This document shows, one piece after another, positions 1-64,000 of a stretch of DNA of 64,000 nt. This DNA is from Cruorifilaria tuberocauda. Lineage: Eukaryota > Nematoda > Chromadorea > Rhabditida > Onchocercidae. A program made the position numbers and the translations under genes. Every line of letters starts with the position of its first letter. The stretch's first letter is position 1. A model generated the notes under the pieces. That model searched no databases and was not told where the DNA came from. It worked only from the letters and a program-made list of their open reading frames with translations. The stretch lies in NCBI GenBank assembly GCA_013365365.1, contig JABVXU010000008.1, forward strand, positions 1 through 64,000. The letters run 5' to 3'.

Positions 1-3000
1 CAAAATATTTCGTATCATTTTCGAAGTAATGAAACATTTACTTTAACCTAATTATTTTAAGTGATTTATTTGCTTCAAGATATCATTTAATCTCATCAGT
101 TCATCAAAGCCTATTCATTGTTGCATTAAATTAATATAATTGTATTCAAATATTTAAAAATAATTAAATTTATTTTAAAAGATTTTAAATTTGTTGTCGG
201 AAATAGTAGTTAGAAATGTGTAAGTGATTGTTACGGAAATTTTTGGGAAATACCGAAAAAGAAAAGAAACATCTTTTCACAAATTTTGATAATGATCGGA
301 GTGCACTCGTTGAACAGATGCTCTGTGTAAATAAATGTACATTAGATCAGATTCGACATCAATTTCATCCCATACTCAGATTCAGTGCCATTTCTTTCAG
401 TCAGGAAATAAAAAAGCAATAAAGCAGAAAGTAAATCACCAATTGTTCAATCTTTTTACCTCTTTCTCCACCTAATTTTATGGGAAACCAGCAGTTATTT
501 TTCCGATGAATATAGAAGAAACTGAGAACTTTGACGGTACTCATTAAGTGATTTACATACTGAGCTCAACCCATAATGAGTTCCTTGTAGCAAATAATTA
601 TCACAGCATTAATTTCCTTCAACATTGCTTCCGCAATATGCAATATGAGCTCACAAATACGCCGTTAATGGATGCCTTAATATTCGATGATTTCTACCTT
701 TTATTGAGTAGTTTTATCAAAACAAATTAAAGGGGGATCGCAAAAATTCATGAGATTACATTCATCAGGAAAGTGTCATATTTGAAGCTGCAAATATTAA
801 TCGGTGCATTTTTTGACAATTTTTTTTATGGCTTTGAAAATGCGCAGGGAAGATAAAGCACAAACAAAAAAAGTTTTTTTTAAAGTACAGTGATAGTTCA
901 GATCGAATGTGAAGTGAGAAATCATTATGATATGCTGTTGTTTAGTTAATGGACTGGGATAAGAATAGCAAGGAAAAAATTATTGGAACAATAATATAAG
1001 CTTCAGTTTATTGTGACGTTATTCCGTTTCCATTTCTCAGTATAATGAATATTTCTATTAGAAATCAGTCTATGACAAACGTAGACTGATTTAATTGGAC
1101 CAGTTAATTTGCAAGATGAATGAATTAATTTCCAATGCATTTCCTAGATTTCAGAACTTGCTGGTCCATGAAATGTTCAAGTGTCTTGACTATGAGAAGC
1201 AATTAAGCTATTATGATATATTTTTTCAAACTTTTCCATTTTTGATTCTTCACTGATTACAAAGAACCTGAATAATTCAAAAACTTTCAATTTTAAGGAA
1301 GAAACCTCATAATATCAATTATTAATCTCAAAACTAAAATGTAGAAAAAAAGCAACATAATATATTATAAATAATAATTGCATATGAAAACTAATTAAAG
1401 CAATAAAATTTAATTCAGAGCAGTAAAAAATTTGTTGTATGGAAAATGTGACCATACAAATGATTAGAGTTTATAAAAAATCAATGTAACGACAATTCCA
1501 ATTAGAAGTAAAGCGAAGAATTCAAATTGAAAATTCTGGAATATTGATACTTTACAGTATTGATCAATACTTTTTTTGAATTAGTGTGGGTAGATGCAAC
1601 CGTTAACAGAATCATAGTATTAAAGTTCATACAAGAGCGATTCGGTGGTTTGATTAACTCCTGGACGATATTAGAATTAGTTTTTGAAGAAAGAACCAAT
1701 TAGTAATCGAATTAAAAAGAAATATCTCTCCAGAAATGTAATTCTTCAGTCGTCCATTTATCGCTATTTTAACTCATTCCCGTTTAGGATTCCAACCGGT
1801 GATTTTGAAAATTTCGTCAGCAGACGTTAGTGCGAAATGAAATAGAAGATGTAATTGATTTCTCGATATCCTTTATTTATCACCAGTTTGTTTAAAAATC
1901 GAATCTTTTCCCTCGTCAAATACGTTGTTTTAAATATACTAGTTAAGCGGAGATGAAATGACAGCTGCTCAAATTATTGAATTGAGATTTGAGCGACTGT
2001 AATAAATGATACCGTTCCATTATAATTAATTTTAGGCGAAAACTCAATATTATCTTATTTTTTTTATAAAAGTTTCAGTCAGTTTGGAATATTCTGAAAT
2101 ACTTTTCATTGTAATCAAATTTTCGGCCCAAGCATATTCAAAAAAAGCCATTTTGCTTCCTAAGATATAAAACAATGTTTTAGTAATACAGTTATATTTC
2201 GGATCTCTGAACATTATCGATTTATGCTTCATTTTTAAAGTAAACAATCATAAATATTAGAAAGAAAGATATTGCATCAGATGTATAGTTGAAATGTATC
2301 TTGATAAGACGGAAAAAAGAAAAGCAAATAGAGATATGTTCAGAACAGTAGATTCGGGATGCCAATAACAATGAGGAAGGAAAATCGATGGGTGTCATTT
2401 CCTGTCATCTGTTTTTATTTCCTCTTTTGTTTTTTCTTTGTTTTTCTATTCCCTCAACATCTTTTACAAAGAATAAAAGAGACCTTTAGGAAAACACTGC
2501 TCCTGCAGGTACATGAATTTATTCCCCTCCAAAAACATTTAGCCAAAACAATCTTCAGTCAACATGTATCTCACGACATAGCCGGTATCACCTAAATAAA
2601 TCCAAGGCAGATCCTTCATCACACTTTTCTTACACCATGCCAGTGGCTGTGAACTGTTATATCAACAATTTATCCTTTTGCACTTAATATATTCTGTTTG
2701 CAAGAAACCTATTTTATTAGAAAAATTTATTGATTGCTTTTATACTGCACTTTTTTTTCTTCATTGATTACAAGTTATGCTCAACTCATTTTCGGCTATA
2801 TGTGCGAAAAATTTTCAACTTCAACAAATTATATTCTTGACTGCGCGAAAAATTACATATATATATATATATATATGTATTATTGACAGAAAAACGGCTC
2901 TCATTTTCAACATATTTTATAAAACACAAAGATAGGACTAACCAGGTGCGTTGCAGAATGGTGCCGCATTAACGAATGTCGCAAGTGGTTAAGTAGCAGT

Positions 3001-5389
3001 TCTATTCCGCGATGAAAATTTGGTTGTTTTGCAAATATGTCCTTGAATCAAGTCAAGATCACGTAAGTGTTGAAGGTTAGTGGACGAAGTTGTATACTGA
3101 GAAATTGTGAAATACGAAATTTTTAGAAAACATGATTAAACAGGATTAATGAAATGAACAGGTGATGTTGAAGATCCTTTTGCAAGAGTTAAAGATTAAG
3201 TTGCTTTCGTAAAATACAAGTATAGGATTCAGAAAATGCATTAATTTCAAAGAAAAGATTATATGTTATATAGTAATGTCTGCTTTCCGATCAATTTCCG
3301 GAAGAGCTGAACCTCAAACAAGCAGTCACTTTCATTCTTACCATGAAAAAACAAGTTTACGGCCATTAATTTTCCAGGTTTCCTGGTTGGAGAAAGTTGC
3401 CTCTAAATTAAAATTTTCGATAGTTTATTTTCCAGATTAAGTGGTATAATCACTTCATTGACCCATGTTCTTCTTGCATTTAACAATATTGGCAAGATGA
3501 AATCGTGTAAGTCATTTTTTTAATACCTTTATCACAGTGTTCCGCCGTTAACTGTTCTTTTGCCTGCATTGATGTAAATCAAAACATTATCAGCAATTAG
3601 TGTTGGATTTTAAATGTATATTTTTAACACAGTTAGAGACAGTATTCCAAATTTTGATGGTCTAATACGTTTTACATCATTCATTTTAAATACTTTGACG
3701 AAGTACTATACCTCTTGCAGATGTTATAGGTGTATGGAAACCGTCGTATTGTGCTCTGATGGAAGTCACTTCCATTAATATTTGGATCATAACGTTTTAC
3801 TGGAACAATAATGAGTTTTAATTTCGTTCCTACTTCTCCAAAGTATGAGTTAGAATCTTTCCATAGCATTAAAGTTTTTGGAAACAAATTCTTTGGTTAG
3901 CAATATTTTGTAAAATTTGAGCAGTTCTTTTTTTGCATTTTTATATTCCAAAACATTTTTTATGAGCCTCTGTATTTTTTGTTTTCCTACCTTCTTAATA
4001 GCCGTTCTTCTTCTGAGTGTCCAGTTGGAATTTTCCCCATTATATATTGAAATGTAAAGAGGGGGTGCTGTTTTTGGACTATTTCGTTTTATATTTAGCA
4101 CAGCACATCGCATAAAGATGATCATTTAATTCAAGCTTCGCATTGTGGGATGTAAACTGAACTGGCGTCTTTATTTATTACATACAAGTAGAGATTTTCC
4201 GCTGATCCTGTCCCTGCATTCTTCCCTGTTCAACTTTGATTTTTAATATTTTGGCAGATTATGGCTCTTTTTAGCGGTCAGGTTTTCTCAACTCATTTAT
4301 CTACTGGGCATAATTTTCTTATAATTGAAATTTGCTTAAGATTTATTAGTCATATTAGTTGCTTCTGAAAAATGCTAATTAAGGGAGTATTCATTTTAGG
4401 CAATTACGTGGTATATGACCATTCTTTAAGTAAAATTTGAATGGTTCAATACAATAATTAGTCAGTTTACGTATGTAGACTTTTGACTTAAGCTTATGGT
4501 CAATTTTATTTATGTTACCCATTTCACTGAAAGACCGAGTTCTGCATATATCAGTTATTAAAAATACTGTTTTATAAAGACAATGGGGAAGTGAATGAAC
4601 GAGGGAAGGATGGAAAGGTTTGTGGCAGGCCATAAAGTTTTTGGTAAGAATTCGCTTGCTTAAGAGGAATGAGACATTTTTATTAAGCAAAAACGTCGAT
4701 CGATGTGTTATTGCAGAGTCGCCGCAATTTCCCTTCCCTCTCCATATTAAAACATGTGTGTGCGTGTATGTTTATACATATATATATATATTACTATTGG
4801 AGTCATACTGAAATCCATTTTATGTCTGTTCCATGTCACTACACATCTTCTATTCTCACTCTTTTCGTATTGAGAAACGCAGGGCTGTTTTTCAGTACAC
4901 TGTGAAGTTTATTTTTGAATTTTAGTATACGTTTATTATTTCCCATGATTATTCTGTCGTTTTAGACATACATGTTTATTTATAACACTCCTATTTCTTA
5001 AATTACTTACATAATTTGGGCTTTATTTGTACATTTCGGTTCTGAAAGTAATTTAAGAATTTACGGATCCAAGAACCACGACCAAAATTCATAGAACATA
5101 TAAATCGGAATGTCCAGGATTCCAGTTGCAAGAGATTTTCGTGATAAACAAAAAGTTCTGCAGGCAATACGCGGGGATTGCATTCGCACCAACCAATTTG
5201 TATCTACCAGGGACCTTCTGCTCCATAGGTACAGGCACTAGCTGGAATCAGCAGCTAAGTGCGCGAAAAACTCCAATTACACATTTGTTTGCTCATTACG
5301 ACCCTAGCTGCTGGCAGAACAGTGCTGCAGCGGTATATCGCAGCCGTAGTGCTGGACCTTCGAATTTCACGGTGGATTCTAATGAAGTA
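1..5389. other. Gene-poor 5' flank, no confident gene
   Basis: This AT-rich stretch has no open frame that resembles a known family or shows a chain of good splice sites. Short open frames on both strands look like chance. A minus-strand pair of overlapping frames at about 3681-4125 could be a decayed gene fragment but was not recognised. A short AT dinucleotide run lies at about 2856-2878 and another near 4774-4791. The region is probably intergenic and may carry upstream regulatory DNA or 5' exons of the ELKS gene that follows. Confidence 0.5.
2856..2878. repeat. (AT)n microsatellite
   Basis: A run of about eleven alternating AT units, seen directly. It has no evident function and is typical of nematode intergenic DNA. 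Confidence 0.85.
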
Positions 5390-8300
5390 ATGAATTCCGT
5401 TTATTCTGGCAATCGACGCTTTACTGCTTTGCAAAGGTTCATTCTTTTGCCTTATCATATTCAGCAAATAATACTTTGTATAGTAATTCCAAAATTTGTT
5501 ATTGAACTAGTCTTTTAAGAGGAGAAAAGTGGTTATGATAGATGAACCGAAATGTTATGAAGCTTGGACTAGTTGCTTTTCCAGTTAAGTTTCCAGAAGA
5601 ATGAAGCATTTTATGGTTGTTCCAGATTTATCTGCAGATTCTCTCATTGAATAATAATTGATAACCTTGTACGGAGTGAAAGGCAATTCTTTTTGAAGGG
5701 AAAGGAACTAAGATAGGCAAGGATTTCCAATGTTAAACATAAAGAGTATATGCAGATATTCACAGTAAGGAATGATTTCTGCTTTGCTGGTAGTTATGGA
5801 AGTAAAATGCATGCAGAATGGGTCGGTCAAGTCTCGTTTTTATGTGTTATTGTGGGTATTTCAACGCTACTATCCCTGTAAAAAAGCGGGAGAGAAAGTT
5901 TCCATCATAATGCTTTTGCTCCATCTTTTTTTTTTCTATTTTGAACATCCTCTTCAAAATAATGTAATACTTTTCCCTAATTATGGCATAATTATGATTA
6001 TGAACAATGAACTTGTCCTTCCATTTTCTGTATGCAAATACAATTCGTCGTATTTTGTTTTAAATTCATCTGTCATATCTCCTTGTCTCATTCTTCAGTT
6101 GACATACATGGAGACATTCTGCTAAGCGTTTTAACTAATGCTTTTGTTGACCATACAGGGTTTGTCTATGTGCTACAATTTCACGTTTTTTATTTTTTCC
6201 TTCTTTTCCATGAAGCAAAATCTCTTCGTCATAAAATTGACATGTTTTAATATTAATATCATGCAAACTTCAATATTTGCACACATAATACTATGAAAGA
6301 TTTCAACTAAGAAATAATAAAATGAGTTTAAAATTTCCAGCTAATTGCTTTACATATTTATTACGCATATATAATCACCAATAGATTTTACTATGGATTC
6401 TTCATGACTATGTGATAATCGATCTCCTGATTGTTTGTATAATTACATTTGTCGTTGTTCTAAAATGAATTTTTTTAGTTGTTTCTGATTTCTAATCTGT
6501 CACCCTTCATAAATATTTTTCAGTTAGAATTTTAAAAATGCGATAGAAATACATAGTGAAAGATGAGTTGTTTTTTTTTGGCAAAAATATTTCCCGGTTC
6601 GAAAAACAAACGTTGAAAAATTAAAACATTTTACAAAAATAACATAAAATAAAACATAAAAGACAATACAACAGATAGAGTTAAAAATTAAAAATAGTTG
6701 ATTATTCTGGAACAAAATCTTTCATCGCCCTTATTTCTTTTCTCATTTTTGATATTATTTAGCAATTGATAGGTTTCAGATTATAAATTCTTCATAAATA
6801 ACCGTAAATATTCTTGACTCTGCTTAAATAAAGTCGCAGAAACAAAAAAATTAATTTTTCGAGTTTCAAGGTGATGTTTTATAATCAAGTAAAGGCTAAT
6901 TTCAAGTGAAATATAAATAAGAATTAATTAAATTGTTAATGTTTCACAATTCAGACAGCACAAATCTCTCGATGGGATGCAACTAGACGAGTACGAAACA
7001 AATGAAATTCGACCTCTGTTGCCTTTGGATATTTCTACGGCAAATGCAGATATGATGTCATCCCAGTACTCTGGACCATCGTTGTCTAATCCTACAACAG
7101 CAAATGCATATTTTTGGAAGCAACCAACAAAGTACGTTTTATTTTCTAAATATGTTTTTATTATTTTAGTATAGATTTTTCGAATCAATTTGTTTTTAAT
7201 TATTGGTTTGACCTGTATAGTGGAATTCAGTTTTTGCATAGCATTATTTTTAAAATTATAGCCATAATTTAAAGTTTTTCAGCATTTATTCTTATAATGG
7301 CGACAGTTATGGATCAACAGAGACGCAGTCCGTTCGTGCTTATAATCTTTTGAAGCAAGATTATGACCTGGCTATGCAAAAATTGAATTCAACTATGAAT
7401 TCCATAAAAACATTTTGGAGTCCTGAATTGAAGCGTGAAAGACAATTACGAAAGGAAGAGACAGCGAAACTTGTAGCTTTACAGAGACAAGTTAGCAAAG
7501 TTATACTATTATCAGCTAATGCGGCATGTCACTGCCACTTTTTGTGCGTTTACATCAATTAGTGCTACTGTTTAATTTTATTGACAGTTAGTGTAATTCT
7601 TCAGACTGGACCTCAGGACGGATCTGGATTTCAAGTTGCCGAACTGGAGGCAGAACTTGAAAACTGTCGATGTGAACTAGCTGAAAAGGGTGAAACGATA
7701 AGGCGACTCATGGAGCGCACAACTGCAGCTACGTATCGTGATGGTGGTAGTCGTATGGCTGATCTGGAAACACGATGTAATCAGCTAGAATCATTGCTTG
7801 AAATCCGAGAAGAACAGATTAGGTCAATGGAACGGCATTTTTCTCAGCTACCAATTGCAGCTACTCAAGCTGCTAAGGTATACTTTTTTTTTTCAATAAT
7901 TTTTTCGTGAGATGATCGTGCTCATAGTAAGAATTATTGTTCGAAAAATGTTTCTTTGTGTGATATTTTGATTCTAGGACCAGCAAATAGCAGATCTAGA
8001 AGATGAAATTGCAATGTTACGAACAGAGCGGGCAGAACTTCCGCGTGATTTTACTGATAAAACTATAACTCCTCATGAGATCAATACACTTCGTATGAAA
8101 ATGGAACGAAGTGAATTGGAACTGACCCAAAAGTTAGCTTTCCTTGGATATCGAAAGTTTCGCTGTATGAATGATTTCTGAAAATTTTTTTTTTCTGGCA
8201 TACATTTTCAATCTTTATTTTGCAGAGTGGCTGAGCTCTCTGCAGTACAGACGCGACTACAAGCTGCAACGGAAGCTATTGAAGATCTCAGGAAACGTGT

Positions 8301-11164
8301 TGAAGTTTTCCGTGAATCATCAGCAGCAAAGGAAAAGCATGCAACGCTGTTGCAATCTGATGTAAGTCAGACTATTGTTTTTTTCTAAGCTAGTTTCACA
8401 GTGTAATAGAATGTAACTTTTTTATGTCTTTTTTTTTAAACTTACTGGTGAAAGTTTTGAAAAATTCAGATCGAAGCGCTGCGTGTTAAACTGGAAACCA
8501 AAAATATATTGATAGAACAGAAAGAAAAAACTTCAGAACGACTAGAAGCAGATTTGAAGGTCGAAAAAAACAGAGTGTCAGATCTTCGCGATAGCAATAG
8601 AGTAAGCATAATTTTAATGGCATTAGATTTAATACATTGTTTATTTTGTTTCTTTTTAGACGAATCATCGTTGAATTTAAATTTAATTACATGAAATGTT
8701 AATATGTTTGCATGCAGAATTATGAGCAAAAAATCAGTCAGTTGTTGGCGCGAATTGATGCTATGGAAAATCTATTGCTCGAGAAGGAAAGTGAGCTGGA
8801 AAAACTGAAGCAAAAACTTCTGACAAATCCAGATGTGCAAAGGGAAGGCGAGTTGCAAGTACAACTTGACGAAGCTAATAGGTGAACATAACGTTTATAT
8901 TCTAGTAGAAAATGATCTTTGAATTCTGCGAACTAGCAGTTTCACATCTTTTAATTCGTTTTAAATTTTTAAATTATATGCCGATCGATATATTGTTTAC
9001 CTGTATCCAATAGCTGCAGGGAGAAATTGAGGATGCAGTCGTTAATTAATGAGCTACGCCACAATGCTGAAAAAGAAAAAGTTCAGCAGTTGGAAACATT
9101 TCAAGCGGAAAATCGGCAATTGATAGCAACAATTGAAGGTTTGCAGAAAGAATTAGCCGATCGGTAACTTTCTCATTGTTTGTTGTTACAGTAAATTCTC
9201 GAATTAAACCTCATCTGGGTACACTATTATTATTAATAAACTATCTTTTAGCAATAAGCTCTTTATTTCAATGCGCATTTCCATATCGCATTTTCAGCAC
9301 AATTGGAATGAGAACTGATTTAAGACTGAACTTAATTTGATATTGGCAAAAAGAATTACAACTTTATTAACTTATCAAAGAATCAGATTTGTTGTTCTCT
9401 TTTTAAATTTTTGATGTCTGGACTGTTAACTGATAAAAGAGAAAATCGATTACAATGAAATTGCTGAACTCTTTTAGAGAAATACTGCTAGAGTCACAAA
9501 GTGAAAAAATAGGTGACCTGGATCGAGAATTGGTAACAGCGGAACGGCAGTGTAAAGATCGTGCACCAAAACTTGTGAACGACGAAGAGGTTTAAGTTTT
9601 TGAAGATGACGTTGCATGTAGTGTTCTTAGTGAGAAGCGCCAGAAAATCTGCTTTTTAAAAATCAGTGGTTAACAAATTAAAATTTTCAGCTTGCTGAGG
9701 CAAGAAAAGAGATTGAATCCCTTCTTCGAATGGTGCAAACACTTGAGAAGGAAAAGGCTTCTATAATTTCACATTGTAAACAGTTGCAAAGGTATGCTTT
9801 TGAGTTTTCGATTTTTACTTTATTTCATCTTTTCTCCAGTAGTTTCATTGAAGGAGAATTTTTGGTAAAATTTCAACTGGAAATTTATTCCAATTTTTGT
9901 AGCCAATTAGAAGATATTCATAAAGGTGATGCTGTCTCGACAATTGGTCAAACTCGATCTGAATTTCCTGCGCTCACAACTGAAGAATCTCTTAAATCCA
10001 GGTTTAGTCGTTCATTTCCTGTATTATTCTTTCTTCCTTACATTTACTTTCTGATACTGAAATTGTAGCTTTATATTTGAATGTTTTTCTGATTTATAGG
10101 GTGGAGGAACTAGAAGAAGCTTTGCGTGAGTCAGTAAGTATAACGGCTGAAAGAGAACTTCATGTGGCCCAACAAAAGCAGCTTAGTCAGCAACTTGCTG
10201 CTCAAGTATTATCTATTTCTTTTGAATAAATTGTGTTTAGTTGGATAGATTTAAATTTATTAATGTTTTGAACTTAAATTTTTTTATGAGGTAAATTTCA
10301 TAGCTTTTTCAATGTCAATTTAAGTTAACGGAATGTCGCCGTGAATTAAATGAGCTTCGACGACATGTGAAAAAGTCGACAAGTAATGAACGGGAAGAAG
10401 TATTGCGTTCTTTGGAAGTTGAAAAACGAAGGCATATCGAGCAGCTGCTACAGTTAAAGTTAGATTTTATGTAGAGGAAAATATTGTACTTCGGATTTAC
10501 TTGATATTTACATACATTTACACACATTTGTGATGCGGAATTTACAGGCATGAAGCGTTAGTAGCAGCAATTGCCGAAAAGGATGCTCACATTGCGTTAT
10601 TGGAGCAATCCAGGGAAAGACCACGGGAAGAGATAGAGACCCTACGCCATCATAAAGAAAAATTGATGGAAAAATTAAAAGAAGAAAATGAATGTCGTGC
10701 TCAGCTTCTCAGTTCCACTAATTTAAGCGTAGGTAAGCGATTAGGATCGTGAATAATGCTTTTTGAACAAAAATTCGAAATTTTAGGAGATATATGCATT
10801 AAATTTCTATGCATTTTGAAAATATAAATCTTTGTTTTGTGAATATTTTAGCCAATAATCTCTCAAGAGAAGGCGGTCTTACTACGGTTACAGCAATCAA
10901 TGCTCCAACAAGTCTTGCTATACAGCGACAACCTATTTCTGATCAGGTCGAGCTTCTTTTTATACAACAAACATTTTATCCAGAGGCCAGATACACCTTT
11001 TTTTGCCTATTAGTAGTGTCTGGCTTGATTTAATATTACATGTATTAAACATTGACGAACTATTCGCCGAATAAAAAAAAACGTGATCCTTTGCTGCATC
11101 ACGACATGTATTCTGATTTCTGGATTTCTTCTAGGAAGACGACGCGGAAGGTATTTGGGCATAG
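5390..11164 (+). CDS. elks-1: ELKS/Rab6-interacting/CAST (ERC) presynaptic scaffold
   Basis: Coiled-coil scaffold of the presynaptic active zone; the family binds RIM, liprin and Rab6. Modelled exons: 5390-5436, 6955-7131, 7283-7490, 7605-7877, 7978-8132, 8226-8361, 8470-8601, 8718-8881, 9020-9163, 9478-9589, 9691-9791, 9903-10001, 10100-10205, 10325-10458, 10548-10732, 10852-10946, 11135-11164. All phases agree and give 765 aa. Diagnostic features are the ERC block NSIKTFWSPELK in exon 3, heptad-rich coiled coil to the end, a block reading EELEEALRESV near 10.1 kb, a block reading AAIAEKDAHIALLEQ near 10.6 kb, and the terminal EGIWA that binds the RIM PDZ domain. The start is the least certain part: the frame stays open upstream to about 5126, so the first exon may be longer or preceded by others. 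Family assignment is near certain; the symbol is by C. elegans orthology. Confidence 0.93.
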
Positions 11165-11855
11165 AAGCATTTCAAGTGGAAAAAGAAAATTAGGAAGTTT
11201 AACTGCCGTATTTCATTTCTTCCATTCATATCTTGAGGTGTTTAACAGTTGTTTTCACTTCGCTTCATTATTTGTACGGGTTTTTACAATTTATAGACAT
11301 CTGCCAGATATCGGGTCTTTGACAGTTTGTATTTTATGTTATAAGCCACTTCTTAATTTGTTTTCGATGTATTTGTCTCATTTTTGCAAAGTCTGTACTC
11401 CATCCATAACTGACATTGAAATTTTTATTCATTCTAACTTGACTGATGTACAACGTTGTTTTGGTTTCCTTCAATGATCTTTATAGAGATGTTTTCAATG
11501 TAGTAACCATCATTTTCTTTGTTTTAAATTGAGATTAGAATCTTTTATATTGAATCTTCGGATAATTTCTAACTTTTTAAGAAAGTTAGCTGCACTTTGA
11601 TAAACAAACTATATTTTTGAGCATTTCGTATTTAAGTTAAAATTTTTATGGAAAAGAGGTTATCTGAATTTATTTCAGGTCTGATGAACCATGTCCAGCT
11701 GTGCTTGCTTTTCTATTATCGTGTACTTTGTTGTGAATTTCGAAATAACTTAGCTACATTTAAAAAAGTTTTCTTTATTGAGGATGATGCTTCGGTAGCG
11801 AAAAAAAGAAGCAAAAAAATAAATTGATTTAAAAAAAAACAAGGAAGAAACAAAC

Positions 11856-12411
11856 CTTGCAGTTCACGGATTTCCAAACTAAATTTCACTTCCGAAACAT
11901 TTGATTCGTGCTGCATTTGCTTTCCTATTATTCGTGGTGCTTCCCTTTAGAGTATTCTATATTAATAAAAGATTTGTGAAAACTAATGATTAAAAGTGAT
12001 ATCCTACTTTCCCCAAAATAGACCTAACTGATAATCGGAATTGTTGATATTTAATAAAACAGTGGGCGTATGTTTTCCTCGGCGATGTTCGATTTTAATT
12101 TGTGTAGTAGTAATATTTTGGTCTGCTTGGCTTCTGGCCATTATACGCATAGCATTCTTCTTCCATGAGATGTGTTGTTGAATTTTATCGATCTGAAAGG
12201 AAAGCATATGTGTTTGCGAGTAGATGCTAGATGGAGTTCGCAACGGATCAAATTTTACAAAAGAACTGAGTGTATATTTGTAGATTTTATTTATACATAA
12301 AATAGAGTGGAGAAGTTTGCTTCGCCCCCTGAACAGTTTATGAATCAAGAACTGTGTTCCAGAATGCAGCAGAATCCAGTATAAGTAGTTAAGTAGATAA
12401 GGATTTCGCAT
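11856..12411 (-). CDS. Candidate unrecognised gene between elks-1 and UCKL1
   Basis: Open frame 12411-12029 (ATG start, 128 codons, then a GTTAGG donor) joins in phase to 11944-11856 across an 84-nt intron. A good TTTCAG acceptor precedes the more coding-like part, so the true 5' exon may begin at about 12191. The 3' half reads like protein (polar, mixed residues, including the stretches MRIMARSQADQN and EVKFSLEIREL), unlike the AT-driven hydrophobic frames around it. A GTTTGT donor follows 11856, so at least one further exon, or a short 3' end, may be missing. An AATAAA lies on this strand near 11780. No family was recognised. It could be a small antisense gene or a relic. Confidence 0.35.
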
Positions 12412-12874
12412 ACGTTATATCGCGTTTATAAGAGTCGGAGAAATCAGTTTAATCAAACCCTTAATGGTAACAGTATTCTTAAATTAGTCCGATGAACAGA
12501 TTGAAATTGTTGCATTTTTATAGAAATATAAGCGGACAATAGGAGTTGACTGTGCTTACTTCATATTACACATATATGTGCATGATGCCTTTTTTAAGAA
12601 TTTTATATTTGGATCATCGCTGGATATTTTTTGTTTTAATTACCAGATTTTAATTTTGACCATTCTTTCTTCTTGCGAAAAATTTCTTAAAATTAGAGGT
12701 AATTATCAAGGTAGAAGAATAGACAAAATTCATTCATTTGCTTGAGTTATATAGCTTTTCAGTTTTAGACAAGCGATTTTTACAAATTATTTTTTTTTAT
12801 TGGAAACAAAAGAATATAACTGGAATAGTTGCAGAATGAGCACTCCCAATAAACTGTACTTTTTATTTGTTTAG

Positions 12875-12985
12875 AAAAAAGTGGATTTTCATCAAATATC
12901 TCCTCATGATAGAAGAAGTGTTAGTTTCATTCGATCTCGAAGTTCTACTCGGGAACAAAGATGGAAATCTCATGGAAGATTTTGA
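12875..12985 (+). CDS. Candidate alternative last exon of elks-1
   Basis: After a TTTAG acceptor a 36-codon frame ends in TGA. Its product is basic and serine/arginine-rich (for example RRSVSFIRSRSS), unlike random frames nearby. It begins in phase 0, the same phase as the elks-1 exon ending at 10946, so it could replace the IWA-coding exon at 11135. Mammalian ERC1 also has splice forms with and without the IWA end. It could instead be a 5' exon of the UCKL1 gene downstream, or a chance frame. Confidence 0.35.
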   Translation, partial: KKVDFHQISPHDRRSVSFIRSRSSTREQRWKSHGRF

Positions 12986-14786
12986 ATGACTTTATTTGCA
13001 TCTTTTATTTATTGTGTAATTTTATTACTTACCATCATTACAACTATCATTGCTCATTGCTTTTATATTCATCGCGTTATGATCCTGCACAGGACAAGAC
13101 AACCCGACCATTCTATTTTTCTCTCCTGCAACATTTCAAAGGTCAAAGTTTAACTTGCCTCAGTAACGTTGTCTGTTTCTATGTTACACTCTTGTTTGGT
13201 AATTTGCACCATCTCTAGTGATTTTGCATAATTTCTTATTTCTTGATGTTGATTCCCATGAGGTTATCTCTGCCATTTATTTCGCAAATGACCTCCGATA
13301 TTGATTTCTTGTCAAATCGGCAGATCTTCATTTCTGATGTGCTGGTTATTATTTATAATCTTCATCTTATCGAGTTAGTATCCTCTTCCAAAACTTAAAA
13401 AAAGATCAGTTGCTCAATCGTCTTTTGCAAAATTAATTCTTATTTGACCTAAAAACTATATATTAATAAATAACTTTATGTCTAGGTATGAAAGTTTTGG
13501 TGTAGAAACCAAAATTGAATTTTTTTCGAGCTTTCATACGTAACACATGATATGCTTATTATTTTTCTAAATTAAAATTTTAGTAAAATTGAAATAAAAA
13601 ATTAAACGGAGGAATTGTTAGATAAATAACGTTCATGAGAGCGTCACTGCAGTATCCGTTTTTATCAGCTCCACCGATCTAGCTGATTTTCAGCAATGAT
13701 CTGATATATTTTATATTAGAATTTTAATGTTTTCAAACTCTTACTTCTACTAAAGTTTTTATTGAATATTTTTCAAGAAAAAAGACTTATCAACATCTTC
13801 CTCTTCCCCCATTCCTATCATTTAATGATGGTAAATTCGTGCATAATCTATCCGTTTTTTAAATGTGTCGACAGATCAGCTGAACTTACATTATCCGATC
13901 GAGGTAACTTTTTTCCTGAATCCATCCGAAATATTCTTCATATTTCGACTTTCACTTGCAATCTTATTACCTAAGCCTAGCTTAATAACATGTATGTACA
14001 ATTTGTTTGTTGTTGATAGAAAAAACATAGAACCGTTGTTGTATAAATGCGATTGCTAATAATACTTTGAACCCATTGTTGAAAAATTAAACGTCTCCGC
14101 TCGTCGTCCATGTCTAAATGACAGATTCAATATGCGGAGAAATACGAGCAAGCTCCATTCTTCATGTAATGTGTCACAATAACATTACAACTCGTATGCT
14201 TTTTTTCTACCTCTTGATATGGTTGATGCCTGTAGAGGGATTGTAAATAACTACCACAATTTTGCATGAGCAACATGAAGTGTCATTGCAGATATAATCA
14301 GCCACCTGGTTTCAACCTCATCATTTCTTTGTCATTGAGTTTCATATGTATGTCTATAAGTTTAGCTTTATTTTCATGTCTGCTTATACTACATATAATA
14401 AAGTCTTTTTTAACTAGACTATTGTTTCTTCCTTATTTTCATGATTTTTCATCCTCTCTCTCTATTTAAATTCTTTTAAAGTTTATAACAAATCCTTCTC
14501 TCGCTATTTTTTTTTGATATTTAAATTTTATCGAATACTGTGTTCGTTAATAGCCTTTCAAGTAAACATTCATTTAATTGATTCGTTTCTGTTTTTGAAA
14601 TCAGGACATTTTTATTGCATTTTTTCATTATAAGCAGTTTATGGTTTTTTCTTTTAATTTAACATTTTCCTTTTTTGTTACAATTTCAGCAATCACTGAG
14701 TACACATTTATTTGGCAACAGTTTGATCTGACTTATTCATCCATTCATTTTCTCTTTATTTTTTAATTTTGCAGTTGAAGCGAAAA

Positions 14787-17719
14787 ATGCGTGAACACAT
14801 AGAACGTCATGTGACAATTGCGTTACAAGATACCTCCACTGGTACCACACCCCATAATGATGCTACCGATAGGTAATTATTTTTGCATTAATTAGAAACA
14901 GAATTTCGAGCAGAATATATATTGCCGACAATTTCTGAAAAGAATCGGAATTCAGTTTCATCCCACATTTTCCCCATTTATGTAAGATGCATATTAGAAT
15001 GAATTTTCTGCGCATTATCTAGCAACATTTACTAATTTTTTCTTATATTTGTGGTTTGAAAGTTTTAGTAGTCCCGCAGCTGCACCTCTTCCTGTACATC
15101 GATCTATGCGTACTATTTCTGGTTCAAAATCCGAAGATCATCTTATCACAACAGAAAGTGGACGTGTATGTAGTTTCACTCATTTGTTAATGTTTGTCAT
15201 AACTTCAAGTTACCTTATTATTTCAATTTTTATTTTATCTGCGAGGTCTTTTGCTATCCTTGATAAGTTACAGCGTATATATACAAAAGGACGTCCACCT
15301 TGGTATGATCGAGAAGGGAAAATTTTAAAACAACCGTATGTGGTTGGAATTTGCGGCGGTTCAGCTTCTGGTAAAACTACTGTTGCCAGAAGAATAATTG
15401 AGCGATTGGAAGTGCCTTGGGTTACCGTTTTGTCTATGGATTCCTTTTACAAAGTATTTTTTTCAAATCGGATTTTTTATATTTCAAATTTACATTTCAC
15501 TTTTCAGTGGTAGAATGACAGTCCTTCCAAAATATTTTGAAAGTTAACTTAAATTTTGCGCTTCAGTTAATAAGTTATTAAAGGTGCTCACAGAAGGACA
15601 GCATCATCTGGCGTCCAGAAATGAATATAATTTCGACCATCCACAAGCCTTCGATTTTGATTTAATGTGCGAAACCGTTCGGCGTCTTCGTGAAGGCAAA
15701 AATGTTGAAGTATGTCATTTCAAAATTTCAGGAAGTCCAAAATTAGCAAATGTTTTCAAAACTTTGAGATAGTTGTTTGTAGGTCCCAGTTTACGATTTC
15801 ACTACCCACCGACGTGACAAACAGCCGAAATTAATGTATGGCGCTGACGTACTTATTTTCGAAGGCATTTTAGCATTCCACAACAAAGAATTGATTGATT
15901 TAATGGATATGAAAGTATAAATGATTAATTTAATTTTTTTCTGAACAAAAGGATTAAAGGCATATATTTTGATCAACAATTTTGAGGTATTTGTGGATAC
16001 TGACCCGGATACACGACTAGCACGAAGACTAGAGAGAGACATCCAGGATCGTGGACGAGATCTTGATGGTGTTTTAACCCAATATTTGCGGTTTGTAAAG
16101 CCAGCTTTTGACACATTTATAGCACCTGGTATGAAAATTGCGGATATTATCGTGCCGCGAGGTGGTGAAAATGAAGTAGCTATAGATCTTATTGTTAAGC
16201 AAGTTAAAACTCAGCTTGCTGAAAGAGGTGAATTATTTTAATTTTATTTCTCTAATTTTCTGGAATGAAATTTCCAAACAGAGATGATAAATAAAGCATT
16301 CTCACAATGTATTTCTAAACTTTGAGGTTATGATGCATCGAAGAATCCTTATTCTCAGCGTGCAGGAATGGTGCAAAAAGATTTACCATTACAGCTTCCA
16401 CGTACCTTAACAGTTGTATCACAAACACCACAAGTTCGTGGCTTGCATACATTTATAAGGGATCGCAAAACTCCAAGGTGATTTATATTAGTTGTACAAG
16501 TTTTTTTTTCAAGAATTTAGAAACTTTCTGCATTTAAACATTGTTTAATTAAATTCATAAAAACCATCATTCCTCAGTTTTCCAGTTTTCAGGGATGAAT
16601 TCAATTTCTATTCTAATAGACTAATGCGAATATTAATCGAAAATGCCATGAATTTTATGCCATTTAAAGATGCCACGGTTACTACGCCAACTATGGAAAA
16701 GTATATTTTAACTCACTTTTTGCGTTATAAAATTATTTTAAAACTTCGATTATCCAGAAATCTTTATGAATGATAGAATCAAAGATTTTTATATGTAGAT
16801 TTGTTGGCAAAAGAAAGATAGCGCAAATATGTGGTGTTACAATCATGCGTGCGGGTGAAACAATGGAACATGCGTTGAGAGCTGTTGTGAAGGATTGCAA
16901 AATGGGCAAAATTTTGATTCAAACCAATGAGAAAACAATGGAACCGGAGTTATTTTATCTGCGTCTGCCGAAGAATATTCATCGATATAAAGTTCTACTG
17001 ATGGATGCTACCGTTGCTACAGGTTTTGTTCCGGTTTCCTTTGCTATAAGAAGCAGTATCGAAATTTGTATTAAAATGTCACCGTCAAAGTTATATGAAC
17101 CTTATCAAGATCCAGTAATACATGAGATTATGTCATGCATCTAATACAGTTGTTTTCGAATCACTTTTTTGAAGTTATTTTGCAGTTTTATTTCATGTCT
17201 TTTCCGAACCTGAACTAAGCCTTATATGGTCAGTAATAACTTTTGTGACTTATTCGAATCTTCAGAAAAATATGTTGATGCTCTAAAATATTACTAATTG
17301 TTGCTCTCATATTGCCGAAGATTTTCGGATTCTTGCAATATTATTAGTACAATAATATCTATTATTACAGGCGCGGCGGCAATGATGGCTATTCGTGTAC
17401 TACTGGATCACGATGTGTTGGAAGAAAATATTCTATTATTGTCATTGCTAATGGCCGGAACTGGTGTACATTCACTTGCTTATGCTTTTCCTAAAGTATG
17501 TCTCAGCTCTAATCTCATTCATTAAAATTTTTTGCTGTTACAGCGGTGATTATAGCATTTATTGATTTGCAGGTTACTTTATTAACAACTGCTGTAGATC
17601 CGCATATCAATGAATTATACTATGTCATTCCGGGAATGGGTAATTTTGGTGATCGCTATTATGGTACTGAGGCAGTAACTGCGTGTGATGATTCCTCAAG
17701 TGGTGAAGAAAATTCATAG
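14787..17719 (+). CDS. UCKL1: Uridine-cytidine kinase-like 1 (kinase + UPRT fusion)
   Basis: Pyrimidine-salvage protein: an N-terminal uridine/cytidine kinase domain fused to a uracil phosphoribosyltransferase-like domain. Exons: 14787-14872, 15063-15165 (or from 15069), 15274-15453, 15584-15709, 15783-15914, 15987-16227, 16327-16477, 16593-16700, 16799-17022, 17371-17495, 17573-17719; total 540 aa (human UCKL1 548). The P-loop GGSASGKTT lies at residues 91-99, after the family block [14 protein letters not shown]. Kinase motifs include [11 protein letters not shown] and YDFTTH. The UPRT half has RAGETM, the PRPP-type loop [15 protein letters not shown] and a C-terminal GNFGDRYYG; the key binding loops appear intact. 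The acidic/serine tail ends EENS. A GCAG acceptor lies 12 nt before the chosen ATG, so trans-splicing there is plausible; an upstream exon cannot be excluded. Confidence 0.95.
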
Positions 17720-20700
17720 AATCAGGCATTTCATAAATCACGAACAAACTATCGTTTAAAATATTCTAGCTTGCTTCACATTTATATATTTATCCATATA
17801 TATACAATTCATATTTATTGGTCTCCTATTTACTGGTTGTTTCATCTCTTTTGCATAAAACTTTCATTGTGTTTTTATCAAACATGAATTGTAGGAAATG
17901 CGGCATAAGGTCTAGCATTCAAATTATGTGATTCTTAATCAGTTGATTGTTAATGTTAATGATAGGAAATATGGAACCGTTTTTACAAATATTTCGTTCA
18001 TTGTCAATCCTGAATCAAAGATTTTTATAGCAGAAGGGTGCGTTTAAATATTGATAACATTATAAATTTGCTTACCTGATATATTTATTTATTTCTTACT
18101 TTCTGCAGATGTACATTTTTCAGCATGTTTTCTATCGTCACTTATTTTATCTTGCCGTCGTCAGATTTAAAAATTCTAAAAAAAATTCATCCTCCTTCTT
18201 GAGAATTATTTTAAAATATCATTGTTTTTGGATATTGTCTTAATGATTGTAATATTCCATATACTGCTATAAACGTTTCCATAATTTCTATTCTGTGATG
18301 AACTTATCCAACTATTTTCAGCTGTTACTTGTTTCTTGCACATACCGCTCTCAAAAAGAATGGATACTAATTTGAGATCTTTTAAAATTTGACATCCATT
18401 GGATAATTTATCAGCATAAGAATTGATCTACCACTACGACGAATTTACTGTCTTTCATTGTCTGGAAATTTTAGAGCACAAAAGATGTTGGGAAAAAACA
18501 TGTGGGGAGAAAGTAGTTGGAAGTGGGCTTGATAAATGGGGTAATTAAATGTTTTAATTTAAACGATAAACGCTTCAGAATTGAAAGCGCCAATAAAATT
18601 GTATTTAGTAGGGTAGGCGTTAAGGATTTAATTTAAAAAATTCTTGGTAAATTTGTTTGTGAATTAAGCTGTTTTATCGTATCTTAGTGAACTAAGAACT
18701 AATAAAGTTATTTGCACTTTAACTTTAACTTTAACAATTCGCTATGATTCAACCCTTCCCGTCAAATTTCGGTCACTAATCTATTTGTTTTTCATTTGAT
18801 AATCATTAAATTATTTTTACATTTGCAATTTTACTGATATGAGTTGAATCACTAATGAGTTGAACATAGAAATCACAAAGCAAACTTTAGGTCGGTAGTT
18901 AAATAGGGAACAATGTTTAGATGTTTGGCATAGATCTTGAAATTTTGAAAAGGAAAAGATCGGAAAAAGGAAGAATGCAGGCACAAACAGAGATATAAAT
19001 AAATTTTGTTGCAAAGATGGACGAAATTGAATTTCAGTTTTGGTTGAATGGCAGCAATATGAGCAATACTTTGAATTCCGATGGGGATTTTTTTCTGATT
19101 TTAAGCTTTCTCATCTCCAAATATAAATGTCAGTATTGCAGCTTCTTGATTCATTTTATTCTTTTTCTAGCTGATATGCTGAGTGAATGTGAGAGCTTAA
19201 CTTCCCGGTATTCTCATATTTGATTGAATTATTAGTTGTCGATTTGTTTGTTGGTCATTATCGCGAAAGTCTCAACAACTAAAACAGTTAGTTTTAACAA
19301 ATCAATTAATAGCATCGCATTTCAGTAGTTTCAGTAGATATTGCTCTATATCTTTTTTTTTAGTTTAATTCTTCAATTTATGGAAATTATTTCTGCTCGA
19401 TCTTTTCGAAAGTACCATTCAATGCTATCTCAGCTCCTTAGCTCGATTTTTTTTGATAATCAATTAATAGTCACGTCAACACTCAAATTTCGCTTATGTC
19501 ATTTATTCAGTTTTATTTTTCAAAGTCTCTACTTTTTTGAATTTCTCCTCAAAAAAATTCCAAAAAATTTTGCCTTCATTCATTTTTTTGAATATTGAAC
19601 AGGAGTATTGGATGATGTTGGTTGATCGAATTTTCAGTGGAAAGTTTCTACAAGCCACCTAAGTCTCTAAAAATTTCGATAGATCATCTAATTGATTTCA
19701 CTTATTACTCACAAAAAGGCGCTGCCTGTCCATTTTCGTATGCCTTTTTCCTTCTTGCACTTATCTGGGCGCATTTTACCGAATACATTTAACCGCTTGC
19801 GTTAACTTCTGTTTCATTATTGTAGACGAGAATTTGTCTTTTTCATCCATTTATCTATTTCCATATGCTTTCTTTGTGCAGTTCATTTGCCCTCTTGAAG
19901 TCATTTTCATTGATTGGAAGTGTTTGTATCCAAATTAAACTAAATTTCTAGACAAAAAAACTTTCTTTAGTGGAATTCGAAATTCTCCACACACTAATTA
20001 CTAAATTTGAATGTCACTGTTTTGTTAGTGAATTTCAAAATAAAGCAACCCTTTGCAGCTGTGTTGTCCTAATTTTTAGAATTCTCTATATGTCTAGAAA
20101 TTCGGAAGATTAACGTAATACAACTAAAATTCTCAAGATGTTTGTTATAAATTCAGAAATAATTTAAGTAAAATCGATCTCTAAATCTTCGAATTATTGC
20201 TTTCACTTAACAGTTATTGTTTTCCTCTTCTTCTGGAATTATTTTAAATAAATGCAAATTTGAAGCAGTTATTCTAAATTCTTTCACAGTAAAAAATTTA
20301 TAAGAAATTTGAAGTTTCAGGATGGTTAAGTGATCATTATCGTGATCACATTATGCAACATTGTCGAGGTGTTGTGGGCTTGTAAATTGATTGGAACAAA
20401 TGATTTGCAAACGAAAATATTTCACTTTGACATCACTGAAGATCGAGTACCATATTTTATTTATTTTTCTCTCTTGATCCTCAATCATCGCTGTTTTTAT
20501 TTTTCTCTCTCTGTCTTCTTCCATATAATTATTTGTGATATCCATTTTCCATTTCTATTTTTAAACAGTAGAGATAAGACTAAGAGAGTTTTGTGGTACA
20601 GTAAACAACTCATCACTTCTTGAAAATAAAAAGTAAAAAAAAAACTGTTGAACAACAGGAATTTCCGTTAAACTAAATAAAATTTGATGTAAGGAAGTAA

Positions 20701-21035
20701 CAATAATGTTTTGGGACTGTCATTTTTCTGTCCAATTTCATTTATTTTCATAAAAATTCTCGGTTCCTAACCGTCACACAGCTTTGTAGATAGGACGGCC
20801 CGCAATACAGAGTTTTGTATTAAGCATTAGTCTTATCTTTTCAACTTAAAGTAGTATATTCTTTGCTTTCCTGAAATTCTGCTGGTTAGTTTAGTTCATT
20901 TAATCGATCATGCTCCTCTATTCCGTGGTTGTTACTTAAAATCAAAATACTTGGTTTTAAAACCAAATATGGCAAACTCATAATTGGCAACAAAAATCAT
21001 TGACGAAAATTATTCACTATGGAAAGATCTTTTAG
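17720..21035. other. Intergenic, no supported gene
   Basis: The first few hundred bases are the UCKL1 3' UTR. The rest is AT-rich sequence with short frames of hydrophobic, low-complexity residues and no recognisable domain or splice chain. Confidence 0.55.
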
Positions 21036-22730
21036 ATGTACGTATCATTGTCGATTTTGGATTTGAAGAATCTTGAAGTATTGAAGGACAAAAAGATTGG
21101 CCCTCAATTGGATAGTCCATTATGTAATTATGATACCAGCTCATGTTTACCTGGCGCAATCCTACCTCGTACTGATTATGTTACCAAGATTATGCATATT
21201 TTACCCAGTGGAGGCTTGATTATTTGTGCTACTATGAAACAAGGCACATGCCAAACCAGGTCAGCAGTTGACTTAAGCATGCTCAGCAATTCTTCGATAA
21301 CAGTTGCACCTAATAATATCAGTACCGCTTGCGTATCATTAGTGGAGAGCAGTGGTAATTTATGTGTCACCTGCTGCTGTCGCCAATGATTCACCCTTTG
21401 GATAAGCCTTAAATTCCTCTTTTCTCATTTTGTGTTTATGATGCGTTGAATAAAACGAAAATTTTATTGTGTAACACAGAAGATTGAATTCGAATCGTTA
21501 AGCTTTTTTGCTAAACTGTTTTCAGATTTCGAAAACTCTCTATCAATTATGCTATTTTAAACTCAAAAGTGCTTTCTTCAACTGATTGCAGCAAGTTGAC
21601 ATCATCAGTTTCCATTTTATTTCAGGAAAAAGATAAACTAAAATTAGTGATAGTTATTGAGTTAAAAAAATCTATTTCAGAAATATGAGAAATTCATATT
21701 TGAATTTATATTTTAGTAATTTGCAATTTAAATTAAATAAAACTGTTATTTTACAACAATATCTAGTAATTTACAGACTGTTACTTATTTACCTATTTAT
21801 TTTTTTCATCTTCCTTTCCTACTTATCCTCTGATTTGTTTTCCAGAGAATCATTTCCCCTGGTATCAACCCGTGAGTCGCCTAATTACAATATGATTGGT
21901 TTCGCGTCATTGGAGGGTAAAGCAGCAGTTTACATCCGAGCTGAGTACCGCCCTCGTTTTAATGTTTACTTTGTTGCAACGTTTTTCCACGAGCTCTAGG
22001 TTTACCATGTAAGTGTGCAGAATAAATATTTGCCAAATGGAAGGCCGTCACATGTTGTTAGCAAATTAATACGAATTTGTCGCGATGAACATAGGTTAAA
22101 TCTTAAAATTTGTAAAAACATAAAAAACTTTTTCTTTTTTGATTTTCTTCTCGAAAAATTCAAGCTCAAATAAGAAGCTAAAGTCAAAATTTTGGAGTAG
22201 AAAGCTAGTTTTTTATCTATTTTTTGTTTATTAAAATAAGCATAGGATTGCTAACTTTACTAAATTGTATGCTAGTTCAAAAATAATAATTTGCATATAT
22301 TTCAAAAATTAGTATGGTTGACTCAAACAGATACATATCTTACGGTGAAATTGAAATTTATTGTCGTGGAATTAACAGCAGCTACAATCGTGCAACTGCC
22401 GCTTCACTTGTTGGTAATAGACTGATCGTTGCATTCGCTGATGGTAATAGAAAGCACTCAGCCATTTGCGCCTACAAAATGCAAAAAATTAAATTAACGT
22501 TTTGGTATAACATAGATAGATGTCGCATGAGCATAGATACTGTTGGATTGCCTCATATTGGACACGAGAAACGGTGCATTAATGTTAGTTATAATTTTCA
22601 TTTAAATGCTAAGCTTTTATATATGGTTAAAACGGAAAGATTTCCAGATAAAGAATGTGGACTTATTCATACTAAACATTTATTGTGTTCAAAACCATTT
22701 AAAAATTTTTTGCAATTTTGTTTGCGTTAA
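21036..22730 (+). pseudogene. Plexin sema-domain relic (disrupted)
   Basis: Pieces of one plexin extracellular sema domain occur in order. Piece 1 (21036 to about 21240) holds the hallmark GPQLDSPLC and a plexin-like GGLIICATMKQGTCQ. Piece 2 runs to about 21360 and then needs a +1 shift: the frame at 21358-21400 reads YVSPAAVANDSPFG. Piece 3 (21846-22094) begins RESFPLVSTRE and continues YIRAEYRP, but has an in-frame TAG at about 21997; the same frame resumes with VYHVSVQ and SKLIRICRDEH, as expected of plexins. Piece 4 (22313-22730) joins in phase and holds ISYGEIEIYC, GNRLIVAFAD and DTVGLPHIG. No signal peptide, PSI/IPT repeats, membrane span or RasGAP domain follows. The stop, the frameshift and a damaged donor after piece 2 make a pseudogene the best reading. 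Assembly error or stop readthrough are weaker alternatives. Confidence 0.72.
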
Positions 22731-25155
22731 AGTTGGAAAATAAGCAGTTATGTCTCATTTCTCAATAGGTAGCAAAACAAGCGACAAATATTACTGTCTG
22801 TGATATCTTTTGAGAAACTCAGGTTTCTTTTAAAAACCATTTCGAATTTGCAATAAAGATTTACTCTGGAAATATTCAGAAATCACATCTGCCATTATCA
22901 GAGAATACATGTGCTATGGGTGTTAGTGGAAACGTTAAGTGCGGTCAAATCGCCAACTATGAAATGAATATGATTATTAAATTTATGGATGTTCTTGCCT
23001 TCTTTGATAGCTTAATTATCATTATTGGAACATAAAATGTTTTTATCATAAACTTGTGCTCCTTAGTTCCTTGTTCTCGGAGGCTCTGGGATTTCCGATG
23101 AAAATTTCTTTTAATTTTTGCCTTCGCGGATATTTCTTTTCCTTTAACTTGTTTATTTATTTCAATAAAAAGTCGATTTTATATGTAAACTCAAATTTTC
23201 AACAAATTAGTCATAAAATTTATAGCTACGGGGAAAACAATTGTCATTTACAAAACATGAGCAGTTGAAGATGGATGCATCGGTAACTGCGGTAAAATTT
23301 GTTGGCCATCGCTACTATTTGGTTATCTTAGAGTCAAAAATAATTGATTCTTTTTAAATCATGAGTTAATTTATGATAGTTTGCTAACTTTTCTAGTTTT
23401 CATGAAATAGCACCAGATTGAAAGATGTTATGAGAAGTTCTTATTATCTTTTTTGAGGCATATAATAATGAACAATGAATTAATTGATTAACTGATAAGT
23501 CTGTTAATAATACCTTTAGTGGCGTGAGTCTAATCCGAAGTTTTATCAAACAAAGGAATATAGTTTGCTGTTCTTTTAGCATTTTTGAAAACTCAGCAAT
23601 GTCTTTATTGCACTTTTCTTTTTATTTACTTGAATATGCGAATTGCAGAAAAGAATATAGTTCAAAATATTTTTGTCGCAGACCCAAAAATATTCGATAA
23701 GTGGCCGTGAGGAGTTTAAACATGTTCTGAATGCAGTGCTGAGTATGATCTTCTCTGTGGTTGGTGCTTCCTTCGAGGTATCTGTACTGAGCGGGTCAGT
23801 TCCACCTCGGCAATAATCACAGATATTTGTCCTGTATTCGACTCTCCTGTTCCACATACTTTATCCAGTGCACTAAAGAATGTGTCTGTGTTGTTTCCAA
23901 TACGCGGCATCCAATTAGCAATGCAAAATGTTATTGTAAATTTATTATTCCAAACTTTAGCTGATGACTAATCGTTGTCGTTCAAGTCCAATTTCATCTC
24001 TTAGGTTCTACTTCCTCATTTTCTTCTTAACATCATATAATAATTTTTATTCTGTCCATTTTTACACACGAAATTTAATTTTCGCCGTGGTATCTGTAAG
24101 AAATTGTGGTCGAAATTAAAGATTGTCAAGCCTACTTTGATTTTATCACAAATTCTTTTATCTACCAACTTCAAATTTTCAAAATTTACAGAAATATACT
24201 TGCATATTTGAAAATATAACAACAAATGGACAATGGACAGGTACAGGTGTGACGTGTCATGTACCGTCTTTTCGTATTATGTACTTTGTTATAATTAAAC
24301 TGATATGAACCACATTCATGCTGTACAGTTAAATAAGCGATTATTGTTGAAGATTGTTATACTTTGACTTAAATGCAGATTCATAATGAAAACAGAATTA
24401 TCATCTACTAAGGAAGGCAGTGATGAATTTTTTTCAGAGAAAAGAACTAGATCTGAAGATCTGAATAGATCGCTCAGAGTTATTTTTGCCTTACAGGAGA
24501 ATAACAGATGATAGCGTCAATGCGTTCCTATCTGTTTGGTAGAAACGATAGTGAACAATTAGGAATGCATTGTGGACAATGTTGATCTTAAATGCTTTTT
24601 TTTAAGATAATATCAAAGTAATATGAAAGTCATACTGCTTGATTGTTATTCAATTTTGCTGAATCGACTAAGCTAAAATATAATTGCAATATATTTCTAT
24701 CTCCTTAACAAAATAATAAATAAAATATCTGAAAGTAGACAAATTTTATAGTGAGGCCATTCAAGCACATCCAGTATCTAGTCAGATCTATGCCTAAAGC
24801 ATGTTACCAAAATGATAAGCATATGCAGGTATTTCCATATATCTACATTATTGAAAATATAGATCGACACAGACATATGCACACATATTGACGGGCATCC
24901 ATTATTAAATGCAGATTGAACCAATAGGGCAGTATATAAATTAGAAAGAAATGATATAAAATAGATATGATTTATTGGATGGGATTTCGCCATATGCAAC
25001 AAACCAATATGTTTATTTCGTTCCATATAGATATTCCATAAAATTCCTAGAAATAGTAAGCAGAAGTGAATTGATAATCGTAGAAAATGAAGAAATTTGA
25101 GAGATAGTTCTAAATTCATTCCAAATTTCCAATTAATTTCAAAAAATCCAGGAAC
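22731..25155. other. Tail-to-tail interval between plexin relic and L1CAM gene
   Basis: On the plus strand nothing beyond the relic is convincing; a short frame near 22860-23030 might be a further degraded plexin piece. On the minus strand a GC-richer patch at 23716-23872 is a possible last exon of the L1CAM gene and is listed separately. The remainder looks noncoding. Confidence 0.45.
23716..23872 (-). CDS. Candidate alternative C-terminal exon of the L1CAM gene
   Basis: After a TTTAG acceptor the frame reads through to a TAA at 23716 and codes a polar, basic tail (fragments CGTGESNTG and IPRRKHQPQRRSY). Base composition is clearly less AT-rich than its flanks. It starts in the phase needed to accept the strong GTGAGT donor that overlaps the L1CAM stop codon at 25156-25163. 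If used, it would replace the last residue and stop with a tail about 50 residues longer. No FIGQY-type ankyrin motif is present. It could also belong to an unrelated gene. Confidence 0.35.
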
Positions 25156-28100
25156 TCACTGATCCTCTCCAGTATTGATATGATCACCTCCTTTCAGCTC
25201 CATCTGTTTAATATTAGTTCGTTGTCGTTCGCAGCAACACATTACTGCTGCGATGAATAATGCAAGTATTACTGCACTCAATACTGCGATAAACCAAGCT
25301 GCACTTTGCAAGCTTTCTGTAACATTAAATAGTGAATGTTCCATTATTCACTACAGTGCAAAGTTAGATATAGTAAGAAGGGAAATCTTCTGGAAGTTAT
25401 CTAAACTAACTATGTCTATTTTATTCACGCAGTATTCAAATGCAAAACATTGCAGCGTCGCAATAATATTCAGCTTTGTATCTCACACATATCGATAAAA
25501 TTTTTAAATTGAATTTCACTCTTAAGATGGCCATTTTTCAGTTTAATCATAGCAAATGAAGAAACGACGATATTGCAGTGTAGATTCATTCTGGATGTAA
25601 GTTCCAGATAATTTGATCTATATAAATTTCCCTTCTACGCATATCTTCAAACATCAAATAACTTTTGGAAATTGCAGAGTATTTCTGCACTACTCATTTT
25701 TCTAGCCCTCTTTTCTTTTCAGTCTGATTAGGTATTTAAAGTATTCATACCATGGGAGACGTGTGTAATCATAGCTCGACTTAGACTTCGTATTGTGATT
25801 GCTTCAGATGTTCGTTGCCTTTGACCTTCCTTGGCGATACCAACCATTTTATATTGCGTGCCCTCTTCCAGACCATTTAAAACAACTTCAGTTTGTGGTA
25901 AGCTTATTTGCTCACTTTCTATCCATTCATTACTATCTGAATTGTATTAAAATTTATCAGTGATAATTGAATTCTCTATTACTTCAATGACTGAAAAAAA
26001 AGACCGATTTTCAATTAATTAATTTTTCTTCAAGTTGAAATCATACCGGCAATGGAATAATTAACGAGAAAAGTCGATCCTGGCATCGCCCATTCAGAAC
26101 CATTCGAAGGTAACCACTGAACTCGAGCCGTAGTAGGCGAAATTGCTTCAACAGTGAAATTTGGTATGTCTGGTTCTGCAAACATATTCAGAAGTTGAAG
26201 ACGAGTGGCTTGCTTTCATTTGTGGAAGAAGGAAATAACTGACCCGACAAATATCCAGTGTTTTGGAAATTTCAATTATTTGATGCTTATGATAAAACAC
26301 CATAGACCGCATAATGCGGAGGAATTCAAAGTGAACGAAACAGAATAATGAAGAACGATTGCACAAATTTTTTTTAATTTTGTAGTTTGTATTACTTCAT
26401 ATGAGGGGTGATGGATTTATTTTAATAAATTACGATTAGTAACCTTTATGCATTTATTTTATTTTTCAACCGAAATTCCAAGATTTTTGCATAACTGAAA
26501 TGAATGATGTAATACCTCGAAGTGGCCAAGTTCGCACTGGTCGCACAACTTTAGGTCCTTCACCGCCCTTCGTTTCTGCCCAAACAGAAACCTTGTAACC
26601 AGTATCTGGCTCACCTTCCTCATTTAAATAATAAAGTTGACGATTTAATACGAATGTTTCATCTTTTACGCCTGTTGAAGAATCTTAAAATTTTTTCATT
26701 TCAAGTATTAAAAAGCAAACTTGACGCTATATTCAAAAAATTATCAAAAATAATTATTATAACACCATACTTTCAAAAGTAATGAAATAGCCTCGAACGT
26801 ATCCATTTGGTTGTCGTGGCGGTTCCCATGTAACGTATAAACTTCTCGCTCCAACTGCTCGTACCCTCATGTTATGTACTTTTGATGGTACTAAAATATA
26901 TCAGTTGTTAGATTTACTCAGATCAGTTCTCGAGAATTTCATTACTTCCTTACTTCCTTCGGGAGTCGTGAATTTGATTATTGCTGGCAATTCACTAAGG
27001 TACCGATTATTCGCTGTTCTTATGCGTGCCGTATAGTTCGTTATCGGCTTTAAATCATGGAGAATCGTCTCGTTCCTATGTTTTGCAATTCCAACACTTA
27101 CTATAGAAAATGGCTTGTCATTTTCCCAGTAGTCAATCTAAAAAAAAGAAAATGAAAGAAGGGTCAAAGGAGAAATCTGAATGAGTAACTATAATTTATT
27201 CGTACCACATTTGACAAACTAAAAACTACATAATTTACCAGATAACCCTTGAAATGACCACGTACAGATTCCCGATTCACATGTTTCCATATAAGAAGAA
27301 CGGAAGTACAATTTATGAATTCAGAAACGCTGAAATCAACCGGCGACAACAATGGTGCTGCAAAGACATCGAGTTCAACATTTTAACAACATTTTAAGAT
27401 ATTTTTGCATTTAGATACTGAGCGATTTACCATCCTCTCCTGAAAATCCTTTGACACTTGTTGGCTTTACAATTGCACGACCAAAACTATTCAAAGATTC
27501 AACTTGAATCAAATATTCTTGGAATGTTGGCTGGTCCCGAACAACTGTATGATTCTGAAATTTTCAAATAAATATGTGATTCATACGAACTAAAATGAAG
27601 TAATATTCAGCAAATAACTTACAGCTAAGGGATCTTCGATTCGTATTTCTGTCCAAGTTTCCCCCGGTTCATTAAGCTTGTAACGGACAATGTACTGTAA
27701 TCCTGGGCCATTCCAATCATATTTATCCATAGGCTTCCATTCGATCACCATATTATTTGGTTCACTCCCTTCCGCTCGGACATCCTTTGGATTTGTATAC
27801 GGATAGTAAGCTTTCGTGGAACACATCTTCCCCTTTTTGAAGCCTGGATCACTTTCACCATGTGAATTCTGAGCTATCACTCGAAATGTGTAATTCACCT
27901 GAAATATAACGGTTCGTTTATAAATTTCATTAAATTGCTCATTAGGGAGTGAAGTTGGTCTTATATAAGTTAGATGACTCAATTCAAAATTCTCAACATT
28001 TTTAATATATTTTGCCTGAATGTCAAAATTTTAAATTCTTACCCAAGGTGAAAGTGGAATATTTGCCTGGTAAAAATCAGCAGCAGTATTTTCTTCCTTT

Positions 28101-31100
28101 GCAATAGTTCTCCACAATCCCTAAAACTGCAAATTTGACTTTTGTCAAGAACTAAATTTTAGAAAAAATTTCATTTTGAGTAAAACACACTTCTTCAAAT
28201 TCAGTATGCATTTGAACCAGAAATTGTTTAATTTGGTCACCATGATCATCTGGTCGACGCCATCTTAGCAATGCTCTTCTTTCGTTACAATTTATTTCTG
28301 TTACTAATGGCGCGCCAGGCACATCTGTAAATTTGAATAATTCAATCGAAAAAGTTTTCAAACAAAAATTTTCAAAAATTTATTTTGGAAAGCATTATTC
28401 CGTTAAAAAATAAAATAGTGGGGTTGTCCAAGAAATATAATAAATTATATATGCGTGCATGAGAAAAATTTTCAGAAGCTCTTTAGAACATTTGAGAATA
28501 TATGAATATGAAAAAAATAGAAATGAAATTAGCACCAAGTACAGTTAATTCAGTTCCTGAAATTTTGACATCAACATCGGTAAGAGCGATGCAGTCAATA
28601 GTTCCTGAATGAAAACCACGAGCATTAATGATTGATAGAGAATTGTTTAACAGCCTGAAAATTTCTGAATTTGATACATTTTAAATTTCTACTCTGTTCA
28701 GAATTCAGTAATCTTAATGATGTTATAGCTGAAATTTAAGAAAAACGGAAATTCAACGAGAATAGAAAAATCATCATGATGTTCTTAAATTATTTAATGT
28801 CGACCAAATATTTCAGAAGTTATCAAAACGAAACATACTTGAAATGGACAGAGTCGTTAATTGCTTTTCCGTTATGAGTCCAGGAGTATTCAATTGTAAG
28901 TCGAGGATCACAAACTGCTTCACATACGTATTCCACTGATTCGTGCGCTTCCAGAATTGTTTTCTTAGGAGTTGGCACACGAACGAAATGTGTTGGACCT
29001 GTTGAATAAAAAGCGCATATAAATAACAATTAATAAATGAAATTATGATAAAATATTTGATTTATACTTTTTAGCAGTTAAACTTAATTGCTAATTAGGA
29101 GGGAGATTACTGAAAACTTGTAGTCGATTGACAGCCCGATTAATACCATACTTGTTCGATACATTACAATAGTAAAGACCTTCATCAGCAGAATTTACTT
29201 GTGATATGCGTAATGTATGATTAGGGAAAATCTGAAAAGAAATGTAAATTTCAATAACTGCTACTTTTACTTCAAGAAAAGTTGAAGTTTTTTATGCACC
29301 AATTTTTTAGATGATTTGGATACTATAATAACAAAAATATCGACGAAAACTAATTTATATGTTTATGATGCAGTCAGTATTAAAAGAGAAATATTAATTG
29401 ATTTCAAAGTTCAATAGATCGTAAGTAACACTTTCTATGACTGAATGTCGCATTCAATTAATTAATAATGCAAACAAGCTAACATGGATTTTTCCGAGAA
29501 CAATAGCAATGGAATGGTCATTAGCATCTACCCATTTGACTATTGCTTCCGGTGCTGCATCAACACGGCATGACATTTCTACGGTTGATTTACGTACCAC
29601 ATTCCAGATACGACGACTTGGCATTTTGAAATATGGAGCATAAGCTATAACCAAATCAAATTTGATTTTGATTTGGATTTGATGATTTTTTTCTCAACAA
29701 TTTATAAATATTTAAGTTAGATTAAATGAATATTTGTCAACAATAGTCAAGGATTCAATCTCTCATGTTCAAAACCTTTCAACTGATAATGGCAAAATGT
29801 AAGGCGATGGATAATTTCATATGAATAAATCCGATAATCAAAAAGTTGAGGCAGATAGAAAATTAACAATATTTGGACGAATAAAATGGGCAATTTCAGA
29901 TCTGAGTACAGTTTGAAGCAATGAAATATCACAATGATTCCAGTTGAATTACCGCGCACATTCACGAAGGCATTTCCAAAAACGAAACCAAACGGATTCG
30001 ACGCATTGCATTGATATACAGCTGTATCAACATCATGATCTAGATTTACGATCCGTAATATTTGACCATTTTTTAAAATCATACGTCGATCATTGTCTGC
30101 CAACTCTACAGCAACTATTACAGCTGATGATAAATAATAAAATTGGAATCAAACTCAAATTAAATGTTTATTGTATATTGTTAAGTATGGATGTTCTGGA
30201 AAAACTAATTCATCTATAAATGATAAATTAGAAGTAAACGAAAACTATCTTTATTACACCTTACCAAATTCTTTTAATCAATCACAAGGTGCTTAAGCAT
30301 CACATACATCACTTTTAGTATCAATCCACCAATCATTAACAATGTTTATGAAAAGTAAACATTCTTACTGCAAAGTTTTATATATTCAAAATTATACCAT
30401 GTAATGGCACACTGTTGATAAACCATTGAACGATCGGGGTCGGAATACCCGATGTTATGCAATGAATTTCAACAGCACTTCCTTCCGGTTCATCAACATC
30501 CTGTGGTGGCTTATCAATCCAAAATGGGGCTACTGAAATAAATTTCAGATTTAAATCATTTGAATAAAAGTTCAAAAAAGAAGACACATCTGATTAGGCA
30601 AGTTTTATAATTGTTTTATTGCAATTTTCAAATTCTTATTGAGTCTAAACATTATATAACGAATTATTTGATTTAATTAAATGTTAACAGTTTTAAAATA
30701 ATCCATAGGAAGATTACCAATGATAGTGACATGCATTTGATGAAATAGATGCTGTGATCGGCATTCATATATTCCTTCATCTTCCGGGCGAATATTTTCT
30801 ATGATCAGGGCTTTACCGTAATCAGTTTCTTGTGACTTAAAATCTTTTAATCGAGTAAACGGCAATTCACCATTTAATTTATTCCATGTTATATTTGGTA
30901 AAGGCCTGAATTTGTTGCAATTTAATAATGTTTTGCTGTTTGAAGAAAAACAGTGATTCATGTTACAAATATGTTTAAAGCAAATTCTATTTTTAGAAAA
31001 TGAAATTAGACGGCAGTGAGTTACAAGTTGTAAGAAATTTACCTTCCGCCGAAAATGCACATCAGTTTAAGTTTGTTTCCCACTTTGACAGATACTTCTT

Positions 31101-33029
31101 CTGGACTAAACCATAGCTTATGTACGGTCGTTTCATTCATTTCTGCAAAGCCACTTTTCCTGCTTATATTTAAAAGTATATGCAGATAAGTGAAAACTTT
31201 AACTATTGATTTAAAATGTCCAAATTACAAATACTTTTAGTAGAATCGATGACGAGTTGAAATTCTTGGCCTGCACGATATTCTCCAAGCAATAAAGGGG
31301 AGGTTGCTGCGCATTGATAAATTAAATTTGGTTGGCCGTCTTGTCTTTCAACTGCTGTGAAATGGAGAGTACCTGCAAAAATGACCTGATGAAGTACTAG
31401 AAGAAATTCAAGCTTTTGACCAAAAAATTATAACTTTCAGTTTTAATTTTAACAATGAAATGAAATTTGTAGGGTGAACTTACCTTCGGTATCGACAGTG
31501 ATGTGTTTCCGTTGAATAATTTGGATGATATCTGTTCGACGTGCATCACGATAGAGCCAAAAAATAGATGGTTTTGGCACCCCAAAAGGGATATCACATC
31601 GAATGCTCAAACTTTGTCCTTCGTCTACTATCAATCGACGTACACTATGAGGCGCAAAATGATCAAGCACTGAATTTTTTGGAATGTTAAGTCTGTGGAC
31701 CTTATTGAATTCAAGAAGTAATTTTAATCGGAAAGCTAAAAATTACATCTTCTTTAAATTATTCAGCGTATCAGGAACATTCACTTTGAATATTTAAATT
31801 ATTGTCAATGTATCTTCAAAGGGATACCTCCAATTTGCACATGGAGTTTATTGGAAACAGCAGTCCCAAAGATATTGGAAGCGTGACATTGATAGTAACC
31901 TTGATCATTATCTCCAGCATCACTGATTATTATAGTACCGCTTTGGAATGGTTTTTCCCATGCAATTCGATCACCGTCAACTTTTAACCTTTTCCCATCC
32001 TTAAACCACTCATATCTGAAAAAAACAATAAACTTAAAATGTCTGAGACGGTTGCAGAGCATATATCGGTAACCCTCTATTTTTATTTAATCTGAAAAGT
32101 TTTTATCATAAATATCAAAAATCAAAGTTCAAATACGATGCTTTTGATGGCGTACAACTGAAAGCTGTTGATGATCATTTTGTTTTGAACAGTCTTATCT
32201 AACTTGCTAATTTGATAAAACATGATTGCTCTCCAAAACTGCTTTTCTCTTTTAGATGAGGAAGTTATTTAAGATATCAGACATGGGTGGTGACTTTATT
32301 CATTTTATTTTTGAATATATCATCATTTATGGTCAACTCTGACCCATTTGAGAAACAAAAGGTGAACTCAAGTAATTCATTGATGAGCATTTGTATTAAA
32401 ATGATCAAAAATACAAAGTATTTTTTCGAATTGAAGAACCTGAAATTTTTTTTTTTACAAGATTTTTTTCTGAAGATTTTATATTAAACGAAACTGACGT
32501 TTCTGGATTACCAGTGGCATAGCACGGAAGAATAAATTTACCACGTGGAACACCGGATGGGTTCACTTGAAACCATATTTCGCCACGATTTTCTGAATCC
32601 AATTTTGGTGGACCTGAAACTTAATTGTGATTGAAAAAATGAAAGCATAAATAAATGACAACTAAACCATTGGTTTTTAATCACCAGAAATTCAATATTT
32701 CAACTTCGATAATCCTTTCTAGTCATTAATATAAAATTAAAAACTAAATCTATGCTGTAGTTATCATGCACATTTTCTAATTTCTACATTATGGATATTT
32801 TTTAAAAGACCCACAAAACTTATGGAGAATCAAATTTATCTCTTTATCATAACAAATATCTCAAAAAAATCTGTTAATACTAATTTGCGCTTTTAATTCC
32901 TCTTTATTTATTTTTGCAGTGAAAGTCGTTTGTTTTTAAAATAAAAATTTGAAAATTGAACAAACCGAGTGTACTGGTGAAAGTAAGAATTTGAAAAAGC
33001 GAACACAAACGAATTGATAACGTACTCAT
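25156..33029 (-). CDS. lad-2: L1-family cell adhesion molecule, LAD-2-like
   Basis: Neuronal type I membrane adhesion protein. Exons from 5': 32966-33029, 32499-32613, 31828-32015, 31484-31669, 31235-31372, 31043-31142, 30718-30905, 30398-30532, 29953-30123, 29484-29644, 29111-29231, 28839-28998, 28536-28654, 28191-28324, 28043-28120, 27623-27898, 27431-27554, 27239-27357, 26954-27137, 26771-26890, 26516-26671, 26047-26175, 25751-25936, 25156-25316. Phases agree throughout and give 1170 aa. Order: signal peptide (about 1-22), six Ig domains (about 30-615, with paired Cys and YxC signatures such as GYYQCHAS and GIYECRS), five FnIII domains (about 616-1117), one membrane span (about 1123-1145), then a tail of about 24 residues. 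The tail lacks the FIGQY ankyrin-binding motif of canonical L1/SAX-7, which points to the non-canonical LAD-2 type. A GTGAGT donor overlaps the stop, so a longer tail isoform is possible. The L1 architecture is certain; the lad-2 symbol is inferred from the tail. Confidence 0.9.
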
Positions 33030-36000
33030 TGCCGATCACGGTGTTGCTACACTTTTAGACAACTGTTTAGAAAGAACAGTAAAAGAAAGAGAAAACAATA
33101 ATTCGATTAGAAATTCGAAAATTATAGATGCCAAAAATGTTTTAGTTTTCATTAAAATCGCATCCAATTATTTTATGGTAAGGCGTTTTAAATGGTTTTA
33201 ATAGAATGAACACTGTGACACAATCTGATTATGCATAGCTTTGCATAGGTTTAAATGCTTTTTATTTTTAAAACACTTGTAGTTAACGAATTTGTTTTGA
33301 ACAATTATGCCAGTTTAATTAACTGGATTGAATTGCCTGTTCAAATCCTCAACGAAGTGAAAAACAATATTACTAAAATATTACTAAATTATCTTCATGT
33401 TAAATATGGTTGAGAATCACAAAATTATACTCAAATTTGACAGTTTTGAATCTTTCTAAACTAGAATCCATTTTCGCTGATGAAATTTTTAATTTTAGAT
33501 GGAAATTTTTTGAAAAATTAAAAGAAAATTATAGTATCTTTTTCATCTGGCATTAATTCATCGTTTTATTCTTGAATTTTTATTTACTTTCACGGGAAAT
33601 TTTTTTTGTCTGTGGATATTAGTGCGCAGAATAATTATTCCTAATCATATCTTTTTTTGATTTAAGCAAGATATTAGAAGGAGAAGGAGAAAAAGATAAA
33701 GATGACAAGAGAACGAGAAGGAAGAGATTAGATTTATTGTTTTATGGGGAATCGTTGTCTTCATTTTCGATGTATCTATAGTTGTATGACTGAATGCACA
33801 TTTCTCACTTAATTGACAAATTCTTTTAAACGAGCTAAGTCTCTAGCGTTATTTCTTAACTTTTAGAATAACAACAACATGAGAGGAATTAAAATTTACC
33901 TCCTTTAAGATATGATTTTATAGAAAGTTTTATAAATGATTACTTTTCGGTTCAAAGTTCAATTTTACTTTCAGTTATTGTAGAAAACAAAACTTACATA
34001 CTATTAATTCATTTCACTTGTATTCCATTTTCAGCTATTTCTTATAAAAATCAAGGAACTTCTTGAAACTCCGCGCAAAGGTTCATTTTAAAAGTTGCAG
34101 ACAAATATTATTTTTTGAGCAAAAAATTTTGATTAAATAAATAATAAATGACCGATATATAGAAAATTTGATGGAAAGTAAATTGTAGCTAAATTTTGTT
34201 GAATATTGAGACCACTTAATGTTTAGAAATGGTAAGTAGATAAATTCAGGTCTCAGAAACATAACGATAGGTCTCCATTTCTTATTACATCATAGGTTGC
34301 TGTTAAGCTGCTTCGATTATTTTAGACTGGAAATAATGAGCAATGAAATACAAAGAAAACGAATGAAGAAATAAAAGAAATTGATTTGATTTACATTCAA
34401 TTTGCTCCAAACTAACTCTTTACAAAGTGGAAAATCTTTTGAATATTTTATCATGAAAAAAGATAGTATATGTTCATTTCACAAATAATTTGTTTCCCAT
34501 CTAAATATTTTAAATTTACCAACAAATTTTTTCCCCAATAATCCTTAGAAACTGAGTTTAAAATTTGAAATTAGCTATAAGTCAAACCATAACAGAATAT
34601 TAATAATAAGGTTAGAATGAAACAAATCAGCCTAAAAACTTGCTTTTCTTTTTTTTAAGCAACAAATTAGAGAATTAGAGAAAATGATAGGATGGTGGAG
34701 AAAAAGAACCGCAAGTGTAAGTTAAAATATGGCCAAACATTCGATTGGAGCTTGATGAGACAGAACCGAGCTTGCTGTGCACCAATTGAGACTCTTTGAA
34801 ATTCAGAAGGGGTGGAGAAGTTGGTTAAGGCGCTGAATTCGGGGGTAAATAGGCTTTTCCACATACATAGTCATGTCATCACATCATCAGACGATTGTTA
34901 GTTATCTGCTGCTTTCATTATAATTCAGAGTTTTGCCGAATTTGCTTTCTAAAAATTGAAGATGCTAAAAATAAGCCAATCAATGAGATATTCATTTTCT
35001 ATTCTGTATAAGTTCTGATTTTACACAGCAATGTCGCAATTAGAAGCAATGATCATTAATTGCTCTTCTTTTTGATTACCGTATAAAACCAATTTCTGCT
35101 TGAGGTAGAAGTGATATAGAGCATTAACTTCTTTTGAATACAGACATGAAATTTTTCAGTTTATCTATTATCTGACCATTAAATTCAAATGAGAGATTTT
35201 AACTTGAAAAAAAAAATTTTTACGAAAAACAAATTTAAATGAATTTTCATATTTCAAAAATCTTTCATTCAGTTTTGCTTTAATTAAGCAAAATTTTAAA
35301 AATTTTTTTCGTAAGTTTATGCAAATTTGTTTATATTTATTGCCACGAAAAAATGGATTTGGTAATGATGGAAGATGCATTACTTCTGCAATATTAAATG
35401 ATATGGGAGAAAATTTGACTTTCAGAAATAATTTGTTACGTATGGATGCATTCAAGGAATCTTGTCATTGTCATTAGGATTAAAATTTTCAACAATTGAT
35501 AGGAATATTAAACATAATGCCACGCAAGTCAAAATCTTCACAAAACCGAAACTTCTTATGCCATTATTAATTAAAAGTTACAATCAATGAAAATTGATAT
35601 GTTTAACGACGTATTGCATTGCAAATATGATCCGTTAAACGTTCCACTTTTAAAGTTCAGGAGAACTATTTCTAGAATTATTTCTAGACTTGATCTAAGA
35701 ATTATTTTTAAACTTGGTTAGTTCAAAAAAATACAATATCAAATCAAACTTGAATAATTTCAATATCACGGGGATCTCTTTTGAAGAGAAATTTACTAGG
35801 AATTTGTTATTAAAGAATAGCTTAAAGGAAAGCAAATTTATTAGTTGCTACTCCTAACGTTATTTAAATACGCTGGCCACATAAGTAATATTAAGCTCAA
35901 AAAAAAAGAGGAAAAATAGGATCATGAGTAATATTCTTCACAAAACGGTTAAAATTTATCATAAAAATTTATTTTACATTTAGGTAAAAGGAAAATTCTC

Positions 36001-39000
36001 AAAAAGATCGGATTAAGTCAAATGGTGTGATGTACGAAGAGAAAGCAGAAGCTTTTTCCTTTTGAATGTAGGACAAGAACTGCGAAATAACTTGAAACTA
36101 ACAACCACTGATTAAATGACTGTGATTTGCATATTCCAATAAAAGCTTTCCGTTGACCAGAAACAATAGACTAATTTTCTTAGCAAAAACAACATTAAAA
36201 TTTGATTTTGGAAGATTGGAAGTCAGAATGAGAAATATTTTCAAACTCACTTGATAACTGATATCAGTTTGTTAAAAAAAAAGTATCATTTTGTATTACG
36301 AAAGTAAAGTAAAATAATACAGTAAAGTATATGATGATAATGAAGTGGGTGAAAACTTACACAGCTGATTGTTAAAAATACATGGAAGACAACAAATTTT
36401 AAAGCACTGGCTGGGAGGAAATATAACATTAAGCATGGGTTATCAGTCCAAAAAATTATAATGCGGAGGAACTCAATGCTTCCTTATGTTGTTAACTCAC
36501 CGAAAGCAAATTTCGACAAGTATAACAAAGAGACAGAGAAGTGTAGCAACACCGTGTTAGATTCTGGAAGAGCATAGCTGAACCTCGTTAAATAACGCTT
36601 CCACAATATTCTGCTTTGGTATTCCAAAAGCTCATCCTCCCTTTTGATTTAATTAGTAAAAATTGCACCAATAAGTAAAAACTACACATAATAACAGTTG
36701 TTTCTTTAAAAATCTTTCAAGTTTAATTAGAGTTGTGTATTTGTATGATTTCGTGTACCCTCCTTGAAATTGTTATTCATATTATTTAGACTAACAATAG
36801 CATGCATTGTCTAATCAAGTTAAATCGATCAATTGTTTTTTGACGCTCTGGAAACTTATTGAGACGAAATGTTATATCAGATTTTACTTCCAAATAATAT
36901 ATGAAAGCTTGCATAAAATCTACAGTGGGAGAAGTTGGCGAAGTTGTCATTGTTTTTTTCCTTTTTTTCTCAGTTATATTGCAAACTTCTAAAAAAAATG
37001 AAACTGAAAGAAATTATTTGTTTTAAAAAAGTTATAAGCAAAATAAGATATCTAGCAAATCTTAGACAAACGAATAGGCTCTGTTGGAAGTAGATTTACA
37101 GATGATCCAAACGTAGAGAAAAGAAAGTTGAAATATGCCAAGAAATTATGGTTTGTTGAGAAGCAGCAGACGATCATCAGCTTGAAATCAAAATTGCTTA
37201 ATGATACATAAACATACAGTTTTCCAACGTTGGACAATTTAACGAATTAACAAAACTCTTTTTACTTTTTTCTCTTTCATTTTTCTCGCCTCAAAAAATA
37301 AAAATAAAAAATGGAAAATTTTCCACACACTTTTTTATTTCTACGGGTTCCTTGCAAAATTCCTGATATCATAAATATTTTGTGAATTTTTGTTAAGTTG
37401 TACCAAATCAAATTTATGAAGTATGCAAAACAGAAATAACTTGTTGAATCTATTAGTCTGCACGAAATTTCTAGATAAATGGTATTAAAATAGAAGCAAT
37501 GTCATTCAATTTCACCAATATTACTAAATTGAAAATTTTTGAAATTGTTAGTGAATTTCGGGAATGAATAATGGAAGAAAATTATGCTAACTCTTTAATA
37601 AAAAGTTTTCCTACATATAAAGTTTATTAACAGAACAGTACAGAAACTGTGTAAAAAGTTTAATTTTCGCAATAACTGATTTGATTCGCCTATGCTTTCA
37701 ACTGTTTCAGTTTCTTATCAATTGGTAGCTTCCGATTTGTTGAACTTTAATCCTCTCGTTTCGTCGAATAACTGCTCAATTTCTTTATCGATTTCCCCAC
37801 ATTCCATGGATTGTTGATCAGCCTGATAGATTTATACTATGAATCGAATACTGACTACAATTTCTAGTCTCTAAGTAAGTATTAAAAAACAAATCATTTT
37901 ATTGTTTTCTGCATAACAATAAATATGAAAACGCAGTAACGTATTGTAGTATTTAAATTAAAATATTTTCAAATTTACAAGATTCCAATTAAATATTAAT
38001 AGAAAATCTTAATCATAACATTATGTACATAAAAGTTACATGTAAACTAAGTCCTAAATCTAAAATCGAAAACATTAAGATTTGTTATAAAGTTGCGATG
38101 AGAATGAAAATTTCAGCATTCTCAAACCACCGGACAAGGATAAATTTAAATTGTAATGTATACATCATCGTTTTTTAAGTATGAAAAAATTGAGCAGTCT
38201 GAACAAAACGATTGGTAACTGGCATAATCTATCTGATTGAGTGTTGTTCTGATCATGATTTTTTATTTAATATTAAATAATAGGTAAATGTTACTAATGA
38301 TCCAGTAGTATAGGAATTCAGGAATTTATGATCACATTCAAAAATACAATACTTCCTTCATTACTTAAATAAGTGAATGGAGAAAGTAAAAACATTTTTG
38401 TGATAATAAACTATAAGTAATAAAAACATCAAAGATGAATTTAACGTGTACTTTCGAAAACAAATAGATTTTAAATAATTTGTGTACGATAAATAATGTA
38501 TTCTTCTTTGTCTGAAAGTGTCAATCTTGTTTAACTATGTTATGTGGTGGACGAATGGATAAATGGATCAAACAGGCAAGTCAAAAGACGAGAACATCAT
38601 TTATTTTCGAAATTCCTAAATGAATAGCTGTAATAAAGGGAGTTTTTTTATAATTATATTTAATCAGACTTTTTTAGATGGCTCATTTCTCGTAAATCTA
38701 TGTGATTATCTGACTTTTAATTGATTAGCTTAACCGGTTTTGATTATTTGTTTTTGCAACTTCTCAGTGATTCCGGATGAAATTGACAAGTTGGAATTAT
38801 AAGTTTTTGATCAATTAATCAGAATTAGTGTAATGCTCTTGAATTACCGACATTGTCTTATATTCTGATCGTGTTGCGGACTTTTTTTTCAATTCTACTG
38901 TTCTTCAAAAATTTTGAATGAAATTTTTGGAATAAAAACTAATGAAAGCTTTAATATGAAAAATATAAGTGGTATTTTTCGTGCTGAATATCGAACTCAC

Positions 39001-39920
39001 TGCAAAGAGAAAGAAGAAAAATATAGCTTGGCACATGACTGTTCCCCGAGGATTTAGGGTAAAATGTCAATATCCATGTAAAAAGAGAATAATCTTTAGT
39101 TGCACTTCAACCTCAGATAAAATCAACTTATATTATTTAAATAAACTCTATATAATATGTCAAATTTTTTTTGTTACTGAATTAATATCAAGAAGCAGCT
39201 TACTAAGCAAATAGGGACATTACAAATTATAAATTGTTCAAAAACAGCTAAAAAAGAATTCTTGGATATACATAAAAATCAAACATTACAAGCCATAACA
39301 GATTAATAACTGCTTGCTCAAGAACTCATAGGAACAGAATTTCTAGACAAAGCTGTTATTGTTTTTTTTCCTAGCAAATGAACGTGAATGTTAAAAATCT
39401 TCACTTTTGAAATATGAAAAATTGAAAACAAGAAGGAATTTGATTATGTCATAAGTGAAAATACACTGATTCGAAATTGGCTTTTTGAAGCATTAAAGAT
39501 GGCGGCATAATAATTATAGATAGATACTAAAAAACTTTAAAATCTTCGGCGATTTTGTATGATTCGTCCTATAAAAATTTTCTTTGCAATTTTTTAGTAA
39601 TAATCATTAAATGTTCTTTTGAATCTTTCATTTGAGGATTTAATTAGACTATCGGTAACTTGGTCAAGATAATGCATTTTAAAATTTTAATAACTTAAAG
39701 TTATATATTATGTTAGTTTAAGAACAATCACCTCGTTATTTTATCTATAACGAAAATTATTTTCTATACAAAGTAAGGTATATCTATTTTCATGCAAAAA
39801 TTGAAAAAAGTATAAGAGTCTATATGATTTGGGATTAGTCAAAGAGAAAGAAGGGAATTGACAAGAAAACATTGTCATAATAATGCAGAACCATGCAATA
39901 AATTTTCACAAATAAAATTA
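33030..39920. other. 7-kb gene-poor interval upstream of L1CAM
   Basis: Very AT-rich, with only short frames and no domain hits by eye. It lies 5' of the L1CAM gene and 3' of the EF-hand gene, so it probably holds the L1CAM promoter, 5' UTR exons or neuronal enhancers. A 17-nt inverted repeat links 33040-33057 with 36538-36556 (reported in findings). No transposon coding sequence was seen. Confidence 0.5.
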
Positions 39921-41315
39921 TCAAAGTAAGAATTGCGAAGTACCATTGCTGCTTTCTTTAACTAACGGCACTGCCAGCGAAGAAGTATTGTGCATCATAC
40001 CTTGAATAGGTCGATTATTTGACGGAAAGAACGGATTCTGTGGGAATCCAAAACCGAATGGTTGAGTGAATGGCATTTCCTACAAAGATATTCATTAATT
40101 ATTCCTCTCAAATTGAACAAAATTTAAGTATAGTATATTTAATATCAGTATTTTCCATAAATTAATCAGCAAAATAAAATTATTAACATAAGAAAAAAAA
40201 TTTCTGCAAAAACTCACCAACTGTTTGAAAAAATTTTCCGCTTGCTGTTCCCTTAATCGACGTTGTTCTTCCTTTTTTCGTTGATACAAAGCGAATTCAT
40301 TTTTGCTCACAATACCATCACCTGATGTCAAGCCAAATAAGACTGATACTTATATTTTGACAGATGACAGCGGTATTTAAAACTAATAGGCAGAATCATC
40401 AGATTTTTTAGTATGAGATCTATTTGAAAGAGAAAATTTTTCACCAATAAAAAAATTGTAAATTTTTTCATTTTTCAACCAGAAAAAAGAAAAATTATGA
40501 CAAAGAGACATTTTGAAAACAAATACCATTTAAATCTTGTTTGTGATATAATCGCGATTTATCCTCAATAAATCGCCGATCGGCTAATATAAATTCCGCA
40601 AAAGTAATTTGCTGATCACTGTTTGCATCGATGCGTCTAAATTCTGAAAAAAGAAACTTGAAATAATTAAAAGTGATGCGACTAGAAATAACACATTTGA
40701 CTGATGACATTTATATAATTGAATTAGGGATGGAAATTCAACTCTTGCTTAAAAATACTTTCTTTCTCTAAGACAATAACTCGAAAGTTCTTTAGAAGAA
40801 CGATCTTATTATTTAAATTATAAAAACCAATTTATTTCAGAGGAAATATGAATCAAAGTGGGTAAGATTATGCAGAGTGTGAAAACTATAAATATTTTAA
40901 AGGAATCCTACCTTAAATCTACCTGTTAAGGAAAACTTTATGACAAAAAGAATATAATTTTAAACAAACTGCAACATATATTGTTGGAATTAAAACACGA
41001 ACTCGTTTCGTGAAATCAAAGAAAATATTACTAAAATTTCATATAGAACAGATTTAAGAGGCATTCCCATGAGTCAGGAAAACCAAAAATTATCTCTTTT
41101 CGATAGTTTTATCAAAGTAAAATCTTTGAATTCAAACCATCAAATCTTGGACTAAAATCATCAGCAGGTATGGGAGTAATCTCAGCAGGTATTGGTGAAG
41201 CTTGCGCATTCAAAATGAATATTGGTGACGAAAGTGCTGCAGTTGCGATCGTTTCTGGCTTCGTTTCACCAGTGATCATTTCCACAGTGATGAATAAAAC
41301 TATGAACAATTTCAT
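39921..41315 (-). CDS. Small secreted two-EF-hand calcium-binding protein
   Basis: Exons 41138-41315, 40527-40643, 40218-40321 and 39921-40079 chain in phase to 185 aa. The N-terminus MKLFIVLFITVEMITG looks like a signal peptide, followed by a Pro/Ala-rich spacer. EF-hand loop 1 is DANSDQQITFAE (residues 65-76) and loop 2 is DLNGDGIVSKNE (96-107); both have acidic positions 1 and 12, so both may bind calcium, though loop 1 has Gln in place of the usual Gly at position 6. Between and after the loops lie charged helices (KKEEQRRLREQQ). The C-terminus is rich in Phe, Pro and Gly (TQPFGFGFPQNPFF). A GTATGA donor at the end of the Phe/Pro segment could give another 3' end. No ER-retention signal is visible, so secretion is likelier than ER residence. 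The specific family was not recognised. Confidence 0.8.
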
Positions 41316-42482
41316 CAACTTTTTCGTAAATATTACTACTGAAAAAATTATCTGAATGAAGCAAAGCTTTCATTCTTATGTTTGATATTTGATATCTGTC
41401 TCCAAATAATTTGAATTTTTACGTTAAATTACTTTTCTCCCAAAACTGGTATTTAACATGGTTAGCTTATAATTCCTCAGGAAACTAAAGTTAACTTGCA
41501 AAAAACTCTCAGGATTTTATGTTAGGTAAAAATTTGAAATTTGTAACAAGTCATTAATTAAGAAAATCCTTGCGTTGATAAAATCAATTGAGGGATTAAA
41601 TATAAGAACTCTTGAACTGAAAAGAATTTAGAATTCGGCGGATCCACTATTATAACATTTATATAGGGTAAAGCTTCTACTAGTTAATTTCTGGTGTAAG
41701 ATGTAGCCGTGAAGACTGATATAATCATAATTTGCTTCGCAGTTAGTGTGAAATGCTTGATGACAAAAGGGCTATAATTTTCTGCAGACAATCCTCGTCC
41801 CACATTTGCGCTAATTAACGTATTTTTCGCATTTTTTTTTGTCATGTTAAATGAGTCATTCCAACCACACATTTCTCACTCCATATGCATCATAAAATTA
41901 ACAGCTTTTTTTTAGCTTGAAACTACCCCCTTGCAAGTATATTTTCAGTCTCTCCATGCAAAATAATTGCTTATATCAACGGGTCATGTTTCCTCAAATT
42001 CTATTTATTCAGGTAAAAAAACTTCTGGACATACATCATACGAGGATTATAAGCCACAATGCACTACATTAGTATTCCAAACCATTTTGTTCGTCATTGT
42101 AACTTTTTTAAATTTCCAAGCCTTTCAGCTGTACACATGTATTTCCACTCTGATACTAATCTTTTTCTTGCCTGACAAGGATGTAAAGAGAGCGGTAAAA
42201 CAGATTTCAAAAAAAGTGACTAATAACAAGCTGAAGAATTAATTTAAGACAAATCAAAAAATACGCGAAACTTTAGAATTAATTTACTAACTATATAAGA
42301 TCTATATACATGTATGTCTGCCGTATATAACTATGCATGACGTGTATGATATAGATATATGCCTCCAATATGATTCCAGTTGTTTTTCCTTTGTGTGTTC
42401 ACACAAATATCTGAATTGAATACTTTGGTTTTTGAATCCGAAAACTTAATGATCATTTTAATTTACAAACTACTGGGTAATC

Positions 42483-42929
42483 CTAAGAAGTCTTGATAGC
42501 ATACATTTTCATGTAGGATACACAGCACAGCATACTTTTCAAACTCCAACTTTTACCACTATTCTCCGACGGCCTTTTATTTGTCAACATTTCTAAAATC
42601 ATTCTAAAAGCACCTAAACGGCACATCCTGGAGCTATGCAAATATGACATCGTATGCCGGGCGTATGTGCAAAAATTTTCCACCTTGCAAAGTGAGAAAC
42701 TGAATTTCAGAAAAACAGAAAAAAATTCGAAAACTGAATTCATGTGAATTTACTTCTTTCTGCTCCAAAATATTTATTTTTTGATCAAAACAAATCAAAG
42801 CTCGACAACAATGACCATAAAAAAAATGAAATTTGAAAATCCAAAATTTCATGAACACACCTAACTTTTTAACTTACCTTTATATCTTTTCCACTTTTCT
42901 GATGGCCCTTTCACTAAGAATTGACCCAT
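42483..42929 (-). CDS. Small unrecognised gene downstream of set-23
   Basis: Exon 1 (42878-42929) starts with ATG two bases after a pyrimidine-rich ...TATATAG acceptor and ends at a strong GTAAGT donor; it codes MGQFLVKGPSEKWKRYK. The next exon is unsure. A frame open to a TAG at about 42483 can be reached in phase from an acceptor near 42745; another acceptor near 42697 gives a shorter product ending in a Cys pair. The gene begins about 180 bp after the set-23 stop on the same strand, typical nematode operon spacing, and the acceptor at its ATG fits trans-splicing. Function unknown. Exon 1 is credible, the 3' part is a guess. Confidence 0.45.
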
Positions 42930-43110
42930 TGCTATATATAAAAAAAATGTTTGTTTCTTTTAAAAATTAACCTTAACGCGATCAAATTTGAATGAAGCTG
43001 TGTAATCTTAATTATGCGATGATTTATTATGCGGTGACCAATCAAGAGAAAATATGTCAATTTAAAAACCAAATACTGGAAGAAAAGGCGCACAGCATTC
43101 AGGTGATAGG

Positions 43111-44445
43111 CTATGAAATAGAAGCAGGAAGAAACAATCGACAATTCGCACTGCTACACAAACATTTCTTCAAACAAAATTCCGAGCTATTTGCACCATA
43201 ATCATAGGTGAGCTCTTCATACGCAGGTATGTCCCGAAGCGCAAATAGACCAACGTGTACTTGCGGAGTACCATATCTCACAAGAATTATTGTCAAATTG
43301 GGATTACAACCATGATTTATGAATCGTGATTGATTCCCACGTAGCGATGGATCGATATGCGTCACTTCGGTATGATCTAAATTCATTCATTAATTGATAT
43401 AAAAAGTTAGTTTTATTAGAATAAATGAAATTGCTTCATAAAAAATAGACTTCCAACTCAGGAGTAAACGATTAAAAAGAATAAACTTGAAGATAAGACA
43501 AACTAAAGTTGAAGTATTTTCGTTCCTTTTATAATACAGATGTAACAGCAACGAAATACACCAAAAATAGAGAAAGCAGAGCAGACAAGAGAAATTTTTA
43601 CAGGAAACCATTAGAATATGATAACAGGAAGTTAACCACCTCGAAAAATCTCCTTAATCGTAAGAACATAGTTTGTGTCAGATTGGCGCTTCTTTACTTC
43701 ATCAAGCCCAATTACTTCTCCAATGTATTCAATAACAAAGCGACCTTGTTTAATTAACTCTCTACACTGTAAGCCATAACCTTTTTCACCAGCATTAAAG
43801 ACCTAAAATTAGGCGAAACCCTATTTTCAAATAGGATGGAGGATTTCAAATAGATTTTGAACCTGCAACAGAAAGGCTAGCCTCGAGAGGAAGTGAGGAA
43901 CCTAATTGGACACATCTATTTTTGCAATTATTTGGAAAAAACGAGCAAGAACACTGAGCGGAACACTCCAGAATTGGTAAATTGTTGTCAACATTCTTAA
44001 TGGAATTCTGATCCTTGAATATATCCTGAAAGTTTCTCGAAAAGTTACTGAAATACGTTTACTGTAATTCTTGGGATTAAAACATATAGTTAAATATTAA
44101 CTATTTATGATTCTTTTTTTATACAGTGCAGTGAGGAGCAGCACGAGGGCAAGTTTAAATGTGAAGTAAAAATAAAACATCTTTTTTCCTTTCATTCCCA
44201 GAAATATTAAAAATATCCTTTGTTAAATTACAATAATTTCTAAAATTTCAATAATAAGAACTGAAACAGTTTACTGTAACATTATATCAAACGTGAATAA
44301 GACTTGCTTGCTTGTAGAGAAGACAAGTGCAGCCGGTACTTGCTATGCATGCTCCCGTACAGTTACATCCTTCATATGCCATCTCGAAATTCAATAAATT
44401 ACCGCCTGGTCCACATTCCAACTTTTCTATATGTATGTATTCCAT
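43111..44445 (-). CDS. set-23: SET-23/SETMAR-type histone-lysine methyltransferase
   Basis: Nuclear protein-lysine methyltransferase of the SUV39 class with pre-SET, SET and post-SET modules and little else. Exons 44293-44445, 43870-44025, 43640-43802 and 43111-43376 join in phase to 245 aa, about the size expected for C. elegans SET-23. The pre-SET has the cysteine cluster GCNCTGACIASTGCTC and, in exon 2, ECSAQCSCSFFPNNCKNRC. The SET core has EYIGEV, the cofactor/catalytic motif RFINHGCNPN and the ELTYDYG tyrosine motif. The post-SET is CLCSSANC. All catalytic motifs are present, so activity is expected; the substrate cannot be read from sequence. The start is the ATG at 44445; an in-frame ATG at 44502 would add 19 residues. 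The exon 2 donor (GTTGCA) is weak. It is divergent from ced-2. Confidence 0.9.
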
Positions 44446-44612
44446 CGTGACTAAGATATAATATATTTCCAAGACTCGTAGGAAATGAATGAACTTGAAC
44501 AATCCACAGTGCCCAGGCCAATTTGCATAATGGCTCTATCAGAGATAGTTATGGGCCATAAAGAAGTGCGTGAGAAACTGAGGACTAGAGAGTGGTGGTG
44601 AACATTCCAAGG
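44446..44612. promoter_or_regulatory. Divergent set-23 / ced-2 promoter region
   Basis: Only 167 bp separate the start codons of two genes pointing away from each other, so the 5' UTRs and any core promoters must share this stretch. No TATA box or named factor site could be assigned. The region is less AT-rich than distal intergenic DNA. Confidence 0.5.
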
Positions 44613-46386
44613 ATGGGCGAGTCATCGTCCTCTTCGTTCGATCCTTATTCGTGGAGGAATTTTTATTTCCACGTTGATCGAGAGGAAGCAACGCGGCTAT
44701 TGTGTGACCCCAATTCTGATCTCGGCACATTTCTTATCCGAGATTCTACAACTCCCGGAAGCTATGCCTTAAGTGTCAGGTAGTAACATCATGTACTTTA
44801 GTCTTGCTTGGTCTGATATGATGCGTTCTGTTTATTTTAAATGTTTTTTCAGTCACTTGGTCGAAATTCTACTCTCACTTCAGTTCCATAATATTGTACA
44901 GATTTCACTGTTGTAGAGAAGAACTATCCGGTGATCAGCAGGTTCGACATTATCTTATTGAGCCCGTTGAAGCGGATAATGGCAGAACAAATGTGAAAGT
45001 GAGTAGATAATTCGTTTGACGTTAACACTCTTATTAAAATTATTCCCCTTTCTCCAAATTGGGTCATTTATACAGTATAAAGAGTATCAATTTATAACTG
45101 CTACTTTAGATAGCTGACCAATACTTTGTTGATATACCTGCCCTACTCAACCATTTCAAAATGAGGATTTTAGCCAATGTAAGTTTGGTATGTCCACTCC
45201 GAAAAGTCGCAATTAATAAGGCATGTGTCTTCCTTTTCTTTTGCATCTTATGTCTCTTTTTTTTTCAATTTTTGTTTTTAAACTGGCTTTCGATAAATTT
45301 CTTTGTTTAACATTATCTATATTCTCAGATCTTTCCTGAGGTGTAGCTTTAGCGCTTATATATTCAATAAAGGATACATAAGAATAGGTAGAATGGAATA
45401 TTCTTTTTATTAACTTATCTTGTCTTATTATGTAATTTTACTTTCTTTTATATGCAGTCATTTCAGATGATTGCCTTATATTCATTTGAAGGACAAGAAC
45501 CAACAGATCTTTCATTTGAGAGAAATGAAATTCTTGATATAATTGAAAAACCGCAGGAAGAGTGGTGGGAAGCTCGTAATGCTTTGGGCAATGTTGGCCT
45601 TGTGCCTGGAAATTATTTGGTGAGGCTTCCGATTATTTTTTTCATAAGAAATACTTTTGTAGTACTTTAATTTTTATAGGCAACTTCAGTTTCCATCATG
45701 TTTTTAATAATATGTTAGTTTCAGGCACAATTTAATGAAGTTCTAAGGCAGAGAGACAGCCCTGATTCTTCTATATCGTCAGAAAATCGTCTAAGTGGCG
45801 CATCTGTCCTTAGTGATACTAATGATGATATGTTGAACAATACACAACTTTCAGAAACGGTTAGTGCGTAAGTGAAATTTATTCAATCTTTGGGTCGTGC
45901 AAAAATTATACAAGTACTTAAAATTGTCATCACTAACGTTTGCGATTCTCATAAGCATATTTCATTGAAGCCAAACATGCCAACGCTTGCACGTGTAATT
46001 TTGGATAGACGACCGAATGTATACGATACGGAAGCACTACGCCTGAAGGTTCTTTTTTCTAAAATTATTGATCAAAGATTGTTTGGGCGAAATACTTTAG
46101 CAGTTAAAATAAATATACTGCAGTGTTATTGGATATCTTCATTATATTTATTGCAGCAGCTCCATTTTCCGTGCTAAACAGTGGAGTTTGCATTTTAAAT
46201 AAAGTCTACAGACCTTAGGTGTCAATTCAACAGTTATCGTTGTAGAAAGGTGATTTGCTGAAAGTAATCAAGCTACATCCATCTGGTATTTGCGAAGGGA
46301 TCTTGAATGGCAAGAAAGGTACTTTTCCGTTTACATATGTAGAATTTGTAGATGATGCAGATGCAGCAACACCTACGCCCGTATAG
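44613..46386 (+). CDS. ced-2: CED-2 / Crk SH2-SH3-SH3 adaptor
   Basis: Adaptor that links engulfment and migration receptors to CED-5/DOCK180 and Rac. Exons 44613-44779, 44917-44998, 45110-45178, 45458-45619, 45725-45859, 45971-46048 and 46246-46386 give 277 aa (C. elegans CED-2 is about the same). The SH2 domain (about 12-105) begins WRNFYFHVDREEA and has the phosphotyrosine-binding Arg in GTFLIRDS. SH3-1 (about 107-162) has ALYSFEG, the tandem Trp of EEWWEA and VPGNYL. A Ser/Asn/Asp-rich linker follows. SH3-2 (about 208-265) reads ARVILDRRPNVYD, then KGDLLKVIKLHPSG and KKGTFPFTYVEFVD. SH3-2 lacks the usual ALYDY and tandem Trp, as is known for Crk-type C-terminal SH3 domains. The intron before 45971 uses a weak acceptor; an alternative at 45956 would add five residues. 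Confidence 0.94.
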
Positions 46387-48139
46387 CAAATCGATTTCCC
46401 CCATAATCTCATTATTTTTCATGTAATTGCTTGCAAATTTTTGTAATTGAAAGCAAATACTTTTCCTAGGAATAAAATATTCTATACTTTCTTTGAATTT
46501 TTTTTCGCGTCTCTTCAAACTGCTATTAACGGACTTCTCAAGTTGATTTATACATTATGTATAATTTATGCTGTACATGATTATTTTGTCAGCTCTTTGC
46601 ATATTTCTGTTGTTATAAGATATATTAGTCCGTACTCAAATTGTTACGGATCGGGCTTTTTTGTGTGACTTCTGGAGCTGAATTTTTTATTTCATTTCGT
46701 CAGTGAAAATGTATTTATAAAAAGGATAGTAAACTATGAAAAATTTCCACATGCACAGAGATTTTTTGCACGTCATGTTATGAAAATGTGGAAGAAGTTA
46801 AAATGTCAAGAATAAAAAGGAATGGAAAGCGGTAACATGTTGGAGCAGACAGGAGAAGTCAAATCAAGTCTATTTTGCATTATATTCATATTTATCCAGT
46901 GCTCATAGCTCATTACGGAGCATTTCCTTGCTTAAGAGTACGAGCATACCATTTCAGTTCCCTTAATTTTGATTATTGCATGCCATTACTGTTCACTTTT
47001 TGTTTATTACTATATTCATAGAATGGTACTACTGTCCCCTTCATCTTCCTTTGTTTCCCTCAAATTTACACTCAATGCTATTACTCGGTTTATAAGAGCA
47101 TTATGATTGGTATCCTGGTCATTCATTAAAACACTCCGTTAGAGTTGTAATAAACTTTTAAATATATATTATACAATATAAGTACTCTGCAAATTTGTAT
47201 TGTGATAACATAACATATACTTTGTGAAAACATTATGGGATTGCCTACAGTTTCGTAGGATAACTCATTTGGTTGCAAAAATGCCATCTTACGGAACACC
47301 TACCATGCGTCAGCAGACTGACAATGGCAGTGCTATCATTTCTAGCACTGTTTTATGCTTATATAGTTTGTGACAATGTGGAACAGTAGATTACATTTAG
47401 ATTAAAACAGCATTGGATTGTGATACTGTTTTTGTTTTAAATATTTTTAATTCTTTTACGTGTGGGATTAACAAGTGGGCGTCATGGGTTCACAACGCAA
47501 TAATTCTAAATTCATTGGACGATTCAGTATATGTAGCACTCTGTTCGGATTTCAACAATGAAAAGTTTGAGTAATTTTCAACCATGTGACGGAACAAAAG
47601 GCGACTTAATGTGCAAAAAGTAATCTCCGCTATCCAATTTTGCCACTTGTTTGCAGCTCACAGTCTGAAATAAGATTTACTCCGAGTCGGTTCATGTCTT
47701 TTATAAGTTTTATAATAGAACTTAGAATATGATTCTTAATTATTTGATAATATTATTTTTATGAAAGTGGCTTACTGTATTTTTTAGTGCGGAGTTAGAG
47801 TGAAATTTAAAATTGAACTGTTAAGGAATTATGCCAGTATTTTTGCATATCGTATGGTTTCTAGAATTCACTTTTCCGAAACTTTACACTGGTGTAGATG
47901 AGTAGTACAATACAATCGAACTGAGGAGAAAAAATTTACGGAAAGTTACTCAAAAATGTTGAAATACGCATATTCAGCGTTGTTACGGCATTATCATAAT
48001 TCTTTTGAAAATTTTTGCCTTGTTTCTCTAGGAATTTGTTTGTTTAAAATTGACCATCAGGTAGGTGGATCATTATCTTGTTTGACGTTTCAGATTTGTT
48101 TGTCGAAGATATCTCATTGCTGAAATTGCTAATTAATTG

Positions 48140-48325
48140 CTGGCGCGTGCACTGCCACCCACACACACTACGTGCAATTGTCGGCATAGCGCTGCAACAT
48201 GCAAAACTTACATCTAACTTCAATGAAACGGTTAGAGCGGTAGAGATTGAGTGAGGTTGGTTGCTTGGCGACACGCCAGAGAGCGTCTCGATACGCGTCA
48301 TGAACGCGTTGCGTCGTATGGATGT
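48140..48325. promoter_or_regulatory. GC/CpG-rich patch, possible distal promoter
   Basis: This stretch has many CpG steps (GGCGCGTGC, AGCGTCTCGATACGCGTC, AACGCGTTGCGTCG) in otherwise AT-rich DNA. It lies 2 kb upstream of the first coding exon of the BICRA-like gene. A promoter or 5' noncoding exon for that gene is the simplest reading, but nothing in the sequence proves it. Confidence 0.3.
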
Positions 48326-48386
48326 TAACAAAATTTCGATTAATTAAGAAGAGGACTCTGACTATCGTCCAAGCTTGTCTTCGTCG

Positions 48387-48427
48387 GATGAGAAATAATC
48401 ACAGAGTAGTTGTGATTATTTCTCATC
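48387..48427. repeat. Perfect 17-bp inverted repeat with 7-nt loop
   Basis: The arms GATGAGAAATAATCACA (48387-48403) and TGTGATTATTTCTCATC (48411-48427) are exact reverse complements around the loop GAGTAGT. It would form a stable hairpin in DNA or RNA. It is shorter than a usual pre-miRNA and has no poly-T or tail typical of a terminator. Confidence 0.85.
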
Positions 48428-48627
48428 TTGTCACTATTCCATGGTTCGCGGAAATGAGCAAGTGCGCTGCGACTTCTTAGCTTTGTGGTCGTCAGATATG
48501 CAAGCTTTTCTCCTGTTAACTAATATGTCTGAATGGTTCGTTGCTGTTGTACAGTTTGATCGTTCCACAGTTACTACTTGTTTTCAGTTCTTATCTGTCC
48601 TATTTTTCTTATTTTGTCTTGTATTGA

Positions 48628-48809
48628 CTCCGATATATTAGAGTTGTAAAATATAAACTTTATTTCTTATTCTAAATGAAATTCATAGGGGATGAAGTAC
48701 AACACAGGAATAGTTTATCTCCGATATATTAGAGTTGTAAAATATAAACTTTATTTCTTATTCTAAATGAAATTCATAGGGGATGAAGTACAACATAGGA
48801 ATAGTTTTA
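48628..48809. repeat. 91-bp tandem duplication, two copies
   Basis: Two adjacent copies (48628-48718 and 48719-48809) are identical over almost their whole length; one visible difference is C versus T in the ACACAGG/ACATAGG segment. Such high identity indicates a recent duplication. No coding sequence is involved. Confidence 0.9.
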
Positions 48810-50203
48810 TTCTTTTAGGCATTCTAGGTATCGTTGTAGAATCTTTATGGAAATACTTTTAGGTATAAACATCATCGTATGTGAAATGCTGAATTTCCTG
48901 ATGCAGTAATTCATGACGCATAATATTGTGTAATCGAAGGCAAGCTCTTTTAATTAGTAATGCTTGTTTAAACGGACACTGGAATTGGAAGTCATGCGTA
49001 ATAGTTTGTAGACTGTATTGTTCCTGATTTAGGATATTTTCAGAAATAGTGATTTATATACAATGACAGTAAAATTTAAGACTTACAGAAGTATTTAAAT
49101 AATCATGCGTTTGGTATTCTAGAAACATTGACGAAAATATTGATGTATTTCCTATATTAAAGTATAACTTTTTGAACTAATATTCCGCGTTCATGATCTG
49201 TTATTTATCTAGAACAATGCATAAGTCTTGCTCGAAAATATGTCAAGTATTTTGTCTTCAGCAGGGTTTACGCTGGTAAGGAATGCATTTCTTAGTGTAA
49301 CATCACAATCCTCGAATGTGCTACTGAATTGATATTTTTTCGTTTGTTTCAAAGGATGGTAACCTGCGGAGATTTCCAACATTTGTGGAATAAGTGATGA
49401 AGTAGATCATTCACTCTCTTGCTGTATTATGTGGTAGATGTTAGTTGAATAGGAGTGAGGGAAGGACAGATGTCAAAGAGAATATTAACAGTATGATGGC
49501 GGAAGATCAGTTCAGGTCATTTTCTTGCAGCTTTTCTTATGGAGTAAATTTAACAAACAGAATTAAGAATGGACGTATGTTCATTTCAATTCTTACAGTA
49601 AGAATACAAATATTTTGACAGCGTCAGTGTAATATATGTTATCATCTTTCCAGTTGTTTCTTCTGAATGCAAAGAAATTGATTAAGAGCATTACAAAAAC
49701 TGTAATGTTTCTCATTATCAAATAGTTGGTCTTGTTTTTTCTTTCTTTCAGTTATTTCCATATCATCGGATCTGTAGTATGTTGGATGTATTTTCATTGT
49801 ATATTTGCCTTTTATCACTGTATTTTCAAATACCGTTTGTATCATTATTTTAATTAGACAAAGTGCTTTCTAGAGCAATCTAAAGATCATCTTCTCTGAT
49901 TTAATGTTTACTAGTAGATTTTTTGATCTCCAGACTGCAATGACAAAGTGTTTGCTAGAGTTACGTAACATGGATAGTGTGTTTTGGGAATATTCAGAAT
50001 TTCAGGAAAAAGAATGACCATAGATAGCTTTCCAACAGTGCATTTTATTTTCAGGAGCTTACATTGTTTGAATTTTCAATGGTTTAAATTTTTTCGCTTT
50101 GACGTGTGTGGGAAATTAACTTTATTATCACTGATATTGGTACTCGTTTTTTTAGTGAAAATGTATGAAGAAAAGAGCGACTCATTACGCTTTTCATAGG
50201 AAT

Positions 50204-53200
50204 ATGATGTCTTCGAGCGGGTTTCGTCCTTTTGATGATCTTTCCGAGTAAGTTGCTCTTCCGCAATACAGTCGGAATTTTCGGATTTATTATTTTATCT
50301 ACTGTTGACGAAATAATAATTTGCCAAGTGTTTATCAGTAGCATGGTGTGTCATGAAATATTCAAAATATTAAGGCAAGACTCTATTTTTGTCAACGAGT
50401 TTGAGTTTGGGTTTGTTTTCTTCTCTGAGATTATATGATTATATATCAAATTATGACAGTTTATTATCTATAAAATAATCTATGGTTTCATATTCATTAT
50501 TATTGTTAAAGATTCATTTTTTAGGCATTATGAAGATGAATGGCTACAGTTGGGTCTCGAAGATGAAACGCTGAAATGTAATAGTCCTCCTACAAATGGA
50601 GCAACGGATTTTGGTCTTACTGTATCGGCGCGATCCTGTCCGTCTCCGCTGAGCCATATTCCCACTCGCGAAACTTACCCTACCGAGCCTCCACCGAAAC
50701 TCTCCCCAGTGTCAGCGGAGCAGCAAACTTTCATCACTTTAAGTAATAGCCGTATTCCTTCAATACCTCCTGGTCCCTCGCAGCCCATTTTGCAACCTCC
50801 ACCACAGGTCCAATCGTCTGAGCTTACTAGTGTCGAGTATGAACTGAATCCAGATTTGAGCGTGCTCTCGATACCTTCAAGCTCTCCACTTCTGGTTACC
50901 AAACCAGCAGAATTGCAGTTCACTCAGCCATCCGTTTCAGGTCTCCATCAAAACGGGGATTTCGCTTCGTTTGTGCAACTCGAACAAAGGGAGAAAAGTT
51001 TGTATTTGATTACAGTTTCAGCATAAACTGGATTTTTGCCCTGATGATCCACTAGCTTTTCTTTGTATTAATCTGAATTTCGTAGATCTTGATTCATTCT
51101 TCATCCTTTCAAATATATTACTAGGTTGTACTACTGAGTACTGTTCTGAGAAGTTCTATTTGAAGAGTTTCATTTCAGTTAAACTTTGTTCTACATTTTG
51201 ATTTAATTTTAATTCATATTCAGGAGCGGTTATTCAACCTCAGCAACATCCTTCCGGTTGTGTGCAAGCTGTTAATGGACAATGGTTTGTGCAGGCGCAA
51301 GTACAGCACGTTCAAACAAGTGCAGGAACAGTTATAGCTGTGGTGCCAAATTTTTGTCGACCACAAACGCAACCAACGGGGAACAGTCAGAATCTGTCGC
51401 AAGCGCAAGTTTCACAATCGCAGTTGATTGCGCATCCTATAGGAAATGGGCAAACAGTCAACACTGCGCAACCTACAACTGTCGCAGCACAACATGTGAT
51501 ACACAACCACCCACATCATCAGATTCAGCAGCAACAAATTGTGACTCGCGTGCCTCGTCCACTTACTGTTGGCGTTACATCCAGTGCATCACAACAGAGC
51601 CAGTCTGTTATGCAGCATCTGTTATCACAACCAACTATTTCTCGTTCGCAAGTTGTGAGTTTTTTACAGAAAGAGGCATATTAACAAAACCAATTTTTTT
51701 TAACAAATTTAAATATAAACAGTGCAGATGGATGAGGTATATTTGTTCTAAGGGAGACCACTAACTCCTTTGAGGTTCTTCGGCTGAATCTTGGATATAC
51801 CCTTTGTTAACACATTGTATTGATGAACTGAGGAGATCTATTAACATAATGCCTAGTGCATTGTAAATCCTCTCCAATCTCCTATGGCATTTATAACGAT
51901 GGAAATGATAGAGATGATTTATACATTTTGTAATGTTTAAGCAGACAACAGTTCAGGCCGTGACGTCAGTTCCAGCAACTACCAAAAAGCAACGGAATTG
52001 TCAACCGCGAAATGGACGGAGAAAGGTCTTCAACTTTTCTTAATTGTGCATTATTTCGTATTATTACACGATAATTCTTCATAAAATATTTTCCTGAAAA
52101 TTTTCGAGTAGCGAATAAATCCAGAATTCCTTTTTCTTTTCACAATACTTTATATGCTTAATTTAACTTCATTTTCCAGAACATTAGCCAAGGTGGCACT
52201 CTGGGCTCTGTTCTGATGAAAGCAAACAAACTTGCTGCTGCCGCATCAACTGATGCATCCATAAATCAGTTGTTACCTCCATCGCATGGGATTGAAATGA
52301 GATTGAGTATACAGAACAGCGAACAGGTGGCTAATCTTTCTAAGGAAATATCACGCTTACAAAATCTTGTAAGTTTTCAAATTCCATGTGCTGTAGTTTT
52401 AGATTCTACACTTTGTATGTCTTAGAACGCTGTGTGATTTGCTTCGTTAACACTGGGAGTTCTGTTATTTTCACTCGTGTAACAGAGTGGCAGTCAGCGA
52501 AAAGTCGAAGTTAAATCCTCTCTCCGTCCTTTACATGGTAGTGTTGTAAATTTAGATTTTCTGTCAATTGGAAACTGTTTTCAGCAAGCGGCTTATAATG
52601 TGGATCATTCAGCAGAAATAAAGGAGCTAGAAAATAAGCGAGCACAAATCTTTTTTGAAGCACTCGCGCAACAGCATAAGTATGTTAATTTATACTCTTT
52701 TAATCCTAGGCATTTTCGATTCCTCTTTATATTTCTTATGATTTTTGCTTATTTCATTGTTCAGCTATGTTTTACATTTAAGAGACAAGGATTTACTGTC
52801 GGTGGTGAATCCCAAGCCGGTGACATTGACAGCTCATACCAGGCAAAGGAATCATAATAGGAATAATCATAATAGTGGACAACCAACTGTAGTGGTACAT
52901 CAAGTACAGCCTTCTACGAGTTACGAGCAGCAACATCAACAGCAACCAATGCATCGGCAGCAACAACAGCAACCGAATTACGAAGCAGCAACACCTGCAA
53001 GAGTTCCCGTTTCTTATCAGAGTTCATACCAAATCACAACTCATTACGTGCCAGCTCATGAAACCATTCAGAGCAATCAATTTAGTGTCCGTAATAACAG
53101 TCAAATCCAACAGGTGTGAAGGATTTTCGATGTTGATTTTATGAGTTCATACATTAGAAGATTTAAATTTGATATTTGAAATTTAATTTTCATCAGTGAC

Positions 53201-56200
53201 CTTATGAACCCTTAAACTTTTTGATGACTGAGACGGTTATTATTTTTGAGGTTTCGACCACTCAGTATAGTTCATATCGAGCAGCTGTTAGTCAACAGAA
53301 TCAAGTAAAGGAGAATTATATCCACTCAGTGCCAAATACTGCGCCGCAAACTGTTATTTTGCAACCGGAGCAGCATCTCTCTCGTCGTGTAGTTCGTGAA
53401 GTGTCTTGTGAACCGCCACCTCCACCTGTACCGTTATTCCCGCCACCAACTCTTAGATCATCTACTGAAACTGCTGCATGTATTGCGACGAAGAAAGCCG
53501 AAAGAACCAAAAGGTTTGTAATATCTAGCAAATTCATTCAGTGGCTCGTCGTGTCTAGAATTTCGCAACCCAGTTTAATTTTGACAACTTTTGCGACATT
53601 TGATGAATCGATCAGGAAATTTGCGCAAAACAATTTATAAAAACCAAGATATAGTTGTACTTATTTGATTTTCCGTCATCAATGTTTTCTATTTCACCCA
53701 CAGTTGCAGAATCAGCGATTACTTTTTATCACTACATAAATCTGTGGAACATCCAGATGTGTCATCACCTTTCCATGATCTCTCAGATGCGCTTCAACGC
53801 CTTCTTCCGTTCCACATCTATTCCGAACCTGATTTTAATTCCGAAATTCTGAATACTTGTATGTTTCTAATGATGAGAGTTTTTTACAAAAATAAATCGA
53901 ATAGAGAGAATGTAAATTTTCACTCGAAATCTAACATCAGACTACTTTAGTTTGATACAGTTGGATATTATTTCAGTCGATCATCACTGCCTGCGACATT
54001 TTGTACATTTAAACAACAGAAGACATATTATCGAACAACGGGTGCGATATCTGCTGTGTAAAGAAGCCATGGTTTGTTAATTTTCTCAAAAATTTGTATT
54101 TTGATCGCTGACGTACAAGTAGAAAGGTTGTAGTTTTTCTCTCTTTTATTCAGGTTAAAAAACCGTCAGTTAATCAGCTGTCATTTGATGAAAAATACGT
54201 TGTTTTAGGCTCAAAGTGAGATTAATTTTTTTAAAGTTTAATGTGATGTACGTTCTGGAGTTTTTCTCACTACAGTGACGAGTAGAACATTCATCAGAAG
54301 AATAACAATAAAAGGTGGAATTTGAAGAGTCAGGTTAATCCAAGTTCGAGAAATTATGAATTTAATGAAGTTCCTTATTAATTTTTCGAAACATGAAGTG
54401 ACATTAGAAATTCTCCAACGTTTTGTTTGTTAATCGACGAGAAAATTGACAAAAGATTTTCTCATAACATTTTCAGGAGGGACATAGTAAAGTGGATGAG
54501 TGCCTTTTACTTTCACTTGATGCCGAACATGAACGTCGTCTACTAGATGAGGAGAAACGAATGTCAGTTGTTTGCGGCAGAGGTAGAGAAAATATTTTAA
54601 TTGCTACAAAATCGTTAACGCGGAGTACGGGTTTCTTTTGTTATGTCGTAGTTTTGGATTCAATCTTTGGACTATTGCAATTCCTTTTATAGAGGAATTC
54701 GTTGCAAATTCTGCAATATGCAGTCGTAGGAATGGAATGGATATAGAAGGACGTCGAAAAGAATTGATGCCCAAAAGTATCCCAAAGTTACACTTTGATT
54801 ATCATACGTTCTCGGAGAGTGAAATTGCTGCTCGCGCTATCAGCCCATTCACAATATCTGATAGCGAAAAGTCTCCAGTTTCAAAATCCACGGGTTCTGA
54901 CGACGAGGAAAGAATGCTTTCTGATGTAATTGATGAAGTACTGGTCTTTGAAAAGACAGCAGTAATAATCGATGCAGAAGAAGGTGCAAAAGATCTTAAT
55001 ATAAAGGAGACTGTTACCAAAACAAATGGAGAGGTTAGATTTCAACAAGTGAAATATATAAATTATAATACGGATGATAATACTTGCTGTTAAGGTATTC
55101 ATTAATTTTATGAAATTTTTATTGCTGTAGTCGTTTTGAATCTAGAAGGTAAACAATGACCTATGTATTTCCAGAAAAACCTGATTTCAAGTGATTGGAT
55201 TAGTTCAAATCCGTCACTCGATTTACCCGCTACAGTTACTTGTACTTCACGGAGGAAAAGTGATCCAATAAGCTCACATCAGGAATTGTATTCACCAGTC
55301 ACTGCTGATCTATCAGAACACATGTTTGTTGTAAAAAATACGGTACCTTCTATTAGGTCAACCGAACAACTGGAAGCTGTTATTGCTTTAGCACATGCAG
55401 CTACGCTGGAAAGAATTTCATCACCTATTACTGCGGAAGAAAATGAAGGCATCGAGAACTGTGTCCCGATAGAAGATAGCAGTAAAATTAGCGAGACGGA
55501 GGTAGGGAGCTACGACAATGATAATTCGCAAATCTTGGAGCATAAAGGAGAGGTAGTCTTTTATTCGAAGTAATGATTGAGCTGATTAAGTTGGGATACT
55601 TAGCAAACTTCTGTCGCCTGGTTAAGCATCCTTGGAGTTAAATGCAAAAAGCCATCAATCATTTAAGGGAACGATATTTTCACGGATAAAGAATGCTTCG
55701 ATATAAAATAATCGTTTAGGCTGAAAAACTTGAGAGACCGCCAATTCGAATAAAAATCGCATTAACTGATGCCAGTTTGAAAAATTGTTTGAACAAAAGC
55801 AGCAGCAAGAAAAATAAGCAAAAGAAGAAAAAAAAGAAGAGGAAATATAATCTCATGAAAACTTTCAGTGAGGAGGTTTGTAGTTTTGCTTATCCGTTTT
55901 GGATTTATATGTTTTATGTTGTGGAACATATTTATTAGGACACTAATAAATGTCCACAAGCAATGCTTTCTTCAGAAATCCTCTAACCTTAAACATTTTT
56001 GTTAAACTTTTTGCCAGAAATATGATCAAGGTTAGTTATATGGAAAATGTGTAATTTAATTTATTTATTAGCAAAGTGACAACGGTTACCGGTTACTAGT
56101 TGAGTTTTTCCTACCTTAATTTTCAAATTAATAACTTTATGGCAGCTGAGATACTAGAAACTCTTTATTCAGGCAAATGGTTTATTGCCGAGTTGTTCGG

Positions 56201-57830
56201 GATTGGAGAAGCCGAAGTCGGGAAATGTCGCCTCTCATCGCGATGACACGTCTCATCCACGCATTCTTATGCGTATAACGCGTAAAAATAATATTGTATC
56301 AGTGACTGATCCGCGAACAAATCATATATCTCTACATATAACATCAAAAAGTAGTCAATTTTTCCAGTATTTCTGGTTTTTTAAAATATTCTAATAAATT
56401 TTTTACCAGTTTTTGATTGAATTTCTGTCGCTATACCATTTAAATTTAAGGTGAAATTGATGAAGAACGAGAGCCCCCTTTGAAGGTCCCGAAGTTGAAA
56501 ATTCGACTCGGTCGAAGTAGAGAAGAACATGTGGTTGATTCAGAACAACCAATAATGAACCACGTACCGAAAAGCTCACCCCGTGCGATGAATAGATTGA
56601 AAATGAGGCTGGGAAGTAACGATGTTGAGCGGCTCAACCGACATAAGCGAACGGCAGGAGTGGATCACAATCGAAAAATGACTATTATTATTCCGAAATC
56701 TGTGATTAAGAATTCGTATACATCTTGTAACCCCGGCAATTCGATCTCAACGACTGTTAGTTCTAACGCACAATTCTCACCTAATTCAGGTAAATTACCT
56801 TTTTATTATTGATGTGTTCGGATTCATTTTTCCATGATTACTTTTTTATTTGAGTTGTGTAGTCATATAAGAGGTAATAATCATATGAGCAATTTCAGTA
56901 TGCAGTAGTTTGGAATTTTTATATTTTATCCGTTTTATATGAGATTTGTTTTGATTAAAAGTTGGGATTTAATATTTAATTTATTGTAAGTTATGCATAT
57001 TTAATGATTACAAAATCTCAACGACGTGCAGATTTTAAATGTAAATACCCTCGTTGTAAGAGTGCTTAGTAGTACTGTTTTTTTGTTTCTCGAGTATTTT
57101 TCCATACATTCATTGCCAACAACCTCTCGAGCTGAGGTCGAAACTTAGAAGTTTTTGAGAGCAGTTTTAAATTATTTCTTTTAGTCTCCGATGTGTATAC
57201 ATCTTTTTTTTTTCCTGCGGCTTTCTAGCAAAGAATTGCATCGCACACTTTGCTGGAATTTAAGTACCGGCTTATACTTTTTTTGAAAGATTTAGAAGAT
57301 AGTTGTATTTTCAGTTTTATCTAGTTGCATTCAGATTATTTGTTGTATAGAAACTGTGACAGTTGTAACAGATATGCAGAAGAGCTTTGATAGTACCATA
57401 AGTATCATAAGAACAACGAAAGGTTAACTAACGGTCGTGGATCCTTTTCTGTATTTCTAGAATTTATCCAGAGCTAACAGTTAATAAAGACCAGTCAAAT
57501 AATTTTTCAGAATTGTCGGACGAGGAAGAAGATGAGCAGCTGCGTGCACAGGCTGATAGCGTCATCAGTCGTTTAAATGACTGGGGTACGAAAAATCCCG
57601 TGGTGCGTCAAGCTGATGCAATTTCCCGGTTAGTTGGTACTGCACCATCGGTTACGCCGGTTCTAGATCGGCTTCTTCCGAGTGACCCATGGTTTTTTAG
57701 TATGGATATGAAAAATCGCTCAGCAGTCGACTCCAATGTTACTGCCCCTTCACCCATGACATGGATTGCATCTGCTGCCAGTTACCCGCGCAATTTGAAA
57801 ACCACTATCAGCATCAGTAAACCGAATTAG
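50204..57830 (+). CDS. GLTSCR1/BICRA-like subunit of the non-canonical BAF complex
   Basis: Nuclear scaffold of GLTSCR1/BICRA type, which in animals defines the ncBAF SWI/SNF complex. Exons: 50204-50247, 50525-50997, 51224-51654, 51945-52025, 52180-52368, 52585-52679, 52783-53113, 53266-53513, 53704-53858, 53977-54071, 54477-54582, 54693-55033, 55175-55552, 55720-55875, 56173-56350, 56451-56789, 57511-57830; phases close on 1319 aa. The GLTSCR1 homology domain spans about residues 632-748: SSPFHDLSDALQRLLPFHIY, then a His-rich helix, RVRYLLCKEA and LLLSLDAEHERRLLDEE. The N-terminal half is Ser/Pro- and Gln-rich, with HQQQPMHRQQQQQ near 52.95 kb. The C-terminal part has acidic segments, a Lys-rich stretch at about 55.8 kb that looks like a nuclear signal, and repeated PKLKIRLG / RLKMRLG motifs. 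A CATAG acceptor sits 4 nt before the start. The domain assignment is strong; ncBAF membership is inferred from family. Confidence 0.88.
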
Positions 57831-59646
57831 ATTAAGATTTTTGTCTTTTTTCATGTCGTCTTTACTTTCCATTTTTACATGGAGCGACATTTCCCTAGTT
57901 TTTTTGTGTCAACTGAAGTTTTAGGACAATTTGCGTAAACATTGTTGAAAAGTTCACCATATTTTCAAATTGGCTGGTTTAATTAATAGTTTGAGGTAAT
58001 CTTTTGAATTGAAATTTCCTAATAGGGCAAAAAATTGACGAAAGAATCTTTTCCCATGGCGATCATAAAATAGAAATACATAGTCGCTTCCTGTTATGTG
58101 TATGTTCATTTGAGCGCGGGTTTCATGTCTTTCTGCTGCGTGTGTGGTGGTGCCTCTGTTACAGTCAATAGCTGCTACTACTGAGATGAACAGTTTAATT
58201 AGTTTTATCATAATTTGATTTATTTGAATATTGTTAATCCACTCTGATCTAAAGTAATTTATCTCATTTCCCAGTAAGGATAACAGATTCAGTTTATGGA
58301 AGATAAATTTCACGAACTTTCAACATGATCAGAATTTCATTCATTAATTTTCAGCTTTGTTCTTGACGAATATAGATCTTTAACTTGAGAAATATTTCCT
58401 TTTCATTTTCTACGTTTTCTCGCACCATATTGCAATTCAGTTCTTTACAGTCTTCCTAAAATGAATTGTTCTATTCATTGAATGCCTTGAACTCGAAACA
58501 TTTTCTTTACTGCTTACTTTACCCTCCTTTCATCCTGTCCCATTCATTTGATGTTTTGCGGTGCTTTCCTCTATAACTTTTTAAAATGTGCTGCTAGAAC
58601 ATTGTTTTACAAATATTATGTGTCGTATGTATGTAATGTTTCCTATTTTATTTGACATTGTGTTCCCCTTACAAATGGTTAGAATTTTTTGGTTGATTTT
58701 TCAATTCTAAATTTTATTTTTGAAGTTAAAAAATCCCTTCCTACCGATTGTACAATATTTCTGTGCAGGTCTGAACAGTCTACGCGTCTTGTCACTTTTT
58801 TTTCATTCTGCTGGCCATTACATATACCCACAAGCATATACACAGTATTCTAATCTCATACTGATCTAATTTGGCCATTTTATACATCTTTCAACTTGCT
58901 CGTTATCTCGTTTTAATTTTTGTTCGAGAAGGAAAAAGTGTATATTTTTAATATCAAGCTGTGTATATTAATCAATGCGCCTGTTCAGAAATAATATGTA
59001 GATATGGAGTATAAAGCATTCCGCAGTATATGTAGGAGTATTTCACGATTATTCAAGTCAAAAATTGAACTTTAAGATTATTCAAAATTTCTTATTTGTT
59101 TCCCTTGATTTTTTTAATGTGCAAAATGATGAACTCTGCACCAGGAAGGTTGATGGAAAGCAAAATCTACGCATATCTGCAGTATATATAGGAATATATT
59201 TTACGAGCATTAAGGGCGAATGTGAAAATACTATTATTGGATAGATACTATTACTATTCTGTTCAACTGGTGGGTAGGGACATATGTGTTAAGCTCTTTG
59301 AAGTGGTTTGTGAAACTAGCATTAAGGGCAAATTTGAAAATATGGTAGACGGTTAGCATCCAGTGATGAACACAAATGCGCTTCGTGTATTCGTGTTAAT
59401 TTAACTTGGAAGTTACGTGACCCATTATGCTGATCTCTCAGGATCTTCAGTAAACGTTAAATGGTAGAATCAGGGAAGTGCAGGAAAAGCGAAAACATTA
59501 GATTGTAGGTTCTAGAATTCTTGAAAGATTTCTGGAGACTTTTTATCAGAGCACCACTTCATTAGGACCATTTTCTTGCAAATAAAATTTTCGTTCAACT
59601 GAATTTGTTAATAAAAAATCATTTATTCGTGCTGTACTGTTGTAGG
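57831..59646. other. Intergenic between BICRA-like and LSM11 genes
   Basis: No firm gene. Minus-strand frame 57954-58211 starts with a hydrophobic leader and is discussed in findings. A degenerate 25-nt repeat occurs at about 59206 and again at about 59320. The rest is AT-rich and featureless. Confidence 0.45.
57954..58211 (-). CDS. Candidate small secreted peptide ORF
   Basis: An ATG at 58211 opens an 85-codon frame whose start MIKLIKLFISVVAAIDC resembles a signal peptide. A GKR site in YDRHGKRFF could serve for dibasic cleavage and amidation. The frame continues upstream to 58313. There is no similarity to a known precursor and no repeat of the peptide, so chance is quite possible. Confidence 0.2.
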   Translation of the reverse strand: MIKLIKLFISVVAAIDCNRGTTTHAAERHETRAQMNIHITGSDYVFLFYDRHGKRFFRQFFALLGNFNSKDYLKLLIKPANLKIW

Positions 59647-61468
59647 ATGGCAGTCGGTATGGATTTCTTTTCTTCGAGTTTTGATGCTGAAATAGTTTTA
59701 AATGATCTTAGCCCTCCGTCCTTTAGCGGGTTCAGAAATTTCGAGTCAGTTGATAAATTTGAACAGTACTTATGGAACACAAATGCAAATATCGTCACAC
59801 AGTTACAAAAACTGGAACTTCAAGAAAATGCAGATACTAAATCGCTAAATAGACTATCCAGGTAAACTATTATGATATGGATTTTTACGCAACCATATTT
59901 TCTCAGTACCGTTTTAATATACGCCTGTTCTCGACGTAATATGCCAAATATGCACGTAACGAATATGAATGTGAATGATAACAAATATTTGCATAACATT
60001 TTGAATATAATGAGAACTTGTAGTTAGCTGGTAGGGAAGAGTAAGGAAAGTGTGAGGAATTAAATATTACGTATATACGACTGCGAGGTCTCCTTATTTC
60101 ACCCTCCAGTATTTGTTCTATTTCCCTACCACTGTTTATTCATCAGAATCCATTCTTCCATTTATAAGCATTTCAATTAGCAGTATACTTTTTATTTGGT
60201 ACGATCGTCGAATGAAACCATGGCTATCAAATATAAGAATAGTCAGAATAATAAATTGTCAGTATAATTCTCAGAAGCTAAGCAAAATTCGATCTGAGCA
60301 GTCAAGGCTGTTTTTTTTCACATTCGTTCTGTTGCCGCATTTTTGAATTATTATTGTTCCTCGTTTTTAGCAAATGAAGCAAAACTTATTTCAGAGAAGC
60401 TCGGCTATCACAAATGTGCGCACAAAGAGGAAGAGAGGTAATTGAACCCGTTCAGGAATTAAAAATCCTCAATAAGGTAACTTTATTTATTCACATCGAA
60501 ATTAGCTTTTAGTTTTCAACTTTAATATTGGTTACTTATAGATATGGAACGGTAATTTATCTCAAACAGATCAGCAAGGACCAATGAAACGTTTGGAAGA
60601 ATGCGTGGAGCTAGGGCACCCAGTATGCATAAGTTTGCGAGGACGAAATTGCGTGAATTCTTTCATTCAGGCAAAAGTCGTTGCATTCGATAAACACTGG
60701 AACCTGCTGATAAGGTTTGTCATACAGTGCTGGCTTCCCACGTAACCTTTCATCCCAAGTCATTACCGGTCTTATAAAAGTGATGTTCCTAAATGATTGT
60801 AAAAGCTATGAGGTGAAACCTTTAATGTTCTATCAAAACTTTAATGGATGTGCTACCCATTTAACATGGTACGGTTCCAAGTTGAACTGCGTTTACTTGA
60901 GAATACAGAAACGTGATTCGTATCAAAGAAATCAATATAAACCAAGACTTCAATCCAACATTAAACATTTACAGTTGATAGAATTTGATGAGCATTTAAT
61001 GATTCACAAGTGTATAATCGACAAAGTAATATAGGGATGGTGATGAGAGTTTCATGCCACCAATAAGAATAAAACATCGAGTCACCAAAAGTACGCAAAT
61101 AACAGCATCAAACCAGTATTCAGAAAGCCAATACGAGGATAAGGAAGGCAAAACAAAAACATTATGGCGACGTCATCTGCCATTTTCTCTAATACGTGGG
61201 GACGACGTTGTTCTGATTTTCATTTCTCCGCAATTGTCTATTAGGCATTTCTTACGGTAAGTACATTCGAAGAGACTTTTGTGTTTAGTCTCTCATTTTT
61301 AGAATTTTTAGAAAACAAGGGATGATCATTAAGGAATTAACGGGACAAGGAGTCACATATCAGATTCCAGAAAGCCTTTTCGTCTTTTGCAGAATAATTT
61401 TAACAATTAAACATTTAGGTCCGATTTTACACCACAAAACAACAAAGCATTTGATAAAATTATTTTAA
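59647..61468 (+). CDS. LSM11: LSM11-like U7 snRNP Sm-fold protein
   Basis: U7-specific Sm-like protein that, with LSM10, replaces SmD1/SmD2 in the U7 snRNP for 3' cleavage of histone pre-mRNA. Exons 59647-59861, 60395-60476, 60542-60714, 61035-61256 and 61303-61468 chain in phase to 285 aa. The N-terminus FFSSSFDAEIVLNDLSP with a following FESVDKFEQYL matches the conserved LSM11 N-terminal block (SSDSFDP..., EYESFL). The Sm1 motif (about 117-168) has VVAFDKHWNLLI and DGDESF, the LSM11 form VAFDKFWNM...DVDET. The Sm2 motif is LIRGDDVVLIFI (209-219), matching IRGENVLLVHL. The spacer between Sm1 and Sm2 is only about 40 residues; in vertebrate LSM11 it is much longer. Residues after about 225 have no counterpart, so the last exon is uncertain: without that splice the protein stops at 61260. 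A GTAG acceptor lies one base before the ATG. Confidence 0.85.
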
Positions 61469-61488
61469 AAATCGACTTATCTTCTACT

Positions 61489-63949
61489 TTACGGTGCAAT
61501 ACCATCCACTTTCATTAGTCTTAGCTGAGCATACTGCATATCCAATGCTTTTTCGAGTGGCTTACCCTGTAATTTTTTCCAGTTTACAGCTAGTATGTTT
61601 GTCGGCTTCTATAATGCGTAAAGATTTATACTGGAATTGCACTGCACTATTCTGAGTTTTACAATAAATTAATACCTTGTAACTAGATATACATTGATAA
61701 AAATTTTGGGCAAAGTCTGCAGGAAGAAATAACTGCAAATACTGATCAAATCTGCAAAAATGATTCCATGATTACAGCAGTGTCAAATTTCGGATGTTTT
61801 AATCTTGGATCAAAGCAGTAAAATCAATAGATCGTCTCACCTTTCCAAAGAATAAGATCGTAGAGTTTGTAAACATACATAGATTTCGTGCTGGAGCAAA
61901 ACACACTGAGCGTCTGTAAGGTCATGATGTGCATTAAGAGGAGCCTGCAAACAGTACTTCCAGGTCATGTTTATATCGTATTTTGAAGAAGCAGAAAACT
62001 GCGAATGCACTTGGAGAAATTGCACGAATAGAGCGCTTTTGCGCGCGTGAAATACTCTTCCAAAATAATTTTTGCAACATATATGTAAAAAAATTACCTG
62101 AAGCGCACCACAAACTGCCTTTTCCCATAAAAACTCAAAGAAATCAGTCGATCCATCGTTCGACAGCTTCAGAAATAGTTTGTTAATAATTTGAAATGTA
62201 ATCCGTTGCGTTGGTACATCATTCAAGTTCATAAAAGAAACGAGCGAGTCTGCTACTTTGTGGAGAAATCCAGTGTCTTCAAATTAAAAGTTAATTGCAG
62301 TTATTTTTGGTTAAATGATAAAATCTAGAAATGAATTAACAGGAAATCGCAGCAATAAATCTTTGAGATTGCTTACCACGCTCTCTTATCATAGCAATTA
62401 AGTCGTGTGTTAAGATGCTTAAGATTGTTTGCAGAAAAGCTCGGTTATAATAAATTATATCCCTATCACAAGTCTCATTGGATATATCAAATGATGTTCT
62501 TTGTGCGCTCCATAAGATATCAAATAAAGCAGGGATATTCAGACCAGTTTCCAAAAGACGCTTCTGAAATAGAGCTTGTTACTCTCTTAATAGAAGTATT
62601 CCAGAGATAACTACTCCTTCAAGTGCAGTTGATTTGCTGAGAGCTGGTACTTGATTCAGAATGAAGCAAAAAGCAAAACAGTCCATAGTAACACACCTTA
62701 AACTTGCCGAGAATTTGCTGCAATAAAACAAGAAAGTCATGCATCACTTTAATGTCTGGGCCAACGTCAAGATACTTGTCGCAAATGGCTGGTAACATAG
62801 CTAATATTTCACCATCAAGGCAAGTGACCATCCGATGAAGGTACTGACGCAATGCATCCAGTCCTTCCACGTTATCTGGAGTTATCTTATCCAGAAAAAC
62901 CTAAGAATTATAATAATTTATTACTGTCTCAATAACCAGGAAGATGATAAACAATTAAAGAAACACAGTATAGTTTAAGAAACCATGTTTCCCTTCCATA
63001 ATGGTCTTCGCTCTATCTACTGAACATTAATAAAAAACGTAAAAAAGTCCTCTAGCAAGACTGAGATGTGAGGCAACAAATGATGAACATACTTCCATCA
63101 ACTCAATAAAAACAATAGTGCATTGATAACGTTGCATAGTATAGTTATTTGTAAATGCTTTGGTAACACGTCTGAAAATATGAGTAGTCTTGAAGAGCAT
63201 GATTACTTCTCTAAGCTATGTATAATTACCAAGAACAGATTTCAAGATTTTGAAAACTTACGCGCTGTAACCAATAACATTAGCATATTGTTTATGAAGC
63301 TGCTGTGCTTCTTCCATATTTTTTGTTCGTGATAATTTTTCCGTTATGCGTGAGAATTTTTGAAGTAATGATAAACCGAGAACTTTAATGCATTCCTGTT
63401 TCCTTTCAACAGGTAGATTGCTATGAACAATCAGAATTGATGTAGATTCATATAAGTACATCTAAAATCCGATCAAAAGCGATAACCCAGTGCTTCTTCC
63501 GGATGGTTCAAATTCAGATACAAACCTAATATTCGATAAAGCAATTAATAATTCTCAATATGCTTAAAACTTAACTAATAAGTTGAAAAAAAAAACACTT
63601 TAACACTTACAATTGCAAACACAAAGTAAAGAACGACATATACAACCAAACAGTCCAGATGATGATATAGAAGGAAGTCTTGGGAAAGAAAAAAACCTGA
63701 TCCTCTTTCGAGAGTTGGCAATCCTCTTCTGACGTTACTGTAAAAAATGGTTCCAACTGTGAGAGAATATTTTCAGCTTGGTTACCTAAGAAAATCCTGA
63801 AAAATATTTTTTGAAACAGCAATTCAAAAAACCATTTGCGAAAAGTTTTCTTACTTATGAGCTTTTACAAAGCGACAAAATAAATAGATTATGCGACTTC
63901 TTGATTGCAACGAAACCTGGCGAAGACCATATATATCCAGAAATGCTTC
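61489..63949 (-). CDS. xpo-3: Exportin-T (tRNA exportin), C-terminal half, runs off the right edge
   Basis: Karyopherin that carries mature tRNA out of the nucleus with Ran-GTP. Visible exons from 5': 63855-63949, 63697-63796, 63262-63461, 63039-63171, 62697-62900, 62377-62563, 62098-62276, 61841-61944, 61676-61751, 61489-61566; phases agree and give the last 451 residues (whole family about 960). Matching blocks, in order, are GLRQVSLQSRSRIIYLFCRF, YESTSILIVHSNLPVERKQE, VIGYSARVTKAF, LRQYLHRMVTCLDGEIL and LTDAQCVLLQHEI. The 5' half lies beyond the window. The last exon (product ending VDGIAP) was chosen over a 30-codon alternative at 61562-61651 because its sequence looks more protein-like. 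The symbol is by C. elegans orthology. Confidence 0.9.
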
Positions 63950-64000
63950 CTGAAAAGAAAACTAATAAATGATTAGTGATTGTCACAACGCACACTACAA

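What the first reader, a model, noticed from the sequence alone, without database searches (positions are those of the whole stretch)
59647..61468. LSM11-like protein in a nematode, implying a U7-type histone mRNA machinery
Three separate LSM11 hallmarks are visible: the N-terminal SFDP-type block with FEQYL, the Sm1 variant AFDKHWNLLI with DGDES, and the Sm2 IRGDDV. The exon chain is in phase and complete. C. elegans is held to lack U7 snRNA and to process histone mRNA by another route, so an intact LSM11 gene here suggests that other nematode clades kept U7 or reuse this protein. The Sm1-Sm2 spacer is much shorter than in vertebrates, so the protein may also have diverged in role.
Basis: partly seen in the sequence, partly recalled or inferred. 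Interest (0 to 1): 0.85.

Follow-up and report, generated by a model that had tools for sequence, protein, structure and literature searches.

The report
Histone-processing U7 machinery in a roundworm
A parasitic roundworm genome carries the two special ring proteins, the guide RNA gene and the matching target sites of the animal machine that trims histone messages, a machine that the model worm C. elegans is reported to lack.

Summary
In detail: five in-phase exons at 59647-61468 encode an LSM11 orthologue. The single sequence and the nematode profile both hit human LSm11 first and SmD2 next among solved structures. SmD2 is a separate gene.

(1) A two-exon LSM10 gene lies on contig C617. (2) All five histone stem-loops found (H1, H3, H2A, H2B, H4; contig C416) have a conserved element 13-14 nt after the stem. 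(3) The complement of that element occurs at 39 places. Exactly one, on C554, combines a U7-like Sm site, a terminal hairpin and an snRNA promoter core at fitting distance. SLBP is present.

So this filarial-like nematode most likely keeps a complete U7 snRNP. LSM11 relatives occur in filariae, Thelazia and Toxocara. Papers seen in passages say that C. elegans lacks U7, which would then be a lineage loss. Expression, FLASH, and U7 in relatives were not tested.

The parts
59647..59861 (+). LSM11 exon 1 (start codon; N-terminal block)
   Evidence: in-frame tblastn match to P0001
59659..59772 (+). N-terminal block MDFFSSSFDAEIVL...FESVDKFEQYL, aligned to human LSM11 LDVSSDSFDPLLAL...FNNVAEYESFL in the N-terminal domain that binds FLASH
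   Evidence: 0 of 1000 shuffles reach the alignment score; hhalign of the nematode profile to human LSM11 starts here
60395..60476 (+). LSM11 exon 2 (REARLSQMCAQRGR block, conserved among the nematode proteins)
   Evidence: match to the human CPSF73-contact helix not significant (462 of 1000 shuffles)
60542..60714 (+). LSM11 exon 3: start of Sm domain and Sm1 AFDKHWNLLI
61035..61256 (+). LSM11 exon 4: DGDES, short spacer, Sm2 IRGDDVVLIF (about 61171-61221)
61312..61468 (+).
61321..61404 (+). Stretch that encodes, in another frame and with one in-frame TAA, the C-terminal tail seen in four filarial homologues
   Evidence: tblastn E 9e-12

Best explanation
The window gene is the LSM11 orthologue of a filarial-type nematode, and it works in a complete U7 snRNP. 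Inferred mechanism: LSM10 and LSM11 replace SmD1 and SmD2 in the Sm ring on a short U7 snRNA. The 5' end of U7 base-pairs with a conserved element 13-14 nt after the stem-loop of replication-dependent histone pre-mRNAs. SLBP binds the stem-loop. The LSM11 N-terminus recruits the cleavage module (through FLASH in animals that have been studied), and CPSF73 cuts between the stem-loop and the element. Shown here, by sequence only: both proteins, a U7-like gene found once in the assembly, matching elements after five of five histone stem-loops found, and an SLBP gene. Inferred: transcription of U7, ring assembly, cleavage, and the FLASH partner.
For: LSM11: phmmer best hit human LSm11, E 5e-5, against SmD2 5e-3. 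Profile of 13 proteins: LSm11 4e-10, best SmD2 1e-7. hhalign to human LSM11, E 4e-8, from its N-terminal block through Sm1. An SmD2 gene is separate, at C221 (4e-29). LSM10: two-exon gene of 118 aa on C617; best hit human LSm10 3e-9, then SmD3 8e-7, best SmD1 0.014; profile LSm10 4e-12, next 2e-8; SmD1 separate. Histone genes: five of five stem-loops are followed at fixed distance by ATGRRTC(A/T)TGCT. U7: of 39 places with AGCATGAYTCAT, three are the histone genes' own elements. Of the other 36, one combines the Sm-like site ATTTTGTCCAG, a perfect 7-bp hairpin and the promoter core AACCACT upstream. The core starts 71 nt before AGCATGA. In U2 and two of four U1 genes it starts 57-58 nt before the RNA, so U7 would begin about 13 nt before AGCATGA. 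Controls: Sm site plus hairpin 0 of 692,956 background positions; promoter core in 0.58% of positions and in 1 of 39 places. The gene was found once. SLBP at E 3e-13.
Against: Rfam's U7 model does not find the gene: its best place in the genome was another one, at 21.6 bits against a gathering score of 34, and scanning the gene itself gave no U7 match up to E 10. A stricter Sm pattern (ATTTNTC) missed the candidate, so the relaxed pattern and hairpin rule were set after the candidate had been seen. The promoter-core test was also written afterwards. The U7-element pairing energy is not independent evidence, because the candidate was found with the complement of the element. The promoter pattern search did not return the U7 gene within 3 mismatches and gave as many matches (13) for its reversed control; two of four U1 genes and U5 do not show the core clearly. 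The CPSF73-contact helix is not recognisable. No expression data, no FLASH search, no second nematode genome. The predicted structure shows an Sm fold but does not tell LSm11 from other Sm proteins.
Confidence: 0.92

Rival explanations
1. The gene is an LSM11 orthologue, but the ring has been reused: LSM10/LSM11 sit on another small RNA or act without histone cleavage, and histone ends are made as proposed for C. elegans (small-RNA pathway, or cleavage at a poly(A) signal and trimming).
For: C. elegans makes stem-loop histone ends although no U7 was found there (PMC1924863, PMC6509145, PMC7038979; passages). This worm's stem-loop has the same CTTT loop as reported for C. elegans.
Against: A U7-like gene with complement to all five downstream elements is present. 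The poly(A) signal that follows directly in C. elegans (PMC1924863) is absent within 60 nt of the stem in five of five genes; scanning 200 nt, the first AATAAA/ATTAAA lies at 68 nt in H2B and 104 nt in H2A, with none in H1, H3 and H4.
Confidence: 0.05
2. The gene is a diverged SmD2 paralogue without any link to U7.
For: SmD2 is the second-best family; in the Foldseek list SmD2 chains mix with LSm11 chains.
Against: A separate SmD2 gene exists. The N-terminal block, the AFDKxWN...DxDE Sm1 and the gap between Sm1 and Sm2 are LSM11 traits. LSM10 co-occurs.
Confidence: 0.02
3. The proteins are real, but the C554 gene is a chance look-alike and the true U7 has not been found.
For: Rfam does not recognise it; some criteria were set after it was seen; conservation in relatives could not be tested.
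Against: Three features not used in the search coincide in one of 36 places: Sm site, hairpin, promoter core at fitting distance.
Confidence: 0.05

Closest known systems
Animal U7 snRNP (human, PDB 6v4x, 8g1u, 9nh5; other animals recalled)
   Same: LSM10 and LSM11 as SmD1/SmD2 replacements; short U7 RNA with 5' antisense segment, GUC-type Sm site (recalled) and one 3' hairpin; stem-loop plus downstream element in histone genes; SLBP.
   Different: The downstream element is a mixed 13-nt sequence, ATGRRTC(A/T)TGCT, rather than purine-rich. The LSM11 Sm1-Sm2 spacer is very short. U7 is not detected by Rfam RF00066.
C. elegans histone 3' end formation (CDL-1/SLBP, putative AATCC element; PMC1924863)
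   Same: Stem-loop with the same CTTT loop, SLBP, and a conserved element after the hairpin.
   Different: C. elegans has an AATCC core followed directly by a poly(A) signal, and is reported to have no U7 (PMC6509145, PMC7038979; passages). The worm studied here has a different, longer element, no near poly(A) signal, LSM10, LSM11 and a U7-like gene.
Unlabelled filarial proteins (Brugia malayi Bm10989, Loa loa 'Sm protein', Acanthocheilonema 'LSM domain family protein')
   Same: Same LSM11 family (alignment A2), already in databases.
   Different: In the names printed (cut short) they are LSM or Sm domain proteins, uncharacterised or unnamed; none is called LSM11.

Membership tests
LSM11 | Closer to LSM11 than to SmD2 | tested here: met
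   SmD2 separate; no tree built
LSM11 | N-terminal extension with SFD...YExFL block (in the FLASH-binding domain) | tested here: met
   (0 of 1000 shuffles for the window protein; for five of the 12 relatives tried singly 6, 15, 11, 100 and 24 of 500)
LSM11 | Helix contacting CPSF73 (human residues 107-118; PMC12774660) | tested here: inconclusive
   462 of 1000 shuffles; a conserved REARLSQMCA block lies near the place but is not demonstrably the same
LSM11 | Sm1 and Sm2 split by a long spacer | tested here: inconclusive
   Gap present but short: about 16 profile positions against about 110 residues
LSM10 | Closer to LSM10 than to SmD1/SmD3, with N-terminal NSL..LL..EG block | tested here: met
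U7 snRNA | 5' segment complementary to the histone downstream element | tested here: met
   (search criterion, so not independent)
U7 snRNA | Noncanonical Sm site like AAUUUGUCUAG (recalled) and one 3' hairpin | tested here: met
   AUUUUGUCCAG and GGACCGC-UCUG-GCGGUCC; stricter pattern failed
U7 snRNA | snRNA-type promoter element at the usual distance | tested here: met
   the core is clear in U2 and two of four U1 genes only
U7 snRNA | Reaches Rfam RF00066 score | tested here: not met
   whether the Rfam model includes nematodes was not checked. Because of this I call it a U7-like gene that most likely is U7
U7 snRNA | Expressed, capped, in a ring with LSM10/LSM11 | not testable with these tools
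   no RNA or protein data
U7-dependent histone processing | Stem-loop plus downstream element in replication-dependent histone genes | tested here: met
   5 of 5 stem-loops found
U7-dependent histone processing | SLBP gene | tested here: met
   one match over the family cut-off
U7-dependent histone processing | FLASH gene | not tested

The most novel reading that the evidence does not exclude
The last common ancestor of spirurine nematodes and C. elegans processed histone mRNA with U7 snRNP. Filariae, and perhaps ascarids, still do, while the C. elegans line lost U7, LSM10 and LSM11 and kept a relic downstream element (AATCC) that is now read by another route. Nematodes would then be a natural experiment in replacing an essential RNP.
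Probability: 0.5. Interest if true: 0.85.

Novelty: new member of a known kind. Interest (0 to 1): 0.8.

Why it matters
Statements that worms lack U7 rest on C. elegans. PMC7038979 (passages) says that U7 'is not found in worms' and that it is unclear how histone ends mature there. A nematode with a U7-like gene, LSM10, LSM11 and a fixed-distance downstream element turns that into a loss that can be mapped on the nematode tree. It gives a comparison species for the C. elegans question, and shows that a U7 gene missed by Rfam can be found through its target.

Tried and rejected
Rfam U7 search of the genome: best 21.6 bits, 16 places up to E 10, none over the cut-off; rejected as chance. One search printed 29 of the 39 complement places and none looked like U7; the other ten were fetched and read and gave the candidate. 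A promoter pattern with up to 3 mismatches returned 13 places and 13 for the reversed control; the U2 gene and two U1 genes are among the 13, the U7 gene is not. SmD1-like tandem paralogue at C465:16097 tested as LSM10: rejected, best hit SmD1 3e-14. CPSF73 helix homology: not significant. LSM10 structure model: mean pLDDT 45, not used. The LSM11 model (a homologue; pLDDT about 65-80 in the Sm parts) has an Sm fold, but in the 50 Foldseek rows shown LSm11 chains (ranks 17, 18, 29, 31) stand among and below other Sm chains, SmD2 chains included, so it does not discriminate.

Literature for U7 or LSM11 in nematodes. 'U7 snRNA' with 'Spirurina' and with 'filarial' gave 0 papers each. In the others I saw only the listed papers (10 of 4,258, 5 of 1,818, 15 of 173, for example) with title and start of abstract, and parts of eight papers; none of these describes a U7 RNA or an LSM11 gene in a nematode. 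The library lacks most subscription papers; Davila Lopez and Samuelsson 2008 and one paper asked for by DOI are not held. Papers seen: PMC12774660 abstract and sections 4 and 15; PMC1924863 abstract, passages and part 1 of 5 of section 3; passages only of PMC6509145, PMC5636114, PMC7605716, PMC12898128, PMC7038979 and PMC3843822.

Full report
The gene. Five exons at 59647-61468 (+), with GT/AG at every inner border, join in phase to 282 codons. Eleven database proteins match at E <= 7e-46: ten filariae (Cercopithifilaria, Acanthocheilonema, Loa, Onchocerca flexuosa and O. ochengi, Brugia pahangi and B. malayi, Wuchereria, Litomosoides, Setaria) at 57-75% identity, and Thelazia at 45%. A profile search added one Toxocara canis protein (5e-29), whose record stops before Sm2. 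No rhabditid protein was returned, but the method needs shared exact words, so that absence is weak evidence. The genome (71.7 Mb, 1108 contigs) is thus filarial-like; it is unnamed.

Is it LSM11? Against all PDB chains the single sequence hits human LSm11 first (5e-5), SmD2 next (5e-3). The 13-sequence profile gives LSm11 4e-10, best SmD2 1e-7, with Sm1 and Sm2 both aligned. Profile alignment to human LSM11 runs from its N-terminal block to Sm1 (E 4e-8, probability 95). The N-terminal block of the window protein beats 1000 of 1000 shuffles. For five of the 12 relatives taken singly, 6, 15, 11, 100 and 24 of 500 shuffles reach their score, and for two of these the best local match lies elsewhere. 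An SmD2 gene is found separately, on C221 (4e-29). Pfam's LSM model scores the protein below its cut-off (15.7 against 23.4 bits), and the genome-wide LSM scan (16 matches) does not list this gene, which shows how diverged it is. The predicted structure of a homologue shows a helix and the strands of an Sm fold but does not discriminate LSm11 from other Sm proteins. No tree was built.

The C-terminus. Four of 12 homologues (P0001, P0004, P0006, P0008) end in a tail of the type RK(P/S)FRLLQD. The tail lies beyond Sm2. I leave the end of the protein open.

LSM10. A search with human LSM10 gave four places. One, on C617, was not among the 16 LSM-family matches. It has an upstream exon with the LSM10-like NSL..LL..EG block; the two exons join in phase to 118 aa. 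Best PDB hit LSm10 3e-9, then SmD3 8e-7, best SmD1 0.014. The profile with seven relatives gives LSm10 4e-12, next 2e-8. Relatives: Cercopithifilaria, Loa, Acanthocheilonema, Onchocerca flexuosa and three shorter unnamed proteins. SmD1 is a separate gene, with a tandem SmD1-like copy that is not LSM10.

Histone genes. A pattern with up to 3 mismatches found five stem-loops, all on C416 between 17234 and 24891 (0 for the reversed control). They follow ORFs for H3, H4 and H2A (recognised by motif) and for H1 and H2B (labelled by eye). After the stem all five read ACAA(A/T)T, then the element: H1 TATGAATCATGCT, H3 GATGGGTCATGCT, H2A TATGAATCTTGCT, H2B GATGAGTCATGCT, H4 TATGAGTCATGCT, with the TC(A/T)TGCT core 13 or 14 nt after the stem in five of five. 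In C. elegans the corresponding place has an AATCC core that its authors proposed as a U7 site, followed directly by AATAAA (PMC1924863: abstract, passages and the first part of its main section). Here no AATAAA or ATTAAA lies within 60 nt of the stem in five of five genes (which scanned 200 nt).

U7. A U7 for these elements should read AGCATGAYTCAT. This was deduced from the elements before any candidate was seen. Thirty-nine exact places exist (reversed control: 1), three of them the histone genes themselves. All 39 were read. An Sm-like screen written before the candidate had been printed flagged seven of them; the later scripted test flagged five for TTTNTC, of which one, C554, also has a hairpin (40 occurrences because one place lay in two loci), and it is the only one of 39 with the promoter core. 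It reads ...TCTTGGGTTAAGCATGATTCATATTTTGTCCAGATGGACCGCTCTGGCGGTCCGACAT. It has AUUUUGUCCAG where animal U7 has AAUUUGUCUAG (recalled), then a hairpin of 7 bp with a 4-nt loop, and GAAACCACTC starting 71 nt upstream of AGCATGA. In U2 and two of four U1 genes of this genome the like-placed core starts 57-58 nt before the RNA; in the other two U1 genes and in U5 I could not fit it clearly. This puts the U7 5' end near C554:28922 and the hairpin end at 28866, about 57 nt. Controls: Sm site plus GC-rich 7-bp hairpin in 0 of 692,956 positions of the window and other fetched loci (some loci overlap); promoter core in 0.58% of positions. The relaxed Sm pattern, the hairpin rule and the promoter-core test were fixed after the candidate had been seen, and an earlier, stricter Sm pattern had missed it. 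Pairing energies with the five elements are -22.4 to -25.1 kcal/mol, 0 of 500 shuffles each, but the complement was the search key, so this is not independent. Two positions of the element vary between A and G, and U7 has U at both, which pairs with either; only one of the two was free in the key. The gene was found once in the assembly.

Other parts. SLBP is present. FLASH was not searched for. In human LSM11 residues 107-118 contact CPSF73 (PMC12774660: abstract and two sections); the nematode proteins have a conserved REARLSQMCA block near there, but similarity to the human helix is no better than chance.

What is known. PMC6509145 (passages) cites Davila Lopez and Samuelsson 2008, which I could not read, for the absence of a conserved U7 sequence in C. 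elegans, and a CSR-1 small-RNA route as the replacement in the germline. PMC7038979 (passages) says that U7 'is not found in worms'. Among the papers listed by my searches in the held library I saw none that describes a U7 RNA or LSM11 gene in a nematode (several lists were cut). The proteins are in databases under general names.

Verdict. It is a known kind of machine in a lineage where it was thought missing, with unusual features: a non-purine element, a compact LSM11, and a U7 outside Rfam's reach. What remains is RNA-level proof and a survey of the nematode tree.

Noticed in passing
G000:C465:16097-16276 (L005), next to SmD1 at C465:13898: Tandem SmD1-like paralogue, best hit SmD1 (3e-14); a second SmD1-type gene or pseudogene in the same cluster.
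   Followed up: partly
window 61321-61404 (+): Conserved filarial LSM11 C-terminal tail is present in another frame with an in-frame TAA, so this species seems to have a changed or truncated tail.
   Followed up: partly
window 14998-15513 (+): Open frame with the start of a uridine kinase family domain (PF00485, 5.5e-6).
   Followed up: no
window 27590-28030 (-): Open frame with a fibronectin type III domain (PF00041, 4e-6).
   Followed up: no
window 61837-62283 (-): 148-codon open frame downstream of LSM11 on the other strand; no Pfam match up to E 0.01.
   Followed up: no
G000:C513:3947 (L080): Promoter-like core followed by a sequence with an inverted repeat (CCGGATTTC...GAAATCCGG); possibly another small RNA gene, not tested.
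   Followed up: no
G000:C416:17215-17921: The H1 gene carries the histone stem-loop here, whereas C. elegans H1 genes are reported not to have the conserved 3' elements (PMC1924863).
   Followed up: partly
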